A stretch of DNA of 64,000 nt from Pantoea phytobeneficialis. GTDB lineage: Bacteria > Pseudomonadota > Gammaproteobacteria > Enterobacterales > Enterobacteriaceae. The notes beneath the pieces were generated by a model that did no database searches, was not told the origin of the DNA, and was given only the letters and a program-made list of their open reading frames with translations. The stretch's first letter is position 1. Every line of letters starts with the position of its first letter. Location of the stretch: the NCBI RefSeq assembly GCF_009728735.1, contig NZ_CP024636.1, forward strand, positions 3,664,931-3,728,930, read 5' to 3'. The position numbers were made by a program, and so were the translations under genes. Positions 1 through 64,000 of the stretch are shown here, piece by piece.

Positions 1-67
1 TCCCGTTGCCGGGCAACAGGCAGAGGTCGAGTTTGTTTTTACTGACATCAATACCGAGATAAATCAT
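1..67 (-). CDS. IS110-family transposase, N-terminal fragment (cut by window edge)
   Basis: Reading the minus strand from ATG at 67-65 gives MIYLGIDVSKNKLDLCLLPG and then leaves the window. The GIDVSK motif near the N-terminus, with its first catalytic Asp, is the hallmark of the DEDD (RuvC-like) domain of IS110/IS1111 transposases, which recombine DNA under the guidance of a bridge RNA. A Shine-Dalgarno sequence GGGAG lies just upstream (AAAGGGAGCTGTCTT before the ATG). Only 22 residues are visible, so the subgroup (IS110 versus IS1111) rests on the non-coding RNA lying upstream of the gene, as in IS621. The fragment ends because of the window, so nothing here suggests that the gene is broken. 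Confidence 0.8.
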   Translation of the reverse strand, partial: MIYLGIDVSKNKLDLCLLPGNG

Positions 68-69
68 AA

Positions 70-265
70 GACAGCTCCCTTTCACATGAACCATCACGCC
101 ATCTTGCCTTGTACATACGAAGTCAGAGCTTCTGGTTACCGTTCAGAGTAGATGCTGGCGTGAAAGGAGAAACGGAGGGCTTTAAGCTACGGCACAAGAT
201 CGGGTCTTAAGCGGCGCGACAAGCTGCCTCCGTTTCGTGTAACGGGTAGCTAACCAGTTACAACT
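70..265 (-). ncRNA. IS110 bridge RNA with target- and donor-binding loops
   Basis: Read on the minus strand, three structures follow in the order known for IS621 bridge RNA. First is a 5' stem-loop (239-261, GTAAC/GTTAC plus GGT/ACC). Second is a target-binding loop closed by a perfect 10-bp stem (227-236 with 169-178). Third is a donor-binding loop closed by a 7-bp stem (157-163 with 94-100). In the target loop, minus-strand TCGCGCCGCT (219-210) is identical to the REP flank at 285-276, and GCCGTAG (193-187) is complementary to CTACGG, the continuation of that REP in intact copies. In the donor loop, TACAAG (113-108) is complementary to CTTGTA at the element's own end (277-272). The structure and guide matches are seen directly. 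The RNA ends and expression are inferred. Confidence 0.7.
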
Positions 266-275
266 TCAAGATACA

Positions 276-342
276 AGCGGCGCGATTTATCGCGCAGGTA
301 TTACCGATAGCGTTAAAGGCGTGCGATGAATCGCACCGCTAC
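276..342. repeat. REP palindrome pair interrupted by the IS110 element
   Basis: A REP unit (AGCGGCGCGATTTATCGCGC) faces an inverted partner that ends CGCACCGCTAC at 342. The intact copies at 24338 and 57026 begin GTAG; here the GT is missing because the IS110 element joins inside that tetranucleotide, after the AG/CT core. The inverted unit supplies the TAG stop codon of chaA (341-339, minus strand). GTAG plus a hairpin is the form recognised by RAYT (TnpA-REP) transposases. Confidence 0.8.
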
Positions 343-1430
343 AGCATAATCGTCATCAAATAGCCGACAAACAACGCCAGGTGCGCCGCGCCATTCAACA
401 CATTGGTTCGTCCGGTGGAAAATGAAATATGGCACAGGATCAGCACCGCACTCATCACCACCATATGCGGTGGTTCCAGACCGAACACCAGTTGCTGCCC
501 GGTCAGCGTGGCTATAATGGTTACCGCCGGTACGGTCAGTGAAATGGTGGCCAGTACTGAACCGAAAAACAGGTTCATCGCACGCTGCACCTGGTTCATC
601 AGCACCGCTTTAATCGCCCCCAGTCCTTCCGGTGACAGGATCAGCAATGCCACAAGAAAGCCAGTAAACTGCTGCGGTGCGTTTAATTCGGTTAACAGAT
701 GCTCCAGCGTGTTGGCATTCATCTTGGTTACACTGATAACCGCAATCAGATGCACAATCAGCCAGGCGGTATGCCATAACGAGCTGTGCGCTGAAGGTTT
801 TCCGTGGTGCGGGTCGCCATCATCGCTCTCATCCTCGTGTTCGTAGACAAACAGGTTTTGATGCGTTTTGGTCTGAATCAACAGAAACACGCCGTACATT
901 GCGGCAGAAATCGCCGCAATCAGCAAAGCCTGTGCAGTTGAAAAATTGCCGCCGGGCAACGCATTCGGGAACACCAGCACCAGGATGGCGAGTGGGAAAA
1001 TGGCGATCAGATATTGCTTCACCCCCACCAGATTGACGTATTGCGTTGCGAATTTGCGTCCACCCAGCAGCAGGGCAAATCCCACCAGCCCGGCGGTAAC
1101 AATCATAATGATCGAATACAGGGTATCGCGCATCAATGCGGGAGCGGCGTCGCCGGTTGCCATCAGCGCCGATATCAGGCTGACCTCAAGGATCACCACG
1201 GAAAGGCTGAGTATCAGCGAACCATAAGGCTCACCCAGTCGGTGCGCCAGCACATCGGCATGGCGTACCACGCTGAACGCACTACTCAGAATGGCCACCA
1301 GGGCCAGCAAATTAATGCCAATCACCACTGGCAGGCTGGTTTGTGCACCAAAAAAACTCAGTACGCCCAGTGCGACGATGGGGAAAATCAGGGAATATTC
1401 AGTGTGACGGGTTTTCTCATGTACAGCCAT
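339..1430 (-). CDS. chaA: Sodium-potassium-calcium/proton antiporter ChaA
   Basis: A 363-residue, almost wholly hydrophobic inner-membrane protein of the CaCA superfamily, the same length as E. coli ChaA (about 366). It exchanges Ca2+, Na+ or K+ for protons. Two related halves carry the conserved acidic membrane motifs: LSLSVVILEVSLI near residues 75-90 and ALLILSPEGLGAIKAV near 260-275. Between them lies an acidic, His-containing cytoplasmic loop (EHEDESDDGDPHHG, about 196-210). The start has a good ribosome site (GGAGAGG). It is divergent from chaB/chaC. Its stop codon TAG lies in the GTAG foot of a REP palindrome, so the extreme C-terminus has probably been shaped by REP insertion. Confidence 0.93.
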   Translation of the reverse strand: MAVHEKTRHTEYSLIFPIVALGVLSFFGAQTSLPVVIGINLLALVAILSSAFSVVRHADVLAHRLGEPYGSLILSLSVVILEVSLISALMATGDAAPALMRDTLYSIIMIVTAGLVGFALLLGGRKFATQYVNLVGVKQYLIAIFPLAILVLVFPNALPGGNFSTAQALLIAAISAAMYGVFLLIQTKTHQNLFVYEHEDESDDGDPHHGKPSAHSSLWHTAWLIVHLIAVISVTKMNANTLEHLLTELNAPQQFTGFLVALLILSPEGLGAIKAVLMNQVQRAMNLFFGSVLATISLTVPAVTIIATLTGQQLVFGLEPPHMVVMSAVLILCHISFSTGRTNVLNGAAHLALFVGYLMTIML

Positions 1431-1797
1431 TCGCCATCCTCTCCGAAAAAAAGAATAAAATCAGGCAGTCAGTGCCTGATAAATATACTTACTTTTACAG
1501 CGTTGCGCAGTGTAACTTTTCATCACGTTCGGTGCCGGGTTTTTACGATTATTTACTTTAGAAGAAAAAATAAATCTCATCACTAAAAAATCCGGTTATT
1601 TCTCTTCATTTCATTATTTTCATTACGTTAATCATTGCTGATTCTCATCTTAATCTGGATATATGGCGTTTTTTTTACGTTTTGGTTTGAGTAAATGCTG
1701 GTTATGAACTTTTAATTCCTTTAACGCGATAAAAGTGATGATTTGCGTTTTTTACTATCTGTTCCAGACTTACCCTGTGGTTAGAAAAGGAGGATTT
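1431..1797. other. chaA/chaB divergent intergenic region
   Basis: A 367-base AT-rich spacer that must carry the promoters of both genes. The only clear structure is a perfect 8-bp inverted repeat ATCAGGCA/TGCCTGAT (1460-1467 and 1473-1480, 5-base loop), about 30 bases upstream of the chaA start, which could be a leader hairpin or an operator. I saw no convincing binding site for a named regulator and no further gene. Confidence 0.5.
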
Positions 1798-2028
1798 ATG
1801 CCTTACTCATCAACACATGAACTACCTGACAGTGTACGCCACGTACTACCGGCGCATGCGCAAAAAATCTACCAGAAAGCATTTAACAGCGCCTGGGATG
1901 AATACCGTGATGAGGATGATCGCTTCGGTAACGACTCGCGCGAAAAAGTGGCCCACAAAGTTGCCTGGGCTGCGGTCAAAAAAGATTATCAAAAAGGCGA
2001 CGATAACAAGTGGCACCCTAAACACTGA
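1798..2028 (+). CDS. chaB: ChaB family protein (putative regulator of ChaA)
   Basis: A 76-residue soluble protein, the usual ChaB size. It starts MPYSSTHELPDSVRHVLPAHAQKIYQ, the typical ChaB opening, and continues into a helical, basic and acidic rich region (DEYRDEDDRFGND, then a Lys-rich end). The start at 1798 follows the strong ribosome site AGGAGG; a longer frame beginning at 1735 lacks one. ChaB is genetically linked to the ChaA cation antiporter and is proposed to regulate it, but its biochemical role is not settled. It is followed by chaC after about 240 bases. Confidence 0.92.
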   Translation: MPYSSTHELPDSVRHVLPAHAQKIYQKAFNSAWDEYRDEDDRFGNDSREKVAHKVAWAAVKKDYQKGDDNKWHPKH

Positions 2029-2033
2029 TCCCT

Positions 2034-2052
2034 GCGGGCCATTGCGGCCCGC
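2034..2052 (+). terminator. Hairpin after chaB
   Basis: A perfect 7-bp GC-rich stem GCGGGCC/GGCCCGC with a 5-base loop starts six bases after the chaB stop codon. No U-run follows, so it may attenuate transcription or stabilise the mRNA instead of terminating fully. Confidence 0.45.
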
Positions 2053-2265
2053 TTCACACTTCCTGTCTCCCCCGGTCAAGTTTCATGCCAGGCAGCCGAT
2101 GCGATTTACGGGCAATTTACCCTTTGTGATCGGCATCAACCTTGAAAAAATTGTGACAAATGCATTAATGTCTTCTGATAAGGCGGTGCATCAGCATCCG
2201 CTGTGACGAAATCAGTATCTCAGGAGCTAAACCGACAGGATGTCAGGGCAGTTGAGGAGGTCGCA

Positions 2266-2943
2266 TTGCTAACCCGGGAATTCTTATTAAAAGCAGATTG
2301 TAAAACCTCATTCGGTGATATCGAAGAGACGTTGCTGTGGAGTTGCGAACAGCGAGCTGCTTCGCTTGCCGCCACGCTTGCCTGCCGTCCTGACCACAGT
2401 CCGGTATGGATTTTTGGTTATGGCTCGCTGATGTGGAACCCGGTGTTTGAGGCGGAAGAAGTCGCTTCTGGTCAACTTGATGGCTGGCACCGGGCATTCT
2501 GCCTGCGGTTAATTGCCGGGCGTGGAACGGCAACGCATCCCGGACGTATGCTCGCGTTGAAAGAGGGTGGCAGCACCAGCGGCCTGGCGTTTCGTCTGCC
2601 CGAAGTGCGTCTGCATGACGAGCTGGAATTGCTGTGGAAGCGGGAAATGATCACCGGTTGCTATCTGCCTACCTGGTGCGAACTGAAGCTGGATGATGAT
2701 CGCAGGGTGTCGGCGCTGGTATTTATCATGGACCCGCGTCATCCGTTGTTTGAAGCAGACTCCTGTCCGGGCACCATTGCGCCATTAATTGCCCAGGCCA
2801 GCGGTCCGCTGGGCACCAATGCGCAATATCTGTTCTCGCTGGAGCAGGAGCTGGCAAAACGCGGCATGCAGGAAGAGGGCCTGACGGTTCTGGCTACCCA
2901 GGTCAGAGCGCTGCAACAGTGCACAGCGCGGGTATCCTCTTAA
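2266..2943 (+). CDS. chaC: Glutathione-specific gamma-glutamylcyclotransferase ChaC
   Basis: ChaC cleaves glutathione to 5-oxoproline and Cys-Gly in the cytosol. The substrate-binding signature YGSLMWNP is present (about residues 53-60 from this start), as are the ChaC blocks WHRAFCLRLIAGRGT and WKREM, the latter carrying the catalytic Glu. The frame is open from a GTG at 2203, but a TTG at 2266 follows a near-ideal ribosome site, GAGGAGG (2254-2260), and gives the N-terminus LLTREFLLKADCK, which lines up with E. coli ChaC; I therefore prefer 2266 (225 residues). The stop overlaps the convergent kinase gene by four bases. Confidence 0.9.
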   Translation: MLTREFLLKADCKTSFGDIEETLLWSCEQRAASLAATLACRPDHSPVWIFGYGSLMWNPVFEAEEVASGQLDGWHRAFCLRLIAGRGTATHPGRMLALKEGGSTSGLAFRLPEVRLHDELELLWKREMITGCYLPTWCELKLDDDRRVSALVFIMDPRHPLFEADSCPGTIAPLIAQASGPLGTNAQYLFSLEQELAKRGMQEEGLTVLATQVRALQQCTARVSS

Positions 2944-4352
2944 TTACCGGGATTAATCAGCCAGGTGCCAGGTTTATCAATCGTCAGTGACTGACTGTGA
3001 ACCTGGTTACCGTTGTGCACTTCAATATGATACTGACCTGCCGCCAGACTCAATGACGCAAAGCCGTTACTGGCGGGTTTCACATTCTGCGCTTTACCAT
3101 TCACCACAATATTTTCCCCGTCCTGCAACCGCAGATAAAGGGTTGCCAACACCGGCGTACTGCTGGCAGATTTGCTGGCGTCAGCGGAGGCTGCGGCATT
3201 TGATGCGGCTATTTCTGGTTCAGCGCTGCGATGGTTGACCTTCCACACGGCAACGATCACCGCCAGAATAGCCACCGCAGCGACGGCCAGCAGACCGGGT
3301 GACAAAAGACGTACATTGCGCGGGGTGACCGGTTCAATAACCGCAGCCGCGTGGTTAACGGCCATTACCTGTGGTTCGGGTACGCTAATCGGTACTTCTG
3401 GCTCGATGGGCGTGTCGTTAAACGGGGTAATCTGGGTAACCAAGGCTTCCACATCGCTCACCGGCAGATCGATCAGGCTGGCAAACGCATCAATGGTCTG
3501 TGGCCGATCTGCTGGCTTCATCGCCAGCGCACAATCAATCGCATGCAGCAGTGGCAACGAATAACCTTCAGGTTTACGTTCAATCAGCGGCTGATAGTTG
3601 TCTTCAATGCAGCGTACTACGGAAACCGGGGGCGCATAGCCGGTGATCAGATTGTGCAACACCGCGCCCAGCGCATAGATATCCGTCCAGGGACCTTGTT
3701 CGCCTTCACCTTCTTCACTGTATTGCTCGATCGGTGCGAAGCCCGGCTTCAGCATGATTTCGGTTTCGTCGGAGAGATTACCAATCTCCTTGCGTGCGGA
3801 GCCGAAATCGAGCAGCACCGGCAGCTGATTTTCCTGAATCTGGATGTTGTCCAGGGAGATATCGCGATGCAGATAACCCGCCTGGTGAATGGTATTGATC
3901 GCGCCAAACAGCGGTGGTAACAGTCGGCGGATCCAGGCTTCATCGATGCTTTCCGGGCTGGTGACTTGCCACTCTTTAAGCGTCATCCCGCTGTAATAGA
4001 GCGTGCCCATATAGGCAGTGCCATTTTCTTCCCAAAAACGCAGAACGTGTAGCAGGCCAGGATGATTAAAGCGCGCCAGCAGGCGAGCCTCCTGAATAAA
4101 ACTGTTGCGACCGGCGTTGAACAATTTTTGAAAACGTTCGCCACGCAGTTCCAGCGACAGATCGGCAGCGCGCACCGCCAGCGACACCGGCATATATTCC
4201 TTAATGGCGATGGTTCGTTCCAGTTGATGATCCCAGGCGCGGTAGACAATGCCAAAACCACCGCCGCCAATCACATCTTTAATTTCGAACTCATTGAACC
4301 GGTAACCCGCAGGCAGGGCGTTAGGTATCTTTAGATTATCGTTTGCCGACAT
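2940..4352 (-). CDS. Membrane-anchored Ser/Thr protein kinase of the T6SS-like cluster (PpkA/StkA-like)
   Basis: A Hanks-type kinase of 470 residues from the start MSANDNLK; a frame opening 17 codons earlier lacks a good ribosome site. The order is: Gly loop GGGGFG (29-34), catalytic Lys51 in AIKEY, HRD at 162-164, DFG at 182-184 and an APIEQY activation-segment end. A single membrane helix (LLAVAAVAILAVIVAVW) follows near 355, then an exported C-terminal beta-rich segment resembling PEGA-type domains. All catalytic residues are present. In T6SS clusters PpkA phosphorylates the FHA protein and PppA reverses this; both partners are encoded just upstream. It is last in the operon. Its target here is unknown because the injection machine itself is absent. 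Confidence 0.87.
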   Translation of the reverse strand: MSANDNLKIPNALPAGYRFNEFEIKDVIGGGGFGIVYRAWDHQLERTIAIKEYMPVSLAVRAADLSLELRGERFQKLFNAGRNSFIQEARLLARFNHPGLLHVLRFWEENGTAYMGTLYYSGMTLKEWQVTSPESIDEAWIRRLLPPLFGAINTIHQAGYLHRDISLDNIQIQENQLPVLLDFGSARKEIGNLSDETEIMLKPGFAPIEQYSEEGEGEQGPWTDIYALGAVLHNLITGYAPPVSVVRCIEDNYQPLIERKPEGYSLPLLHAIDCALAMKPADRPQTIDAFASLIDLPVSDVEALVTQITPFNDTPIEPEVPISVPEPQVMAVNHAAAVIEPVTPRNVRLLSPGLLAVAAVAILAVIVAVWKVNHRSAEPEIAASNAAASADASKSASSTPVLATLYLRLQDGENIVVNGKAQNVKPASNGFASLSLAAGQYHIEVHNGNQVHSQSLTIDKPGTWLINPGN

Positions 4353-4412
4353 AGTGAACTCTCTGAACACGTCCTGTAGCCCGCCCGGGAAATACACGGG
4401 CAACGGCCGCTA

Positions 4413-5363
4413 TTAATTAATGTTACGCCAGGCACCAATGGCAGGATCCGCGAGATCCGCATGCAGGGTGTCAATCAGTAACACAGTCACTTTTTGCTGT
4501 GGCATAAACTGCGGCGACCAGACGCCACGTAAAGTTTCAACGCGTTTTTTAACCACATCGGCATCCTGTCCCGTGGTCTTGTCCATTTTGACCAACAGCG
4601 TTCCGTTAAAACGCCAGAGGTGCTGTTTGGCATCGAAGGGCAGCACCAGCCAGCTGTCGGCAGCATCCGGGCGCGTCACGATCATGCGTTGGTTATTGAC
4701 GGCGATCACCTGTAACGGTGGGCCGCTGACATTGAGATTGGCGATCGGATAACCCTGGTAAAAATTGACCGCCAACTGCTGCGGCTGGCCGTTGATCACC
4801 TGGGTCAGCTCGCTGCTGCCTTCCAGCCAACCTTCAGACGAGCAATGCTGCTGCGTCATTTCAGGGATAAACAGCGATGCGCCTTTATCATCCCACCAGG
4901 TGCGGAAATGACAGCCACCCGGCAAGGCAAATTGTTGCAGTGGGCTGCTGTCTGCCGGGCGTGATAAATCGAGAGGAGCAGCATTGTTGGCGCTGGCATT
5001 GGCGGTGGCATCATTCAGCACAATAGGCCGCCAGTTCTGTAATTTGGTGGCGCTGCCGTTAGCCAGCACGTTGCCATCTTTGTCGGTCATCTGCCAGGGA
5101 ATCACATCCAGTGTGCCGCACTGATTCGCCAGCAGCGTGCCGACACGCGGCAAAAAGCTGGTGAGCACGCTGGAGTCGGTGCCTTTGCCGGAGACAATAC
5201 GCAGCGGTAGTGTCTCTTTACACCAGTCGTTTGGGGCGTTACTTGCCACGTCATCGATATACACTTCCAGCGCGAGGCTCGGGGAGTACACCACCCGATA
5301 ATCTTCAGCCTGTGCATTCAGGGCCAGCAGCAGCGTCGCTAAGCCCGACAACCACAATTTCAT
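4413..5363 (-). CDS. Exported protein of unknown function in T6SS-like cluster
   Basis: A 316-residue protein beginning MKLWLSGLATLLLALNAQA, a clear Sec signal peptide with an AQA cleavage site. The start ATG at 5363 follows AAGGA; an upstream TTG frame is less likely. The mature part is beta-rich, with cysteines in WCKETL, NQCGTL, GGCHF and QQHCSSEGW that could form disulfides in the periplasm. I recognise no family. It sits between the phosphatase (15-base gap upstream) and the kinase, in the position where other T6SS clusters encode sensor partners of PpkA (such as TagQ/TagR), so a periplasmic input to the kinase is a plausible inference. Sequence similarity to those proteins is not evident. 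Confidence 0.75.
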   Translation of the reverse strand: MKLWLSGLATLLLALNAQAEDYRVVYSPSLALEVYIDDVASNAPNDWCKETLPLRIVSGKGTDSSVLTSFLPRVGTLLANQCGTLDVIPWQMTDKDGNVLANGSATKLQNWRPIVLNDATANASANNAAPLDLSRPADSSPLQQFALPGGCHFRTWWDDKGASLFIPEMTQQHCSSEGWLEGSSELTQVINGQPQQLAVNFYQGYPIANLNVSGPPLQVIAVNNQRMIVTRPDAADSWLVLPFDAKQHLWRFNGTLLVKMDKTTGQDADVVKKRVETLRGVWSPQFMPQQKVTVLLIDTLHADLADPAIGAWRNIN

Positions 5364-5377
5364 ATGAATCCTTGGAA

Positions 5378-6154
5378 TCAATAACGTGACGGCAGAAAAC
5401 GTGCCGCATCGGCCTGGGAATAAAGCAGCGTTGCTTCCTGTGGCTCACCAATCCAGATCGCCAGAGCACTCAGATTGTCGCTTTTTACGCTGCGGTTAAC
5501 GGCTTGTTCCATCAATGCCAGCCACTCTTCGCAGGCATTGACCATGCGCAGGGCCTGTTCCATTTCGTCAGTCGTCAGGTTGAGCCAGAATCCGTCGGTA
5601 CAGACCAGAAAGGCATCGCCATCTTCCAGCGCAATTACCTCGCTAAAAGTGGCCGGACGCGCCGGTTCAACGCCGAGCGCATTATAGAGTAAATTACTGT
5701 TAATGCCGGTATTTTCATAGCCAGCCTCACGCAATTGTTGGGCCAGACTATGATCGCGTGTTACCTGAAAAAGAGAACCGTGGCGAAAGTGATAAACCCG
5801 GCTATCACCAGCGTGCGCCCACCATGCCCGTTGTTTTTCCCGATCAATAAATAGCGCGGCCAGCGTGGTGCTCATGCGGGAAAAATTCGGATTCTTTCCC
5901 TGTTCCTCCAGCAGCACGCGCTGGCAAAGTTTGATTGCCTCGGCAGTCACCGCTGGTGTGAAGGCCGCATCTTGTTGTACTGCGTCGAGCAGGGTATCAC
6001 GTACCAGTTGTGCCGCCCGATCTCCGCCCGGCAGTCCCGCCACGCCATCACACACCACAAAACAAGCCTTGCGATCGTCCAGTTGCGCACCGGTACGATC
6101 CTGATTTTCATCGCGCATACCTTGCTGGCAGCGGCTGGCAAACATCATCTTCAT
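5378..6154 (-). CDS. PP2C-type protein phosphatase (T6SS PppA-like)
   Basis: A soluble 258-residue PPM/PP2C phosphatase. Metal-binding and catalytic blocks are in order: RDENQD near residue 14, CDGVAGLPGGDRAA near 34-47, WAHAGDSRVY near 115, TRDHS near 132, VCTDGFW near 183 and SDNLSALAIW near 223. It would remove phosphate from threonine residues modified by the neighbouring kinase. Its ATG overlaps the stop of the FHA gene by four bases, so the two are translationally coupled, matching a kinase/phosphatase/FHA switch. Confidence 0.88.
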   Translation of the reverse strand: MKMMFASRCQQGMRDENQDRTGAQLDDRKACFVVCDGVAGLPGGDRAAQLVRDTLLDAVQQDAAFTPAVTAEAIKLCQRVLLEEQGKNPNFSRMSTTLAALFIDREKQRAWWAHAGDSRVYHFRHGSLFQVTRDHSLAQQLREAGYENTGINSNLLYNALGVEPARPATFSEVIALEDGDAFLVCTDGFWLNLTTDEMEQALRMVNACEEWLALMEQAVNRSVKSDNLSALAIWIGEPQEATLLYSQADAARFLPSRY

Positions 6155-7269
6155 GAGTCTTCCGTCCGCGTCTGTGAATCTTTGTACTGGTTAACTTCCA
6201 TATCGTAGGCGTGCAGAAAGGCTTCACCGAACAGGGTGTGGAAGTCATCCTCAATCTCGCCAGCTGTGCGTTGATAATGACGGGAAAAATGGTCCCATAG
6301 CGCGGCCTTACGTGTATTCGCAAACGGCATTTTTGGCATGACGCCATCTTGTCGTGCCTGATCTTCCAGCCGCTGGGGATTGAATGATTGCAGCATCGCC
6401 GCGATGATGGCGCGAATACCGGCAATCATCCCTAATTGATGGGCCTGTAAATCCACCAGGGCATCACGCACGGCAGTTTCTGGCGGCATAAAGCCCGGCA
6501 TCTGGCTTTGGTACATCTGCATCAGCACCGTTTTGCCAGAAGGAAGGATTTTGAAGGGGTTATTGGCCTCGTTGAGGATCATCGTCATATCGGCTTTGAC
6601 ACCGCGTTTCAGAATCGATCGCGAGGAGAGAAGCGCGACTGTGCCCTGCGAAAACAGACTCAGCATCCGTCCGGTGATGCGCATCTGTTCTTCGTTCATG
6701 GGCGTTTGATGGCCGTTGTTCAGCCCCATTCCTTCCAGCAACGCGATAATCAGCTTATCCTGGTCCGTACCGGGCAGCACCGTGGGCAGGGCGGGTGAAC
6801 TCTCCTGTGGGTCGATCGCCAGGCGTGCATCATTATGACGTTCAGGGCGCGGCGCTGCGGGTTCAGGGATGACATGCTGGATGCTCTCCAGCATGCCAAG
6901 CGGGTCACTTTCTGCCGGGGAAAAAAACGCCAGTGGATCGTCTTTTTGCGCCGTGGTGCGTGCCGGGTCGCGTACCTCGAGCCCGTATTCTCCAATCGTT
7001 AACGCATCACCATGTTGCAATGACGCTTGCGCACCGCGTGGCAATGGCACGCCATTCAGCACCACGGAGGTGACGCTGCCCTGGTTGGTCAAACGGCATT
7101 CGCCTTCGGGCGACAGATGTACCAGTGCCTGTAGGCGAGAAATGGCTCGCGATTCATCCGGCAGCACCAGATCATTATCCTGACTACGGCCGATGGTGCC
7201 GCCTGGCGGCTTGAAGGCCACCGTTTTTGCCGGCACATCCGTATTGCACTGCACAATGGTAAATTCCAT
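6151..7269 (-). CDS. FHA-domain protein of T6SS-like cluster (TagH/Fha-like)
   Basis: A 372-residue protein with an N-terminal forkhead-associated domain (about residues 20-95), recognisable by GGTIGRSQDNDLVLPDES and the later LTNQGSVTSVVLNG. The central region is proline- and acid-rich, followed by the T6SS type VI FHA C-terminal domain (about 165-360; DKLIIALLEGMGLN, SRSILKRGVKADMT, NPFKILPSGKTVL, FEAFL-like end). FHA domains bind phosphothreonine; in T6SS the Fha protein is phosphorylated by PpkA and triggers assembly. It overlaps the phosphatase gene by four bases. With no sheath or baseplate genes nearby, its downstream partner is unclear. Confidence 0.87.
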   Translation of the reverse strand: MEFTIVQCNTDVPAKTVAFKPPGGTIGRSQDNDLVLPDESRAISRLQALVHLSPEGECRLTNQGSVTSVVLNGVPLPRGAQASLQHGDALTIGEYGLEVRDPARTTAQKDDPLAFFSPAESDPLGMLESIQHVIPEPAAPRPERHNDARLAIDPQESSPALPTVLPGTDQDKLIIALLEGMGLNNGHQTPMNEEQMRITGRMLSLFSQGTVALLSSRSILKRGVKADMTMILNEANNPFKILPSGKTVLMQMYQSQMPGFMPPETAVRDALVDLQAHQLGMIAGIRAIIAAMLQSFNPQRLEDQARQDGVMPKMPFANTRKAALWDHFSRHYQRTAGEIEDDFHTLFGEAFLHAYDMEVNQYKDSQTRTEDS

Positions 7270-7304
7270 GAGTCTTCCCGTTTACAGAGGGCAAACGTCG
7301 CGGT

Positions 7305-8003
7305 CTATTCGAACATGGGCGGATAGAGGCCGTTACGTCCCGGCTGCGCACCTGACGCCGGGTTAAACAATAATGCAAAAAGCTGCGCGGTGAGCGGGCC
7401 ACTGTGTTTATGTGTGGCGTGTGCAAAACCGTCACTGCGGTTACTCCACCAGTAGCTGATATGCTCGTGGGGATCAAAATGGTCGGCCACTTCACGCCAG
7501 CTTAACGAGCTGGGCAGGTCAGCGAAGCCGATCACGTCCATGATGTCGGTACGACGTTTTTCCGGGACCAGCAACGGTGACATCTGTTGTATAGCCAGTT
7601 CCAGCATGTCTGCGGTCTGGGCATCCCGCACTGCACGCAACAACGTCATCCCCAGTTCCTGATACCAGTCGCCAGAGAGCGCCAGTTGCGCAGGATGCCA
7701 CTGGCTCACGGGAAAACTGCGCAACGCCAGCAACGGCCAGGCGCGCCCGACACGGTCACAGGAGGGCAGCAGGCAACCCATTTGTACCTGGGGGCGCAAC
7801 GGTGAAATCGGTAAAACAAAATTCCACACCGGTGCCGCCAGAAAGTGCTGGGTCGTGGCATTCTCCTGCTGATGCCAATGCAGTAAACCTTGCTGAAACC
7901 AATGGCTCCAGGATGTCACGCTATTCTCACTGAGTCGCTGGCGCAGGAAATCACCGGTTGTCGGCAACTTCCCGTACCAGCCAGGGGCGGTATGTGTCGC
8001 CAT
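7305..8003 (-). CDS. tagF: TagF-like T6SS-associated protein (DUF2094)
   Basis: A protein of 232 residues beginning MATHTAPGWYGKLPTTGDFLRQRL, the characteristic TagF opening (GWYGKLP..GDF). The central WNFVLPI and DRVGRAWPLLAL motifs also fit. Two adjacent ATGs (8006 and 8003) follow GGTGAGG; the second has the better spacing. In Pseudomonas TagF represses T6SS post-translationally and in some clusters is fused to PppA. Here it stands alone, just after tssM and 35 bases before the FHA gene, and is probably part of the same phospho-signalling switch. Confidence 0.85.
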   Translation of the reverse strand: MATHTAPGWYGKLPTTGDFLRQRLSENSVTSWSHWFQQGLLHWHQQENATTQHFLAAPVWNFVLPISPLRPQVQMGCLLPSCDRVGRAWPLLALRSFPVSQWHPAQLALSGDWYQELGMTLLRAVRDAQTADMLELAIQQMSPLLVPEKRRTDIMDVIGFADLPSSLSWREVADHFDPHEHISYWWSNRSDGFAHATHKHSGPLTAQLFALLFNPASGAQPGRNGLYPPMFE

Positions 8004-8016
8004 CATTACCTCACCA

Positions 8017-10134
8017 TTACTCACTGTGTCCGGTCAATCGCTGTGCAGCGTTTAACGGTGCGAGCGTCAGCGTATTGCCGTTCTGACCGGCATTTTTCAG
8101 ATTTTCCGCAAGCTTACGCATCATCAGTGCGTTGTCGCGGGCATAAGGCGAAGACTGAATCTGCTGATCCAGCAATTGACTGAGGTGCCAGTCCAGCTGC
8201 TGTAAATCGCGTGCACTGACGTTATCCGGCAGGGTGCGTTGCAGATTTTGCATCAGCCAGCCACGCAAAAACTCGCCATCATAATTGCGTGGCTGATACA
8301 GCATCTGATAGGCCCGGAGCGCATTACGGCTGTATTCATTATCAGTACCGGGATCGTCGCGCAGCAGATTGGTGATCTGCTGGGCCACGCGCGGCAGTAA
8401 TAAAGACTTAAGGGCGTTTTGATAAAGCACCCAAGCTGCATCGCTTACCTGATTACCGCGATACAAGCCGACACGCATGGTTAGCGGAGGATTATCGAGG
8501 GAAAAGCGATCCGAAAGCGGCAACTTCACCAGATTATTTAAGAAGGGTAGCAGATCAAAAATATTATCCGCAGGCTGATGAATAACTTGCTGGCTCTGCT
8601 GGGTGATCGGTGCGATACGTGCGGCGACCTGATCAAGATAGCGCTGATTCTGGAGATAGCTGGCGAGCCACAGGCAGGAAAGCAGCAGCAAAGCGCCGGT
8701 CAACACGCCATAGCCAATCCAGTGGAACAAGCGATTGCGGTACTCCCAGTGACGGTTGCTGCCTGCCAGACCGCTCTCCCGAAACACTAAATCGCTCAAC
8801 AGGTTGCGAATAAAGAAGCTTTGCCCACGCGTGCCGGGGATTGGGCTGCTGCGATTGACGCTATCCCAGGCGGCGATGGTGTGCTGGCCTGCTTGCGGCA
8901 ACTGAAGTTTGCGGTTTAGCTCGCCCATAATGCGATCAAAAGGCAAGCCTTCCTGGGTGCCGCTGGTGAAAAACAGGCCGCGTGCCGACCAGGCCACGGC
9001 GTCCTGATGGCCGGAAAATACCACATCAAGGTACTCGTTCAGCAAGGGACGCAACGAGCTGAATTCCTGTGGAAACAGGAAGCTATCGGCGCGCTGGGTC
9101 AGGTCGCGATCCTGCGCCATCACACCTGCCAGCTGCTGATGCAGGCGCTGTTCGAGCAGATGATATTGTTGGCTGAAGCTGCGGTGCCAGTCATCCTTGT
9201 GTGGTTTACCCGGTTCCCAGGGAAAGGTAAAACCCCAGATAGCATCGCGTTGCTGTTTATTCAGGCCACCATAGAAACTCATAAAACCTTTCAACAGATC
9301 GGTTTTCGTCACCATCACGTATACCGGAAAGTGGATGCCGGTTTGCTGGTGCAATTCCACCATCCGCTGGCGTAACGCGGTGGCCTGCGCGTGGCGTGCT
9401 TCGGCGGAGTCGGTCAGCAGATCGGCCACGCTGATGGTCATGATCACGCCATTGATGGGTTGCCGGGTACGGTAACGCTTCAACAACTGGATGAAGTTAT
9501 GCCATTCGCTGGCATCGCGTGCCCGTTGGCTTTCCTGCAACGCATACCGGCCAGCGGTATCAATCAGCACTGCACTGTCCGTAAACCACCAGTCACAATG
9601 ACGTGTACCGCCAACCCCGCGTACAGCGGCATTGCCGAGACTGTCGGTGAGGGGAAACTCCAGTCCGGCATTGAGCAACGCGGTGGTTTTCCCGGCACCA
9701 GGCGCGCCAATAATGACGTACCACGGTAGCTGATAGAGATAGTGACTCTGGAAGCGCGCCAACCAGCCTTGCCGCTGACGGCGGCCAAATTGGGTGCGTT
9801 TCAGCCGTTGGGCTGCTTCGCTAAATCGTTGAGTCAGCAGCGTCTCCGTCATCTGGCGATCGGAAAGCTCCTCGCTGCTGACTTGCTGCAAGCGGGTCAA
9901 AAGTTTGCTGTTAAACCAGGCACGCCAGATGGCAGGGATAAACTGGAACAGTACCCAACAAAAATAGAGCAATCCCACTACCAGTTGCCGTGGCAATAAG
10001 GGTTCGAGTGGTCGGGTATCGCCCCAGCTCCACAGTGGGCCGAGAATCCACAACACGCAGCTCAGTGCAGTGATGCCAATAAAACTCCACAGCAGACGGT
10101 GCGTTAATAAATGCTGAAGTGATGCGCGCATCAT
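8017..10134 (-). CDS. tssM: TssM/IcmF-like inner-membrane protein, short form lacking the C-terminal periplasmic region
   Basis: This is the N-terminal half of the TssM family. Two membrane helices lie near residues 15-35 and 49-69, a cytoplasmic GTPase-like domain has Walker A GAPGAGKT (143-150) and a DTAG-type Walker B (VLIDTAGRY), and a third helix lies near 435-455 (GYGVLTGALLLLSCLWLASYL). The protein stops at 705 residues, whereas T6SS TssM is usually 1,100-1,300. The missing part is the C-terminal periplasmic domain that contacts the lipoprotein TssJ, for which there is also no gene here. It starts with a 4-base overlap with tssL. The frame is clean with a normal stop, so this looks like a stable short variant and not a fresh truncation. 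Confidence 0.88.
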   Translation of the reverse strand: MMRASLQHLLTHRLLWSFIGITALSCVLWILGPLWSWGDTRPLEPLLPRQLVVGLLYFCWVLFQFIPAIWRAWFNSKLLTRLQQVSSEELSDRQMTETLLTQRFSEAAQRLKRTQFGRRQRQGWLARFQSHYLYQLPWYVIIGAPGAGKTTALLNAGLEFPLTDSLGNAAVRGVGGTRHCDWWFTDSAVLIDTAGRYALQESQRARDASEWHNFIQLLKRYRTRQPINGVIMTISVADLLTDSAEARHAQATALRQRMVELHQQTGIHFPVYVMVTKTDLLKGFMSFYGGLNKQQRDAIWGFTFPWEPGKPHKDDWHRSFSQQYHLLEQRLHQQLAGVMAQDRDLTQRADSFLFPQEFSSLRPLLNEYLDVVFSGHQDAVAWSARGLFFTSGTQEGLPFDRIMGELNRKLQLPQAGQHTIAAWDSVNRSSPIPGTRGQSFFIRNLLSDLVFRESGLAGSNRHWEYRNRLFHWIGYGVLTGALLLLSCLWLASYLQNQRYLDQVAARIAPITQQSQQVIHQPADNIFDLLPFLNNLVKLPLSDRFSLDNPPLTMRVGLYRGNQVSDAAWVLYQNALKSLLLPRVAQQITNLLRDDPGTDNEYSRNALRAYQMLYQPRNYDGEFLRGWLMQNLQRTLPDNVSARDLQQLDWHLSQLLDQQIQSSPYARDNALMMRKLAENLKNAGQNGNTLTLAPLNAAQRLTGHSE

Positions 10135-11345
10135 TGGCCTCCCTGATGATTGCTAAGGGTTTCCGGTGCCGCAAACAGGGTGATTTCTACCCGGCGATTG
10201 CGGGCGCGATTTTCATTGCTGTCGTTTGGCAACAGGGGATTACTGTCACCACGGCCCTCCGCCTTCACGCTATGTCCCTCAGCCAGTTGCGGATTGAGCA
10301 ACTGGGCGACAGCGCGGGCGCGGGCAAAGGAGAATTCGTAACTGGAAGCAAAACGGCCATCCACCGGGCTGTTATCGGTATAAACCGACACCAGCACCGT
10401 GCCCTTCACGGTTTTCATGGCACTGGCAACATGCGCCAGTAGCGCACGTCCCACCTGATTGACCACGGTGCCATCAGTGATAAACAACTTGTCAGCCGGG
10501 ATGATAACTTTGCTGCCGAAGGCCCCATCGCTCACTTCAAGTTGCCCCGCCGCGATGACATCATTGAGACGCTGATGCAAATCAAGCAATGCCTGCGGTG
10601 ACGTTGGGCGACGCCCTGGGGTGATTTGCGGTAAAGGGGTTTCGTAGATGGCACGTAACAGCGGTTCCGCCGCATTGCCGAGACGCCAGTTCAGACCGCT
10701 ATAAATCAGACACGCCACCAGCGCCGCCAGGGTGATGCAGGCCCACAGCGGCACCATCGGGCGAGATAAGCTGCTCACCAGCGGATGCACCTCAACCAGT
10801 CGGGCGCTGGCAGCGCCAGTATCGGGTCGGGTTTCTGCAATCAGATGCGCCAAACGTTTCCGAATGATTTCGCACTGCGCCTGGCCATTTTCGCTACCGC
10901 GATAGCGTCCTTCGTAGCCTAACAACAGGCAGTAGTGGATCACTTCCAGCAACCACAAATGTTGCTGCGGATTTTGTGAAATGCGCGATAACAGCTGGAA
11001 CACCTTCTCGCCGCCCCAGCTTTCGTTGTGGAATGTCACCAGCATACCGTTACCTGACCAGACGCCGCGCGTACCCCACGGGGTCTGTGCTGCCGCTTCA
11101 TCCAGCAAGCTGCAAAGGCAATAGCGTGCGCCAATGATCATCTCGAAAGGTAAACCGGACATTTTACAGCGCTGTTCAAACTGACGAATTTCATCGATCA
11201 ACAGCTGACGTAAACCAGCGGGGTCATCGTGTGTGGCGGCCTGCCGTATCTGAACGACGGCATTGAGGATCGGGGCTGCGGCAGTCAATAACAGGTTATC
11301 ATTGCCCGCGACGGTAACGTCTCGTGCCAGGGCTTCCTGAGTCAT
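10131..11345 (-). CDS. tssL: TssL/DotU-like protein with C-terminal OmpA peptidoglycan-binding domain
   Basis: 404 residues from MTQEALARDV (a frame open 22 codons earlier has no better signal). The cytoplasmic DotU domain (about 20-180) contains ARYCLCSLLDEA, TPWG, LVTFHNESWGGEKVF and LGYEGRYR, all typical of TssL. A single membrane helix lies near 198-220, followed by a periplasmic OmpA-like domain (about 290-400) ending GRGDSNPLLPNDS..NRARNRRVEI, which binds peptidoglycan. This is an extended TssL. Together with TssM it would form an inner-membrane complex anchored to the cell wall even without TssJ. Its stop overlaps the tssM start. Confidence 0.9.
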   Translation of the reverse strand: MTQEALARDVTVAGNDNLLLTAAAPILNAVVQIRQAATHDDPAGLRQLLIDEIRQFEQRCKMSGLPFEMIIGARYCLCSLLDEAAAQTPWGTRGVWSGNGMLVTFHNESWGGEKVFQLLSRISQNPQQHLWLLEVIHYCLLLGYEGRYRGSENGQAQCEIIRKRLAHLIAETRPDTGAASARLVEVHPLVSSLSRPMVPLWACITLAALVACLIYSGLNWRLGNAAEPLLRAIYETPLPQITPGRRPTSPQALLDLHQRLNDVIAAGQLEVSDGAFGSKVIIPADKLFITDGTVVNQVGRALLAHVASAMKTVKGTVLVSVYTDNSPVDGRFASSYEFSFARARAVAQLLNPQLAEGHSVKAEGRGDSNPLLPNDSNENRARNRRVEITLFAAPETLSNHQGGQ

Positions 11346-11380
11346 TAAATCTCGTTCTTCCAGGCAATAGTGGAACCCTC

Positions 11381-11410
11381 TGCCCGCAGAGAGTAAGGCT
11401 TCTGCGGGCA
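11381..11410. repeat. Perfect 10-bp hairpin inside the T6SS-like operon
   Basis: TGCCCGCAGA/TCTGCGGGCA with a 10-base loop lies between the lipoprotein gene and tssL. No T-run follows on either strand, so it is unlikely to be a simple terminator; it may be an mRNA processing or stability element that sets the ratio of the two products. Confidence 0.6.
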
Positions 11411-11430
11411 ATATGCGCCGGATTTCATGA

Positions 11431-11922
11431 TCAGTCTAAGATCCAGGTCGCGGTATCGTTGGTGCGGCACGCTTTGCTGGCGCCCCCCACGTCTACACAG
11501 ACCTGTTTGCTGCGGCGAGGACGGGGGCGGTCACTACGCAGGGTGGCATCATAGCGGCTGCTCTCTACGCCTGCTTTCGGCGGCACGTAGCCAATCAGCG
11601 TGCCCTGGGGTTCATCAGCAATCGCCAGCCAGCTATGCTCAACACGACCCAGAACTTCAAAGGTTTTACCCGTCTCCAGGTAGCGTACCACTTTGCCGCT
11701 GTAATCTGGCGTGGTCATGATTGAAGCGCCATAGAGCGCCCGGAAGCTCTGATTGACCGGCGTGAATTCGCCAGGTGCTGCCACCGCATGACGATGAACC
11801 AGTTTAACCCCATTCACTTCACTGGTTACCAGGGTGTCATCTGTGACTGGCGGCGGTGGTGCTTTGCAACTTGCCAAAGTCAGCACCGCCAGCAGCGTTA
11901 GCACAAGACTCTTATTCACCAT
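11431..11922 (-). CDS. Lipoprotein with SH3-like domain, first gene of T6SS-like operon
   Basis: About 163 residues. The N-terminus (M)VNKSLVLTLLAVLTLASCKAPPPP is a lipoprotein signal with lipobox LASC, so the mature protein starts at the Cys and is membrane-anchored. The middle (about 75-120: YSGKVVRYLETGKTFEVLGRVEHSWLAIADEPQGTLIGYVPP) has the pattern of a bacterial SH3 domain, which often binds peptidoglycan. The C-terminus has two cysteines (KQVCVDVGGASKACRTND). It is not similar to TssJ. ATG 11922 and GTG 11919 are both possible starts; GTG has the better spacing to GAGGA. It may replace TssJ as the lipoprotein partner of the TssL-TssM complex (inference). Confidence 0.75.
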   Translation of the reverse strand: MVNKSLVLTLLAVLTLASCKAPPPPVTDDTLVTSEVNGVKLVHRHAVAAPGEFTPVNQSFRALYGASIMTTPDYSGKVVRYLETGKTFEVLGRVEHSWLAIADEPQGTLIGYVPPKAGVESSRYDATLRSDRPRPRRSKQVCVDVGGASKACRTNDTATWILD

Positions 11923-12172
11923 GATCCTCAAATTTCATCAGATTAACTGCATAATGCATTGCCCTTTACGGCGAAAATCAGGCGCAGGCGGCCAGATTAT
12001 GCAGTGAGAATGCCTTCAAAAAAACAGTCAGATTACAGAAAGATAGTGCTCCCGTCAGTCTACATAAGACTTTTGAGAATTCAAACTATTGCACCGTGGG
12101 AAATCCCGTGCTACTGGGTAAAACGGCGTTGTTTGCCGGTGATAAAAAAAGCGTACCTTCAGGGATAGTTAA

Positions 12173-12254
12173 GCCAATTTAACTTATTTGTTGCCATTCA
12201 GCGCCTAAGGCTGCGTAGCCGCTTTTGGCTCAAGTTAGCGCCAAAGAAAATTGG
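12173..12254. repeat. Nested inverted repeats upstream of nasR
   Basis: Outer arms CCAATTT (12174-12180) and AAATTGG (12248-12254), middle arms GCGCcTAA (12201-12208) and TTAGCGC (12235-12241, one bulge), and an inner hairpin GGCT/AGCC with loop gcgt (12209-12220). The concentric layout could be a small RNA, a MITE remnant or a leader element; its identity is unknown. Confidence 0.45.
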
Positions 12255-12361
12255 TAAATAAGATTAATCTATTTTCTATCATAAAAAAAGATTGCGGCAG
12301 TAAACAATTTTCTTACTTTCAGAATATCCGTGCCTGATTCAGCCAGTTGCAAATCCAGTTC

Positions 12362-12377
12362 CGGCATGGCTTTTGCT
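12362..12377 (+). promoter_or_regulatory. Candidate sigma-54 promoter of nasR
   Basis: CGGCATGGCTTTTGCT has GG and GC separated by exactly 10 bases (GG 12363-12364, GC 12375-12376) with good GGCA and TTGC halves, about 40 bases upstream of the nasR ATG. It would place nasR under nitrogen (RpoN) control like the nas operon. No clear NtrC site was seen close by. Confidence 0.5.
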
Positions 12378-12415
12378 AAGACTTTTACTCAAAAGGGGAA
12401 TGCCAGGAGAATGCG

Positions 12416-13636
12416 ATGACTCAGGCTGTAGATTACCTGAATGCCAGCCGCGCCAGTGAAATTGCCAGCCTGCAACGGCTACTGCGTACCGGTGAATTGA
12501 TCACTGCCATCAGTGAGTTAATTCATCGGTTACAGCGCGAGAGAGGCGTCAGCAATATCTGGTTATGCTCAACCGGACGCGTATTTGGTGATGAGCTGGA
12601 AGCGCGTGCGCAAGATGTGCAATCAGAACAGCGTCACATGCTCTCCGTGTTACCGGCGGCAGATGCGCAACCCGGCTACAGCCGTTTCTGTCTGTTAATT
12701 GCCGCCGCATTACAGGCGCTGGAAGGGCTGCCGGCGCTGCGGGCGCAGGTGCGCAGCCTGCAATTGCCCCATGCGCAGGCGATGGACGCCTTCAACCACA
12801 TCATTCGCACCTTATTGAATCTGGTGTTTGAAGCGGCAGATACCGCCAGCGAACCGGATATCTCACGGGCGCTGATCGCGTTGTTCAGCTTTATGCAGGG
12901 CAAAGAGCTGGCTGGTCAGGAACGGGCAACCGGCTCAGCGGGCTTTGCTGCCGGGCAATTTACCCCGGAGCAGCGGCAGCGCGTTCAGGCGCTGATCGAA
13001 GCCCAGGAGCAAAGTTTTGCCACCTTCAGTCAGTTTGCCGATGCACAGAATCTGCAACGCTGGCGTCGGATGAGTGATGCGGGCAGTGAAGTCGAACGTC
13101 TGCGCCGTATCGCCTGTACCGGTGCGCACTGCGGTGATAACGGCGTGTTGCAGTGGTTCTCTTTGCTCACGGCGCGTCTGGACAATATGAAGCAGGTCGA
13201 AGATGGTCTGAGCGCGGCTTTAATGAGCTGCTGCCGCCGGGCAATGGCCGAAACGCAGCAACACGATGCTAATGCCACCCTGCTGGCGGATGAAGCAGGT
13301 TTTACCTTGTATGTCGCCGGGGCCAACTGGCTGGCAGGGCAGGATGTCACGCTGGACAGCAGCGGTCTGGCGCCACAGCTGGGACGCTCGGTCCTGTCGC
13401 TCATCCGTGAACAGGCGCAGCGTTTGCAGGCACAGGCCGATGAGCTGGCCAGTATGCGTGCGTCACTCGATGAACGAAAAGTCATTGATCAGGCCAAAGG
13501 CTGGCTGATGCAGCAGCATGGTTACAGCGAGCAGGATGCCTGGCAGACACTACGCAAAAGCGCCATGAACCAGAACAAACGCATCCTTGAGATCGCTCAG
13601 GCGATTCTCGCTGTCGCCGCCACATTGAAGGTCTAA
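12416..13636 (+). CDS. nasR: Nitrate/nitrite-responsive transcription antiterminator NasR
   Basis: A 406-residue protein with an N-terminal NIT nitrate/nitrite-sensing domain (about 25-310; includes LIHRLQRERGVSNIWL, typical of NIT proteins) and a C-terminal ANTAR RNA-binding domain (about 340-400; DERKVIDQAKGWLMQQHGYSEQDAW). NasR binds nitrate or nitrite and then binds the nas operon leader RNA to prevent termination. The matching leader with hexaloop and terminator lies immediately downstream (13793-13875). The ribosome site AGGAG precedes the ATG. The size agrees with Klebsiella NasR (about 390-400). Confidence 0.93.
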   Translation: MTQAVDYLNASRASEIASLQRLLRTGELITAISELIHRLQRERGVSNIWLCSTGRVFGDELEARAQDVQSEQRHMLSVLPAADAQPGYSRFCLLIAAALQALEGLPALRAQVRSLQLPHAQAMDAFNHIIRTLLNLVFEAADTASEPDISRALIALFSFMQGKELAGQERATGSAGFAAGQFTPEQRQRVQALIEAQEQSFATFSQFADAQNLQRWRRMSDAGSEVERLRRIACTGAHCGDNGVLQWFSLLTARLDNMKQVEDGLSAALMSCCRRAMAETQQHDANATLLADEAGFTLYVAGANWLAGQDVTLDSSGLAPQLGRSVLSLIREQAQRLQAQADELASMRASLDERKVIDQAKGWLMQQHGYSEQDAWQTLRKSAMNQNKRILEIAQAILAVAATLKV

Positions 13637-13651
13637 CCCATTGGAGTTATC

Positions 13652-13668
13652 TGCACAAAGAATGTGCG
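13652..13668 (+). promoter_or_regulatory. NtrC binding site upstream of nas operon
   Basis: TGCACAAAGAATGTGCG contains the exact GCAC-N7-GTGC dyad of NtrC enhancers. It lies about 100 bases upstream of the sigma-54 promoter, a normal enhancer distance. A weaker second site, TGCGTC-N5-GGTGCG, follows at 13674-13690; two adjacent sites are typical of NtrC enhancers. Confidence 0.8.
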
Positions 13669-13752
13669 TATTTTGCGTCAACGCGGTGCGTGTCAAGGGG
13701 GGGCGCGGGAGCTGATGCTGATAAATAGCTGAAAATTCACCCTCCGCCATCC

Positions 13753-13768
13753 TGGCACACCCTTTGCA
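13753..13768 (+). promoter_or_regulatory. Sigma-54 (RpoN) promoter of the nas operon
   Basis: TGGCACACCCTTTGCA matches the -24/-12 consensus TGGCAC-N5-TTGCA completely, with GG-N10-GC spacing. Transcription should begin near 13779, just upstream of the antitermination leader. Confidence 0.88.
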
Positions 13769-13792
13769 ACATCTTTATGACATTGCGCATTT

Positions 13793-13814
13793 GTTGTGCC
13801 AACGGCGGCAGAAC
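13793..13814 (+). promoter_or_regulatory. ANTAR-target hexaloop hairpin in nas leader
   Basis: Stem GTT/AAC plus TGCC/GGCA, interrupted by a G-G mismatch, encloses the six-base loop AACGGC (13801-13806). A at loop position 1 and G at position 4 are the bases known to be required in RNA targets of ANTAR proteins such as NasR. The hairpin lies 17 bases upstream of the leader terminator. Confidence 0.75.
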
Positions 13815-13830
13815 GAGTGCTTTGGATAAA

Positions 13831-13875
13831 GGCGTCCGGCCCCATGCGATTGCATGTGGGAGGACGCCTTTTTTT
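13831..13875 (+). terminator. Leader terminator of the nas operon (antitermination target)
   Basis: GGCGTCC (13831-13837) pairs with GGACGCC (13862-13868), with an inner CCCATGC/GCATgTGGG helix, and is followed by seven T. It lies between the sigma-54 promoter and the first structural gene, so without NasR activation transcription should stop here. Confidence 0.88.
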
Positions 13876-13900
13876 ATTCCTTTTTTTCAGGGTGATGCGG

Positions 13901-15151
13901 ATGAGCAGAACGCAGTTTTCGATTTCCCGTCGGCATTTTTTGCTGGGCAGTGCGGCGGTTGGGGGGAGTTATCTGCTGCCGGGGTTACGCAATGCCGTCT
14001 GGGCGGCAGGTAGCGATGCGCCGGAGAAAAGCACTGTGCGGGTTGGTTTTATCCCACTGACCGACTGCGCGCCGGTGGTGATGGCAGCGGTGAAAGGCTT
14101 CGACAAAAAATACGGTATCAGTCTGCAACCCAGCAAAGAGGCGAGCTGGGCGGCGGTGCGCGATAAGCTGACGGCTGGCGAACTGGATGCGGCCCACGCG
14201 TTGTACGGCATGATCTATGGACTTCAATTGGGCGTTGCCGGTCCACAACATGACATGGCAAACCTGATGACGTTGAATAACAACGGCCAGGCCATCACCC
14301 TGTCGAATCAGCTCAAAGAACAGAAGGTGACGGATGCAGCCAGTCTGAAAACCTTTATCGCAGGCAGCGCCAAAGGCACTTACACCTTTGCTCATACCTT
14401 TCCCACCAGCACCCACGCCATGTGGCTTTACTACTGGCTGGCGAATGCCGGTATCGATCCCTTTGAGGATGTGCGTACCGTCGTGGTGCCGCCACCGCAG
14501 ATGGTGATGAACATGAAAATCGGCAATATGAGCGGTTTTTGTGTTGGTGAACCGTGGAACCAACGTGCCATCAGCGACAACATCGGCTTCACTGCCGCCA
14601 CCTCCCAGCAAATCTGGCCGGATCACCCGGAAAAAATCCTCGCCACCCGCGCGCAATGGGTGACGGAGAATCCCAACACCGCCCGCGCCCTGACTGCTGC
14701 GGTGCTGGAAGCCGCACGCTGGATTGATGCATCGGATGACAACCGGCGCGAAACAGCGCAAACCCTGGCCGGACGGGCATGGATCAATACCAAACCTGAA
14801 ACCCTCGAGGGACGCATGCTCGGCCAGTACCAAAACGGCCTCGGTCAACAATGGCAGGATGCCCATGCGATGCGTTTCTTCCACGACGGTGAAGTCAGCT
14901 TCCCGTACTACTCCGACGGCATGTGGTTTCTGACACAGATGAAGCGCTGGGGACTAGTGAAAACTGACCCGGATTACCTTGGCGTGGCGCAAAAAATCAA
15001 CCGACTCGACATCTATCAACAGGCGGCAGCGGCGGTGGGGAACGTGACCGTGCCCGCCAACGCCATGCGCAGCAGCACCCTGATGGACGGCAAAGTGTGG
15101 GACGGTAGTAACCCCGCCGCCTATGCCGCCAGTTTCGCCATTCACCGTTAA
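13901..15151 (+). CDS. nasF: Nitrate ABC transporter substrate-binding protein (NasF/NrtA)
   Basis: A 416-residue periplasmic nitrate/nitrite-binding protein of the NrtA family. The start ATG at 13901 follows AGGGTG; an upstream frame runs through the leader and is discarded. Residues 7-20 carry a twin-arginine motif (SRRHFLLG) followed by a hydrophobic stretch and AVWA, so export is probably by Tat. Family motifs include VGFIPLTDCAPVVMA near 45-60, AHALYGMIYGLQLG and FCVGEPWNQRA (about 205-217). It captures nitrate for NasE/NasD. It is the first structural gene after the leader. Confidence 0.92.
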   Translation: MSRTQFSISRRHFLLGSAAVGGSYLLPGLRNAVWAAGSDAPEKSTVRVGFIPLTDCAPVVMAAVKGFDKKYGISLQPSKEASWAAVRDKLTAGELDAAHALYGMIYGLQLGVAGPQHDMANLMTLNNNGQAITLSNQLKEQKVTDAASLKTFIAGSAKGTYTFAHTFPTSTHAMWLYYWLANAGIDPFEDVRTVVVPPPQMVMNMKIGNMSGFCVGEPWNQRAISDNIGFTAATSQQIWPDHPEKILATRAQWVTENPNTARALTAAVLEAARWIDASDDNRRETAQTLAGRAWINTKPETLEGRMLGQYQNGLGQQWQDAHAMRFFHDGEVSFPYYSDGMWFLTQMKRWGLVKTDPDYLGVAQKINRLDIYQQAAAAVGNVTVPANAMRSSTLMDGKVWDGSNPAAYAASFAIHR

Positions 15152-15162
15152 GAGGAATTACC

Positions 15163-16038
15163 ATGAAATCTGAAGCGCGTTCCCTGACACCACCGGTCAG
15201 CGCCGCTGCCCCCACGGCACAGGTGATCCCCCTTAAGGCCCAAAGCCGGTCCGGCGTACGACAGCCCAGGCTGCGGCCGCTGCTGCAACGGTTGATCCCG
15301 GCGAGTTGCGGCATCCTGTTGCTGCTGTTGGTATGGCAAATTGCGGCCATGTCGAGCAAGGGTTTCCCAACGCCGTGGGCCACCTGGCAGGCGGCATTAA
15401 CCTTGTTTGCTGATCCCTTCTACAACAATGGCCCCAACGATCAGGGTATTGGCTGGAACGTGCTGGCCTCACTGCAACGCGTGGCGGTGGGCTTTGGGCT
15501 GGCGGCGCTGGTGGGGATTCCGGCAGGGTTCCTGCTGGGCCGTTTCACCTTTGTCTCACGCATGTTCAACCCGATTATCGCGCTGCTACGTCCGGTCAGC
15601 CCACTCGCCTGGCTGCCGATTGGCTTGCTGTTGTTCCAGCGTGCTGAACCGGCCTCAAGCTGGACCATTTTTATCTGCTCGATCTGGCCGATGGTGATCA
15701 ATACCGCCGAAGGGGTGCAGCGCATTCCCCAGGACTACCTCAATGTGGCGCGGGTGCTGCAACTCTCGGAGTGGACGGTGATGCGCCGCATCCTGTTTCC
15801 GGCGGTGCTGCCTGCGGTACTGACCGGCGTTCGTCTCTCAATCGGCATCGCCTGGCTGGTGATTGTCGCTGCCGAGATGCTGACTGGTGGTCTGGGGATC
15901 GGCTTCTGGATCTGGAATGAGTGGAACAACCTCAATGTGGAAAACATCCTGATTGCCATTGTCATCATCGGTGTGGTCGGGCTGCTGCTCGAACAGGCGT
16001 TGATGTTACTGGCCCGTCGTTTTAGCTGGGAAAAATAA
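15163..16038 (+). CDS. nasE: Nitrate ABC transporter permease (NasE/NrtB)
   Basis: A 291-residue BPD_transp_1-type permease. After a basic cytoplasmic N-terminus of about 45 residues come about six membrane helices, starting with LIPASCGILLLLLVWQIAAM. The cytoplasmic EAA-type loop is near 190-210 (QDYLNVARVLQLSEWTVMRRILFPAVLP), where the ATPase docks. It starts 11 bases after nasF with a GAGGA ribosome site. It moves nitrate and nitrite across the inner membrane with NasF and NasD. Confidence 0.92.
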   Translation: MKSEARSLTPPVSAAAPTAQVIPLKAQSRSGVRQPRLRPLLQRLIPASCGILLLLLVWQIAAMSSKGFPTPWATWQAALTLFADPFYNNGPNDQGIGWNVLASLQRVAVGFGLAALVGIPAGFLLGRFTFVSRMFNPIIALLRPVSPLAWLPIGLLLFQRAEPASSWTIFICSIWPMVINTAEGVQRIPQDYLNVARVLQLSEWTVMRRILFPAVLPAVLTGVRLSIGIAWLVIVAAEMLTGGLGIGFWIWNEWNNLNVENILIAIVIIGVVGLLLEQALMLLARRFSWEK

Positions 16039-16050
16039 GGAGCCATGACG

Positions 16051-16839
16051 ATGAATCCAATTATTCGTGTGCAGCAGGTGAGCCAGCGCTTTGCCACCGC
16101 GCAGGGGGAATTCCTCGCGCTTGATAATGTCAGCTTCGATATCCATCCGGGGGAAACCCTCAGCCTGATCGGCCATTCCGGCTGTGGCAAATCCACCTTA
16201 CTGAACCTGATAGCCGGTCTGACGCGCCCGAGCAGCGGCGTGCTGTTGTGCGACAACCGTGAAGTGACCGGCCCTGGCCCGGAACGCGCGGTGGTGTTTC
16301 AGAACCATTCGCTGCTGCCGTGGCTGACAGCGTATCAGAACGTCGAACTGGCGGTGCAGCAGGTGTTTAAAGGCAAGATGAACCGGAGCGAGATGGCGGA
16401 GTGGATCGAGCACAACCTTGGCCGGGTACAGATGAGCCATGCGCTGCACAAGCGGCCTGGAGAAATATCCGGTGGCATGAAACAGCGGGTGGGCATTGCC
16501 CGGGCGCTGGCAATGAAGCCGCGCGTGTTGCTGCTGGATGAACCCTTTGGCGCGCTGGATGCCCTGACGCGCGCCCATCTTCAGGACAGCGTGATGCGTA
16601 TCCAGCAGGAACTGAACACCACCATCGTGCTGATTACCCACGATGTCGATGAAGCGGTGTTGCTCTCCGATCGCGTGTTGATGATGACCAACGGTCCGGC
16701 GGCGCGCGTCGGTGAAATTCTGCCGATTGACCTGCCGCGCCCACGTTCCCGTGTGGCGCTGGCGGAGGAGCCGCGTTACCACCATCTGCGCCAGCAGGTA
16801 CTGCATTTCCTGTATGAAAAGCAGACGGCAGTGGCGTAA
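16051..16839 (+). CDS. nasD: Nitrate ABC transporter ATP-binding protein (NasD/NrtC)
   Basis: A 262-residue ABC ATPase. Walker A GHSGCGKST is near 45-53, the Q-loop is in VVFQNHSLLPW, the signature is ISGGMKQR, Walker B is VLLLDEPFGALD and the H-loop is ITHDVDEA. The ATG at 16051 is preferred over one six bases earlier because AAGGAG is then 8 instead of 2 bases away. It belongs to the nitrate/sulfonate/taurine family and, unlike cyanobacterial NrtC, carries no fused binding domain. It powers NasE. Confidence 0.92.
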   Translation: MNPIIRVQQVSQRFATAQGEFLALDNVSFDIHPGETLSLIGHSGCGKSTLLNLIAGLTRPSSGVLLCDNREVTGPGPERAVVFQNHSLLPWLTAYQNVELAVQQVFKGKMNRSEMAEWIEHNLGRVQMSHALHKRPGEISGGMKQRVGIARALAMKPRVLLLDEPFGALDALTRAHLQDSVMRIQQELNTTIVLITHDVDEAVLLSDRVLMMTNGPAARVGEILPIDLPRPRSRVALAEEPRYHHLRQQVLHFLYEKQTAVA

Positions 16840-16849
16840 GGAGCCGGGC

Positions 16850-19800
16850 ATGCAGCAACTGATTGTCATCGGCAACGGTATGGCGGGTATGCGCATGGTG
16901 GAAACTCTGGTGCAGCAAGCACCGGGCCGCTACGCCATCACGGTGATAGGCCGTGAACCGCACGGCAACTACAACCGGGTGCTGCTGTCGCCGGTGCTGG
17001 GCCGGGAGAAGACCTTCGCCGACACCCTGATCCATACGCCAGAGTGGTACGAGGAACACGGAGTCAGGTTGCTGGCGGGGGAGGAGGTGCGTTCCGTTGA
17101 TGTCGCCGGGCGTCAGCTCCATACCGACCAGCGCAGTCTGCACTGGGACAAGCTGGTATTTGCCTGTGGTTCCCAGCCACGGATGCCGACCTTACCCGGT
17201 ATGGCATGCCCGCACGTATTGGGTTTCCGCACCGTGCGCGATGTGGAGCGGATGCAGGCCCAGCAGGGACCGGTCGTGGTCCTCGGTGGCGGGCTGGTGG
17301 GGGTAGAAGCGGCGGCGGCCCTGCGGTTGCTGGGGCGCGATGTCACGCTGCTGCATCACCGCTGCTGGCTGCTCGATCGCCAGCTCGATGCGCAGGCGGG
17401 AGCGTTGTTGCAACAACATCTGACGGCGCGCGGTATCGATTGTCGACTCGGCGTCTCGTTGCAACGGATTGATGCGCAGCAGGTCACGCTGACCGATGGT
17501 AGCTGTCTGGCAGCACAACAGGTGGTGATCGCCATTGGCGTGGAGCCGGAAATCGCGCTGGCGCAGGCGGCGGGTGTGCCTTGTCAGCGCGGCATTCAGG
17601 TCGATCGTCAACTGCATACCGCCATTCCCGATGTGTACGCGCTCGGCGAATGCTGTGAAATCGACGGTGAAACCTTCGGGTTGATCGCCCCCTGTCTGGC
17701 GCAGGCTTTGGTCCTGGCGGCCAGTCTGGCCGGGCAACCGATTGACGATTTCCACTATCAGGAGAATGGGACGCGGCTCAAGGTCAGCGGTATTGACGTC
17801 TTCAGCGCCGGAGACATCCGCGATGCCCCCTCTCTCACCAGTTTCGATCCGCTGTCCGGACACTACCGGCGGCTATTTCTACGCGACGGCGTGCTGGCGG
17901 GGGTGTTGCTGTTTGGCGATAGCACCCTGGCCTCCCGTTTACTGACCCGACTTCAGCGGGCCGAACCGGTGGATCTCAATGCGCTGTTCGGTCTGGACAA
18001 TAACAAGACGCAGCCTCGCGCTGTAGGAAAGGTAATGATGAGCAAACCGATTCTCGCGTTGGTTGGTCACGGTATGGTCGGCCACCATTTTCTCGAACAA
18101 CTGGTCAGCCGCGATCTGCACCAGCAGTACCATATCGTGGTGTACGGTGATGAGCCGCAGATGGCCTATGACCGCGTACACCTGACGGAGTATTTCAACG
18201 GCAAGAGCGCTGATGACCTGTCATTAGTCAGTGACAACTTCTTTGAACAGCACGGAATTGAGCTGCGTTGCGGCTGTGAAGTGCTGGCGATTGACACGCA
18301 ACGCCGCAGCTTGCGTGATAGCCACGGCAGCGAACTGGCATGGGATAAACTGGTGCTGGCGACCGGCTCGGTGCCTTTCGTGCCACCGCTGCCAGGGCGT
18401 GACCATCCGCGTTGTTTTGTCTATCGCACGCTGGCGGATCTGGATGCGATCGCCGATTGCGCCCGGCAGGCAACGCGCGGCGTGGTGATTGGCGGCGGTC
18501 TGCTCGGTCTGGAAGCCGCCAATGCGTTAAAACAATTGGGACTGGAAACCCATGTGGTGGAGTTTGCGCCACGGCTGATGGCGGTGCAGCTGGATGACGG
18601 CGGCGCGCAGATGCTGCGCGGTAAAATTGCCGCGTTAGGTGTACAGGTACACACCAGCAAGGCGACGGAAGCGATTGAAAACCAGCCGGACGGCAGCGTG
18701 CAGTTACGCTTTGCGGATGGCAGCCTGCTGGCGACTGACCTGGTGGTGTTCTCTGCCGGGATCCGCCCGCGTGATGCGTTGGCACGGGCGGCGGGCATCA
18801 GCATGGGCGAGCGTGGAGGCATCGTGATTGATGATGGCTGCGCCACCAGCGTCAGCGACATCTATGCTATCGGCGAGTGCGCGTTGTGGCAGGGACAAAT
18901 TTTTGGTCTGGTGGCGCCAGGCTACCAGATGGCGCGCGTACTGGCGGGGCAGTTAGCGCAAGAGACAACCGCATTTAACGGTGCCGACATGAGCACCAAA
19001 CTCAAGTTGCTCGGTGTTGAGGTGGCGTCATTTGGTGATGCACATGGACGTACACCGGGCAGCCAGAGTTATCAGTGGACGGATAACCCGAAAGGCATCT
19101 ACAAAAAGTTGGTGATTTCCGACGACGGTAAAACCCTGCTTGGCGGTGTGCTGGTGGGCGACAGCAGCGACTATGCCAGCCTGTTGCAGATGATGCTGAA
19201 CAAAATGGCGCTGCCGGAAGCAGCGGAAAGTCTGATTCTACCGCAGCTGGCAGGCGCACCCGGCAAAGCATTGGGAGTGGCGGCGCTACCGGACAGCGCG
19301 CAGATCTGTTCCTGCCACAATGTCAGCAAAGGGGATATTTGCGCTGCAGTGCAAAGTGGTTGTGGTGATATGGCTGCGCTGAAAAGCTGCACCAAAGCCG
19401 CGACCGGCTGCGGTGGCTGTAGCGCGCTGGTGAAGCAGGTGATGGAGCATCAACTTGCCAGCCAGGGTGTCGAGGTGAAGAAGGATATTTGTGAACATTT
19501 TGCCTGGTCACGGCAGGAGCTGTATCACCTGATTCGGGTGGGTGATATCACCACATTCGACCAACTGCTGGCACAGCATGGTCGTGGTCACGGTTGCGAA
19601 ATTTGCAAGCCGCTGGTCGGATCGCTGTTAGCCTCCTGCTGGAATGATTACCTGCTGAAACCGGCGCATCTGCCGTTGCAGGATACCAACGATCGCTACT
19701 TTGCCAATATCCAGAAGGACGGAACCTATTCAGTGGTGCCGCGGGTGCCCGGTGGCGAGATTACGCCCGAGGGCTTGATGGCGATTGGCGCGGTGGCGGC

Positions 19801-20914
19801 GCAGTACCGTCTCTACACCAAAATCACCGGCGGTCAGCGCATCGATCTGTTTGGTGCGCGTCTTGATCAGCTTCCGGCGATTTGGGAAGCGCTGATCGCT
19901 GCCGGATTTGAAACCGGCCATGCCTATGGCAAATCACTGCGCACGGTGAAATCCTGCGTGGGATCGACCTGGTGCCGCTATGGCGTACAGGATTCTACTG
20001 CGTTTGCCATCGCCCTCGAGCATCGCTACAAAGGGCTGCGCGCACCGCACAAAATCAAAATGGCCGTCTCCGGCTGCACCCGTGAATGTGCGGAAGCGCA
20101 AAGCAAAGACATTGGGGTGATCGCCACCGATAAGGGCTGGAATCTGTACGTTTGCGGCAACGGGGGAATGAAACCCCGCCATGCCGACCTGTTTGCCAGC
20201 GATTTGGATGATGCCACGCTGATCCGCTACGTTGACCGCATTCTGATGTTCTATGTACGCACCGCTGACAGGCTGCAACGCACCAGCGTGTGGATGGACA
20301 ACATGGAGGGGGGCTTGGCTTATCTGCGTCAGGTGGTGATTGACGACTCGCTCGGCCTGGGTGCCACGCTGGAACAGGAAATGCAGTGGGTGGTCGATCG
20401 TTATCAGTGCGAATGGCAGACCACGCTGGAGAACCCCTCGCGTCGGGCGCTGTTCACCGCCACCATCAACAGCGACCAGCCGGACGAAACCCTGCATTAC
20501 GCCGAGGTGCGGGGGCAGCGCCAGCCGCTGGAGACGCTGACTATCCCGAGTGTAACCCTGCCTGCGGAGCCGTGGAGCGCCATTTGTGAGCAAAGCGCCA
20601 TTCCTGCCTCAGCGGGGATGGGTGCCCGGCTTGGCAATCAGCGCGTGGCCCTGTTCCGCTTCGGCGACACCGTTTATGCCCTGGAAGATATTGAACCCGG
20701 CACTCAGGCCAGCGTGTTGTCGCGTGGCATCCTGGGCGATGTAGCCGGTGAGCCGGTGGTGATTTCCCCCTTGTATAAACAACGCATCCGGTTGCGGGAC
20801 GGCCAGAGCCTGGATAATCCGCAGCATCAGTTGCGTTGCTGGCCGGTGCGTCTGGAAGGCGGTCAGGTGTGGTTGGGTAATCAGCCGCTGTTGGCGCTGG
20901 CGGCGGCATCATGA
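16850..20914 (+). CDS. In-frame NasC-NirB-NirD fusion: NADH-dependent nitrate/nitrite assimilation flavoprotein
   Basis: 1,354 residues. Residues 1 to about 393 are a NasC-like FAD/NAD(P)H oxidoreductase (IGNGMAGMRM near 4-14; VLGGGLVGVEAA near 144), which passes electrons to nitrate reductase. From Met396/397 (18035/18038) a complete NirB follows: FAD and NAD motifs, a [2Fe-2S] BFD segment (CSCHN..CGGC), and the siroheme/4Fe-4S sulfite/nitrite reductase domain with CVGSTWC and CTRECAEA. The last ~110 residues resemble NirD (AICEQSAIP..VLSRGILGDVAGEPVVISPLYKQRIRL). Klebsiella encodes NasC and NasB separately. At the junction an out-of-frame TAG (18024-18026), a ribosome site AGGAAAGG (18025-18032) and ATG 18038 remain, so NirBD may also be made alone. 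The ribosome site for the whole frame is AAGGAG at 16838. Confidence 0.85.
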   Translation: MQQLIVIGNGMAGMRMVETLVQQAPGRYAITVIGREPHGNYNRVLLSPVLGREKTFADTLIHTPEWYEEHGVRLLAGEEVRSVDVAGRQLHTDQRSLHWDKLVFACGSQPRMPTLPGMACPHVLGFRTVRDVERMQAQQGPVVVLGGGLVGVEAAAALRLLGRDVTLLHHRCWLLDRQLDAQAGALLQQHLTARGIDCRLGVSLQRIDAQQVTLTDGSCLAAQQVVIAIGVEPEIALAQAAGVPCQRGIQVDRQLHTAIPDVYALGECCEIDGETFGLIAPCLAQALVLAASLAGQPIDDFHYQENGTRLKVSGIDVFSAGDIRDAPSLTSFDPLSGHYRRLFLRDGVLAGVLLFGDSTLASRLLTRLQRAEPVDLNALFGLDNNKTQPRAVGKVMMSKPILALVGHGMVGHHFLEQLVSRDLHQQYHIVVYGDEPQMAYDRVHLTEYFNGKSADDLSLVSDNFFEQHGIELRCGCEVLAIDTQRRSLRDSHGSELAWDKLVLATGSVPFVPPLPGRDHPRCFVYRTLADLDAIADCARQATRGVVIGGGLLGLEAANALKQLGLETHVVEFAPRLMAVQLDDGGAQMLRGKIAALGVQVHTSKATEAIENQPDGSVQLRFADGSLLATDLVVFSAGIRPRDALARAAGISMGERGGIVIDDGCATSVSDIYAIGECALWQGQIFGLVAPGYQMARVLAGQLAQETTAFNGADMSTKLKLLGVEVASFGDAHGRTPGSQSYQWTDNPKGIYKKLVISDDGKTLLGGVLVGDSSDYASLLQMMLNKMALPEAAESLILPQLAGAPGKALGVAALPDSAQICSCHNVSKGDICAAVQSGCGDMAALKSCTKAATGCGGCSALVKQVMEHQLASQGVEVKKDICEHFAWSRQELYHLIRVGDITTFDQLLAQHGRGHGCEICKPLVGSLLASCWNDYLLKPAHLPLQDTNDRYFANIQKDGTYSVVPRVPGGEITPEGLMAIGAVAAQYRLYTKITGGQRIDLFGARLDQLPAIWEALIAAGFETGHAYGKSLRTVKSCVGSTWCRYGVQDSTAFAIALEHRYKGLRAPHKIKMAVSGCTRECAEAQSKDIGVIATDKGWNLYVCGNGGMKPRHADLFASDLDDATLIRYVDRILMFYVRTADRLQRTSVWMDNMEGGLAYLRQVVIDDSLGLGATLEQEMQWVVDRYQCEWQTTLENPSRRALFTATINSDQPDETLHYAEVRGQRQPLETLTIPSVTLPAEPWSAICEQSAIPASAGMGARLGNQRVALFRFGDTVYALEDIEPGTQASVLSRGILGDVAGEPVVISPLYKQRIRLRDGQSLDNPQHQLRCWPVRLEGGQVWLGNQPLLALAAAS

Positions 20915-23514
20915 AAACGACCTGTCCCTACTGTGGCGTGGGCTGTGGCGTTGAGATCGACGCAGCGGATAGGTCAGTGAGTGGCGACCGTCAGCATCCG
21001 GCCAATTTTGGCCGCCTGTGTGTCAAAGGTTCGGCGTTGGGTGAAACCCTCGGACAGGAAGGGCGTTTGTTGTGGCCGCAGGTGCGGGGGCAGCGGGTGA
21101 GTATCGATCGCGCGTTGGATGTGGTTGCCAGCGAATTGCAGACGATCATCGCGCAGCACGGGCCGCAGGCGGTGGCGTTTTATGCCTCCGGGCAGTTGCT
21201 GACCGAGGATTACTACGTTGCCAACAAGCTGATGAAAGGCTTTATCGGTGCCGCCAATATCGATACCAATTCGCGGCTGTGTATGGCGTCGGCGGTGGTG
21301 GGCTATAAACGGGCGTTCGGTGCTGATGCGGTGCCCTGTTGTTATGAAGATCTTGAGCAGGCCGATGTGGTGGTTCTGGTGGGTTCGAATGCCGCCTGGG
21401 CGCATCCGGTGGCGTGGCAGCGTCTGGTACAGGCGAAACAGCAGCGTCCTGAGATGAAGCTGGTGGTGATCGACCCACGTCGTACCGCCAGTTGCGAGCT
21501 GGCTGACGTGCATCTGGCGCTCCGCCCCGGCAGCGACGGCGCGCTGTTTGCCGGATTGCTTAACTGGCTGGCGATTCAGGGCGGGATCGATCAGACAATG
21601 TTGCCGCATCTTGCCAACGTGGATAGCACGCTGGCGGCCTGTGCTGACTGGGATCTTGCGGCGGTGGCCCATACCTGCCAGTTAGCAGACGCTGACATTC
21701 TCGCCTTCTGGCAGCTGTTCACCACCCAACCCCGGGTACTGACCTTATGGTGTATGGGGATCAACCAATCGCAAACCGGTAGCGACAACAACAACGCTAT
21801 CCTCAATGTTCATCTGCTGAGCGGTAAAATTGGCCGACCTGGCTGCGGGCCGTTTTCGTTGACCGGTCAACCCAATGCGATGGGCGGGCGTGAAGTGGGC
21901 GGTTTAGCTAACCAGTTAGCGGCGCATATGGGGTTTAGTCCGCAAGAGGTTGATCGGCTTGGGCGTTTTTGGCATAGCGATCGTGTAGCGCATCAGCCGG
22001 GTTTGATGGCGGTCGATCTGTTCCGGGCGATTGAACGTGGCGAGGTAAAAGCGGTATGGATCATGGGTACCAATCCGGCGGTGTCGATGCCGGAGGGCAA
22101 CCGCGTCGCCGAGGCGCTGCGGCGCTGTCCGTTGGTGATCGTCTCGGAGGTCAGTGCCGTGACCGACACCAGCGCCTTTGCCGATGTGCTGTTGCCTGCC
22201 CAGGCCTGGGGCGAAAAAAACGGTACCGTGACCAATTCAGAACGACGTATCTCGCGCCAGCGCGGTTTTGTCGCCCCTGTCGGGGAGGCGAAACCGGACT
22301 GGTGGTTATTGGCACAGGTGGCGCAGCGATTGGGTTATGGCGCAGCCTTTGACTGGCAGCATCCCCATGAAGTCTTTGTCGAACATGCGGCGTTATCAGG
22401 TTTTGAAAACGCCGGTAGCCGTGCGTTTGATATCAGCGCGCTGGCGACCTTAAGCCGTGAGCAGTATGACCAACTTACGCCGGTACAATGGCCGGTAAAT
22501 GCCGCCGCACCGCATGGCTCGTCGCGCTTGTTCGCCACGCGCCACTTTTATCATCCGGATGGTAAAGCCCGCTTGTTGCCAGTGGGCATCCCAATCCTCA
22601 GTTCACCCACCCGCCACTATCCCCTCCTGATGAATACCGGGCGTATCCGCGATCAATGGCACACCATGACACGCACCGGTAACGTCACACGCTTGATGCA
22701 GCATTATGACGAACCTTTTGTGTTGCTCCATCCGCATGATGCCGCCGCTCACGGGCTGGGGCAGGGTGATCTGACACGGGTGCAATCCACATTAGGCTGG
22801 TGGTGTGGCCGGGTGATGATCGATCACGGCCTGACACGCGGCCAACTGTTTATCCCGATGCACTGGACGCGTCAATTCAGTGCCCAGGCCAATGTCGATG
22901 GCCTGGTGGCGGCGCGCAGTTGTCCGGTCTCCGGGCAACCGGCGCTGAAGCAAACCGCGGTGCGCCTGCAACCGCTGCGCCCGCAGTGGCAGGGGTGGCT
23001 GTGGCAGCGTGCGCGATGCGATCCGCAGCAACTGGATTATTGGTCGCGCGTGCCGCAGTCCGGTGTGCAACGTTACGTATTGGCTGGTCAGGGGGATCCG
23101 GCGGCATGGCTGCATCAGCAGCCCGGCATGGATGAGCTGGAATGGCAGCAGGCGCACGCCGGTCAGCAGCGACATATGCTGGGCTGGCGCGATGGGGTAC
23201 TGGAACGGGCGTTCTATGCTGCGCCCTGGCTACCTGAAATCGACCACGCTTTTGTGGCACAGGCATTCAGCCTCCCGCCAGGCTCGGCGCAACAGCGCCA
23301 TGCGCTGCTGGGTGGACGACCGGAACAGGGGGAGAGTCAGGGTCGTACCCTGTGCAGCTGCTTCGGGGTGGGCGAACTGGCGATCCGCCGCGCCATTGAT
23401 CAAGGCTGCCAGACAGCCGCCGCCCTCGGGGCGGCGCTGAAATGTGGCACCAACTGTGGCTCCTGTATCCCGGAGCTGAAACAACTTATCGCGGCGCACA
23501 CCGTGGCGCAGTAA
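20911..23514 (+). CDS. nasA: Assimilatory nitrate reductase catalytic subunit NasA
   Basis: An 867-residue cytoplasmic molybdoenzyme that reduces nitrate to nitrite. The N-terminal 4Fe-4S motif is CPYCGVGCGVEI followed by RLCVKGSALG (residues 5-45). The Mo-bisMGD body includes SRLCMASAVVGYKRAFG, VVLVGSNAAWAHP, GCGPFSLTGQPNAMGGREVGG and WIMGTNPAVSMPE. The molybdopterin-dinucleotide-binding C-domain includes NTGRIRDQWHTMTRTG. A C-terminal BFD-like [2Fe-2S] module (CSCFGVGE..CGTNCGSCIPEL, about 810-860) receives electrons, as in Klebsiella NasA. The ATG overlaps the stop of the fusion gene by four bases (ATGA), giving tight coupling. Confidence 0.94.
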   Translation: MKTTCPYCGVGCGVEIDAADRSVSGDRQHPANFGRLCVKGSALGETLGQEGRLLWPQVRGQRVSIDRALDVVASELQTIIAQHGPQAVAFYASGQLLTEDYYVANKLMKGFIGAANIDTNSRLCMASAVVGYKRAFGADAVPCCYEDLEQADVVVLVGSNAAWAHPVAWQRLVQAKQQRPEMKLVVIDPRRTASCELADVHLALRPGSDGALFAGLLNWLAIQGGIDQTMLPHLANVDSTLAACADWDLAAVAHTCQLADADILAFWQLFTTQPRVLTLWCMGINQSQTGSDNNNAILNVHLLSGKIGRPGCGPFSLTGQPNAMGGREVGGLANQLAAHMGFSPQEVDRLGRFWHSDRVAHQPGLMAVDLFRAIERGEVKAVWIMGTNPAVSMPEGNRVAEALRRCPLVIVSEVSAVTDTSAFADVLLPAQAWGEKNGTVTNSERRISRQRGFVAPVGEAKPDWWLLAQVAQRLGYGAAFDWQHPHEVFVEHAALSGFENAGSRAFDISALATLSREQYDQLTPVQWPVNAAAPHGSSRLFATRHFYHPDGKARLLPVGIPILSSPTRHYPLLMNTGRIRDQWHTMTRTGNVTRLMQHYDEPFVLLHPHDAAAHGLGQGDLTRVQSTLGWWCGRVMIDHGLTRGQLFIPMHWTRQFSAQANVDGLVAARSCPVSGQPALKQTAVRLQPLRPQWQGWLWQRARCDPQQLDYWSRVPQSGVQRYVLAGQGDPAAWLHQQPGMDELEWQQAHAGQQRHMLGWRDGVLERAFYAAPWLPEIDHAFVAQAFSLPPGSAQQRHALLGGRPEQGESQGRTLCSCFGVGELAIRRAIDQGCQTAAALGAALKCGTNCGSCIPELKQLIAAHTVAQ

Positions 23515-23525
23515 TGGAGGTCCGC

Positions 23526-24341
23526 ATGACACAGGCAATTGAGACGCTGGATAAACTGTTCAACCCACAGGGCGCGACCGGCCAGGATGGGGTGGTGTGG
23601 CTGGTGGGGGCAGGACCGGGCGATGTCGAGTTGCTGACGTTGAAAGCGCTACGGTTGATTAAAGTGGCCGATGTGGTGGTGTATGACCGACTGGTGAGTG
23701 ATGAGGTGATGGCAGAGGTGCCGGCGGGAACGCTGGCGATCGACGTCGGCAAAAAGCCGGGGAGTCATGGATTAAAGCAGGGACAGATTAACCAGTTGTT
23801 GGTGGATCTGGCGCGCAGTGGACGCAACGTGGTGCGGCTCAAAGGGGGCGATCCCTTTATTTTTGGCCGGGGTGGCGAAGAGATGGCATTTTTGCAGCAG
23901 GCGGGGATTGCTTGTCAGGTGATACCCGGCATTACGGCCGCGGCGGGTTGCGCGGCTGCCAGTGGCATTCCGCTCACCCATCGTGATTGCGCGCAATCCT
24001 TGCGTCTGATCACCGGTCACGGCAAATCCGGCGAGCCATGCCTGGAGGATAAAAGTCTGGCAGCGGCTAACCAGACGCTGGTGTTCTACATGGGGCTGAA
24101 GTGGAGCAGTAGCATCAGCAGCCAGTTAATGGCGCAGGGGCGTGATGCGGCCACACCGGTCGCCATCATTGAAAACGGCACCAGAGCTGACCAGCGGGTG
24201 CTGATCACGACGCTGACTCAACTAAGCGAGACGGTGGCACGCGAACAGCCTCAGTCACCGGCGTTATTGCTGGTGGGCGAGGTGGTGCGGTTTTATCAAG
24301 AAGCCAGCATCCGGGCGACTGAAACTCACATAAGCCCGTAG
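23526..24341 (+). CDS. cobA: Uroporphyrinogen-III C-methyltransferase (SUMT, CobA/CysG-C type)
   Basis: A 271-residue single-domain SUMT that methylates uroporphyrinogen III twice to precorrin-2, the first step to siroheme. Motifs are VWLVGAGPGDVELLTLKA (about 22-40), VVVYDRLVS, RLKGGDPFIFGRGGEE, VIPGITAAAGCAA and TLVFYMGL, all standard. It lacks the dehydrogenase/chelatase half of CysG, so a CysG elsewhere must finish siroheme. The start follows GGAGG at 23516. The gene ends the nas operon and supplies cofactor for the NirB module. Its TAG stop (24339-24341) lies in the GTAG foot of a REP element. Confidence 0.92.
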   Translation: MTQAIETLDKLFNPQGATGQDGVVWLVGAGPGDVELLTLKALRLIKVADVVVYDRLVSDEVMAEVPAGTLAIDVGKKPGSHGLKQGQINQLLVDLARSGRNVVRLKGGDPFIFGRGGEEMAFLQQAGIACQVIPGITAAAGCAAASGIPLTHRDCAQSLRLITGHGKSGEPCLEDKSLAAANQTLVFYMGLKWSSSISSQLMAQGRDAATPVAIIENGTRADQRVLITTLTQLSETVAREQPQSPALLLVGEVVRFYQEASIRATETHISP

Positions 24342-24401
24342 CGGCGCGATTTATCGCGCGTTTCTTCCGTGCTGAAAATGCGCGATAAATCGCGCCGCTA
24401 C
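24338..24401. repeat. REP palindrome pair (BIME-like) after nas operon
   Basis: GTAGCGGCGCGATTTATCGC and, after about 20 bases, its inverted copy ending CGCGCCGCTAC. Each unit has GTAG at the foot and a CGCGAT/ATCGCG hairpin. The layout matches RAYT-mobilised REPs. It is the intact version of the site interrupted by the IS110 element at 276 and gives the stop codon of the preceding gene. Confidence 0.9.
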
Positions 24402-24528
24402 GGGACCCGTGCTGGTGACAATTTCCCTTATGGCTAAATAAACTGACGTTTTCTCCCCTTAATCCACGCTTTAGCTTCGTCGCCTTTTGGCATTCTATGC
24501 TCAGAATTCCTGCCAGCAGAGGTATGCC

Positions 24529-25683
24529 GTGGCTGACGAGAGTAGCGACGAGGACAAAACAGAATCGCCCACAGCGCACCGACTTGAAAAAGCACGGCAG
24601 GATGGGCAGATTCCGCGTTCGCGCGAGCTGACATCGTTATTGATGATGTTGTCCGGCATCATGATTCTGTGGCTGGGCGGCACCAGCATCGCGCGTCGTC
24701 TGGCTTCGATGGTGGCGACCGGTTTTCGTTTTGATCATGGCATGGTGACCGATGACAAGGTGATCGTGGCGCATATCAGCAGTCTGATTGGTCAGGCGGT
24801 ACTGGCCGTGCTGCCGCTGATGGCCGGACTGGTGCTGGTGGCGATCGCGGCCCCCATGCTGCTGGGCGGCATTGTGATCAGCGGCAAATCCCTTAGTCCG
24901 GATTTCACCAAACTCAACCCGTTAAGCGGCCTGAAGCGTATGGTTTCCGGGCAGACCTGGGCGGAGTTGTTGAAGGCGATCCTGAAAGCGGTGTTAGTGG
25001 GTACGGTCGCAGGTTGGTACATCTGGTCGCACTGGCCGGAGATGCTGCGTTTAATCAGCGAATCCCCGATGAATGCGCTGGAACATGGCATGAACATGAT
25101 TGCCATCTGTTGTGCGCTGGTGATGCTTGGCTTGATCCCGATGGTGGGATTTGACGTTTTCTGGCAGTTGTACAGCTACTTCAAAAAGTTACGTATGTCG
25201 CGCCAGGATATCCGCGATGAATTTAAACAGCAGGAGGGCGATCCGCACGTCAAAGGGCGTATTCGTCAGGCCATGCGCGCGGCGGCTCGCCGCCGCATGA
25301 TGGCTGACGTCCCGAAGGCGGATGTGATTGTCACCAACCCGACACACTACTCCGTGGCTCTGCAATATAACGACAAGAAGATGAGCGCCCCGAAGGTGGT
25401 TGCTAAAGGTGCCGGAGAAGTGGCGCTGAAAATTCGTGAACTGGGCAAGGAACATCGCGTCCCGATTCTTGAGGCACCGCCGTTGGCGCGTGCGCTGTAC
25501 CGCCATACCGAAATTGGTCAGTTCATTCCCGGCGCGCTGTATGCGGCGGTAGCGGAAGTGCTGGCGTGGGTCTGGCAGCTGCGACGCTGGAAGCGTGAAG
25601 GCGGCCTGATACCGAAGAAACCTCATAATCTGTCGGTCCCGGCAGAGATGGACATTCCAGGAGAGAACAGAAACGATGGCTAA
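24529..25683 (+). CDS. flhB: Flagellar type III export switch protein FlhB
   Basis: 384 residues from GTG 24529 (ribosome site AGAGG; protein begins VADESSDEDKTESPTAHRLEKAR). Four membrane helices in the N-terminal half are followed by the cytoplasmic switch domain with the autocleavage site NPTH (Asn270-His273). Cleavage changes export from rod/hook to filament substrates. The first genes of the E. coli arrangement (cheZ upstream) are absent; a REP pair and the nas operon lie upstream instead. The stop overlaps flhA by eight bases. Confidence 0.95.
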   Translation: MADESSDEDKTESPTAHRLEKARQDGQIPRSRELTSLLMMLSGIMILWLGGTSIARRLASMVATGFRFDHGMVTDDKVIVAHISSLIGQAVLAVLPLMAGLVLVAIAAPMLLGGIVISGKSLSPDFTKLNPLSGLKRMVSGQTWAELLKAILKAVLVGTVAGWYIWSHWPEMLRLISESPMNALEHGMNMIAICCALVMLGLIPMVGFDVFWQLYSYFKKLRMSRQDIRDEFKQQEGDPHVKGRIRQAMRAAARRRMMADVPKADVIVTNPTHYSVALQYNDKKMSAPKVVAKGAGEVALKIRELGKEHRVPILEAPPLARALYRHTEIGQFIPGALYAAVAEVLAWVWQLRRWKREGGLIPKKPHNLSVPAEMDIPGENRNDG

Positions 25684-27763
25684 TCTGGCCGAAAAGCTGC
25701 GGTTACCGGGCAATTTTAAAGACACGCAATGGCAGGTACTGGCGGGGCCGGTGCTGATCATGATGATTCTGTCGATGATGGTGCTGCCTTTACCGGCGTT
25801 CATCCTTGACCTGCTGTTCACCTTCAATATTGCGTTGTCCATTATGGTGTTGCTGGTGGCGATGTTCACCCAGCGCACGCTGGATTTTGCCGCATTCCCC
25901 ACCATTCTGCTGTTCTCTACGTTGTTACGCCTGGCGTTGAACGTGGCCTCCACCCGTATCATCCTGCTGGATGGTCACACCGGCGCGGCCGCCGCAGGTC
26001 GCGTGGTTGAAGCCTTTGGTCACTTCCTGGTCGGCGGCAACTTCGCCATCGGTATCGTGGTGTTCATCATCCTGGTGATCATCAACTTTATGGTCATCAC
26101 CAAGGGTGCCGGACGTATCGCCGAAGTCGGGGCGCGTTTTGTGCTCGATGGGATGCCGGGTAAGCAGATGGCGATCGACGCCGACCTCAACGCCGGTCTG
26201 ATTCGTGAAGATGAAGCGAAGAAGCGTCGCGCAGAAGTGACGCAGGAAGCCGACTTCTACGGCTCAATGGACGGTGCCAGTAAGTTTGTGCGTGGTGATG
26301 CCATCGCCGGGATCATGATCATGGTGATTAACGTCATCGGTGGTCTGCTGGTTGGCGTGGTGCAGCATGGTCTGGATCTGGGGCACGCGGCGGAAACCTA
26401 TACGCTGCTGACCATCGGTGACGGTCTGGTGGCGCAGATCCCGGCGCTGGTCATCTCTACCGCCGCCGGTGTTATTGTCACGCGCGTCAGCACCGATCAG
26501 GATGTGGGCGAGCAGATGGTCGGGCAGCTGTTTAACAATCCGCGCGTACTGATGCTGAGTGCCGGAGTTATTGGTCTGCTGGGCCTGGTGCCGGGCATGC
26601 CGAACTTTGTCTTTCTGCTGTTTACCGCTGCGTTGCTGGGACTGGCATGGTGGCTGCGTGGACGTCAAATGCAGCCGAAGAAACAGCCAGAAGCGTCCAG
26701 CGTGGTGAAAAATCAGGAAACCCCGGCGACAGTGGAAGCCTCCTGGACCGATGTCCAGTTGGAAGATTCGCTCGGGATGGAAGTAGGCTATCGTCTGATC
26801 CCGATGGTCGATCACCTGCAAAATGGTGAGCTGCTGGGACGTATTCGTAGTATCCGTAAAAAAGTGGCGCAGGAGGTCGGTTTCCTGCCGCCGGTGGTGC
26901 ATATTCGCGACAATATGGAACTGCCGCCTGCGCGCTACCGTATTCTGATGAAAGGGGTAGAGATTGGCAGCGGTGATGCCTATCCGGGACGCTGGATGGC
27001 GATTAACCCGGGTACCGCAGCAGGCACCTTGCCGGGTGAAGCCACCGTCGATCCGGCCTTTGGTCTGGCTGCGATCTGGATCGACAGCGCGCTGAAAGAA
27101 CAGGCACAGATTCAGGGCTTCACGGTGGTGGAAGCCAGTACCGTGGTGGCGACACACTTGAATCATCTGATCGGTCAATACGCCAGCGAGCTGTTTGGTC
27201 GTCAGGAAGCGCAGCAACTGTTGGATCGTGTCACGCAGGAAATGCCGAAACTGACCGAAGATTTGGTGCCGGGCGTGATCACCCTGACCACGCTGCACAA
27301 GGTGTTGCAGAATTTGCTGACCGAACGTGTGTCGATTCGCGATATGCGTACCATTATTGAAACCCTGGCGGAGCATGCGCCGGTGCAGACTGATGCGCAG
27401 GAGCTGACCAGCGTGGTGCGGGTGGCGCTGGGCCGTGCGATCACCCAGCAGTGGTTCCCGGGTAACGGCGAAGTGCAGGTGATTGGCCTGGATGCGACGC
27501 TGGAACGTCTGCTGTTGCAGGCGTTGCAGGGCGGTGGCGGTCTGGAGCCGGGTCTGGCTGACCGTCTGTTGCATCAGGCGCAGGATGCGCTGCAACGTCA
27601 GGAGATGCTGGGAGCACCGCCGGTGCTGCTGGTGAACCATCCGCTACGTGCGTTATTGGCACGCTTCCTGCGTCGCAATCTGCCTCAGCTGGTGGTGCTC
27701 TCCAATATGGAGCTGACGGATAATCGTCAGATCCGTATGACCGCCACCATCGGGGGCAAATAA
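25676..27763 (+). CDS. flhA: Flagellar export gate protein FlhA
   Basis: 695 residues, the family size. About eight N-terminal membrane helices (to ~330) contain the FHIPEP signature region (RLALNVASTRIILLDGHTGAAAAGRVVEAFG near 82-112). The large cytoplasmic domain (about 360-695) docks export chaperones and forms the nonameric ring. The intervening loop (GKQMAIDADLNAGLI) holds the conserved Asp-containing proton-path segment. Translation is coupled to flhB by overlap. Confidence 0.96.
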   Translation: MANLAEKLRLPGNFKDTQWQVLAGPVLIMMILSMMVLPLPAFILDLLFTFNIALSIMVLLVAMFTQRTLDFAAFPTILLFSTLLRLALNVASTRIILLDGHTGAAAAGRVVEAFGHFLVGGNFAIGIVVFIILVIINFMVITKGAGRIAEVGARFVLDGMPGKQMAIDADLNAGLIREDEAKKRRAEVTQEADFYGSMDGASKFVRGDAIAGIMIMVINVIGGLLVGVVQHGLDLGHAAETYTLLTIGDGLVAQIPALVISTAAGVIVTRVSTDQDVGEQMVGQLFNNPRVLMLSAGVIGLLGLVPGMPNFVFLLFTAALLGLAWWLRGRQMQPKKQPEASSVVKNQETPATVEASWTDVQLEDSLGMEVGYRLIPMVDHLQNGELLGRIRSIRKKVAQEVGFLPPVVHIRDNMELPPARYRILMKGVEIGSGDAYPGRWMAINPGTAAGTLPGEATVDPAFGLAAIWIDSALKEQAQIQGFTVVEASTVVATHLNHLIGQYASELFGRQEAQQLLDRVTQEMPKLTEDLVPGVITLTTLHKVLQNLLTERVSIRDMRTIIETLAEHAPVQTDAQELTSVVRVALGRAITQQWFPGNGEVQVIGLDATLERLLLQALQGGGGLEPGLADRLLHQAQDALQRQEMLGAPPVLLVNHPLRALLARFLRRNLPQLVVLSNMELTDNRQIRMTATIGGK

Positions 27764-27764
27764 G

Positions 27765-28160
27765 ATGCGCCGCGTGTGGCCGGGATTATTTCTGCTGCTG
27801 CCCTTGTGGGCGGTGGCTGCCGAGGGGGCATGGCATGCCAGCGCCAGTGGACCGAGTCTCGGGGCGCGTGGCAACTGGCTAAGCTCGCCACCGCTACGCG
27901 CTGCTGGCCCGGTGCAGGGCGTTATTTCTCAGGTCAGTTGGCGTTATAAGCTGAGCCGTCCCGCCCCGTCAGGACTGGTGGTTCGGCTGTGTGCCAACCA
28001 GCGTTGCGTGTTGCTGGACGGCGCCAGCGGCACCACGCGCGGGCTGGCACATGTCGCTGCCGATGAAACCCTGCATCTGGCGTTTGGTTTTAATGGCCGG
28101 GGAGCGATGCCACCAGGTTTGCGCGTGGTGAGCAGCGAAGTGACGGTGAATTATCAGTAG
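27765..28160 (+). CDS. flhE: Flagellar protein FlhE
   Basis: 131 residues with a Sec signal peptide (MRRVWPGLFLLLPLWAVAAEG). The mature part has the FlhE pattern, including GNWLSSPPL, ISQVSWRYKLSRPAP, LVVRLCANQRCVLLDGASG and LHLAFGFNGRGAM, with a Cys pair suited to a periplasmic disulfide. FlhE is a periplasmic protein proposed to limit proton leakage through the flagellar export gate. It lies one base after flhA. Confidence 0.92.
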   Translation: MRRVWPGLFLLLPLWAVAAEGAWHASASGPSLGARGNWLSSPPLRAAGPVQGVISQVSWRYKLSRPAPSGLVVRLCANQRCVLLDGASGTTRGLAHVAADETLHLAFGFNGRGAMPPGLRVVSSEVTVNYQ

Positions 28161-28164
28161 CCAA

Positions 28165-28192
28165 TAAAAAACCCGCCGGTTGGCGGGTTTTT
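28165..28192. terminator. Bidirectional terminator between flhE and argS
   Basis: CCCGCC (28172-28177) and GGCGGG (28182-28187) form a stem flanked by an A-run on the left and TTTTT on the right, so it can terminate both convergent genes. Confidence 0.9.
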
Positions 28193-28196
28193 CGTA

Positions 28197-29927
28197 TTAC
28201 ATACGCTCGACGGTTTTGATACCCAGGGTATCAAGACCTTGTTTGAGGGTTTTCGCGGTAAGCGCCGCCAGTTGCAGACGGCTGTTGCGCACCTGCTCAT
28301 CTTCCGCCGCCAGAATCGGGCAATGTTCATAGAAGCCGGAGAACAGGCCAGCCAGATCGTAAAGATAAGCACACATCACATGCGGCGTACCATCGCGTGC
28401 CACCAGGGTGATCACTTCTTCGAATTGCAGCAGGCGGGTTGCCAGTTGGGCTTCACGCTCTTCAGACAGAATGATGTTGCCTTGCAGGCTGTCGGCATCG
28501 ATACCGGCTTTGCGGAACACCGACAGCACGCGGGTGTAGGCATACTGCATGTAAGGTGCGGTGTTGCCTTCAAAGGCCAACATATTATCCCAGTCGAAAA
28601 TGTAATCGGTGGTGCGGCTTTTTGACAGGTCGGCATATTTCACCGCACCAATACCTACCACTTCTGCCAGCGCCTGTAACTCGTCGGCAGACATTTCCGG
28701 GTTTTTCTCGCTCACCAACGCCAGCGCGCGTTCCACCGCTTCATCCAGCAGGTCGGCCAGTTTGATGGTGCCGCCGCTACGGGTTTTGAACGGACGGCCA
28801 TCTTTGCCCAGCATCATGCCGAATGCGTGGTGTTCAAGCGGCACCGATTCCGGTACGTAACCGGCTTTGCGTACGATGGTCCAGGCTTGTTGCAGGTGCT
28901 GATGCTGACGTGAATCGATGTAGTACAGCACGCGGTCAGCATGAAGGGTTTCATAACGATATTTCGCGCAGGCGATGTCGGTGGTGGTGTAGAGGTAACC
29001 GCCATCTTTCTTCTGCACGATGACCCCCATAGGTTCGCCTTCCTTGTTTTTGAATTCATCAAGGAACACCACGGTTGCGCCTTCGCTGATCACTGCCAGA
29101 CCTTTTTCTTTCAGATCAGCAACGATGCCCGGCAGCATATCGTTGTACAGGCTTTCACCCATCACATCTTTGCGCGTCAGGGTGACGTTCAGACGGTCAT
29201 AAACTTTCTGGTTCTGACTCATGGTGATGTCGACCAGCTTCTTCCACATGGTACGGCAATACTCATCGCCACCCTGCAATTTCACCACATAGCCACGGGC
29301 ACGTTCCGCGAAGGCTTCATCTTCGTCATAGGTGCGTTTGGCTTCGCGATAAAAGGCTTCGAGGTCGGCCAGCGCGATATCTTCATGATGCTCGCTCTGC
29401 TGTTTCTCCAGATAAGCGATCAACATGCCGAACTGCGTACCCCAGTCGCCAACGTGGTTAGCGCGGATGACATGATGGCCGAGGAACTCCAGCGTACGCA
29501 CCGCAGCATCACCGATGATGGTGGAACGGACGTGGCCGACGTGCATCTCTTTCGCGACGTTAGGGGCAGAATAGTCGACGACAATGGTTTGCGCCGCCAC
29601 GTTGCTGACGCCAAGACGCGGTAAGTTCAGCGCCTGCGCGGCCTGGTCAGCCAGCCACTGGTGATCAAGGAAAATGTTGATAAAACCCGGCCCGGCGATT
29701 TCAACCTTGCTGGCAATGCCGTGCAGATCGAGATGCTGGATCACCTGTTCAGCCAACTGACGCGGTGCCTGACCGAGCTTTTTCGCCACGGCCATGATAC
29801 CGTTCGCCTGGTAGTCGCCGAATTGCACTTTAGCGGACTGACGTACCTGTGGTTCGCAATCGACAGGCGCACCTGCCGCGATCATTGCCTGACCGACTTT
29901 GTCGGAAAGAAGAGCCTGAATATTCAC
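28197..29927 (-). CDS. argS: Arginyl-tRNA synthetase
   Basis: 576 residues, a class I synthetase that charges tRNA-Arg. The HIGH signature appears as HVGHVRST (about 131) after [13 protein letters not shown]. As in most bacterial ArgS, the KMSKS site is degenerate ([21 protein letters not shown]). The C-terminal anticodon-binding domain ends with [22 protein letters not shown], as in E. coli. The N-terminal Arg-tRNA-synthetase additional domain is present. Confidence 0.97.
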
Positions 29928-30107
29928 CGCGTTACCTTCATATGCTGAAATTGCTCGCCTGCCATGTGCGAGCCGATGTCGTCATCCCGCAGAGGCGCTG
30001 TTGGGCGGGCGGGACGGAAAAAATAAGACGGGAAGTATACGTGAAATGTTAGAGTGCGTCAGCTATCGGATAGACGCCGGAATCAGGCAGGGAAACTCCA
30101 GCGCCGA

Positions 30108-30230
30108 TTAACGGCGCCGTTGAAAGCGACGAGGATTTTTGACGCTTTTGTCTTCACGTACCTTCCAGTGGCGGGAAATAGCAAATCCCATCAATGCAAT
30201 CAGGACCGCGACAACAATGAGCATAGACAT
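30108..30230 (-). CDS. Small single-span membrane protein of 40 residues
   Basis: Minus-strand ATG at 30230-30228 opens MSMLIVVAVLIALMGFAISR and continues HWKVREDKSVKNPRRFQRRR before TAA at 30110-30108. It has one hydrophobic helix (residues 3-18) and a strongly basic C-tail, which favours an N-out/C-in inner-membrane topology. A ribosome site AAGGA lies 8 bases before the ATG, and a perfect 8-bp inverted repeat (30245-30264) lies just upstream. I do not recognise the family. The combination of ribosome site, clean helix and basic tail argues that it is real, but no homologue is named. Confidence 0.6.
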   Translation of the reverse strand: MSMLIVVAVLIALMGFAISRHWKVREDKSVKNPRRFQRRR

Positions 30231-30544
30231 AGGGCCATTCCTTTAATTTGTGTAGCCACAAATTTATAAGAAAGGATTTCAGGCTGCAATTGTTCGCAGG
30301 CTAAATAAGACTTATCTCATTGTATTAATTATTGTTATATTAAACATGTCGTTAAGGTACTTTCATAAAGTAACAACTGGACCTGTGCCTGCGATTAATC
30401 CTAATTCAAAGGCACTTTTATACGGTTTTTCGGGGATTTTGCGGCTAAATCAGAGGATTCTGACTATTTTGCCGTCAGAAGCTCTGGAAAAGCAATGTGC
30501 TGGATTGATTAAAATATTTAAACTGATAGCGGAGTAATTGACGC
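30231..30544. other. AT-rich intergenic region between small membrane protein gene and yecM
   Basis: 314 bases. Apart from the inverted repeat at 30245-30264 it holds AT-rich promoter-like DNA. A 63-codon open frame at 30346-30537 lacks a ribosome site and recognisable features, so no gene is called. Confidence 0.45.
30245..30264. promoter_or_regulatory. Perfect inverted repeat upstream of the 40-residue membrane protein gene
   Basis: AATTTGTG, loop TAGC, then CACAAATT, centred about 24 bases before the minus-strand start codon. It could be an operator dyad or a hairpin in the 5' leader that controls access to the ribosome site. Confidence 0.5.
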
Positions 30545-31105
30545 ATGACGATGATTTTTCCTTCAGAACTGAAGGATTTGGAACAAGACCTGCTGCGCTT
30601 TGAACAGGCATTGCAGCAATTTGCTGAACGTTTAGGTCTGCAACTGAATGAACACGACGCCGATCATGTGGCCGTGCGTTGCCATCAATACGCGACAGCG
30701 GAGCGCTGGAAGCAAGGTTTGCTGCAAATCGGTAGCCAGTTCTCTGAAGCGATGATCAATGGTCGTCCGATTTGTTTGTTCAAACTGCATCAGCCGCTGC
30801 AACTGGCGGGATGGCAGATCGATGTGATTGAGTTGCCGTGGCCGGGGGAAAAACTTTATCGCCACGAGGGCTGGGAACATGTGGAAATTGTGCTGCGTGG
30901 TGAACCGGACACGCTGGGCATGCGGGCGATGGCGCTGCTGGCCGATGAGGCGTTGATGCAGCCTGGCATCTCCTTTAAAACCAGCGCCCCGCAGGGCGAA
31001 AAGGAGCGTCTGCCCAATCCGACCCTGGCGGTCACGGATGGGCAAACAACCATCAAATTTCATCCGTGGCGGCTGGAAGAGATCGTCGCCAGCGAGCAAG
31101 ACTAG
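30545..31105 (+). CDS. yecM: YecM family protein (VOC-fold)
   Basis: A 186-residue cytoplasmic protein matching E. coli YecM in size and neighbourhood (argS-yecM-cutC). Conserved blocks are LNEHDADHVAVRCHQYATAERW (about 36-57), INGRPICLFKL, IDVIELPWPGEKLYRHEGWEHVE and TIKFHPWRLEEIV. The His/Glu positions (DHVAVRCH, HEGWEHVEIVL) resemble metal ligands of glyoxalase/VOC-fold enzymes. The substrate is unknown. The 3' end overlaps the convergent malY-like gene by four bases. Confidence 0.9.
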   Translation: MTMIFPSELKDLEQDLLRFEQALQQFAERLGLQLNEHDADHVAVRCHQYATAERWKQGLLQIGSQFSEAMINGRPICLFKLHQPLQLAGWQIDVIELPWPGEKLYRHEGWEHVEIVLRGEPDTLGMRAMALLADEALMQPGISFKTSAPQGEKERLPNPTLAVTDGQTTIKFHPWRLEEIVASEQD

Positions 31106-32247
31106 CGCCGTGCAGCGATCGCCCGTTGCAGCCGCGTGATCGCTTCCTCCAGCGTGGCGCGGGTACAGCCGAAGTTAAAGCGCACGAAGCGGCCATCACC
31201 AAAATCGTGTCCTGGCGAGAACCCCAGACCATGCTGTTCGAAATAACCCGTCGGGTTGTCGACACCCAGCCCGCTGGCATCGATCCAGCCAAGATAAGTC
31301 GCTTCGGGTGCGACCATACTCAGTCCCGGCAACGCATTCACCTGCTCAACTAGCCGGTCGCGGTTGGCGCGCAGATAGGCGATCTGCGCCGCCAGCCAGT
31401 CATCTCCGCCGCGCCATGCGGCTTCTGCGGCCACCAATGCCAGGATATCCACACCGGGCACAATCCCCTGACGTGTTTGTTTAAAGCGCCTGCGCAATTC
31501 CGGGTTGGGGATGATCGCCATTGAGGCACCAAGACCCGCAATGTTGAAGGTTTTTGAAGGGGAAATCAGTGTAATGCTGCGCTGGGCTGCATCCTCGCTT
31601 AAGGTGGCAAAGGGAATATGCTCCACGCCTGGAGTGAGAAGCAAATCACAATGAATTTCATCGGAGCAGACAATCATATCGTGCTGTTGGGCAAAAGCCA
31701 GTTGCGCCAGCAGTTCTGAACGGCGATAGACCGTGCCGCCGGGATTTTGCGGATTACACAGCATCAATAAACGTTCATCGCCCTGCAATCTTTCAGGGGC
31801 AGTGTGTAAATCCATAAGCCAGCGCTGACCTTCTAATCGCAACGGCAGACTGATCTGCGCGCGTTCAGCCAGTTTCGCCGCCGCGCGAAACGGTGGATAA
31901 ATGGGGGCCGGTGCGACCGTGCTTTGTTCGGAGTCGGTAAATGCACGGACCGAAAGATTGAGGCCGCATACCACGCCAGGCAGCAAGACAATCCACTCCG
32001 GTTGAATGCGCCAGCCATAACGCTGTTCAAGGCGGGATATTGTGATATCTATCAAACCGCTGGGGGTGTCGCCATAACCAAAAACCCCATGCTCAGCGCG
32101 CTGCTTTATCGCTTCAATAACGCATTCAGGGGAGCGAAAATCGGTATCCGCAACCCAGAGTGGCAGTACATCCTGATCGCCATATTTGTGCCATTTCAAA
32201 CTATCGCTGTGACGACGGTCTATCCATTGGTCAAAATTGAATGCCAT
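31102..32247 (-). CDS. PatB/MalY-type PLP-dependent C-S lyase/aminotransferase
   Basis: A 381-residue fold-type I PLP enzyme. The N-terminus (FDQWIDRRHSDSLKWHKYGDQDVLPLWVADTDFRSP) is the hallmark of the MalY/PatB cystathionine beta-lyase group. The PLP-binding Lys lies in SPSKTFNIAGLGASM (about 228-242), with CNPQNPGG (about 162) and CSDEIHCDLL (about 195) binding the cofactor. These enzymes cleave cystathionine or other beta-C-S bonds; E. coli MalY also modulates MalT. No mal genes are near, so the regulatory role is doubtful. It is divergent from cutC. Confidence 0.87.
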   Translation of the reverse strand: MAFNFDQWIDRRHSDSLKWHKYGDQDVLPLWVADTDFRSPECVIEAIKQRAEHGVFGYGDTPSGLIDITISRLEQRYGWRIQPEWIVLLPGVVCGLNLSVRAFTDSEQSTVAPAPIYPPFRAAAKLAERAQISLPLRLEGQRWLMDLHTAPERLQGDERLLMLCNPQNPGGTVYRRSELLAQLAFAQQHDMIVCSDEIHCDLLLTPGVEHIPFATLSEDAAQRSITLISPSKTFNIAGLGASMAIIPNPELRRRFKQTRQGIVPGVDILALVAAEAAWRGGDDWLAAQIAYLRANRDRLVEQVNALPGLSMVAPEATYLGWIDASGLGVDNPTGYFEQHGLGFSPGHDFGDGRFVRFNFGCTRATLEEAITRLQRAIAARR

Positions 32248-32333
32248 AGTGAGTTTTCCACGTAAACTGTCTCCAATGAGCAGACTAACTTAAGCAATCT
32301 TCCCGAGCCAGCTGTCATGTAAAGGAGAAAAGT

Positions 32334-33086
32334 ATGACGAAACTGGAAATATGCTGCTACGGCATCGACTGTGCAATGACTGCGCAGCTGTCCGGTGCTG
32401 ACCGTCTGGAGCTGTGCAGCGCGCCACGCGAAGGCGGGTTAACCCCATCCGCAGGGGTGCTGGAAGCCGTACGACGAGAAATTACCATTCCGGTCCATCC
32501 GATTGTTCGACCACGCGGCGGCGATTTTTGCTACACCGACCGTGAGTTTGAAACCATGAAGTCGGATGTGGCGCTGATACGCGAGCTGGGTTTCCCTGGG
32601 CTGGTGATTGGTATGCTGGACGAAGATGCCCATGTGGATATCGCCCGTATGCGGCAGATTATGGCGCTGTGTGATGGGATGGCGGTGACCTTCCATCGCG
32701 CCTTTGATTTGTGCCACAGCCCGAAACGCGCGCTTGAAGTGTTAACTGATCTGGGTATCGCGCGGATACTGACTTCGGGCCAGCAGCAAAGTGCGGAAAC
32801 CGGAATTCCATTATTACGGGAACTTAATGAACAGAGTAGCGGTCCAATTATTATGGCAGGGGCTGGCGTCCGTTTAAGCAACCTGCAAAAGTTTCTCGAT
32901 AGTGGTTTGCAGGAGGTTCACAGCTCGGCCAGCCGCTTAGTTGCTTCTCCGATGCGCTACCGTAAAGCGGGTGTATCGATGTGTTCAGAAGCGGAAAACG
33001 ATGAATTCAGCCGCTATTGCGTTGATGGTGATGTGGTTGAAGCCATGAAAAGCATGATGCAAATGAACAGCATCCGGGTCGCCTGA
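32334..33086 (+). CDS. cutC: CutC family protein
   Basis: A 250-residue TIM-barrel protein matching E. coli CutC. Diagnostic motifs are [36 protein letters not shown] at the N-terminus, [22 protein letters not shown] (about 121) and [14 protein letters not shown]. CutC was named for copper homeostasis in E. coli, but the copper phenotype was later traced to the RybB/MicL RNA region, so the enzyme's function remains uncertain. The ribosome site AAGGAG precedes the start. Confidence 0.94.
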
Positions 33087-33148
33087 CATCGTACCATTTT
33101 TGCCGCACAGCACGCCGATAGCCTGACGTGATGTTTGCAAGTACCAAA

Positions 33149-33176
33149 CCCCAGTCTTCTTGCTGGGGTTCTTTTT
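33149..33176. terminator. Terminator between cutC and the RHH gene
   Basis: CCCCAG (33149-33154) and CTGGGG (33163-33168) are followed by TTCTTTTTAT. The stem ends just before the stop codon of the convergent RHH gene. Termination is good for cutC and weaker in the other direction. Confidence 0.85.
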
Positions 33177-33177
33177 A

Positions 33178-33366
33178 TCAAACGCGCTTTAACGACTGCT
33201 CATAAATATCAATGGCCGTGGCAATGATAGCCGCCTGAGACACCCCGGTATCACTTGCCAGCAACTCGATACGATCAATGGTTTGCAACGGCAGTTTATA
33301 GGTTTTAGGTTTGACACCCCGTTTTTCGTCGCTGCGCTTCTGGATATCACTTGCTGATTGAATCAT
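33178..33366 (-). CDS. Small ribbon-helix-helix (RHH) DNA-binding protein
   Basis: 62 residues from ATG 33366 (ribosome site AAGGGG six bases upstream; a TTG two codons earlier is less likely). After a short polar N-arm, KPKTYKLPLQTIDRIELLAS and DTGVSQAAIIATAIDIYEQSL fit the beta-strand / helix / helix pattern of RHH repressors (MetJ/Arc/CopG fold). It has no adjacent toxin gene, so an antitoxin role is not supported. It may act as a regulator, possibly of itself or of the long spacer upstream. Confidence 0.7.
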   Translation of the reverse strand: MIQSASDIQKRSDEKRGVKPKTYKLPLQTIDRIELLASDTGVSQAAIIATAIDIYEQSLKRV

Positions 33367-33890
33367 GCTCAACCCCTTAGTATCGAGTCAGGTAAGGTAG
33401 GGTACTACTCGTTTTATTAAGATTGCCTTGGGGAGTTTAGAAGATCGTCCTTGAGAGTAATCTTGTGAGTAACCAAACAATAGATGCTTAATCAGGCTTG
33501 ACTTTATTCAGAAGGGTTCTGCATTGGGATGCTGGATTAAATGCAACATCGATCACGAAAGTGATATTTCCGTGGTGAGACTGGGGTTAAGTAATTAAAT
33601 CAAAGTATAAATAAACTTTTGCGCTGCGTAATTTGGCCGTTATGCGGTGAATCCCCCTGTGCGGAGGGGCAAAGCCAAGGTTTCTGACGTGTCATGCGGG
33701 CCGGGATTGGGGCTTATCCGGCTCACCGGGAGGCACCCGGCACCGCACATCATTCAATTTCAAACAGTTAATCAATACGCACTGGCGGCGGTCTTTCCCT
33801 TCCACGGCAATAGCAACTTTTAACCAGGCCATAGCGCATCATGGAAAAAGATGCTTACATTGACGTTAAGGCTATTCACGGATAACCATC
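33367..33890. other. Long intergenic region upstream of the RHH gene and of the exported 282-aa protein gene
   Basis: 524 bases without a convincing ORF. The left half is AT-rich; the right half holds a GC-rich block with three consecutive hairpins (33653-33740) that looks like a structured RNA. Confidence 0.5.
33653..33740 (+). ncRNA. Candidate structured RNA: three consecutive GC-rich hairpins
   Basis: Hairpins are CCCC(C)/GGGG (33653-33669), GCCGG/CCGGC (33700-33722) and CCGGG/CCCGG with loop aggca (33726-33740). They stand in an AT-rich spacer, so the GC-rich folding is conspicuous. No U-run terminator follows directly and the strand is uncertain. It could be a small RNA, the leader of the downstream gene or a repeat remnant. 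Confidence 0.35.
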
Positions 33891-34739
33891 ATGAAATCCA
33901 TCTCTTGTGCCGTTTTACTGCTGCTTTTTCCGCTCAGTGGCGCTGCGCTGGCCGTCAGCACGCAATGCCCACCGCTGAGCAAAAATATCACCAATAGCAA
34001 CAACTGGATCATGCTGGGTGGCAATGCCAAAGGCGCGGTACGTCAGGTTATTGCCGGTGAGTTTGGCAAAGATGTGGATTCACAAAAACGGATTCTGGGG
34101 CAGTTTGATCCCTGCGGTGATTTAATGGTGGCAGATATCAGTTACGATAAAAGTGAAAGCAATGTGGTCCTCAGCATGGAGCAACATATCGCACGGGTGC
34201 AGGGCGGCTGGGTCGCTGAATATGCTTATCTGGTCAAGGTGCTGAAAGAAGGTAAAGAAGTGGTGGTAGATAACCGGCAGGGTACCATCAACTGGCAGAT
34301 GGGACAGCGCGGAAACATCATCAGCTCGTCGGATAAATTTACCAGCATGGGCAAAGATGGCTTCACCGATACCACCTATCGCTATGACAAACACTTTCGG
34401 CTGGAGCGCAGTATCGCGCGCGGCAGCGATGAGCTGACCAACGGCGAGAGTGTCTACAACTGGAATCCACAAGGTCTGGTGACCAGCGCCACCAGCGCAC
34501 GCAGCAAAGATACCTACACCTACGATAACCAATGGCGTGAGTTACGTCTGAACGGCACGGCCAGCACTCCCGTCAGCACCATCCGTTCTGTCGATGAATG
34601 TCAGCTATGGGACGAGGTCGGCAACTGCACGCTAAGTTATTTGCATGAAACGGAAGTGTTTGAGAAAGGGACTATCGAGCGCCACCTGAGTTCGGCATAT
34701 AAATATCAGTATTGGGATAAGCCAACGGAAGAACAGTAA
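33891..34739 (+). CDS. Exported protein with YD/RHS-like repeats, function unknown
   Basis: 282 residues with a Sec signal peptide (MKSISCAVLLLLFPLSGAALA). The mature protein contains aromatic Tyr-Asp repeats (YRYDKHFRLERSIARGSDELTNGESVYNWNPQGLVTSATSARSKDTYTYDNQWRELR in spaced form, about 162-215) like those of RHS/YD proteins. A Cys-rich stretch follows (DECQLWDEVGNCTLSYLHE). It is far shorter than RHS toxins and has no variable C-terminal toxin, so it is probably a standalone periplasmic or envelope protein. I know no assigned function. Confidence 0.7.
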   Translation: MKSISCAVLLLLFPLSGAALAVSTQCPPLSKNITNSNNWIMLGGNAKGAVRQVIAGEFGKDVDSQKRILGQFDPCGDLMVADISYDKSESNVVLSMEQHIARVQGGWVAEYAYLVKVLKEGKEVVVDNRQGTINWQMGQRGNIISSSDKFTSMGKDGFTDTTYRYDKHFRLERSIARGSDELTNGESVYNWNPQGLVTSATSARSKDTYTYDNQWRELRLNGTASTPVSTIRSVDECQLWDEVGNCTLSYLHETEVFEKGTIERHLSSAYKYQYWDKPTEEQ

Positions 34740-34744
34740 TCTCG

Positions 34745-34770
34745 TTAGCGGCGCGTTAAACCGCGCCGCA
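34745..34770. repeat. REP-like single palindrome between convergent genes
   Basis: TTAGCGGCGCG, loop TTAAAC, CGCGCCGC: a perfect 8-bp stem with the same TAGCGGCGCG foot as the REP units at 276, 24338 and 57026. It lies between the stop codons of the exported protein gene and gldA and could act as a transcription or RNA-end barrier. Confidence 0.7.
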
Positions 34771-34777
34771 GGCAGGC

Positions 34778-35875
34778 TTATTTCACCGTTTTGCTGAACG
34801 CATCGACCGCCAAAATGGCGTTAGCAATATCTTCCGGTGAGAGATGTGGATTGAGGTTTTTGAGCGTATCACCGTCACTGTTTGCCAGCGCGCCGACCCG
34901 CACCAGATTCTCCCAGCTTTCACTCTCCAGATGCACCTCTTTCAGGGTGGTAGGCATGTTGATCGAGCGATAGAAACGGATATAGCGGGCAATTTCCTCA
35001 TCCGGGCGTTGCTCCAGCACCATCTGCGTCAGCGTGCCATAAGCCACTTTCTCGCCGTGCGTCAGATGATGGATATCGCCATCGATGGCGGTAAAGCCAT
35101 TATGAATGGCGTGCGCGCCCGCCAGTCCGGCATTTTCAAAACCCAGGCCAGAGAGCAGGGTATTGGCTTCCACCACCGCTTCCACCGCAGGCGTCACGCG
35201 TTTCTCCGACACGGCGGTCCAGGCGCTGAAACCCCAGGTCAGCAGCGTTTCTTCACAGGCGCGGGCGATCGCCAGACCGGCGATAGTGGGATCGCCATTG
35301 ACCATTGATTTGGCATGTGAACGGAGCACCGCCTGGGCTTCAACCCAGGTGGCAAGACCATCAGCAATACCCGAGGCGAACAGGCGCGCCGGTGCAGCGG
35401 CACAGACGGCGGTATCCACCAGTACCAGATCCGGGTTTTTGCTGTAGAAACGATAGCTTTCAAACACGCCGCTGTCGGAGTAGATCACTGAAAGCGCGCT
35501 ACAAGGCGCATCGGTTGACGCGACCGTCGGGACGATGGCGACCGGCAGCTTCAGTTCATCGGCTACCGCTTTTACCGTATCCAGCGTCTTACCGCCGCCC
35601 AGCCCGACAATCACGTTGCTGCCCTGAGACTGTGCCAGTTGTGTCAGACGGTTGATCTCATTGCTGGACGCCTCACCCTTAAACGCCTGGCGGCTGAACT
35701 CGACGCTGGCAGCTTTTAAGGTCAGCTGGGTACGCTCGCCAATCAGCTGCCAGACAATATCATCGGCCACCAGAAACGCGTGATGACCCAGCTCGGCGAT
35801 GTATGACCCCAGTTCATCCAGCACGCCAGCGCCTTGAACATACTTCCGTGGTGAAGAGAAAATAAATTTACTCAT
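34778..35875 (-). CDS. gldA: Glycerol dehydrogenase GldA
   Basis: 365 residues from MSKFIFSSPRKYVQGAGVLDELG; the ATG at 35875 is 8 bases from AAGGAG, whereas the one two codons earlier is only 2 away. It belongs to the iron-containing/group III alcohol dehydrogenases. The NAD-binding GLGGGKTLDTVKAVAD is near 91-106 and STDAPCSALSVIY near 120-132. The metal ligands Asp (ASGIADGLATWVEA, about 170), His (AGAHAIHNGF, about 253) and His (THGEKVAYG, about 271) are all present. It oxidises glycerol to dihydroxyacetone, the substrate of DhaKLM encoded 25 kb away in this window. A Fur box lies about 85 bases upstream. Confidence 0.93.
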   Translation of the reverse strand: MSKFIFSSPRKYVQGAGVLDELGSYIAELGHHAFLVADDIVWQLIGERTQLTLKAASVEFSRQAFKGEASSNEINRLTQLAQSQGSNVIVGLGGGKTLDTVKAVADELKLPVAIVPTVASTDAPCSALSVIYSDSGVFESYRFYSKNPDLVLVDTAVCAAAPARLFASGIADGLATWVEAQAVLRSHAKSMVNGDPTIAGLAIARACEETLLTWGFSAWTAVSEKRVTPAVEAVVEANTLLSGLGFENAGLAGAHAIHNGFTAIDGDIHHLTHGEKVAYGTLTQMVLEQRPDEEIARYIRFYRSINMPTTLKEVHLESESWENLVRVGALANSDGDTLKNLNPHLSPEDIANAILAVDAFSKTVK

Positions 35876-35958
35876 AGCCATAACTCCTTTGGGTTAGAAA
35901 AGAGACTGGCACCACACTGACACAGAAGCCTGACGGCAATTTAACCTTTGGTGGCAAG

Positions 35959-35975
35959 TTGAGAATCATTCTCAA
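35959..35975. promoter_or_regulatory. Fur box between gldA and the LysE-type exporter gene
   Basis: TTGAGAATCATTCTCAA is a perfect palindrome around a central C and matches the 7-1-7 Fur motif TGATAATNATTATCA at 13 of 15 positions. It sits between divergent genes, so iron repression of gldA, of the exporter, or of both is possible. Confidence 0.75.
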
Positions 35976-36050
35976 TTAATCACGGAAGGTAACTATCGTG
36001 TTCACGCAGACACAACGTTAAGATGTAGGACAATTCACCGGGAGTCGGCC

Positions 36051-36671
36051 ATGACGTTACTGATTTCATTTCTGTTTGCCATCACCATCCTCACCTTAAC
36101 ACCGGGTTTCGATACGGCGCTGGTGCTGCGTACCGCAGCAGCTCAGGGCTGGCAACGCGCTTCCGCCACCGCGTTTGGCGTGACATTAGGTTGTCTGGCC
36201 TGGGGCGTGATGGTGGGGCTGGGGTTGGGTGCGTTACTGCTGGCGTCCGAGATGGCGTATAACCTGCTGAAATGGATCGGGGCGTTATATCTGCTGTGGC
36301 TCGGGGTGAAGTTGCTGCTGAATCCGCGCACCCAGGCGCTGGAGGGGCAGCCCAGCGCCACCAAAGATCAAGGCTTTTTCGCCTGTTTCGTACGCGGTTT
36401 ACTCGGTAATATGCTGAACCCGAAAGTGGGGGTGTTTTATGTCACTTTTCTGCCGCAGTTTATTCCAGCCGGCGCTTCCGTGCCGTTGTGGTGTACCTTG
36501 ATGGCGCTGACCCATATGGCGATTGGCCTGGTGTGGAATGCTGTGCTGATTGGCGGTAGCCACTACTTTGCTGCGCATCTGCGCCGTCCGGCGGTGATTA
36601 AAGTGATGGACCGACTGACCGGTTGCGTGTTTATCGGGTTCGCCGCGAAGCTGGCGCTGTCGCGGCGTTAA
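36051..36671 (+). CDS. LysE/RhtB-family amino-acid exporter
   Basis: A 206-residue inner-membrane protein with about six hydrophobic segments. The N-terminal signature LTLTPGFDTALVLRTAAAQGWQRASATAFGVTLGCLAWG is diagnostic for the RhtB subfamily (TPGP-like motif, here TPGFD). LLGNMLNPKVGVFYVTFLPQFI near 116-137 is the second conserved block. Members export amino acids such as homoserine, threonine, leucine or cysteine; the substrate cannot be read from sequence. It converges on cmoB with a 3-base gap. Confidence 0.88.
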   Translation: MTLLISFLFAITILTLTPGFDTALVLRTAAAQGWQRASATAFGVTLGCLAWGVMVGLGLGALLLASEMAYNLLKWIGALYLLWLGVKLLLNPRTQALEGQPSATKDQGFFACFVRGLLGNMLNPKVGVFYVTFLPQFIPAGASVPLWCTLMALTHMAIGLVWNAVLIGGSHYFAAHLRRPAVIKVMDRLTGCVFIGFAAKLALSRR

Positions 36672-36674
36672 GGC

Positions 36675-38401
<1,727 letters not shown>

Positions 38402-38421
38402 CTATTCTGGCAGAAACTGCC

Positions 38422-38456
38422 GCAGGCTGCACCCGTTTCCCATGAGTGTAGCCTGC
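38422..38456. repeat. Hairpin between yecE and cmoA
   Basis: GCAGGCTGCAC (38422-38432) pairs with GTGTAGCCTGC (38446-38456) with one G-T pair. It directly follows the yecE stop on the minus strand; no T-run is seen, so it is more probably an attenuator or mRNA 3'-end hairpin than a strong terminator. Confidence 0.5.
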
Positions 38457-38460
38457 GCGA

Positions 38461-39282
38461 TCAGAACAGGCTCGATTGCTGCGGCCAGACGGGCAGGGCG
38501 GGCAGACACGGTTCCAGTTGCTGCAACTGTGGCCACAATGCCTGAATCAGCGGGAAAACCTCGCCCATATCCGGGGTATGGATAAACAGCAGTGGATCGC
38601 TCTCCACCTGCCATTCCGCCAGCTTACTCTGCCACGGTTGAAACAGCGGCAGGCTTTCGGTCACGCTATCGCTCCCGATAAAACGGACCATCGGTTGCTG
38701 CCCGGTGCGCACTGCATGCGGTGGTACGCGCGGCTTCTTTCTGCGTGCTTCAATGGCGGCGGCAGTTTGCGATTGTGAAGCATGCACCGGGCGGCTATCG
38801 AGGATCACCCGATTTACCCCACGCTGTTGCAGGCCGCGATTCAGGGCGCGCTCGGCTTCCCCTTTAGCGAAGAACGCCGCGTGGCGCACTTCCACGCCAT
38901 AGCTGAAGCGGCGTGGCAGGCTATCCAGAAATTGCCACAGGTCATGCAGCTGTGCCGGAGCAAAGGTGGAGGGCAGTTGTAGCCAATATTGGCCGATGCG
39001 GTTGGCTAACGGGTCCAGCAGGCGGAAAAACTCAGCCAGCAAGTCATCGCACTGACGCAGTGCAGCCTGGTGGCTAATGCTGGCGGGAAATTTAAAGCAG
39101 AAGCGGAAATCATCGTGGGTCATATCGTACCAGCGCTGGACGACTTCCGGTTTCGGCAGGGCGTAGAGGGTGGTGTTGCCTTCGACACAATCGAATAACT
39201 GCGCGTAATCCGCCAGTGTCTCCAGGCCAAATTGTTTCCAGTGTGGATGCTGCCACTGCGGCAAACCAATACGTAGCGTCAA
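38461..39282 (-). CDS. yecE: YecE family protein (DUF72)
   Basis: 273 residues from a TTG at 39282, which follows GGAGA and gives the normal YecE opening (M)TLRIGLPQWQHPHWKQFG; the longer frame from 39312 lacks support. It is a DUF72 TIM-barrel-like protein. Conserved blocks are FDCVEGNTTLYALPKPEVVQRWYDMTHDDFRFCFKFP, LLDPLANRIGQYWLQLPSTFAP and YGVEVRHAAFF. The biochemical role is unknown. It is upstream of cmoAB on the same strand and divergent from aspS. Confidence 0.88.
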   Translation of the reverse strand: MTLRIGLPQWQHPHWKQFGLETLADYAQLFDCVEGNTTLYALPKPEVVQRWYDMTHDDFRFCFKFPASISHQAALRQCDDLLAEFFRLLDPLANRIGQYWLQLPSTFAPAQLHDLWQFLDSLPRRFSYGVEVRHAAFFAKGEAERALNRGLQQRGVNRVILDSRPVHASQSQTAAAIEARRKKPRVPPHAVRTGQQPMVRFIGSDSVTESLPLFQPWQSKLAEWQVESDPLLFIHTPDMGEVFPLIQALWPQLQQLEPCLPALPVWPQQSSLF

Positions 39283-39414
39283 AAATGATCTCCAGGCGGT
39301 AAAATCCGCCACAGGTTAACCGGTTTTCGCAACCGTGGGATAACAAGCTGTGACAAAAGCAGATGTTTTGTTGGCTTTGGCGCGGCTCTACTTATCCTGT
39401 CTGGCTTTTTCCAT

Positions 39415-39420
39415 TATAAT
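39415..39420 (+). promoter_or_regulatory. Probable -10 element of aspS
   Basis: A consensus TATAAT lies about 85 bases before the aspS start. The matching -35 region (TTATCC, 39392-39397) is poor. Confidence 0.55.
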
Positions 39421-39503
39421 AGCCGCCTTTTTTGCGGCAGCATCTCAGAAGGTTACGCGGCCTGATGTTGTCAGCAGCAGCGGCGAAGTTAAAAGGATAC
39501 GTT

Positions 39504-41285
39504 ATGCGTACAGAATATTGCGGACAGCTCAATCTGTCTCATGTGGGTCAGCAAGTCACTCTTTGCGGCTGGGTAAACCGCCGTCGCGATCTGGGTAGCC
39601 TGATTTTTATCGATATGCGCGATCGTGAAGGCATCGTGCAGGTGTTCTTCGATCCCGATCGCCAGGAGGCTTTCCAGCTGGCGTCTGAGCTGCGTAACGA
39701 ATTCTGTATTCAGATTACCGGCACCGTGCGTGCGCGTGATGAGAAGAATAAAAACAGCGACATGGCAACCGGCGAGATTGAAATCTTTGCCCACGACCTG
39801 AACATCATTAACCGTGCTGAGCCGCTGCCGTTGGACTCCAACCAGGTCAACAGCGAAGAAGCACGCTTAAAATACCGTTACCTTGACCTGCGTCGTCCGG
39901 AAATGGCGCAGCGTCTGAAAACTCGCGCGAAAATCACCAGCTTCGTGCGTCGCTTTATGGATAGCGAAGGTTTTCTCGATATCGAAACCCCGATGCTGAC
40001 CAAAGCCACACCGGAAGGCGCGCGTGATTACCTGGTACCGAGCCGCGTGCATAAAGGTAAATTCTATGCGCTGCCGCAGTCTCCGCAGCTGTTCAAACAG
40101 CTGCTGATGATGTCCGGTTTTGACCGTTACTATCAGATCGTCAAATGCTTCCGCGACGAAGACCTGCGCGCTGACCGCCAGCCTGAATTCACCCAGATCG
40201 ACGTTGAAACCTCCTTCATGACCGCCGAGCAGGTGCGTGAAGTGATGGAACGTCTGATCCGTGAACTGTGGTTGGATATCAAAGGTGTTGATCTCGGTAG
40301 CTTCCCGCAGATGACCTTCGCGGAAGCGATGCGTCGTTACGGTTCCGATAAGCCTGACCTGCGCAACCCGATGGAACTGGTAGATGTTGCTGATCTGCTG
40401 AAAAACGTTGAGTTCCAGGTGTTCTCTGGCCCGGCGAACGACGTGAAAGGCCGTGTGGCAGCGTTGCGTGTTCCGGGTGGTGCGACCCTGAGCCGTAAAC
40501 AGATTGATGAATACGGTAAGTTCGTTGAGATCTACGGCGCGAAAGGCCTGGCGTGGATGAAGGTCAACGAGCTGGCGAAAGGCTTCGAAGGGGTTCAAAG
40601 CCCGGTTGCGAAGTTCCTGAGTCCTGAGATTGTGGCCGCGATCCTGGAGCGTACCGGTGCGCAGGATGGTGATGTGATCTTCTTTGGTGCTGACCGCGCC
40701 AAAGTGGTGTCAGATGCGCTGGGTGCGCTGCGTCTGAAAGTGGGGCGCGACCTGCAAATCACCAATGACAAAGCCTGGGCACCGCTGTGGGTGATCGACT
40801 TCCCGATGTTCGAAGCGGATGACGAAGGCGGTCTGGCGGCGATGCACCATCCGTTCACCTCGCCGAAAGAGATGACGGCATCAGAGCTGGCGGCTAACCC
40901 GGAGCAGGCAATCGCCAACGCTTACGATATGGTGATCAACGGTTATGAAGTGGGCGGCGGTTCGGTACGTATCCACAATGGCAACATGCAGCAGGCGGTG
41001 TTCAGCATTCTCGGCATTGCTGAAGAAGAACAGCGCGAGAAGTTCGGCTTCCTGCTGGATGCACTGAAATATGGTACGCCACCGCATGCGGGTCTGGCTT
41101 TCGGTCTGGACCGCGTCACCATGCTGCTGACCGGCACTGACAACATTCGTGATGTTATCGCCTTCCCGAAAACAACTGCGGCGGCCTGTCTGATGACCGA
41201 AGCGCCAAGCGAAGCCAATCCGGCCGCGCTGGCGGATCTGGGGATTCAGTTGGCACCGAAGAAAGACAAGCTCGAGAATAAATAA
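39504..41285 (+). CDS. aspS: Aspartyl-tRNA synthetase
   Basis: 593 residues from ATG 39504 (ribosome site AAAAGGA); the frame is open 24 codons further but the family N-terminus is [16 protein letters not shown]. It is a class IIb synthetase with an N-terminal OB-fold anticodon domain (to ~110), motif 2 [18 protein letters not shown] (about 215-232), a bacterial GAD insertion (about 290-420) and motif 3 [15 protein letters not shown] (about 530). It charges tRNA-Asp. It is the first gene of aspS-nudB, overlapping the latter by one base. Confidence 0.97.
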
Positions 41286-41716
41286 TGGGTTATAAGCATC
41301 CGGTTTCGGTTCTGGTGGTGATTTTTGCTCAGGACTCGGGCCGGGTGTTGATGCTGCAACGCCGTGATGACGACAGCTTCTGGCAATCGGTCACCGGCAG
41401 CCTCGAAGCCGGGGAAACCCCGCTTCAGGCCGCTCAGCGTGAAGTGCAGGAAGAACTGGCGATTGATGTGGTGAATGAACAGCTGGCGCTGGTGGATTGC
41501 CACAAACAGATCGAATTTGAGATCTTCCCGCATTATCGCCACCGCTACGCCCCGGGTACCACCCACAACCGCGAGCACTGGTTCAGGTTGGCACTGCCCG
41601 CCGAGCGCGAGGTGATCCTCAGCGAACACCTTGCCGCGCGGTGGCTGGCTCCCGCGGATGCAGCAGCCCTGACCAAGTCCTGGAGTAACCGCCAGGCAAT
41701 TGAAGAATTTATCTGA
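41285..41716 (+). CDS. nudB: Dihydroneopterin triphosphate diphosphatase NudB
   Basis: A 143-residue Nudix hydrolase. The Nudix box GSLEAGETPLQAAQREVQEELAID (about 39-62, read in parts) has all metal-binding Glu residues. NudB removes pyrophosphate from dihydroneopterin triphosphate in folate synthesis and also acts on dATP. The order aspS-nudB-yebC-ruvC matches E. coli. The start overlaps the aspS stop. Confidence 0.93.
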   Translation: MGYKHPVSVLVVIFAQDSGRVLMLQRRDDDSFWQSVTGSLEAGETPLQAAQREVQEELAIDVVNEQLALVDCHKQIEFEIFPHYRHRYAPGTTHNREHWFRLALPAEREVILSEHLAARWLAPADAAALTKSWSNRQAIEEFI

Positions 41717-41722
41717 ATGCCA

Positions 41723-41746
41723 GCCGCCGCGCGTTTTTCCGGCGGC
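41723..41746 (+). terminator. Hairpin after nudB
   Basis: GCCGCCG/CGGCGGC, a 7-bp stem with a 10-base T-rich loop, begins 7 bases after the nudB stop. It is followed by AAATTC with no clean U-run; probable terminator or mRNA end. Confidence 0.5.
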
Positions 41747-41877
41747 AAATTCTTTAAGATTTTTATTTATTCGATGCGGTCTAACTGCATTGCAGACTTA
41801 AACAGACGGGCGTTATCGGCGCAGCGAGGTTGTACACCGCCAGCAAGATAGCCCGTGCAATAGACGAGAGATGAGAA

Positions 41878-42621
41878 ATGGCCGGACATAGTAAATGGGC
41901 AAACACCAAGCACCGTAAGGCTGCTCAGGATGCAAAGCGCGGTAAAATCTTCACCAAAATCATTCGTGAGCTGGTCACTGCCGCGAAACTGGGTGGTGGC
42001 GATGCCGGTTCTAACCCGCGCCTGCGTGCTGCAATGGACAAAGCCCTGTCCAACAACATGACCCGTGACACCATGAACCGTGCAATCGCGCGTGGCGTGG
42101 GTGGTGAAGATGATTCCAACATGGAAACCATCATCTATGAAGGCTACGGGCCGGGTGGTTCAGCGGTCATGGTTGAGTGTCTGAGTGACAACCGTAACCG
42201 TACCGTGGGCGAAGTGCGTCATGCCTTCACCAAAACGGGTGGCAACCTCGGCACAGACGGCTCCGTTTCCTACCTGTTCAGCAAAAAAGGCGTGATCTCG
42301 TTTGCTCCGGGCCAGGATGAAGATACCCTGATGGAAGCTGCGCTGGAAGCCGGTGCGGAAGATGTCGTGAGCTACGATGATGGTGCGATTGATGTCTTCA
42401 CCGCCTGGGAACAGTTGGGCGCAGTGCGCGATGCGCTGGAGGCCGCTGGCCTGAAAGCCGATGAAGCTGAAGTCACCATGATCCCATCGACCAAAGCCGA
42501 TCTGGATGCGGAAACCGCACCAAAACTGCTGCGTCTGATTGATATGCTGGAAGATTGTGACGACGTGCAGGAAGTTTACCATAACGGTGAAATTTCTGAT
42601 GAGGTGGCGGAAACGCTGTAA
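41878..42621 (+). CDS. yebC: YebC/PmpR family protein
   Basis: 247 residues, starting [28 protein letters not shown], the hallmark of YebC/TACO1. It has the usual three-domain form, and [20 protein letters not shown] is near 97-116. The family was long described as a transcription regulator; recent work links YebC proteins to translation of difficult (for example polyproline) stretches on the ribosome. It is followed by ruvC after 37 bases. Confidence 0.95.
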
Positions 42622-42658
42622 TGGCGTTTTCTCAACCGCAACCTGCCGGAGGCGCGCT

Positions 42659-43186
42659 ATGGCAATAATTCTCGGGATCGATCCCGGCTCGCGCGTCACC
42701 GGTTACGGTGTTATTCGTCAGACCGGCCGCCAGCTCAGTTACCTGGGCAGCGGCTGTATCCGCACCAACGTGACCGACCTGCCTTCCCGTCTCAAACTGA
42801 TTTACGCTGGCGTCAGCGAAATCATCACCCAATTTTCCCCGGACTTTTTTGCCATCGAACAGGTGTTTATGGCGAAAAACGCGGATTCTGCGCTGAAGCT
42901 GGGACAGGCTCGTGGTGCGGCGATTGTTGCCGCGGTGAATCTCGATTTGCCGGTGTTTGAATACGCGGCGCGCCAGGTGAAGCAGACGGTTACCGGCATC
43001 GGTAGCGCGGAGAAAAGCCAGGTGCAGCACATGGTGCGAACCTTACTGAAGTTACCGGCGAATCCCCAGGCCGATGCGGCCGATGCGTTGGCGATTGCCA
43101 TCACTCACTGCCACGTCAGCCAGAATGCCGCACGGATGAGTGACAGCAAACTGGTGCTGACGCGCGGCAGGCTACGATCGGGCTAA
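42659..43186 (+). CDS. ruvC: Holliday junction endonuclease RuvC
   Basis: 175 residues from ATG 42659, giving [19 protein letters not shown]. The catalytic acidic residues are Asp in GIDPGS (7), Glu in [10 protein letters not shown] (about 66) and the Asp pair in DAADALAIA (about 138-141). It resolves Holliday junctions brought by RuvAB. The gene is separate from ruvAB, with the LexA box between them, as in E. coli. Confidence 0.96.
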
Positions 43187-43201
43187 CGAACACCCCCATC
43201 A

Positions 43202-43227
43202 GGCTGGATATTCATCCAGCCTTTTTT
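43202..43227 (+). promoter_or_regulatory. LexA (SOS) box of ruvAB, which also forms the ruvC terminator hairpin
   Basis: CTGGATATTCATCCAG (43204-43219) fits CTG-N10-CAG and nearly equals the E. coli ruvAB operator as I recall it. The same bases form the stem GGCTGGAT/ATCCAGCC followed by TTTTTT, a textbook terminator for ruvC. One element thus appears to serve both ends. Confidence 0.85.
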
Positions 43228-43277
43228 ATGTTATAAATAGCCGCCATACGGGTTCATACAAATAAGGAAGCGTTCAG

Positions 43278-43892
43278 GTGATTGGTCGTCTACGAGGCAA
43301 TATTCTGGAAAAACAGCCGCCGCTGGTGTTGATTGAGGCGCACGGTGTCGGTTACGAAGTGCATATGCCAATGACCTGCTTCTATGAGCTGCCTGAACTC
43401 AATCAGGAAGCCATCATCTTCACCCAGTTCGTGGTGCGTGAAGATGCGCAACTGCTGTTCGGCTTTAACAGCAAGCAGGAGCGAGCGCTATTCCGCGAGC
43501 TAATCAAGGTCAACGGCGTGGGGCCAAAACTGGCACTGGCGATCCTCTCCGGCATGTCGGCTCAGCAGTTCGTTACCGCCGTGGAAAAAGAAGAGATTGC
43601 GGTGCTGGTGAAACTCCCCGGCGTCGGGAAAAAAACCGCCGAGCGTCTGGTTGTCGAGATGAAAGACCGCTTCAAAGGGATGCATGGCGACCTGTTTGGT
43701 GGTGATAACGCCTTTACCCTGACCACGCCATCTGCGGCACCAGAGAACAACGACGCCGAAGCAGAAGCGGTTGCGGCGCTGGTAGCGCTGGGGTATAAAC
43801 CGCAGGAAGCCAGCCGTATGGTCAGCAAAATTGGCCGACCCGATGCGGATTGTGAAACCCTGATCCGTGAAGCCCTGCGCGCAGCCATTTGA
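43278..43892 (+). CDS. ruvA: Holliday junction branch-migration protein RuvA
   Basis: 204 residues from GTG 43278 (ribosome site AAGGAAG). The N-terminal OB fold begins (M)[27 protein letters not shown]. Helix-hairpin-helix motifs are at [18 protein letters not shown] (about 72-89) and [21 protein letters not shown] (about 108-128). The C-terminal domain III contacts RuvB. It forms tetramers on junction DNA. Confidence 0.96.
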
Positions 43893-43900
43893 GGTAATGC

Positions 43901-44905
43901 ATGATTGAAGCCGATCGCCTGGTCTCGGCCGGCAGTGTCAACGAAGAAGAGAGTCTTGACCGCGCCATCCGTCCTAAGCTGCTGGCAGAATATGTCGGTC
44001 AGCCACAGGTGCGTGAACAGATGGAGATCTTCATCAAGGCTGCGCAGTTGCGCGGTGATGCGCTCGATCATCTGTTAATTTTTGGTCCCCCGGGCCTCGG
44101 CAAAACCACGCTGGCAAACATTGTCGCCAATGAAATGGGTGTCAATCTGCGCACCACTTCGGGGCCGGTGCTGGAGAAAGCAGGGGATCTGGCGGCGATG
44201 CTGACCAACCTTGAACCGCATGATGTGCTGTTCATCGATGAGATCCATCGGCTGTCACCGGTGGTGGAAGAGGTCCTTTATCCGGCGATGGAAGATTACC
44301 AGCTGGATATTATGATTGGCGAAGGCCCGGCGGCGCGCTCGATCAAGCTGGATCTCCCTCCCTTTACCCTGATTGGTGCCACAACGCGTGCGGGTTCATT
44401 GACTTCGCCGCTGCGCGATCGCTTTGGCATTGTTCAGCGCCTTGAGTTCTACAACGTGGCTGACCTGCAACATATTGTGGGTCGTAGCGCCGCCTGTCTT
44501 GGCCTGACATTAAGTGAGGAAGGCGCGCTGGAAATCGCCCGTCGTTCACGCGGTACACCACGTATTGCGAACCGTCTGCTGCGCCGTGTGCGTGACTTTG
44601 CCGAAGTACGCGCCAATGGCAACATGAGTGGAGACGTTTCCGCCAGCGCGCTGGATATGCTGAATGTCGACAGCCAGGGTTTTGACTATATGGATCGTAA
44701 GCTGTTGCTGGCGATTATCGATAAGTTTATGGGCGGGCCGGTGGGGCTGGATAACCTGGCTGCTGCCATCGGTGAAGAGCGTGAAACCATTGAGGATGTG
44801 ATTGAACCCTTCCTGATCCAACAAGGGTTCATTCAACGCACGCCGCGTGGCCGTATGGCAACGCAGCATGCGTATCGTCACTTCGGCATTTCGCGCGAAG
44901 AGTAA
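43901..44905 (+). CDS. ruvB: Holliday junction ATP-dependent helicase RuvB
   Basis: A 334-residue AAA+ motor. Walker A is [12 protein letters not shown] (about 60-71), Walker B is [10 protein letters not shown] (about 108), sensor 1 is [11 protein letters not shown] and the arginine-finger region is [16 protein letters not shown]. The C-terminal winged helix ends [24 protein letters not shown]. It drives branch migration with RuvA, 8 bases upstream. Confidence 0.97.
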
Positions 44906-44931
44906 ACCGGCGTCAGGACGCCGGTTTTTTT
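44905..44931. terminator. Bidirectional terminator between ruvB and znuB, containing the znuB stop codon
   Basis: AACCGGCGTC/GACGCCGGTT (44905-44914, 44917-44926) followed by T7. The znuB stop codon (44915-44913, minus strand) lies inside the stem, so coding sequence and terminator are merged. Confidence 0.9.
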
Positions 44932-45698
44932 GCCATGCTGATGATAAACAGCATGGCTGCGCAGAGCACCACCGAAGGACCGGCAGGCGTGTCGTACAAC
45001 GCTGAAAAGCTTAAACCGCCGGTCACCGCGAGAATACCGATGATTACCGCAGACCCCGCCATCTGCTCAGGCGAACGGGAAAAGCGGCGTGCGGTGGCCG
45101 CCGGGATGATCAGCAATGAGGTAATAATCAGCGCACCGACAAATTTCATCGCCACGCCAATGGTCAGCGCAGTGACCAGCATCAACATCAGACGTGTACG
45201 TTGAATATTGACACCGTCGACCTGCGCCAGCTCCGGGCTGATAGTCATTGACAGCAAAGAACGCCACTGCCATGCCATCACCGCCAGCACAATCGCCACA
45301 CCCCCACCCATCATCCACAAATCCTGCGGTGTGACTGCCAGCAGGTCACCGAACAGATACGCCATTAAATCAACTCGAACCCCGGACATCAGGCTGACCA
45401 CCACCAGGCCCAGCGATAACGCGCTGTGCGCCATAATGCCCAGCAGGGTATCAATGGCCAGATGAGGACGCCGCTCAAGCCACACCAGCCCCAACGCGAG
45501 GCAGACCGTGACCACGATCACCGCATAATAGGGGTTAACGTTAAACAGCAGGCCGAATGCCACACCAAGCAGTGACGCGTGCGCCAGGGTGTCACCAAAG
45601 TAGGACATACGACGCCAGACGACAAAAGCGCCGAGGGGACCGGCGGCCAGTGCCAGAAACACACCACCCAGCCAGCCGGGTAATAACAGTTCAATCAT
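44913..45698 (-). CDS. znuB: Zinc ABC transporter permease ZnuB
   Basis: 261 residues with about eight hydrophobic segments, an ABC-3 family permease. The opening [49 protein letters not shown] is typical of ZnuB. It imports Zn2+ with ZnuA and ZnuC and overlaps the znuC stop by four bases. Confidence 0.95.
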
Positions 45699-46450
45699 GA
45701 CGGGCCGTTTCCTTTGCGCAGAACGATGCGTCCCTGTAAATCGTGACGATGATTATGATGGTGGCGATAGATAGCCAGTTGCTGTGCACCGCGCGGACCA
45801 AACATGGCGATGAATTCCGGGTGTTGCGATACCGCCTCCGGGGTGCCGGAACAGCAGATATGATGATTGAGGCACAGCACTTCGTCGGTTTTTGCCATAA
45901 CCAGATGCAGATCGTGCGACACCATCAGCACACCGCAGTTAAGCTCGCGGCGCAGTTGGTCAATCAGGTCATACAGCGCGACCTGACCATTCACATCCAC
46001 CCCTTGTGTCGGTTCATCCAGTACCAGCAATTGCGGGTCACTGAGCAGCGCGCGGGCCAACAGGACTCGTTGGGTTTCACCACCGGATAATTTCTGCAAC
46101 GGTGCGTGCAACAGATGGCCCGCCTGCACGCGCTTCAACGCTGGCAGGATGGCATCGGCGCGACTGCCACGCGATAAACGCATAAAGCGTTCGACGCTAA
46201 TCGGCAGGGTAGGGTCGATATGCAGCTTTTGCGGCACATAACCAATACGTAAATTGGCGTCGCGTTTCACTTCGCCGCTATCGGGCGTCAGCAGACCCAG
46301 CACGACGCGCACCAGGGTCGATTTCCCGGCACCGTTAGGGCCAAGTAACGTTAAAATTCTTCCCGGCTCCAGTTTGAGGCTGATACCCGCAAGTACCGGA
46401 CGCTGAGCGAATTTCACAGAGATGTTTTCGAGCGTAACAAGTGAAGGCAT
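45695..46450 (-). CDS. znuC: Zinc ABC transporter ATPase ZnuC
   Basis: 251 residues from ATG 46450 ([20 protein letters not shown], aligned with E. coli ZnuC); a GTG six codons earlier is possible. Walker A is GPNGAGKST, the signature is [16 protein letters not shown], Walker B is [12 protein letters not shown] and the H-loop is MVSHDLHLV. It ends with a His-rich tail ([14 protein letters not shown]). It is divergent from znuA across a Zur box. Confidence 0.94.
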
Positions 46451-46477
46451 GATATTTACAGGTTGCACAGAATTTCG

Positions 46478-46496
46478 GATGTTATAATATCACATT
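46478..46496. promoter_or_regulatory. Zur box between znuCB and znuA
   Basis: GATGTTATAATATCACATT is an AT-rich dyad that closely resembles the E. coli znu operator. It covers the divergent promoter region, so zinc-bound Zur would repress all three genes. Confidence 0.85.
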
Positions 46497-46527
46497 CCAT
46501 CAACTGGTCACGATGGAATGACGCATT

Positions 46528-47496
46528 ATGTTACACATTAAAAAGCGCCTTGCTTTTACCCTTCCTGCGGCAGCAATGGCTGCTTCTTTTGCTCTGCCAG
46601 CATCGGCTGCGGTTGTTGCTTCGATTAAACCCATTGGATTCATTGCCGCTGCGATCGCCGATGGCGTCACGCCGGTTGAAGTGCTTTTGCCGGATGGTGC
46701 GTCTGAGCATGATTATGCACTACGCCCTTCAGATGTAAAACGTATAAAAAACGCGGACTTAGTGGTTTGGGTTGGCCCTGAAATGGAGGCGTTCCTGACT
46801 AAATCGGCGGCGCAACTTCCGGCAAATAAAAACCTCGAAATTGCTGATATTGCAGGAGTTAAACCACTTTTGATTCGTGGTATCGATGATGACGAGCACG
46901 AACATGATGCAGAGTTGAGTAAGGAATCAGTAAAGTCTGGTCAACAAGACGTGTCTGATGAACATCACCATCACGGTGAGTTTAATATGCATTTGTGGAT
47001 GTCCCCAGAGATAGCAAGGCAATCAGCGGTTGCAATCCATGGGAAATTATTGGAACTTATGCCGCAAAGCAAGGCCAAACTAGACGCAAACCTGCATCAG
47101 TTCGAGGCAGAATTAGCGGATACCGACAAACACATTGGCGCGCAGCTCGCGCCGGTGCGGAATAAGGGTTACTTCGTTTTTCACGACGCTTATAGCTACT
47201 TTGAGAAACATTACGGTTTATCACCATTAGGGCATTTTACCGTCAATCCTGAGATCCAACCGGGCGCACAGCGTTTAAATCAGATACGAACACAGTTGGT
47301 TGAGCAGAAAGCCACATGCGTTTTCGCTGAACCACAATTCAGGCCAGCAGTCATCGATGCAGTGTCACGGGGAACCAATGTGCGTAAAGGCACCCTGGAT
47401 CCGTTGGGCATGGGGATCAGCTTAACCAAAGACAGCTACGTGAAATTCCTCTCACAGTTGTCGAGCCAGTATGCAAGCTGCCTGAATGGAGCATAG
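46528..47496 (+). CDS. znuA: Zinc ABC transporter substrate-binding protein ZnuA
   Basis: 322 residues with a signal peptide ([27 protein letters not shown]) and the cluster 9 binding-protein fold. The Zn ligands are His in [14 protein letters not shown] (about 60), the His/Asp-rich flexible loop ([10 protein letters not shown]...[17 protein letters not shown], about 120-160) and His in [15 protein letters not shown] (about 222). It delivers periplasmic Zn2+ to ZnuB. From about 46,730 to 47,460 the gene is visibly more AT-rich, with more codons such as ATA and AGG than its neighbours, which hints at allele replacement. Confidence 0.94.
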
Positions 47497-47510
47497 AGGA
47501 ATAGGTAAAA

Positions 47511-48845
47511 GTGCAGCAGATAGCCCGCTCTGTCGCCCTCGCATTTAATAATTTGCCGCGCCCCCACCGCGTTATGCTGGGGTCATTAACTGTTATCACT
47601 CTGGCCGTCGCAGTATGGCGGCCCTATGTTTATCATCCCAGTGACGATACGCCGGTTGTTAAAAGCATCACACTGGACAAGTTCGAATCCCCGCATCTGT
47701 TGCCGGAAGCCAGTGAGCCGATCGATCAGACCGCGCCTGAGCCGGAACCGGAAGAAGATATTCCTGCGGATGATATCGATAAAGACGTACCGGAAAATCC
47801 GAACGTCCATGATTACACCGTATCTTCCGGGGATACCCTGAGTAGCGCGTTGAATCAATACGGTATCGATCTGAGCGACATCAATGCCCTGGTCAGCAGC
47901 GACAAAGATCTACGCGGTCTGCGCGTGGGACAGCAGCTGAGCTGGACACTGAATGCCGACGGTCAGTTGCAGACCTTCAGCTGGGAAATGGATCGCCGTG
48001 AAACCCGTCGTTATGAGCGCCAGCCGAATGGCAGCTATAAAATGCAGCAGGAGCTGCAAAAGGGTGAATGGCAGAACAGCGTGCTGAAAGGTGAAGTGCG
48101 TGGCAGTTTTGCCGCCAGCGCCCGCAGTGCCGGATTAACCAGTGCGGAAACCAGCAATGTGATCAAGGCGTTGCAGTGGCAGATGGATTTCCGCAAGCTG
48201 CGTGCTGGCGATCAGTTCAGCGTGCTGATGTCTCGTGAAATGCTGAACGGTAAAAGCGCACAAAGCCAATTGGTCGGTGTTCGTCTGCGAACTGGTGGCA
48301 AGGATTACTATGCGTTCCGCGCCGAAGACGGCAAATTCTATGATCGCAATGGTTCTGGTCTGGCGCGTGGTTTTATGCGTTTCCCAACGGTGAAGCAGTT
48401 CCGCGTCTCATCCAACTTTAACCCGCGTCGTCTGAATCCGGTCACCGGTCGCATTGCGCCGCACCGTGGTGTCGACTTTGCATTGCCGATTGGCACGCCG
48501 GTCCTGGCGGTGGGCGACGGTGAAGTGGTGGTGGCAAAGAATGGCGGTGCCGCTGGTAATTACGTGGCGATTCGACATGGTCGTCAGTATATGACGCGCT
48601 ACATGCATCTGAGCAAAGTGTTGGTGAAACCGGGCCAGAAAGTGAAACGCGGCGATCGTATCGCCCTCTCCGGTAATACCGGGCGTTCAACCGGCCCACA
48701 CCTGCACTATGAAATTTGGATCAATAATCAGGCGGTGAATCCGCTGACAGCGAAGCTGCCACGTATGGAAGGTTTGACCGGTAAAGAACGAACCAGCTAT
48801 CTGGCGGATGTGAAATCGTACCTGCCACAGCTGGCGTTGAAATAA
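47511..48845 (+). CDS. mepM: Murein DD-endopeptidase MepM
   Basis: 444 residues from GTG 47511. The N-terminus (M)QQIARSVALAFNNLPRPHRVMLGSLTVITLAVAVW contains a membrane anchor (about 22-40). A LysM domain lies near 100-150 (YTVSSGDTLSSALNQYGIDLSDI). The C-terminal M23 peptidase has HRGVDFALPIGTPV and the zinc-binding pair HLSKVLV/GPHLHYEIW (about 320-410). It cuts D-Ala-mDAP crosslinks so that new murein can be inserted. It lies 14 bases after znuA. Confidence 0.95.
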   Translation: MQQIARSVALAFNNLPRPHRVMLGSLTVITLAVAVWRPYVYHPSDDTPVVKSITLDKFESPHLLPEASEPIDQTAPEPEPEEDIPADDIDKDVPENPNVHDYTVSSGDTLSSALNQYGIDLSDINALVSSDKDLRGLRVGQQLSWTLNADGQLQTFSWEMDRRETRRYERQPNGSYKMQQELQKGEWQNSVLKGEVRGSFAASARSAGLTSAETSNVIKALQWQMDFRKLRAGDQFSVLMSREMLNGKSAQSQLVGVRLRTGGKDYYAFRAEDGKFYDRNGSGLARGFMRFPTVKQFRVSSNFNPRRLNPVTGRIAPHRGVDFALPIGTPVLAVGDGEVVVAKNGGAAGNYVAIRHGRQYMTRYMHLSKVLVKPGQKVKRGDRIALSGNTGRSTGPHLHYEIWINNQAVNPLTAKLPRMEGLTGKERTSYLADVKSYLPQLALK

Positions 48846-48872
48846 CGCTTTATCGCGAGTAGTGAGTAAAAA

Positions 48873-48896
48873 CCGACGGATTCTTCGTCGGTTTTT
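48873..48896 (+). terminator. Terminator after mepM
   Basis: CCGACG (48873-48878) and CGTCGG (48886-48891) with loop GATTCTT, preceded by AAAAA and followed by TTTTT. Confidence 0.9.
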
Positions 48897-48971
48897 TGCT
48901 ATCTGACGCACGAAGATTGCAAAATTAGTCATCGTCACTATTATTGACCGGTCATTGTCAGAGGCGAGTGC

Positions 48972-49946
48972 ATGGAAACCCGTAAAAAAAATAACATTGA
49001 GTTTATACCCGTTTTTCAACGTTCTTTTTTAAAGCCGAAATACTGGGGCAATTGGCTGGCGATTGGGGCGCTTGCTGGCATGGCGATGTTGCCTGCTAAA
49101 GTTCGCGATCCGGTGCTGGGTGGTCTGGGCAAACTGGCTGGAAAGCTGGCGAAAAGCGCGCGTCGTCGTGCATTGATCAATCTTTATTACTGTCTGCCTG
49201 AATTAAGCGAAGCGGAACGCGAAACCATTGTCGACCAGATGTTTGCCACTGCGCCGCAGGCGATGGTGATGATGGCCGAATTAGGCATCCGCGACCCGGC
49301 GCGCGTGCGTCAGCGTGTTGACTGGTATGGTCGTGAAATTATCGATCAGTTACAGACCAATAACGAAAACGTTATTTTCCTTGTGCCACACGGCTGGGGT
49401 GTTGATATTCCTGCCATGCTGCTGGCGTCTGAAGGTCAGATGATGGCGGCGATGTTCCATAATCAAAGCGATCCACTGATGGATTATGTGTGGAACACCG
49501 TGCGTCGCCGTTTCGGTGGCCGCATGCATGCGCGTAACGACGGTATCAAACCCTTTATCAGCTCGGTGCGCCAGGGCTATTGGGGCTATTATCTGCCGGA
49601 CCAGGATCACGGTGCCGAGCACAGCGAGTTTGTCGATTTCTTTGCCACCTATAAAGCGACATTACCTGCCGTTGGGCGTCTGATGAAGGTGTGTCGTGCG
49701 CGCGTGGTGCCGTTGTTTCCGGTGTATAACAGCGAAACGCATCGTCTTGAGGTCTATGTCCGTCCGCCGATGGATGATCTGCTGGATGCCGATGATAAAA
49801 CCCTGGCGCGGCGTATGAATGAGGAGGTGGAGATTTTTGTCCGTCCTCATCCCGAGCAGTACACCTGGATTCTGAAATTACTGAAGACGCGCAAAGAGGG
49901 GGATATTGAACCCTACGTGCGTAAAGATCTTTACCCACGCAAATAA
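48972..49946 (+). CDS. lpxM: Lipid A biosynthesis myristoyltransferase LpxM
   Basis: 324 residues, of the LpxL/LpxM acyltransferase family. The N-terminal region has one hydrophobic helix ([18 protein letters not shown]). The catalytic HX4D box is HGWGVD (about 137-142), followed by the [22 protein letters not shown] and YYLPDQDHG motifs. It adds the secondary acyl chain at the 3' position of lipid A on the inner face of the inner membrane. The position after znuA-mepM matches E. coli. Confidence 0.95.
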
Positions 49947-49949
49947 CGG

Positions 49950-49980
49950 AAAAACCTGTCGGGATGTGCTCCCGACAGGT
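49950..49980 (-). terminator. Terminator between lpxM and the omptin gene
   Basis: A perfect 11-bp stem ACCTGTCGGGA/TCCCGACAGGT (49954-49964, 49970-49980). On the minus strand it is followed by TTTTCC, so it best terminates the omptin gene; it can also end lpxM mRNA. Confidence 0.85.
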
Positions 49981-49988
49981 TCATTGCA

Positions 49989-50927
49989 TCAGAAGCGATA
50001 TTGCAGACCAACAGTAACGGTATAGTTCTTGTTGGAGATACCCGCAGCATCACCGCCATAAGAGGCTGATTCGCCGGTAGGGGTGTAGATCACCTGAGTA
50101 CCGCCTTTCCCTTCTTCATATTTGCTGTAAGTGAATTCAGCAAACACTTTCGCATTCGCAGTGAAGTAGTAACCCGCATCTACTGACGCGCCGTAGTAAC
50201 GTGAGTTCGATGTTTTCTCACGGAAGGTCAAATCACGCAGATAGTGTTCGTCGTTATCGTGTGCGCGAACCCAATCACTGAATTTGAACTGTGCGTTGAA
50301 TTCAAAATCGTTGATACGGTACTGGCCCACTAACCCAATGTACGGCATAGAGAAGCGCTGGCTGTAGCCAATGCCTGCCTGACCGTTCGGGAAGTTGCCC
50401 TGGAATGCGCCGTTATCGTAATTGTAGGAACCACCGGTCGCGGTCCAGCTGAAACGCGTTTCCTGATAACCTGCGACAGCACCCACTTTGTAATCATCAC
50501 CCTGCAAGAACCAACCTTTAACATTCAGGTCGTATTCGTTGGCGTAGTTCACGTCTGTGCTGGGGTGTGATGAGTGATCGGTCCAGCTTGACTGGTTAGC
50601 GTTCTGCCAGTCGTAGTCATCCATATGGCCAGAACCGGAAGCCAGTGAGGTCCAGCCACGCGCGTTCAGGGTCAGAAAGGAGAAGGCATCCCAGGAGAAA
50701 TCACCTTTCAGGATCGCCACGTTTTTAATTTTCCAGTCGAGCTGGCTAATTTTACGTGCGTTGCTGGTGTCATAAACCAGTTCTTTCGATTTCCCGCCCA
50801 GCATCCCGATAGAGGTTGCAACACTTACGCTATCCGCTGAAAAGTTTGGCATAAATTGCGCAGATTCAGCGTAAGCGCTCCCTGAAAGTGCGGCCATCAT
50901 CATTACCGCAACAGTAGTTTTTTTCAT
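49989..50927 (-). CDS. Outer-membrane protease of the omptin family (OmpT/Pla/PgtE-like)
   Basis: 312 residues with signal peptide [20 protein letters not shown]. The mature protein is a 10-strand beta-barrel ending in aromatic F (GLQYRF). All catalytic residues are present: Asp104 and Asp106 (in DYDW) and the Asp226/His228 pair (in DNDEHY), which are positions 84, 86, 206 and 208 of the mature form, close to OmpT 83/85/210/212. Omptins need rough or modified LPS and cut host or antimicrobial peptides near basic residues; in plant-associated bacteria the substrates are unclear. The gene is alone, with its own terminator. Confidence 0.93.
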
Positions 50928-51430
50928 TTTATATCCCGTGTTGAATTACGTTAATCCTTAAACAGCGGGCACAGCCTAATGCGCAGTAAAGTGTCAGGCA
51001 AGTGTAAGTTTTTGGATAAGAAAATGTCAGGTGAGACTTCAGTAAAATTAACTAATAAAATGTGTTTTTGGGACGATAATAACCGATCGCCTGATGAGTA
51101 AACGGGCGTAGTTAAATAATTATGTTTATAAGCAGAAGGTTAGATGGTTTTTCTTGCCCGAAGCAGGAAGGACCTTTTTTACCGGGCCTGGCGCGTTAAT
51201 TTCCGCTGCGAATTAATTGGAGTCGGCCATTGTGCAGTAAATTTTATTTTTATGCACGTCCACGGGCTATTTGAGTTAATGATAAGGTTGGCGATAAAAT
51301 ACACAAAAATAAAGTTCACTGCACTATCATGAAATCTTTTCATCAATTATCTTAAGCGAAATTTTTCGCTGAAAATATGATCAATTTCAGGCGTTGAATA
51401 ATGTTTGCCAGATACTCAACACCTGATTAA
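50928..51430. other. Intergenic region upstream of the omptin gene
   Basis: 503 AT-rich bases between the omptin start and the mdfA end. It holds a long imperfect inverted repeat (51232-51324). An open frame of 62 codons at 51144-51332 spans that repeat, has no ribosome site and is not called a gene. Confidence 0.5.
51232..51324. repeat. Long imperfect inverted repeat (23-base arms)
   Basis: The arm 51232-51254 and the reverse complement of 51302-51324 agree at 20 of 23 positions (both begin GTGCAGT and share TTTATTTTT). The spacer is 47 bases. The length exceeds that of a terminator hairpin. It may be a MITE-like relic, a small RNA or a cruciform regulatory site for the omptin gene. Confidence 0.6.
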
Positions 51431-52663
51431 TCACACCTCAGCCAGCTGGCTACGGCGTTTACGTTCACGCAGGAACAGCGTGACCAGGCCAAACCACATC
51501 ACTCCGCTGATAAAGTTAATCGCGCTGAACCACGGTGTACCCCCGCTGAAATAACCACTTTTTGCCAGCTCGATACCTATCGCCAGGGTAAGAATGCTGA
51601 TCATCCCGAGCATCGCGGCGATACTGCCTTTCCCTTCGTTGCTGGCATACAGCGTCAGACGGTACAAACCGGCGTTAACCATCCCGGCACCAAAAGCGTA
51701 CAAACTCAATCCTGCCGTCAGCAGCAGGTAGCTGTGGCTATTGAGCAGGTTCGCCAGCAGCGCAATGCTCAGACCAAGCAAAATTGGCCATGCGGCAAAT
51801 TTTACCGGTTGCTCAATCGGCACCCGACCGGCCAGCTTACCGAGCGTCAGGTTTCCGGCAATCATCGCGAGGAATACCGGTAATTGCAGCAAGGCATAAT
51901 GCAGGCGAGATAACCCTTCATCATGCATCAGGATCACCGGGGATAACGCTACCCAGGTCAGGATGGGGATAAAAACCAGACCGATGGCGAAAGAGCCATA
52001 CATCACCTGGCGGTCACGCGCCAGACGACCATAGCCACGCGCCAGCGTCGGCAGGGCAATGGAATGGCTACGATCACCGGCCGTCTCCGGCATGATGCGC
52101 CACAACACCACAAACGCCACGATGCTACAGGCGGCGAATAACCAGAACATGCTGCGCCAGTCGCCAACGCTGAGCCAGGCGGCCCCCGCCAGCGGTCCTG
52201 CTAACGGGGCGAGCAGAGCCACATTGGCCATTAACGCCATCATGCGCACGGCAAGCGCTTCAGCGAAAGCCTCCTGTACCGCCGCATAGCTGACCGCGCC
52301 GATAAAGCACAGGCTGATCCCCTGAATAAAACGCAGTGCCACGAATTGTTCGATGTTCTGCACCAGCGTGGTCAGCATACAGGCGGCGGCAAAGAACAGG
52401 ATGCCGAACAGCAATACGGGCCGTCGACCATATTTGTCGGAGAGCGGCCCAAGCAGCCATTGCAACACCACGCCGCCCATCAGGTAAGCCGTCAGTGAGG
52501 TCGATACCCATTCCGGGCCGACCTGAAACTCTTGCGTCACCAACAACATACCGGGTTGAATCATGTCGTGGGCGATATAGGTGGCAAACTCGAACAACAC
52601 CAACGCCAGCGGAAACAGCAGCACGCGCCCGGTGAGTTGAGTTATCGGTTGATAGCGGGCCAT
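51431..52663 (-). CDS. mdfA: MdfA-type multidrug/H+ antiporter (MFS)
   Basis: 410 residues, 12 membrane helices, DHA1 family. Helix 1 carries the two membrane acids essential in MdfA: Glu25 (LFEFATYI) and Asp33 (AHDMIQPGML), one residue earlier than E. coli Glu26/Asp34. Motif A GPLSDKYGRRP is near 72-82. MdfA exports lipophilic cations, chloramphenicol and alkali cations against protons. It is downstream of pykA on the same strand but behind a strong terminator, so it has its own promoter. Confidence 0.92.
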   Translation of the reverse strand: MARYQPITQLTGRVLLFPLALVLFEFATYIAHDMIQPGMLLVTQEFQVGPEWVSTSLTAYLMGGVVLQWLLGPLSDKYGRRPVLLFGILFFAAACMLTTLVQNIEQFVALRFIQGISLCFIGAVSYAAVQEAFAEALAVRMMALMANVALLAPLAGPLAGAAWLSVGDWRSMFWLFAACSIVAFVVLWRIMPETAGDRSHSIALPTLARGYGRLARDRQVMYGSFAIGLVFIPILTWVALSPVILMHDEGLSRLHYALLQLPVFLAMIAGNLTLGKLAGRVPIEQPVKFAAWPILLGLSIALLANLLNSHSYLLLTAGLSLYAFGAGMVNAGLYRLTLYASNEGKGSIAAMLGMISILTLAIGIELAKSGYFSGGTPWFSAINFISGVMWFGLVTLFLRERKRRSQLAEV

Positions 52664-52681
52664 CTGGCCTCCTTGTCAGAG

Positions 52682-52713
52682 AAAATAAAACGCGACTGCC
52701 GAAGCAGTCGCGT
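52682..52713 (-). terminator. pykA terminator with TTCG loop
   Basis: On the minus strand ACGCGACTGC, loop TTCG, GCAGTCGCGT, then TTTATTTTC: a 10-bp stem capped by a stable UUCG tetraloop. Confidence 0.92.
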
Positions 52714-52749
52714 TGTCCATAATGTTACAGCCGCTGTCAGAGGGCGTAA

Positions 52750-54192
52750 TTAATCTACGCGCAGTACACGGCTGGTATTGGTGGTGCCTGTGGTCGCCAT
52801 GACATCACCCTGGGTGACAATCACCAGGTCGCCTGAAACGAGGAAACCTTTGTCACGCAGCAGGTTAATGGCATCGTGCGCAGCGGCAACACCATCATTG
52901 TTGCTGTCAAAGTAAACCGGCGTTACACCGCGGTAAAGCGCAGTCAGGTTCAGAGTGCGTTCATGACGTGACATCGCGAAGATCGGCAGACCGGAGGTGA
53001 TACGGGAGGTCATCAGCGCGGTACGGCCAGATTCGGTCATGGTGATAATCGCGGTAACGCCTTGCAAATGGTTTGCGGCGTACATGGCAGACATGGCGAT
53101 GGCTTCTTCAATGTTGTCGAACTGCACTTCAAGACGGTGCTTGGACACATTGACACTTGGGATTTTCTCCGCACCCAGACACACTTTTGCCATCGCAGAC
53201 ACGGTTTCCGCCGGGTACTGACCGGCAGCCGTTTCTGCTGACAGCATTACCGCGTCGGTGCCATCCAACACGGCGTTTGCCACGTCCATAACTTCTGCAC
53301 GGGTTGGCATCGGGTTGGTAATCATCGACTCCATCATCTGTGTCGCGGTAATGATGGTACGATTCAGCTGACGCGCACGACGAATCAGTGCCTTCTGGAT
53401 ACCGACCAGTTCCGGATCGCCAATTTCCACGCCAAGATCACCGCGCGCCACCATCACAACGTCAGAGGCGAGGATAATGTCATCCATCGCTTCCTGCGTG
53501 GCAACCGCTTCAGCACGTTCCACTTTTGCGACCAGTTTGGCATCGCAACCGGCATCACGCGCCAGACGGCGCGCATAGTTCATATCTTCGCCGCAACGCG
53601 GGAAAGAGACGGCCAGATAATCTACGCCAATTTTTGCTGCGGTGAGGATATCGGCCTTATCTTTCTCGGTCAGCGCTTCGGCTGACAGGCCACCACCCAG
53701 TTTGTTGATGCCTTTATTGTTGGAAAGCGGGCCGCCGACGGTCACCTCGGTGAACACTTTCATGCCCTGAACTTCCAGCACCTTCAACTGCACGCGACCA
53801 TCGTCCAGCAGCAGAATGTCACCTGGCACCACATCCGCCGGCAGACCTTTATAGTCGATGCCGACTTTCTCTTTGTCGCCTTCACCTTTACCCAGGCTGG
53901 CATCCAGCAGGAAACGGTCGCCGACATTGAGGAACACTTTACCTTCTTTGAAGGTCGAAACACGAATTTTAGGACCCTGTAAATCGCCGAGAATGGCGAC
54001 ATGGCGACCCAGTTTGGCCGCAATCTCACGCACTTTATTTGCGCGTAGCTGGTGATCTTCCGGGGTTCCGTGGGAGAAGTTTAGTCGAACAACGTTCGCA
54101 CCTGCCGCAATGATTTTTTCGAGGTTGTTATCGCGATCGGTTGCCGGGCCGAGGGTTGTTACGATCTTGGTTCTTCTGAGACGTCTGGACAT
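52750..54192 (-). CDS. pykA: Pyruvate kinase II
   Basis: 480 residues, the PykA size and N-terminus ([42 protein letters not shown]). Active-site regions are [15 protein letters not shown] (about 68), [20 protein letters not shown] (about 246) and [39 protein letters not shown]. It converts PEP and ADP to pyruvate and ATP. It precedes hexR/zwf in the divergent sugar-acid block. Confidence 0.96.
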
Positions 54193-54215
54193 GAAGGACT
54201 CCGTTGACTAAGTAT

Positions 54216-54238
54216 CGTGTCCCTGTCATCTGGACACG
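54216..54238 (-). promoter_or_regulatory. Inverted repeat in the pykA leader
   Basis: CGTGTCC (54216-54222) and GGACACG (54232-54238), about 25 bases before the pykA start; a leader hairpin or operator dyad. No named regulator is matched. Confidence 0.5.
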
Positions 54239-54298
54239 TTGTGGTCACTATTCTATATGATCGATGGGCTGTGATTCGACTCACATGTGAATGCGATG

Positions 54299-55171
54299 TT
54301 AATTATTTTGCTGTGCATTGATTTCCTGCTGCACATGCTTCTCCAGGCGCGAATCTCTCAGCGCCTCTTTCACTCGTTTCAGATTTTCGCGAAAAGAGGC
54401 GCCACGCTCAAGGGTAAAACCCGTTGCAAGGACATCGACCAGGGTCAATTGTGCCAGGCGGGAAACCATCGGCAGATAGATATCAGTATCTTCCGGGACA
54501 TCGAGCGTCAGCGCCAGCGTGGCTTCTGCTGCAAGCGGTGAACCGGGAGAGGTGATAGCCAAAACGGTGGAAGCGTTTACACGCGCCAGGCGAGCCAGTT
54601 CTATCATATTTTTGGTTCGACCAGTATGTGATATGAGAACAAAAACGTCATTTGGTCCACTATTTATGCAACTCATGCGCTGGATCACAATATCCTCTGA
54701 CCAGATGACCGGCAGATTAAAACGCAGAAACTTATTGGTGGCATCATGGGCCACGACGGCGGAGGCTCCCAGACCAAAAAATGCAATCTTATTCGCCCGT
54801 GTCAGCGCCTTTACCGCCTGATGAATCACCGCCATATCCAGTTGCTGGCTTACGCGACTTAACCCGGCCAACGCCGAATCAAAAATTTTCTGACTGTAGC
54901 GCTCGACGCTGTCATTTTCTTCCACACCCCGGCTGACCCAGTTCGGGCCTTTCGCTAAACCTTGTGCCAGTTGCAGTTTAAAATCCGGAAACCCGCGCGT
55001 ACCCATACGGTGGCAAAAGCGATTCACCGTTGGCTCGCTAACCTGTGCGGCACGCGCAAGCGTAGCGATACTGGAATGCATCGCCTCCTGAGGTGCAGCA
55101 AGGATTTGCTCTGCGACTTTTCGTTCCGATTTGCTCAGCGTCGGTAATTGCGCCTTAATCTGTTCCAGCAT
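54299..55171 (-). CDS. hexR: RpiR-family transcriptional regulator HexR
   Basis: 290 residues from the ATG at 55171 (MLEQIKAQLPTLSKSERKVAEQILAAP), aligned with E. coli HexR; the frame extends 71 codons further without support. It has an N-terminal HTH (about 1-75, with SEPTVNRFCHRMGTRGFPDFKLQL) and a C-terminal SIS sugar-phosphate domain (about 120-250, VLISHTGRTKNMIELA). HexR represses zwf, edd/eda and other central carbon genes and is released by KDPG. Its operator is found upstream of the divergent zwf. Confidence 0.94.
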   Translation of the reverse strand: MLEQIKAQLPTLSKSERKVAEQILAAPQEAMHSSIATLARAAQVSEPTVNRFCHRMGTRGFPDFKLQLAQGLAKGPNWVSRGVEENDSVERYSQKIFDSALAGLSRVSQQLDMAVIHQAVKALTRANKIAFFGLGASAVVAHDATNKFLRFNLPVIWSEDIVIQRMSCINSGPNDVFVLISHTGRTKNMIELARLARVNASTVLAITSPGSPLAAEATLALTLDVPEDTDIYLPMVSRLAQLTLVDVLATGFTLERGASFRENLKRVKEALRDSRLEKHVQQEINAQQNN

Positions 55172-55468
55172 ATTGATAACCCGATGACCACTCACCACTT
55201 TTGCCAATTTCATTCCTGGATGAAAGGGCGCTCTGTTCAGAACAATATACCGTGTAAACTGCGGTCGCACGCAGTAGCGGATAAATGTAAACGTGATTTT
55301 TTTGTCATACTTTGACGCGCACCAGGTTTTCCCCGACAAATCGCGAAACAGAAAAAAGCGCCGAAAGCGCACGCGACAACACACGTTAGTCGCAAATGGC
55401 GTGCAGAGTTATCTGATGCAACACCCCCGTTCGGGTTGTCCTGGAACCGGGAAAAAAGTACATTGTGC

Positions 55469-55483
55469 TGTAAGAAAATTACA
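55469..55483. promoter_or_regulatory. HexR operator upstream of zwf
   Basis: TGTAAGAAAATTACA matches the known HexR consensus TGTAATTWAATTACA at nearly every position and forms a TGTAA/TTACA dyad, about 60 bases before the zwf start. Confidence 0.82.
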
Positions 55484-55542
55484 ATAAGGACCCGGTAAAT
55501 GAGGACGCTCGACCGGGTATATCCTGCAACGAGGAGAGGAAA

Positions 55543-57018
55543 ATGGCGGTAACACAAACAGCCCAGGCATGCGATCTGGTGATTTTCGGTGCCAAAGGCG
55601 ATCTTGCGCGCCGGAAACTGTTGCCTTCACTGTATCAGCTGGAAAAAGCCGGTCAGATTCACGAAACCACACGGATCATTGGTGTGGGGCGCGCGGAGTG
55701 GGACAAAGACGCGTATACCAAAGTGGTACGTGAAGCGCTGGAAACCTTCATGAAAGAGAAGATCGACGAAGCGCTGTGGGACAAACTCAGCAGCCGTCTC
55801 GACTTCTGTAACATCGACGTCAACGACACCTCGCATTTCTCTCGTCTGGGCAAAATGCTCGACCAGAAAAATCGCGTCACCATTAACTACTTCGCGATGC
55901 CGCCGAGCACCTTTGGTGCGATTTGTGAAGGTCTGGGTTCAGCCAAACTGAACGCCAAACCGGCACGCGTGGTGATGGAAAAGCCGTTGGGCACCTCACT
56001 GGAAACCTCTCAGGAGATTAACGACAGCGTCGGTAAATACTTCGAAGAGAGCCAGGTTTTCCGTATCGACCATTACCTTGGTAAAGAAACGGTATTGAAC
56101 CTGCTGGCCTTGCGTTTTGCCAACTCGATCTTTGTGAATAACTGGGACAATCGCACTATCGACCACGTACAGATTACCGTGGCTGAAGAGGTTGGTATCG
56201 AAGGCCGTTGGGGGTATTTCGACAAAGCAGGCCAGATGCGTGACATGATCCAGAACCATCTGCTGCAAATCCTGACCATGATCGCCATGTCACCGCCGTC
56301 TGATCTGAGCGCCGATGCGATTCGTGATGAGAAGGTCAAAGTGCTGCGTTCGCTGCGTCGTATCGACCAGAGCAACGTGCGCGACAAAACCGTGCGTGGC
56401 CAGTACACCGCCGGTTTCGTCCAGGGTAAAAAAGTCCCTGGCTACCTGGAGGAAGAGGGCGCGAATAAGCAGAGCGCGACCGAAACCTTCGTGGCGATCC
56501 GTGTCGATATCGACAACTGGCGCTGGGCAGGCGTGCCGTTCTACCTGCGCACCGGTAAGCGTCTGCCGACCAAGTGTTCTGAAGTGGTGGTCTACTTCAA
56601 GAACCCGGAAATGAACCTGTTCAAAGATTCCTACGCTGAATTGCCGCAGAACAAGCTGACGATTCGTCTGCAACCGGATGAAGGTGTGGATATCGAGATC
56701 CTGAACAAGGTGCCGGGTCTGGATCATAAACACAAATTGCAGACCACCAAACTGGACCTCAGCTACTCTGAAACCTTCAATCAGTCCCATCTGGCGGATG
56801 CTTATGAGCGCCTGCTGCTGGAAACCATGCGTGGCATTCAGGCGCTGTTTGTGCGTCGTGATGAAGTGGAAGCGGCATGGACCTGGGTTGACTCCATCAT
56901 GGACGCATGGAGCGCCGATGCGGATGCACCGAAACCTTATCAGGCAGGTACCTGGGGACCGGTTGCCTCTGTGGCGATGATCACCCGCGACGGTCGTTCC
57001 TGGAACGAGTTCGAGTAA
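55543..57018 (+). CDS. zwf: Glucose-6-phosphate 1-dehydrogenase
   Basis: 491 residues. The NADP-binding motif is [21 protein letters not shown] (about 13-33), the active-site signature is RIDHYLGKE (about 175-183, with the catalytic Asp-His), and [26 protein letters not shown] is near 310-345. It oxidises G6P to 6-phosphogluconolactone and makes NADPH. It is divergent from hexR. Downstream, where E. coli has edd-eda, there is instead a REP pair and the dha cluster. Confidence 0.97.
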
Positions 57019-57025
57019 CAGAATG

Positions 57026-57090
57026 GTAGCGGCGCGATTTTTCGCGCAATTTCGTGCGTGAAAAACGCGCACGATAAATCGTGCCGCTAC
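57026..57090. repeat. REP palindrome pair between zwf and dhaR
   Basis: GTAGCGGCGCGATTTTTCGC and an inverted partner ending GTGCCGCTAC. It is the same family as the copies at 276 and 24338, with a few substitutions. It begins 8 bases after the zwf stop, between convergent genes. Confidence 0.88.
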
Positions 57091-57105
57091 GCAATATGCC
57101 TTAAC

Positions 57106-59091
57106 TCAACGTGATTTATAATCCTCCAGATGAATATTGAAAGCTTTCAGCTTGCGCCATAATGAGGTGCGGCTGATCTTCAGCGTCTGAGTAATCTTTA
57201 TGGCTTTGCCCTGACACTGGACGGCGGCTTTAATTAACGCATCACGTTCCATATCGATGAGGCTATGCAAACCATTCGACGGCGGGAGCGTGGCCAGATC
57301 GCGAATACGTTCAATCAGCGCCAGGGGAATATCTTTGACGCGGATTACCGCGCCATCGCTGTAACTAAAAGCCCGCTCGAGCACATTGCGTAACTCGCGG
57401 TTATTTCCCGGCCAACTGTAACGCGTCAACAGTTGCAGCGCATCCTCTGACAACGACAGATTGCTGTCGACTTCACGGCTCATGATCTTCAGATAACGTT
57501 TAATCAGCGCCGGAATATCTTCACTGCGTTCGCGCAAAGGGGGGATATGGATATCGAACGACTGCAATTCATACAGCAAATGGCGGCGAAAACGGTTTTC
57601 ATCCACGTACTGATTAATATCGACGCTGGTGGTGGTGATTAGCCGTACATCCAACGGTACCAGCAGTTGGTTGGCCTTACTCAGCAAGCCGGTTTTCAGC
57701 AGTTGCAGCAGGGCGGTCTGGACTTCGGTGGTCAGGTACTCCACATTCTCCAACAAAAGCGTGCCGCCTTTGGCCAGTTCAAACTTTGAGATCACATGTT
57801 TGTCGCCATTGACGATGCCGCCGAGAAACTCACTGGTCATGGTTTCGCGCGGGATTGCCTGGCAGTTGATGGTGATAAAGGGCTTATCCTGACGCTCGCT
57901 GGCATTATGAATGGCCTGAGCCAGATAGGACTTACCCAACCCTTCCTCACCATGCAGCAGCACCGAACCTCGACCTTTCGCCGCCTGTTGCGCCAGGCGC
58001 ACCACGCGGCGAATGGTATTTGAGGTGCCGACATAATCAAGGTCATCAAAGGTGAGCCGAGCACCAATACCGCTATGGCGATGGACCAACTCGCGGATGC
58101 GATCAATCGGGTGCATCAGAGCGATATAACGATCCGAGGTATTGTTCGGTCCCTTGACGATTTTCAGTGAAATCGCCAGAGAGATGAAGGAACCCGCAAA
58201 TTCGATGGCGGTTTCAAATAGATCAACCTCACGATTGTGAGCGATCGCATTGAGAATGCTTTGCGGTAGCTTGATGATATCGTGAATATTTTTGCCGAGA
58301 ATTTTTTCACTTTTGACCCCGAACAAGTCGCTACCGTGGATATTGAGATAGAGGATAGTGCCTTTATTATCCCATGCCAGTACCCCTTCCTCCACGCCAT
58401 CCAGCAGGGCGTGGACTTCGCTGAGATGTTGATTGGACTCAGCCAGAATCAAATCGGTATTCAGTTTGGCGGTGATCTGTTGCTCAATGGAATGCACCAG
58501 CGCCAACCCCAGCGCCGGGGCGCTCTCCTGAGCGCTAAGTAAAATAATCCCCACCGCCCCCATCAGCGTACTGTCGCTGCCGAACACCGGTGCGGCGCAG
58601 ATCTCAAACGGGTGCAGATGTCGGTTGAAATGTTCATAGCCCTTGATGCTGAGGGTTTCATGCAACAACAATGCGCTGGAGATGGCGTTATTGCCCATCA
58701 TGCCTTCGCGCCAATAAATGCTTTCGCGAATCCCGAGCGGTGCCAGCCTGATCGCCATCGACGGCGTAGCATAAAACTTCAACGTGCAACCGGTTTCGTC
58801 GGTCACGAAGATGGCGCAATCCGGCGCATCAAGATATTCGAAAATATCTTCGATGATGGGGGATGAGATATTCAGCATTTCGGATTGGTTGCGGCACAGC
58901 GACTCAAAGGTTATGCCTCGGGCATAAAGTTGTTGTGGCCAGTGATCGTGACGCAACAGGCGTCGGCAACGCAGCCAGGATTGTTTCAGCCAGGGTTTGA
59001 TGTCCGGGCGGTCCAGACTGGTGAGGTTGTTATATAACTCCGGATCCTTGGCGATGAATGCCCGCCATATTGCTTTCATATTGAGACGCAT
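57106..59091 (-). CDS. dhaR: Dihydroxyacetone kinase operon activator DhaR
   Basis: 661 residues. An N-terminal GAF-type sensor region (about 50-190) is followed by PAS (about 205-310), an AAA+ NtrC-like domain (about 340-570; Walker A GEEGLGKS, Walker B GGTLLLENVEYL) and a C-terminal Fis-type HTH (IKITQTLKISRTSLWRKLKAF). The sigma-54 contact motif GAFTGA is not present; its place reads SEFLGGIVNGDKH, as in other DhaR proteins that work with sigma-70. In E. coli DhaK represses and ADP-DhaL activates DhaR. It is divergent from the facilitator and dhaKLM. Confidence 0.92.
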   Translation of the reverse strand: MRLNMKAIWRAFIAKDPELYNNLTSLDRPDIKPWLKQSWLRCRRLLRHDHWPQQLYARGITFESLCRNQSEMLNISSPIIEDIFEYLDAPDCAIFVTDETGCTLKFYATPSMAIRLAPLGIRESIYWREGMMGNNAISSALLLHETLSIKGYEHFNRHLHPFEICAAPVFGSDSTLMGAVGIILLSAQESAPALGLALVHSIEQQITAKLNTDLILAESNQHLSEVHALLDGVEEGVLAWDNKGTILYLNIHGSDLFGVKSEKILGKNIHDIIKLPQSILNAIAHNREVDLFETAIEFAGSFISLAISLKIVKGPNNTSDRYIALMHPIDRIRELVHRHSGIGARLTFDDLDYVGTSNTIRRVVRLAQQAAKGRGSVLLHGEEGLGKSYLAQAIHNASERQDKPFITINCQAIPRETMTSEFLGGIVNGDKHVISKFELAKGGTLLLENVEYLTTEVQTALLQLLKTGLLSKANQLLVPLDVRLITTTSVDINQYVDENRFRRHLLYELQSFDIHIPPLRERSEDIPALIKRYLKIMSREVDSNLSLSEDALQLLTRYSWPGNNRELRNVLERAFSYSDGAVIRVKDIPLALIERIRDLATLPPSNGLHSLIDMERDALIKAAVQCQGKAIKITQTLKISRTSLWRKLKAFNIHLEDYKSR

Positions 59092-59538
59092 GCATTGCCT
59101 TCCTGCTGAAAATGGCCCAGCTATTAATTGAGTCTGTCAGGGTAAGAGCCGATCACTGGCGCGGAGCATAACGCTATATGTAGTGTATTTTGACGCTTCC
59201 CGGTAAAGCAGCGTGCCAAATTGTGACAGCGATCTGGAAATAGTTTCCCGCATCAATGTTCACTATTATTTTAAACTAACCAATTGTATTTAATTTGTTT
59301 TTTATTTATTTAAACAACTGATGTGAAATGTCTCACATCTTTGAATACAGTATGACCGGGTTCAAATAACCCTGTTTTCATCCGTCATTATGTTTCTTTT
59401 TGCAACCTTCCCGGAAAAAATAACGTTTCTGAATTAAACAAAAAAATATTTTTTACAGCCTTTTTCTCCCTTTCTATTCTCAGCATGTTCTTGCATAAGA
59501 CGACCAGTTATATCAACTGTTAATAAAAGGAAAGGAAG
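59092..59538. other. Regulatory region between dhaR and the dha operon
   Basis: 447 AT-rich bases with a perfect CRP site (59322-59337) and a small dyad GGGTTcaaatAACCC around 59363. No gene is seen. The DhaR target must lie here but I cannot point to it. Confidence 0.5.
59322..59337. promoter_or_regulatory. CRP-cAMP binding site in the dha control region
   Basis: TGTGAAATGTCTCACA matches TGTGA-N6-TCACA exactly and the dyad extends to GATGTGA/TCACATC. It is about 215 bases upstream of the facilitator gene and about 230 from dhaR. Catabolite control of glycerol/dihydroxyacetone use is expected. Confidence 0.88.
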
Positions 59539-60267
59539 ATGAACATCTTTTTATCAGAAATGGTCGGCACCATGCTGTTGATTCTGCTTGGCGACGGTGT
59601 GGTGGCCAACGTGGTCTTAAAACAAACCAAGGGAGGAAGTAGCGGCTGGATTGTGATTACCGCAGGGTGGGGTTTTGCGGTGACGGTCGCTGTTTACGCC
59701 GTCGGCTGGATCAGCGGCGCGCATCTCAATCCGGCAGTGACATTGGCTGTCTGGCTTCAGGGGGGCATTCCATCGGGAATGGTGCTGGTTTACATGCTCG
59801 GCCAACTGGTGGGGGCGTTTCTTGGCGCTATCCTCGTCTGGCTGACGTATAAGCGCCATTATGATGTTTCCGATGATCCCGGCTTAATTCTTGCCACTTT
59901 CTGTACCGGTCCTGCTATCCGCGACTATAAATGGAACCTGGTCACTGAAATTATCGGTACTGCGATGCTGGTATTCGGCGTGTTGGCGATTTTCAACTCG
60001 CACAACGGTATTGCCGGTGGTTTTGGGCCTTATGCGGTCGGCGTGTTGGTGTGGAGTATCGGTTTGTCATTAGGCGGACCTACCGGCTATGCGATCAACC
60101 CGGCGCGTGACCTTGGCCCGCGTATCGCGCATGCGTTATTGCCGATTAAAAACAAAGGCGGTTCCGATTGGAGCTATGCCTGGGTGCCGATTGTCGGTCC
60201 ATTAATTGGCGGTGCGGTCGGCTCTCTATTATACAAATTCTTATTACCTCTCTTAACTACCCCATAA
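59539..60267 (+). CDS. Glycerol facilitator-like aquaglyceroporin (MIP family)
   Basis: A 242-residue inner-membrane channel with six helices and two half-helices. Both NPA boxes are present: HLNPAVTLAV (about 66) and INPARDLGPR (about 192). The Asp after the second box (NPARD) is typical of glycerol-conducting channels, not water-only aquaporins. It is the first gene of the dha operon, with ribosome site AAAGGAAAGG, and admits glycerol and/or dihydroxyacetone. It is similar to GlpF but without glpK beside it, so the facilitator serves the dehydrogenase/DHA-kinase route. Confidence 0.9.
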   Translation: MNIFLSEMVGTMLLILLGDGVVANVVLKQTKGGSSGWIVITAGWGFAVTVAVYAVGWISGAHLNPAVTLAVWLQGGIPSGMVLVYMLGQLVGAFLGAILVWLTYKRHYDVSDDPGLILATFCTGPAIRDYKWNLVTEIIGTAMLVFGVLAIFNSHNGIAGGFGPYAVGVLVWSIGLSLGGPTGYAINPARDLGPRIAHALLPIKNKGGSDWSYAWVPIVGPLIGGAVGSLLYKFLLPLLTTP

Positions 60268-60316
60268 CAGTCCCCCCCAGGCCGCACCGGCCTGGGGACA
60301 TGACGAGGAAAGATTG

Positions 60317-61381
60317 ATGAAAAAGTTAATCAACAAGGTTGATGATGTTGTCAGGGAACAACTTGAAGGCTTTGCCCTGGCGCATCCGGAATTAACGGTC
60401 AATATCGAACCTTTCTATGTCTGTCGCCGCACCGATAAACCGAAGGTTGCACTGATTTCCGGTGGTGGGTCAGGGCATGAACCGATGCACGGTGGATTTG
60501 TCGGTTTTGGCATGTTGGACGGTGCCTGCCCTGGACATATTTTTACCTCGCCAACCCCCGATCAGATGTACGAATGCGCGCAAAAGGTCAACAGCGATAA
60601 CGGCATCCTGTTGCTGATTAAAAATTACACCGGCGACATTCTTAACTTTGAAACCGCCGCTGAATTGCTGCATGGCGAGGGCATTCCGGTACAGGTGGCG
60701 GTGATTGACGATGACGTGGCGGTGAAAGATAGCCTGTACACCGCAGGTCGTCGTGGTGTTGCCACGACGGTGCTGGCAGAGAAAATTCTGGGCGCAGCGG
60801 CGGAAGAGGGTTACAGCCTGGATGAATGCGTGCAACTGGCGACGCGTATTAGTAACCGTGGGCGTTCAATCGGCGTGGCACTGTCGGCCTGTACGGTGCC
60901 CGCTGCGGGCCGGGCAAGTTTTGATTTAGCTGATGATGAAATTGAATTTGGTATTGGTATCCACGGTGAACCGGGTATCCGCCGCGAGAAGTACAGTGAC
61001 TGCGATACCCTGGTCACAGAGATGCTCAACGAAATTCTCGACAATACGCCCTATAGTCGCGTGTTGCGGCAGTGGGACGGTGATAAAGGCGAGTGGGTGG
61101 AAAACAGCCAGACTACCGAGCCGTTGAATGAACAGGACAGCGTGATTGTGCTGGTCAATGGGCTGGGTGGCACGCCGTTATCAGAGCTGTATGCGGTGTA
61201 CCGCAAAACGGCAGAAATCCTGACCGCGCGCAACATCCATATCGCCCGCAACCTGGTGGGGACGTTCTGTAGCTCCATCGACATGCAGGGGGTATCGATC
61301 ACGCTGTTGAAAGTCGACGAAGAGATGCTGACGTTGTGGGATTTTCCGGTCAGCACCCCAGCGCTACGCTGGAAAATGTAA
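60317..61381 (+). CDS. dhaK: PTS-dependent dihydroxyacetone kinase, substrate-binding subunit DhaK
   Basis: 354 residues from ATG 60317 (ribosome site GAGGAAAG). Dihydroxyacetone is bound covalently to the His in GIGIHGEPG (His216 here, His218 in E. coli). The N-terminal GGGSGHEPMHGGFVG and the KNYTGDILNF block (about 102) are conserved. With DhaL and DhaM it makes DHAP from dihydroxyacetone. It also acts as a corepressor of DhaR. Confidence 0.96.
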   Translation: MKKLINKVDDVVREQLEGFALAHPELTVNIEPFYVCRRTDKPKVALISGGGSGHEPMHGGFVGFGMLDGACPGHIFTSPTPDQMYECAQKVNSDNGILLLIKNYTGDILNFETAAELLHGEGIPVQVAVIDDDVAVKDSLYTAGRRGVATTVLAEKILGAAAEEGYSLDECVQLATRISNRGRSIGVALSACTVPAAGRASFDLADDEIEFGIGIHGEPGIRREKYSDCDTLVTEMLNEILDNTPYSRVLRQWDGDKGEWVENSQTTEPLNEQDSVIVLVNGLGGTPLSELYAVYRKTAEILTARNIHIARNLVGTFCSSIDMQGVSITLLKVDEEMLTLWDFPVSTPALRWKM

Positions 61382-61454
61382 CCTGGTGTCGCGGTCTGGT
61401 CAGTAAAGCCAGGCCGCTGTGACGCGGGAAGAGAGCATTCTGTGGGGGATAACA

Positions 61455-62078
61455 ATGGTCGTAAGCAAAAAACAGGTGATTGATTGGCTGGATGCCTCAG
61501 CAACGGTTTTTGAGCAGCAGCAAGAGTTTCTGACCAATCTGGACCGCGAAATCGGCGATGCCGATCACGGGTTGAACATGAATCGTGGCTTCAAAAAGGT
61601 CAAAGAGAAACTGCCGACGCTGGAAGATAAGGATATTGGCACCATTTTGAAAAATACCGGGATGGTGTTGTTGTCGAGCATTGGCGGTGCCAGCGGGCCA
61701 CTCTATGGCACTTTTTTCCTGAAAGCCGCCGAATGTGTCATGGCGAAAGAAGAATTAACGGTGACGGATTTATACAACCTGTACCGCGAAGGCACGGAGC
61801 GTATCATCGCACGCGGGATGGCACACCCGGGTGATAAAACCATGGTGGATACATTGTCGGCCATTGTTTCATCGTTGCAAACCCAGCAGGAAGCTCCGCT
61901 AACCAGTGCATTGAATAGCACATTAGTGGCGGCCGAGGCCGCGATGAAAAGCACCATTCCGATGCGGGCCGCAAAAGGGCGTGCCAGTTATCTTGGTGAA
62001 CGTTCTATCGGACACCAGGACCCCGGTGCGACCTCCAGTTATCTGTTATTTAAAACACTTTGTGAGGTTGTTGGCTAA
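61455..62078 (+). CDS. dhaL: PTS-dependent dihydroxyacetone kinase, ADP-binding subunit DhaL
   Basis: 207 residues from ATG 61455 (after GGGGGA); the open frame starts 12 codons earlier. The Mg-ADP-binding motif is GDADHGLNMNRGF (about 34-46), with SSIGGASGPLYGTFF near 76-90 and GDKTMVDTL near 128. DhaL holds ADP as a cofactor that is rephosphorylated by DhaM, and it coactivates DhaR. Confidence 0.95.
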   Translation: MVVSKKQVIDWLDASATVFEQQQEFLTNLDREIGDADHGLNMNRGFKKVKEKLPTLEDKDIGTILKNTGMVLLSSIGGASGPLYGTFFLKAAECVMAKEELTVTDLYNLYREGTERIIARGMAHPGDKTMVDTLSAIVSSLQTQQEAPLTSALNSTLVAAEAAMKSTIPMRAAKGRASYLGERSIGHQDPGATSSYLLFKTLCEVVG

Positions 62079-62109
62079 CAAACGTGGTCCTCAATAAGGT
62101 GATCCAACT

Positions 62110-63534
62110 ATGGTCAATATTGTGGTGGTTTCGCATAGCAGGAAGCTGGCTGAAGGCGTGATTGAGCTGGCGTCACAAATGACGCAGGGAAAAGTAAAGT
62201 TCGCCCTGGCGGCTGGCATTGATGATCCTGAAAACCCGATTGGTACTGATCCGGTCGCGGTGATGATGGCCATTGAGGAGGTGCTGGATGACGATGTGCT
62301 GGTGATGGTCGATATGGGAAGCGCGATCCTCAGTACCGACATGGCGAAAGAGCTGCTTGGCGAGGAAAAGATGGCACGGGTGCAGATTTGCGCAGCGCCG
62401 CTGGTGGAAGGCACGGTGGCGGCAGCGGTCGCGGCGGCATCCGGGCAATCGGTTGAACAGGTGATGGCAGAGGCACATCAGGCGCTGACAGCAAAGTACG
62501 CCCAGTTGGGGCAGAGCGCGGCGTTGCCAACGATGCCGCTCCCGGTGGGGCCAACTGACACGCACAACGACAGCAAAAGCTTTTCCTGGACAATAACCAA
62601 TCCGACCGGCATTCACGCCCGTCCGGCATCGGCGATTGCCCGTTGTCTGAATCAATTTGATGCGGAGGTACAAATCGTCAATGGCGACCGTGTGTTGAAT
62701 GCCAAGAGCATGAACAATGTGGCGCTGTTGGGCATCAAATGTGGTGATGTCATTACGTTGCACGCTCATGGACCTGAGGCGCAGCAGGCAATCGATGCAT
62801 TTGCCGCGCTGGCAGCAACGCAATTTGGCGATGACAACGCGGGGCCGGAGGCGGTGGTGAAAAAAAAGTCCGGCGTGCTGGCGGTGACGATCTGCCGCAT
62901 CGAACGTGACCTGCCACAATTGACGCAACGTGCAGTGGCCGCAAAAGACGTCGAAATTGCCCGACTGAGTCAGGCGATTGCGGCGGCGAAGCAGGAACTG
63001 GAGATATTGATTGCCACCACATCTGAGCAACTGACGGACAATGAGGCGGCAATGTTCTCCGCTCACCAGATGATGTTGGAAGATGGCGAGTTGTTCGACA
63101 CCACCCTTGAACGGCTGGAGCAACAACCAGCACCTGTCGAGCAGTTGTGGCTTGGCGTGATTAGCCAGATGGCCGATGAATACCGGGCGATTGAGGATAC
63201 GTATCTGCGTGAACGGTATATCGATGTTTATGACGTTGGTATGCGGGTGCTGGGGCTGTTGCTCGGCCATCCTCTGTTTACTCTGCCGCCAGCGCATTCG
63301 CCCACATTAATTATCGCTAATTATCTCTTGCCCTCGGAAATTATGGCCTTAGACAGCATGCTGACCGAGGGCGTCTGTTTTACCACCATCGGTGCCCAAT
63401 CTCATGCGGCGATTTTGGCCGCCGCACGCGGGATAGCGGTGTTTGTCGACCGCAACGGCAAGCGTACCAGACAATGGCAGGATGGCACGCGAGTGCAGCT
63501 GGCAACGGATTCCGGCGAGATCATGGCGGTATAA
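62110..63534 (+). CDS. dhaM: PTS-dependent dihydroxyacetone kinase phosphotransferase subunit DhaM
   Basis: 474 residues in three domains: EIIA-mannose-like (1 to ~130, active His9 in VVSHSRKLAEG), HPr-like (~158-242, active His169 in PTGIHARPASAI) and a truncated enzyme I N-domain (~262-474, His432 in IGAQSHAAIL). All three phospho-histidines are present. It passes phosphate from PEP through EI/HPr of the PTS to ADP on DhaL. Confidence 0.95.
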   Translation: MVNIVVVSHSRKLAEGVIELASQMTQGKVKFALAAGIDDPENPIGTDPVAVMMAIEEVLDDDVLVMVDMGSAILSTDMAKELLGEEKMARVQICAAPLVEGTVAAAVAAASGQSVEQVMAEAHQALTAKYAQLGQSAALPTMPLPVGPTDTHNDSKSFSWTITNPTGIHARPASAIARCLNQFDAEVQIVNGDRVLNAKSMNNVALLGIKCGDVITLHAHGPEAQQAIDAFAALAATQFGDDNAGPEAVVKKKSGVLAVTICRIERDLPQLTQRAVAAKDVEIARLSQAIAAAKQELEILIATTSEQLTDNEAAMFSAHQMMLEDGELFDTTLERLEQQPAPVEQLWLGVISQMADEYRAIEDTYLRERYIDVYDVGMRVLGLLLGHPLFTLPPAHSPTLIIANYLLPSEIMALDSMLTEGVCFTTIGAQSHAAILAAARGIAVFVDRNGKRTRQWQDGTRVQLATDSGEIMAV

Positions 63535-63675
63535 CCTTTTCATCATCCTGAATTGAACCGTGGTTTCAAAAACCTGGCGTCACCGATAGACGTAAGTCAC
63601 GCCGATCTTGTATGGTAATGCTCAGGAACATCCTGCGGGCCAGCTACGGCCTGACTGAAACCCTTAGGAAACGTG

Positions 63676-64000
63676 ATGAAAAACTGGAAAACAAGTGCAG
63701 AACAGATCCTGACCACCGGACCGGTTGTTCCGGTCATTGTGGTAAACAAACTCGAACACGCCGTACCCATGGCTAAAGCGCTGGTGGCGGGCGGTGTTCG
63801 CGTGCTGGAAGTGACCCTGCGCACGCCAGTGGCGATGGATGCGCTGCGTGCCATGATTAAAGAAGTTCCGGAAGCGATTGTCGGGGCGGGAACCGTTATC
63901 AACCCCCAGCAGTTGAAAGAAGTGACCGACGCGGGCGCGCAGTTTGTCATCAGCCCCGGTATCACCGAACCGTTGCTGAAAGCGGCTGTAGAAGGCCCGG
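63676..64000 (+). CDS. eda: KHG/KDPG aldolase Eda, N-terminal part (cut by window end)
   Basis: ATG 63676 follows TAGGAAACGTG and opens [20 protein letters not shown], then [28 protein letters not shown] (catalytic Glu region, about 45) and [12 protein letters not shown]. 108 residues are visible; the Schiff-base Lys (position ~133 in E. coli) lies beyond the window. Eda splits KDPG into pyruvate and glyceraldehyde-3-phosphate. edd is not next to it here, so KDPG may come mainly from hexuronate catabolism or from an edd elsewhere. Confidence 0.94.

Follow-up and report, generated by a model that had tools for sequence, protein, structure and literature searches.

The first few hundred bases of the window, by which we mean the whole 64,000-nucleotide stretch of Pantoea phytobeneficialis DNA analyzed here, raise the question of how an insertion element comes to lie in a REP sequence and of what reads that sequence. 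We consider it very probable that an insertion sequence of the IS110 family, similar to IS621, has its left end in these bases and that a non-coding RNA predicted on its minus strand is a bridge RNA directing insertion at REPs.

An IS110-family element split by a scaffold gap

The left end extends on the minus strand from position 277 to about 70 (277-68). It encodes what reads as an IS110/IS621-type bridge RNA, and the recombinase gene starts next to it (1..67, minus strand; MIYLGIDVSK...). The gene is cut by a 100-N scaffold gap in the genome of the window, G000 (G000:C1:3664831-3664930). This gap directly precedes base 1, splits the element, and places its right end outside the window. A C-terminal part of the recombinase lies beyond it at G000:C1:3664684-3664830. 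Due to the assembly gap, the window's own recombinase is not readable as a whole, and in G000 the protein was read as N-terminal and C-terminal fragments only. Matches to the C-terminal recombinase domain numbered 22 in this genome, 21 of which belong to this element. In G000, a 100-N gap comes after all but one of the 18 left ends found (17 of 18). Behind four of these gaps (L010, L015, L016, and L017), the sequence resumes with something other than the right end of the element, and the scaffold joins at these loci may be wrong.

An intact orthologue with an open frame was found in another genome, G042, where the left end is 90% identical to that of the window. The orthologue contains both PF01548 (the DEDD RuvC-like domain) and PF02371, and it matched the PDB chains of IS621 and ISCro4 with E values of 7e-52 and 4e-52, respectively. 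The GID, EAT, NDTAD, and TSG motifs of the recombinase could be aligned to IS621. The comparison with IS621 was made through these PDB chain alignments and through published papers; searches of E. coli that might have recovered IS621 returned partial matches only, none covering 80% of the query. Scanning genome contigs with the G042 recombinase yielded only two loci, both planctomycete, which were not used, and a near-identity search of plasmid records for the element gave no match. An Rfam search of window positions 1-700 with E values up to 5 returned a chance snoRNA match only, the RNA being unrecognized by any Rfam model.

The non-coding stretch upstream of the gene is about 210 nt long, and the element has the long left end and short right end of the IS110 group. 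Assignment to the IS1111 group was considered and rejected: a long non-coding region would be expected downstream of the gene, and here it lies upstream. The terminal match starts about 8 nt past the stop codon in L088 and L097, which are siblings from G303 (same genus) and G124 (another genus), and 165 to 257 nt past it in siblings L090, L113, L115, and L117. In the G042 copy (L075), this distance is 219 nt instead of about 8 nt because the right end contains, upstream of its conserved TTGAC, a pair of REPs (about 640-720, plus strand; about 1680-1760 of the reverse complement).

Insertion into REPs and the predicted bridge RNA

At least 18 copies of the left end were found in G000 (40 of 513 candidates scored). 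The 18 copies start at the core dinucleotide CT (276..277, minus strand), and every one of their left flanks ends TCGCGCCG|CT. The left target TCGCGCCG (278..285, minus strand) is thus carried by 18 of 18 flanks; it represents one half of the broken REP. The second REP unit of the pair adjoins it on the plus strand at approximately 317..342, where TCGCACCGCTAC (331-342) differs from the guide at one position. From the window alone, the far junction had been predicted to read CT and then ACGG. Beyond the gap it reads GACGGTAG|CT|ACGG, as predicted, with CT followed by ACGGATAG and with CTACGGATAG as the element's own right flank. All 21 right ends read GACGGTAG|CT|AC, 11 of them going on with GG, and the 21 right flanks differ beyond CTAC. 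For 13 of the 18 left ends, a right end could be paired across a gap. Another genome of the species, G030, has an empty site at which one CT within a REP connects the two flanks; this empty REP (L137) is one base off the guide, with ATCCCGCCG instead of ATCGCGCCG. Since the empty site contains both flanks and a single CT, insertion is scarless at CT into a pre-existing REP.

The target belongs to the GTAG-tagged class of REPs, palindromes with GTAG at one foot, for which this tag provides the class name (PMC3733652). It is present in high copy number, with 549 occurrences of TCGCGCCGCTAC in G000 versus 7 for a reversed-pattern control. On the opposite strand, the unit starts with GTAGCGGCGCGA. 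The REP survey (PMC3733652) makes no mention of Pantoea and places no such REP family there. CTACGG was present at 11 of 21 occupied and 184 of 549 intact sites. This difference was not significant (P = 0.058), and a preference of occupied sites for the longer right guide was dropped as a candidate. Tandem REP arrays occur in the same genome at C1:4120636-4121522 and C1:690819-691363, with a regular spacing of 87 and 44 bases, respectively.

The initial annotation had described a 5' stem-loop, a target loop, and a donor loop on the minus strand, with guide segments in both loops, and this architecture was recovered. Folding of 85-265(-) resulted in a 5' hairpin (238..262, minus strand), a target-binding loop (169..236, minus strand) closed by a 10-bp stem (227-236/169-178), and a donor-binding loop (95..162, minus strand) closed by a stem around 152-162/95-103. 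The fold had a z score of -2.55, and 2 of 200 shuffles were as good. Both loops, which had been expected to persist among homologous elements, are kept in a consensus fold of relatives. Of its 39 pairs, 20 show compensatory changes on both sides, including changes in the stem of the target loop; this fold was derived from the same alignment (21 of the 23 distinct left ends, with L076 and L083 left out) and has no shuffle control.

Three of the guide segments agree with the reading made of them earlier. The left target guide TCGCGCCGCT (210..219, minus strand) is identical to the left target plus the core at 276-285(-). The sequence occurs five times in the window (the guide, the flank, and three intact REP halves) versus 0.37 expected. 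The right target guide GCCGTAG (187..193, minus strand) is complementary to CTACGG(C), CTACGG being found in the intact REP at 24398-24403, and it fits the element's own right flank (CTACGGA) at six of seven positions. Next to it, the target-loop handshake guide CT (185..186, minus strand) is complementary to the AG that terminates the right end, as required by the handshake described for IS621 (PMC11208158). In the donor loop, the right donor guide TACAAG (108..113, minus strand) is complementary to the left end CTTGTA. The fourth guide was predicted to match the right end, and this was only partly borne out: when the left donor guide GAACGGTAACC (134..144, minus strand) is compared with the right end GACGGTAG|CT, ACGGTA and the core C match, but there are mismatches at the core T and at the base preceding the core. 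This imperfect pairing counts against the bridge-RNA explanation.

A candidate -10 box, TATCTT, is located at 268..273 (minus strand), judged from its sequence only. The right end provides a -35-like TTGACG, and the combination TTGACG-17 bp-TATCTT arises only when the right and left ends are joined, as in a circular form. TTGAC was found near the terminus in all 12 elements with an identified right end. This arrangement is a candidate for the circle-junction promoter reported for IS621 (PMC11208160).

We propose that the target loop would read the REP, with TCGCGCCGCT as the left guide equal to left target plus core and GCCGTAG as the right guide complementary to CTACGG(C). The donor loop would bind the joined ends of the element itself, through ACGGTA..C at the right end and through TACAAG at the left end, and the DEDD recombinase would swap strands at the shared CT, resulting in scarless insertion. 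Both junctions, the empty site, the conserved paired loops, and a guide-target co-change down to one base (described below) can be read directly from the genomes; transcription from the circle-formed promoter, RNA binding, and strand exchange would proceed by analogy with IS621. The hairpins of the left end might instead act mainly as an antisense or attenuator RNA controlling recombinase expression. Such a role has been reported for ISPpu9, an IS110 element residing in REPs, with regulatory small RNAs around its transposase gene (PMC8450116). As the main function here we regard it as very unlikely, since it leaves unexplained both the fit of four guide segments to the two junctions and the co-change of guide and target; antisense or attenuator and guide roles are not mutually exclusive.

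Covariation of guides and targets among relatives

If the RNA guides insertion, its guides were expected to covary with the target sites across relatives, and this was observed for the left and the right guide alike. The comparison covered 62 loci (L009-L026, L075-L083, and L088-L122), 59 of which gave a left end (L082, L101, and L118 gave none). Not included were the truncated elements L084 and L085, L086-L087, L001-L008, and L027-L056 (among them further copies of the window's element and 8 shorter left ends from G030); L123-L136 stood outside the permutation tests. Some loci represent the same place twice (e.g., L077 and L100), and the 59 left ends reduced to 23 distinct sequences with 19 distinct target loops. 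In the corresponding 19-row matrix, L079, L081, and L083 were merged with L078, using the worst match of those four. The 8-nt left targets agreed with their own loops at 127 of 152 positions, whereas the best of 100000 permutations reached 118. The permutation leaves relatedness in, yet many of the target loops are clearly different sequences. When positions 40-100 of the left end were searched, the best guide match fell at position 55-64 in 23 of 23 distinct left ends.

For the right guide, 43 of 48 positions agreed with the four bases after the core in 12 elements, a value that none of 100000 permutations reached. Restricted to 8 distinct right targets, agreement was 28 of 32, which was reached by 3 of 100000 permutations. 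These right ends were located in 12 of the 21 aligned elements via the donor-guide motif, which makes the donor match a result of construction but not the bases after the core. The other nine aligned elements had no credible right end, and the L119 slice held only 6 bases of right target. Elements found later follow the same guide-target rule, with AAGGAGAG in guide and target of the copies in G401 and G340 and with GAGGGAA in G384. Poorly matching sites count against it: L080 agrees at 4 of 8 positions, and L078, L089, and L111 agree at 5 of 8.

Identity between a guide and its flanking DNA could also originate from element ends that were duplicated or converted together with the adjacent REP, with no targeting involved, and REPs do enter these elements, as illustrated by the G042 copy, whose right end contains a REP pair. 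We consider this origin next to impossible. The 21 right flanks that differ beyond CTAC and the empty site show insertion into pre-existing REPs, siblings at non-REP sites obey the same guide-target rule, and the position of the best match is fixed in all distinct left ends.

Several of the siblings at non-REP sites (L077, L081, L083, L092, L114-L116, and L121) lie a few tens of bases downstream of a similar GC-rich sequence (GCCGG...TGATAGGTT-like, judged by eye), and they may share another repeated target structure. Three copies of one sibling (L090, L091, and L094) occupy the identical site GACAACTATC beside flanks that appear similar by eye; these flanks may be the end of another mobile element.

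Guide and target were seen to change together by a single base within the genus. G303 contains 10 sibling copies with recombinases 77 to 78% identical to that of G042. Their left guide reads TTGCGCCGCT, with TTGCGCCG in place of TCGCGCCG, one base being changed. Nine of the insertions are at TTGCGCCG, one is at GTGCGCCG, and none is at TCGCGCCG, and all 10 right flanks begin CTAC. Intact sites in G303 number 105 for TTGCGCCGCTAC and 103 for TCGCGCCGCTAC (10 and 9 for the reversed-pattern controls). With the GTGCGCCG copy left out, the probability of finding 0 of 9 insertions at the other REP variant is 0.002 if the variants were used in proportion. The window's own element is uninformative alone in its use of TCGCGCCG over TTGCGCCG (18 of 18 insertions; P = 0.23) because G000 holds 549 intact TCGCGCCGCTAC sites versus 47 TTGCGCCGCTAC sites. 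The one-base co-change is one evolutionary event seen through 28 insertions. Sister elements with left guides one target-facing base apart, hitting REPs with the same base difference, provide a natural measurement of bridge-RNA specificity in living genomes that is independent of plasmid screens.

The same comparison bears on the idea that the recombinase protein, or the shape of the REP, sets the specificity and that the RNA matches are incidental. The sibling proteins differ as well, by the 77 to 78% identity given above, and the palindromic REPs might be recognized by shape; in the case of the IS3-family elements IS1397 and ISKpn1, which target REPs, the transposase was proposed to set the target (PMC1525189). 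However, in G303 the altered target base is accompanied by an altered base in the guide itself, guides permuted among siblings never reach the observed match, and siblings with related proteins occupy different sites, each spelled in its own loop. We therefore give specificity by protein or shape hardly any credence.

In G124, the guide reads TATCCACC, and the three insertions next to it are in TATCCACC|CTAC. This site forms the foot of a different palindrome, which would be the REP of that host. GTAG is kept in the right guide of the four REP-targeting elements read, i.e., those of the window, G042, G303, and G124.

Relation to known elements and the donor-loop handshake

The mechanism is already known, and the element offers an unusually clean natural test of it. 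Bridge RNAs, guide-target covariation over 5,511 target pairs (thousands of IS110s), and the REP target of IS621 have been published (PMC11208160), as have the insertion of several IS110 elements into REPs (PMC1525189) and the natural redirection of close relatives (PMC11187229). The initial annotation had called the element an undescribed natural variant. This may hold for the element itself, which was not found in the literature searched, but not for bridge RNAs, covariation, REP insertion, or natural retargeting. Neither the element nor tracking of REPs by guides was found by title or abstract in this literature, coverage of which was partial, with few subscription papers and preprints; the element may be among the thousands of unnamed elements in the published survey. 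Nor did the literature searched yield examples of REP tracking resolved to one base, or of a high-copy clade with a donor-loop handshake base unable to pair with the target.

As in IS621 of E. coli (PMC11208160 and PMC11208158), the core is CT, two loops carry left and right guides, and the target REP is cut at CT|AC. Further likenesses are the circle-formed promoter (here by sequence), the long left end, and a related protein with aligned DEDD and S-G motifs. Unlike in IS621, the REP reads TCGCGCCG|CTAC instead of ATCAGGC|CTAC, the right guide can pair over 6 to 7 bases instead of 4, and the donor-loop handshake base lacks complementarity to the target. Pseudomonas putida has two IS110-family elements, ISPpu9 and ISPpu10 (PMC1525189 and PMC8450116), that likewise place each copy at one position of the host REP, and they have a 2-bp direct repeat (AG in ISPpu9, the complement of CT here), but host REP and proteins are different; this comparison was made by description only. 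The ISEc11/ISXne4 seekRNA pair (PMC11187229) similarly comprises close relatives that differ in target-matching RNA bases and in their targets. However, these belong to the IS1111 group and show a whole target change, whereas here one base follows a REP variant.

In published covariation data, target position 7 is the partner of the donor-loop base that follows the right donor guide (PMC11208158). The base at this place is G (107, minus strand), for which no pairing is possible with the G before the core of the window's REP. The handshake was evaluated for 46 de-duplicated insertions, with identical 20-base flanks merged (10 rows for the 18 copies of the window's element and 8 rows for the 10 G303 copies). 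It was satisfied in none of 19 insertions of the clade of the window's genus (the window's element, G042, and G303), where G faces G, and in 24 of 27 insertions of elements outside the clade (C with G, G with C, and A with T), the exceptions being L079, L133, and a G-U in L080. The unpaired donor-loop handshake counts against the bridge-RNA explanation. The target-loop handshake with donor position 7 was present in all 12 elements with an identified right end, by G-U in L075; where the last base of the right end is A (L089 and L119), the handshake guide base is T.

On the simplest reading, the clade descends from an element that, like the one in G124, had C at position 7, and its target guide later changed with the handshake base remaining as it was. 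IS621 still recombines with G166C or G166U (PMC11208158), which agrees with the view that the donor-loop handshake pair may be dispensable. A broader reading, to which we assign about even chances, is that REP-targeting IS110 elements keep up with the host REP through base changes confined to one guide: the right guide would retain the GTAG foot, and the left guide would follow the stem, which varies. In the clade formed by the window's element, G042, and G303, the donor-loop handshake base would have lagged behind this switch and would still suit an earlier target carrying C ahead of the core. Donor-side handshake pairing would be dispensable in nature, given at least 18 copies in one genome. 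The unpaired base provides a natural recombinase for testing the weight of handshake pairing and bears on the design of bridge-RNA editing tools. The handshake G at window position 107 corresponds to the base after CAAG in L009-L026, L075, L097, and L102-L110.
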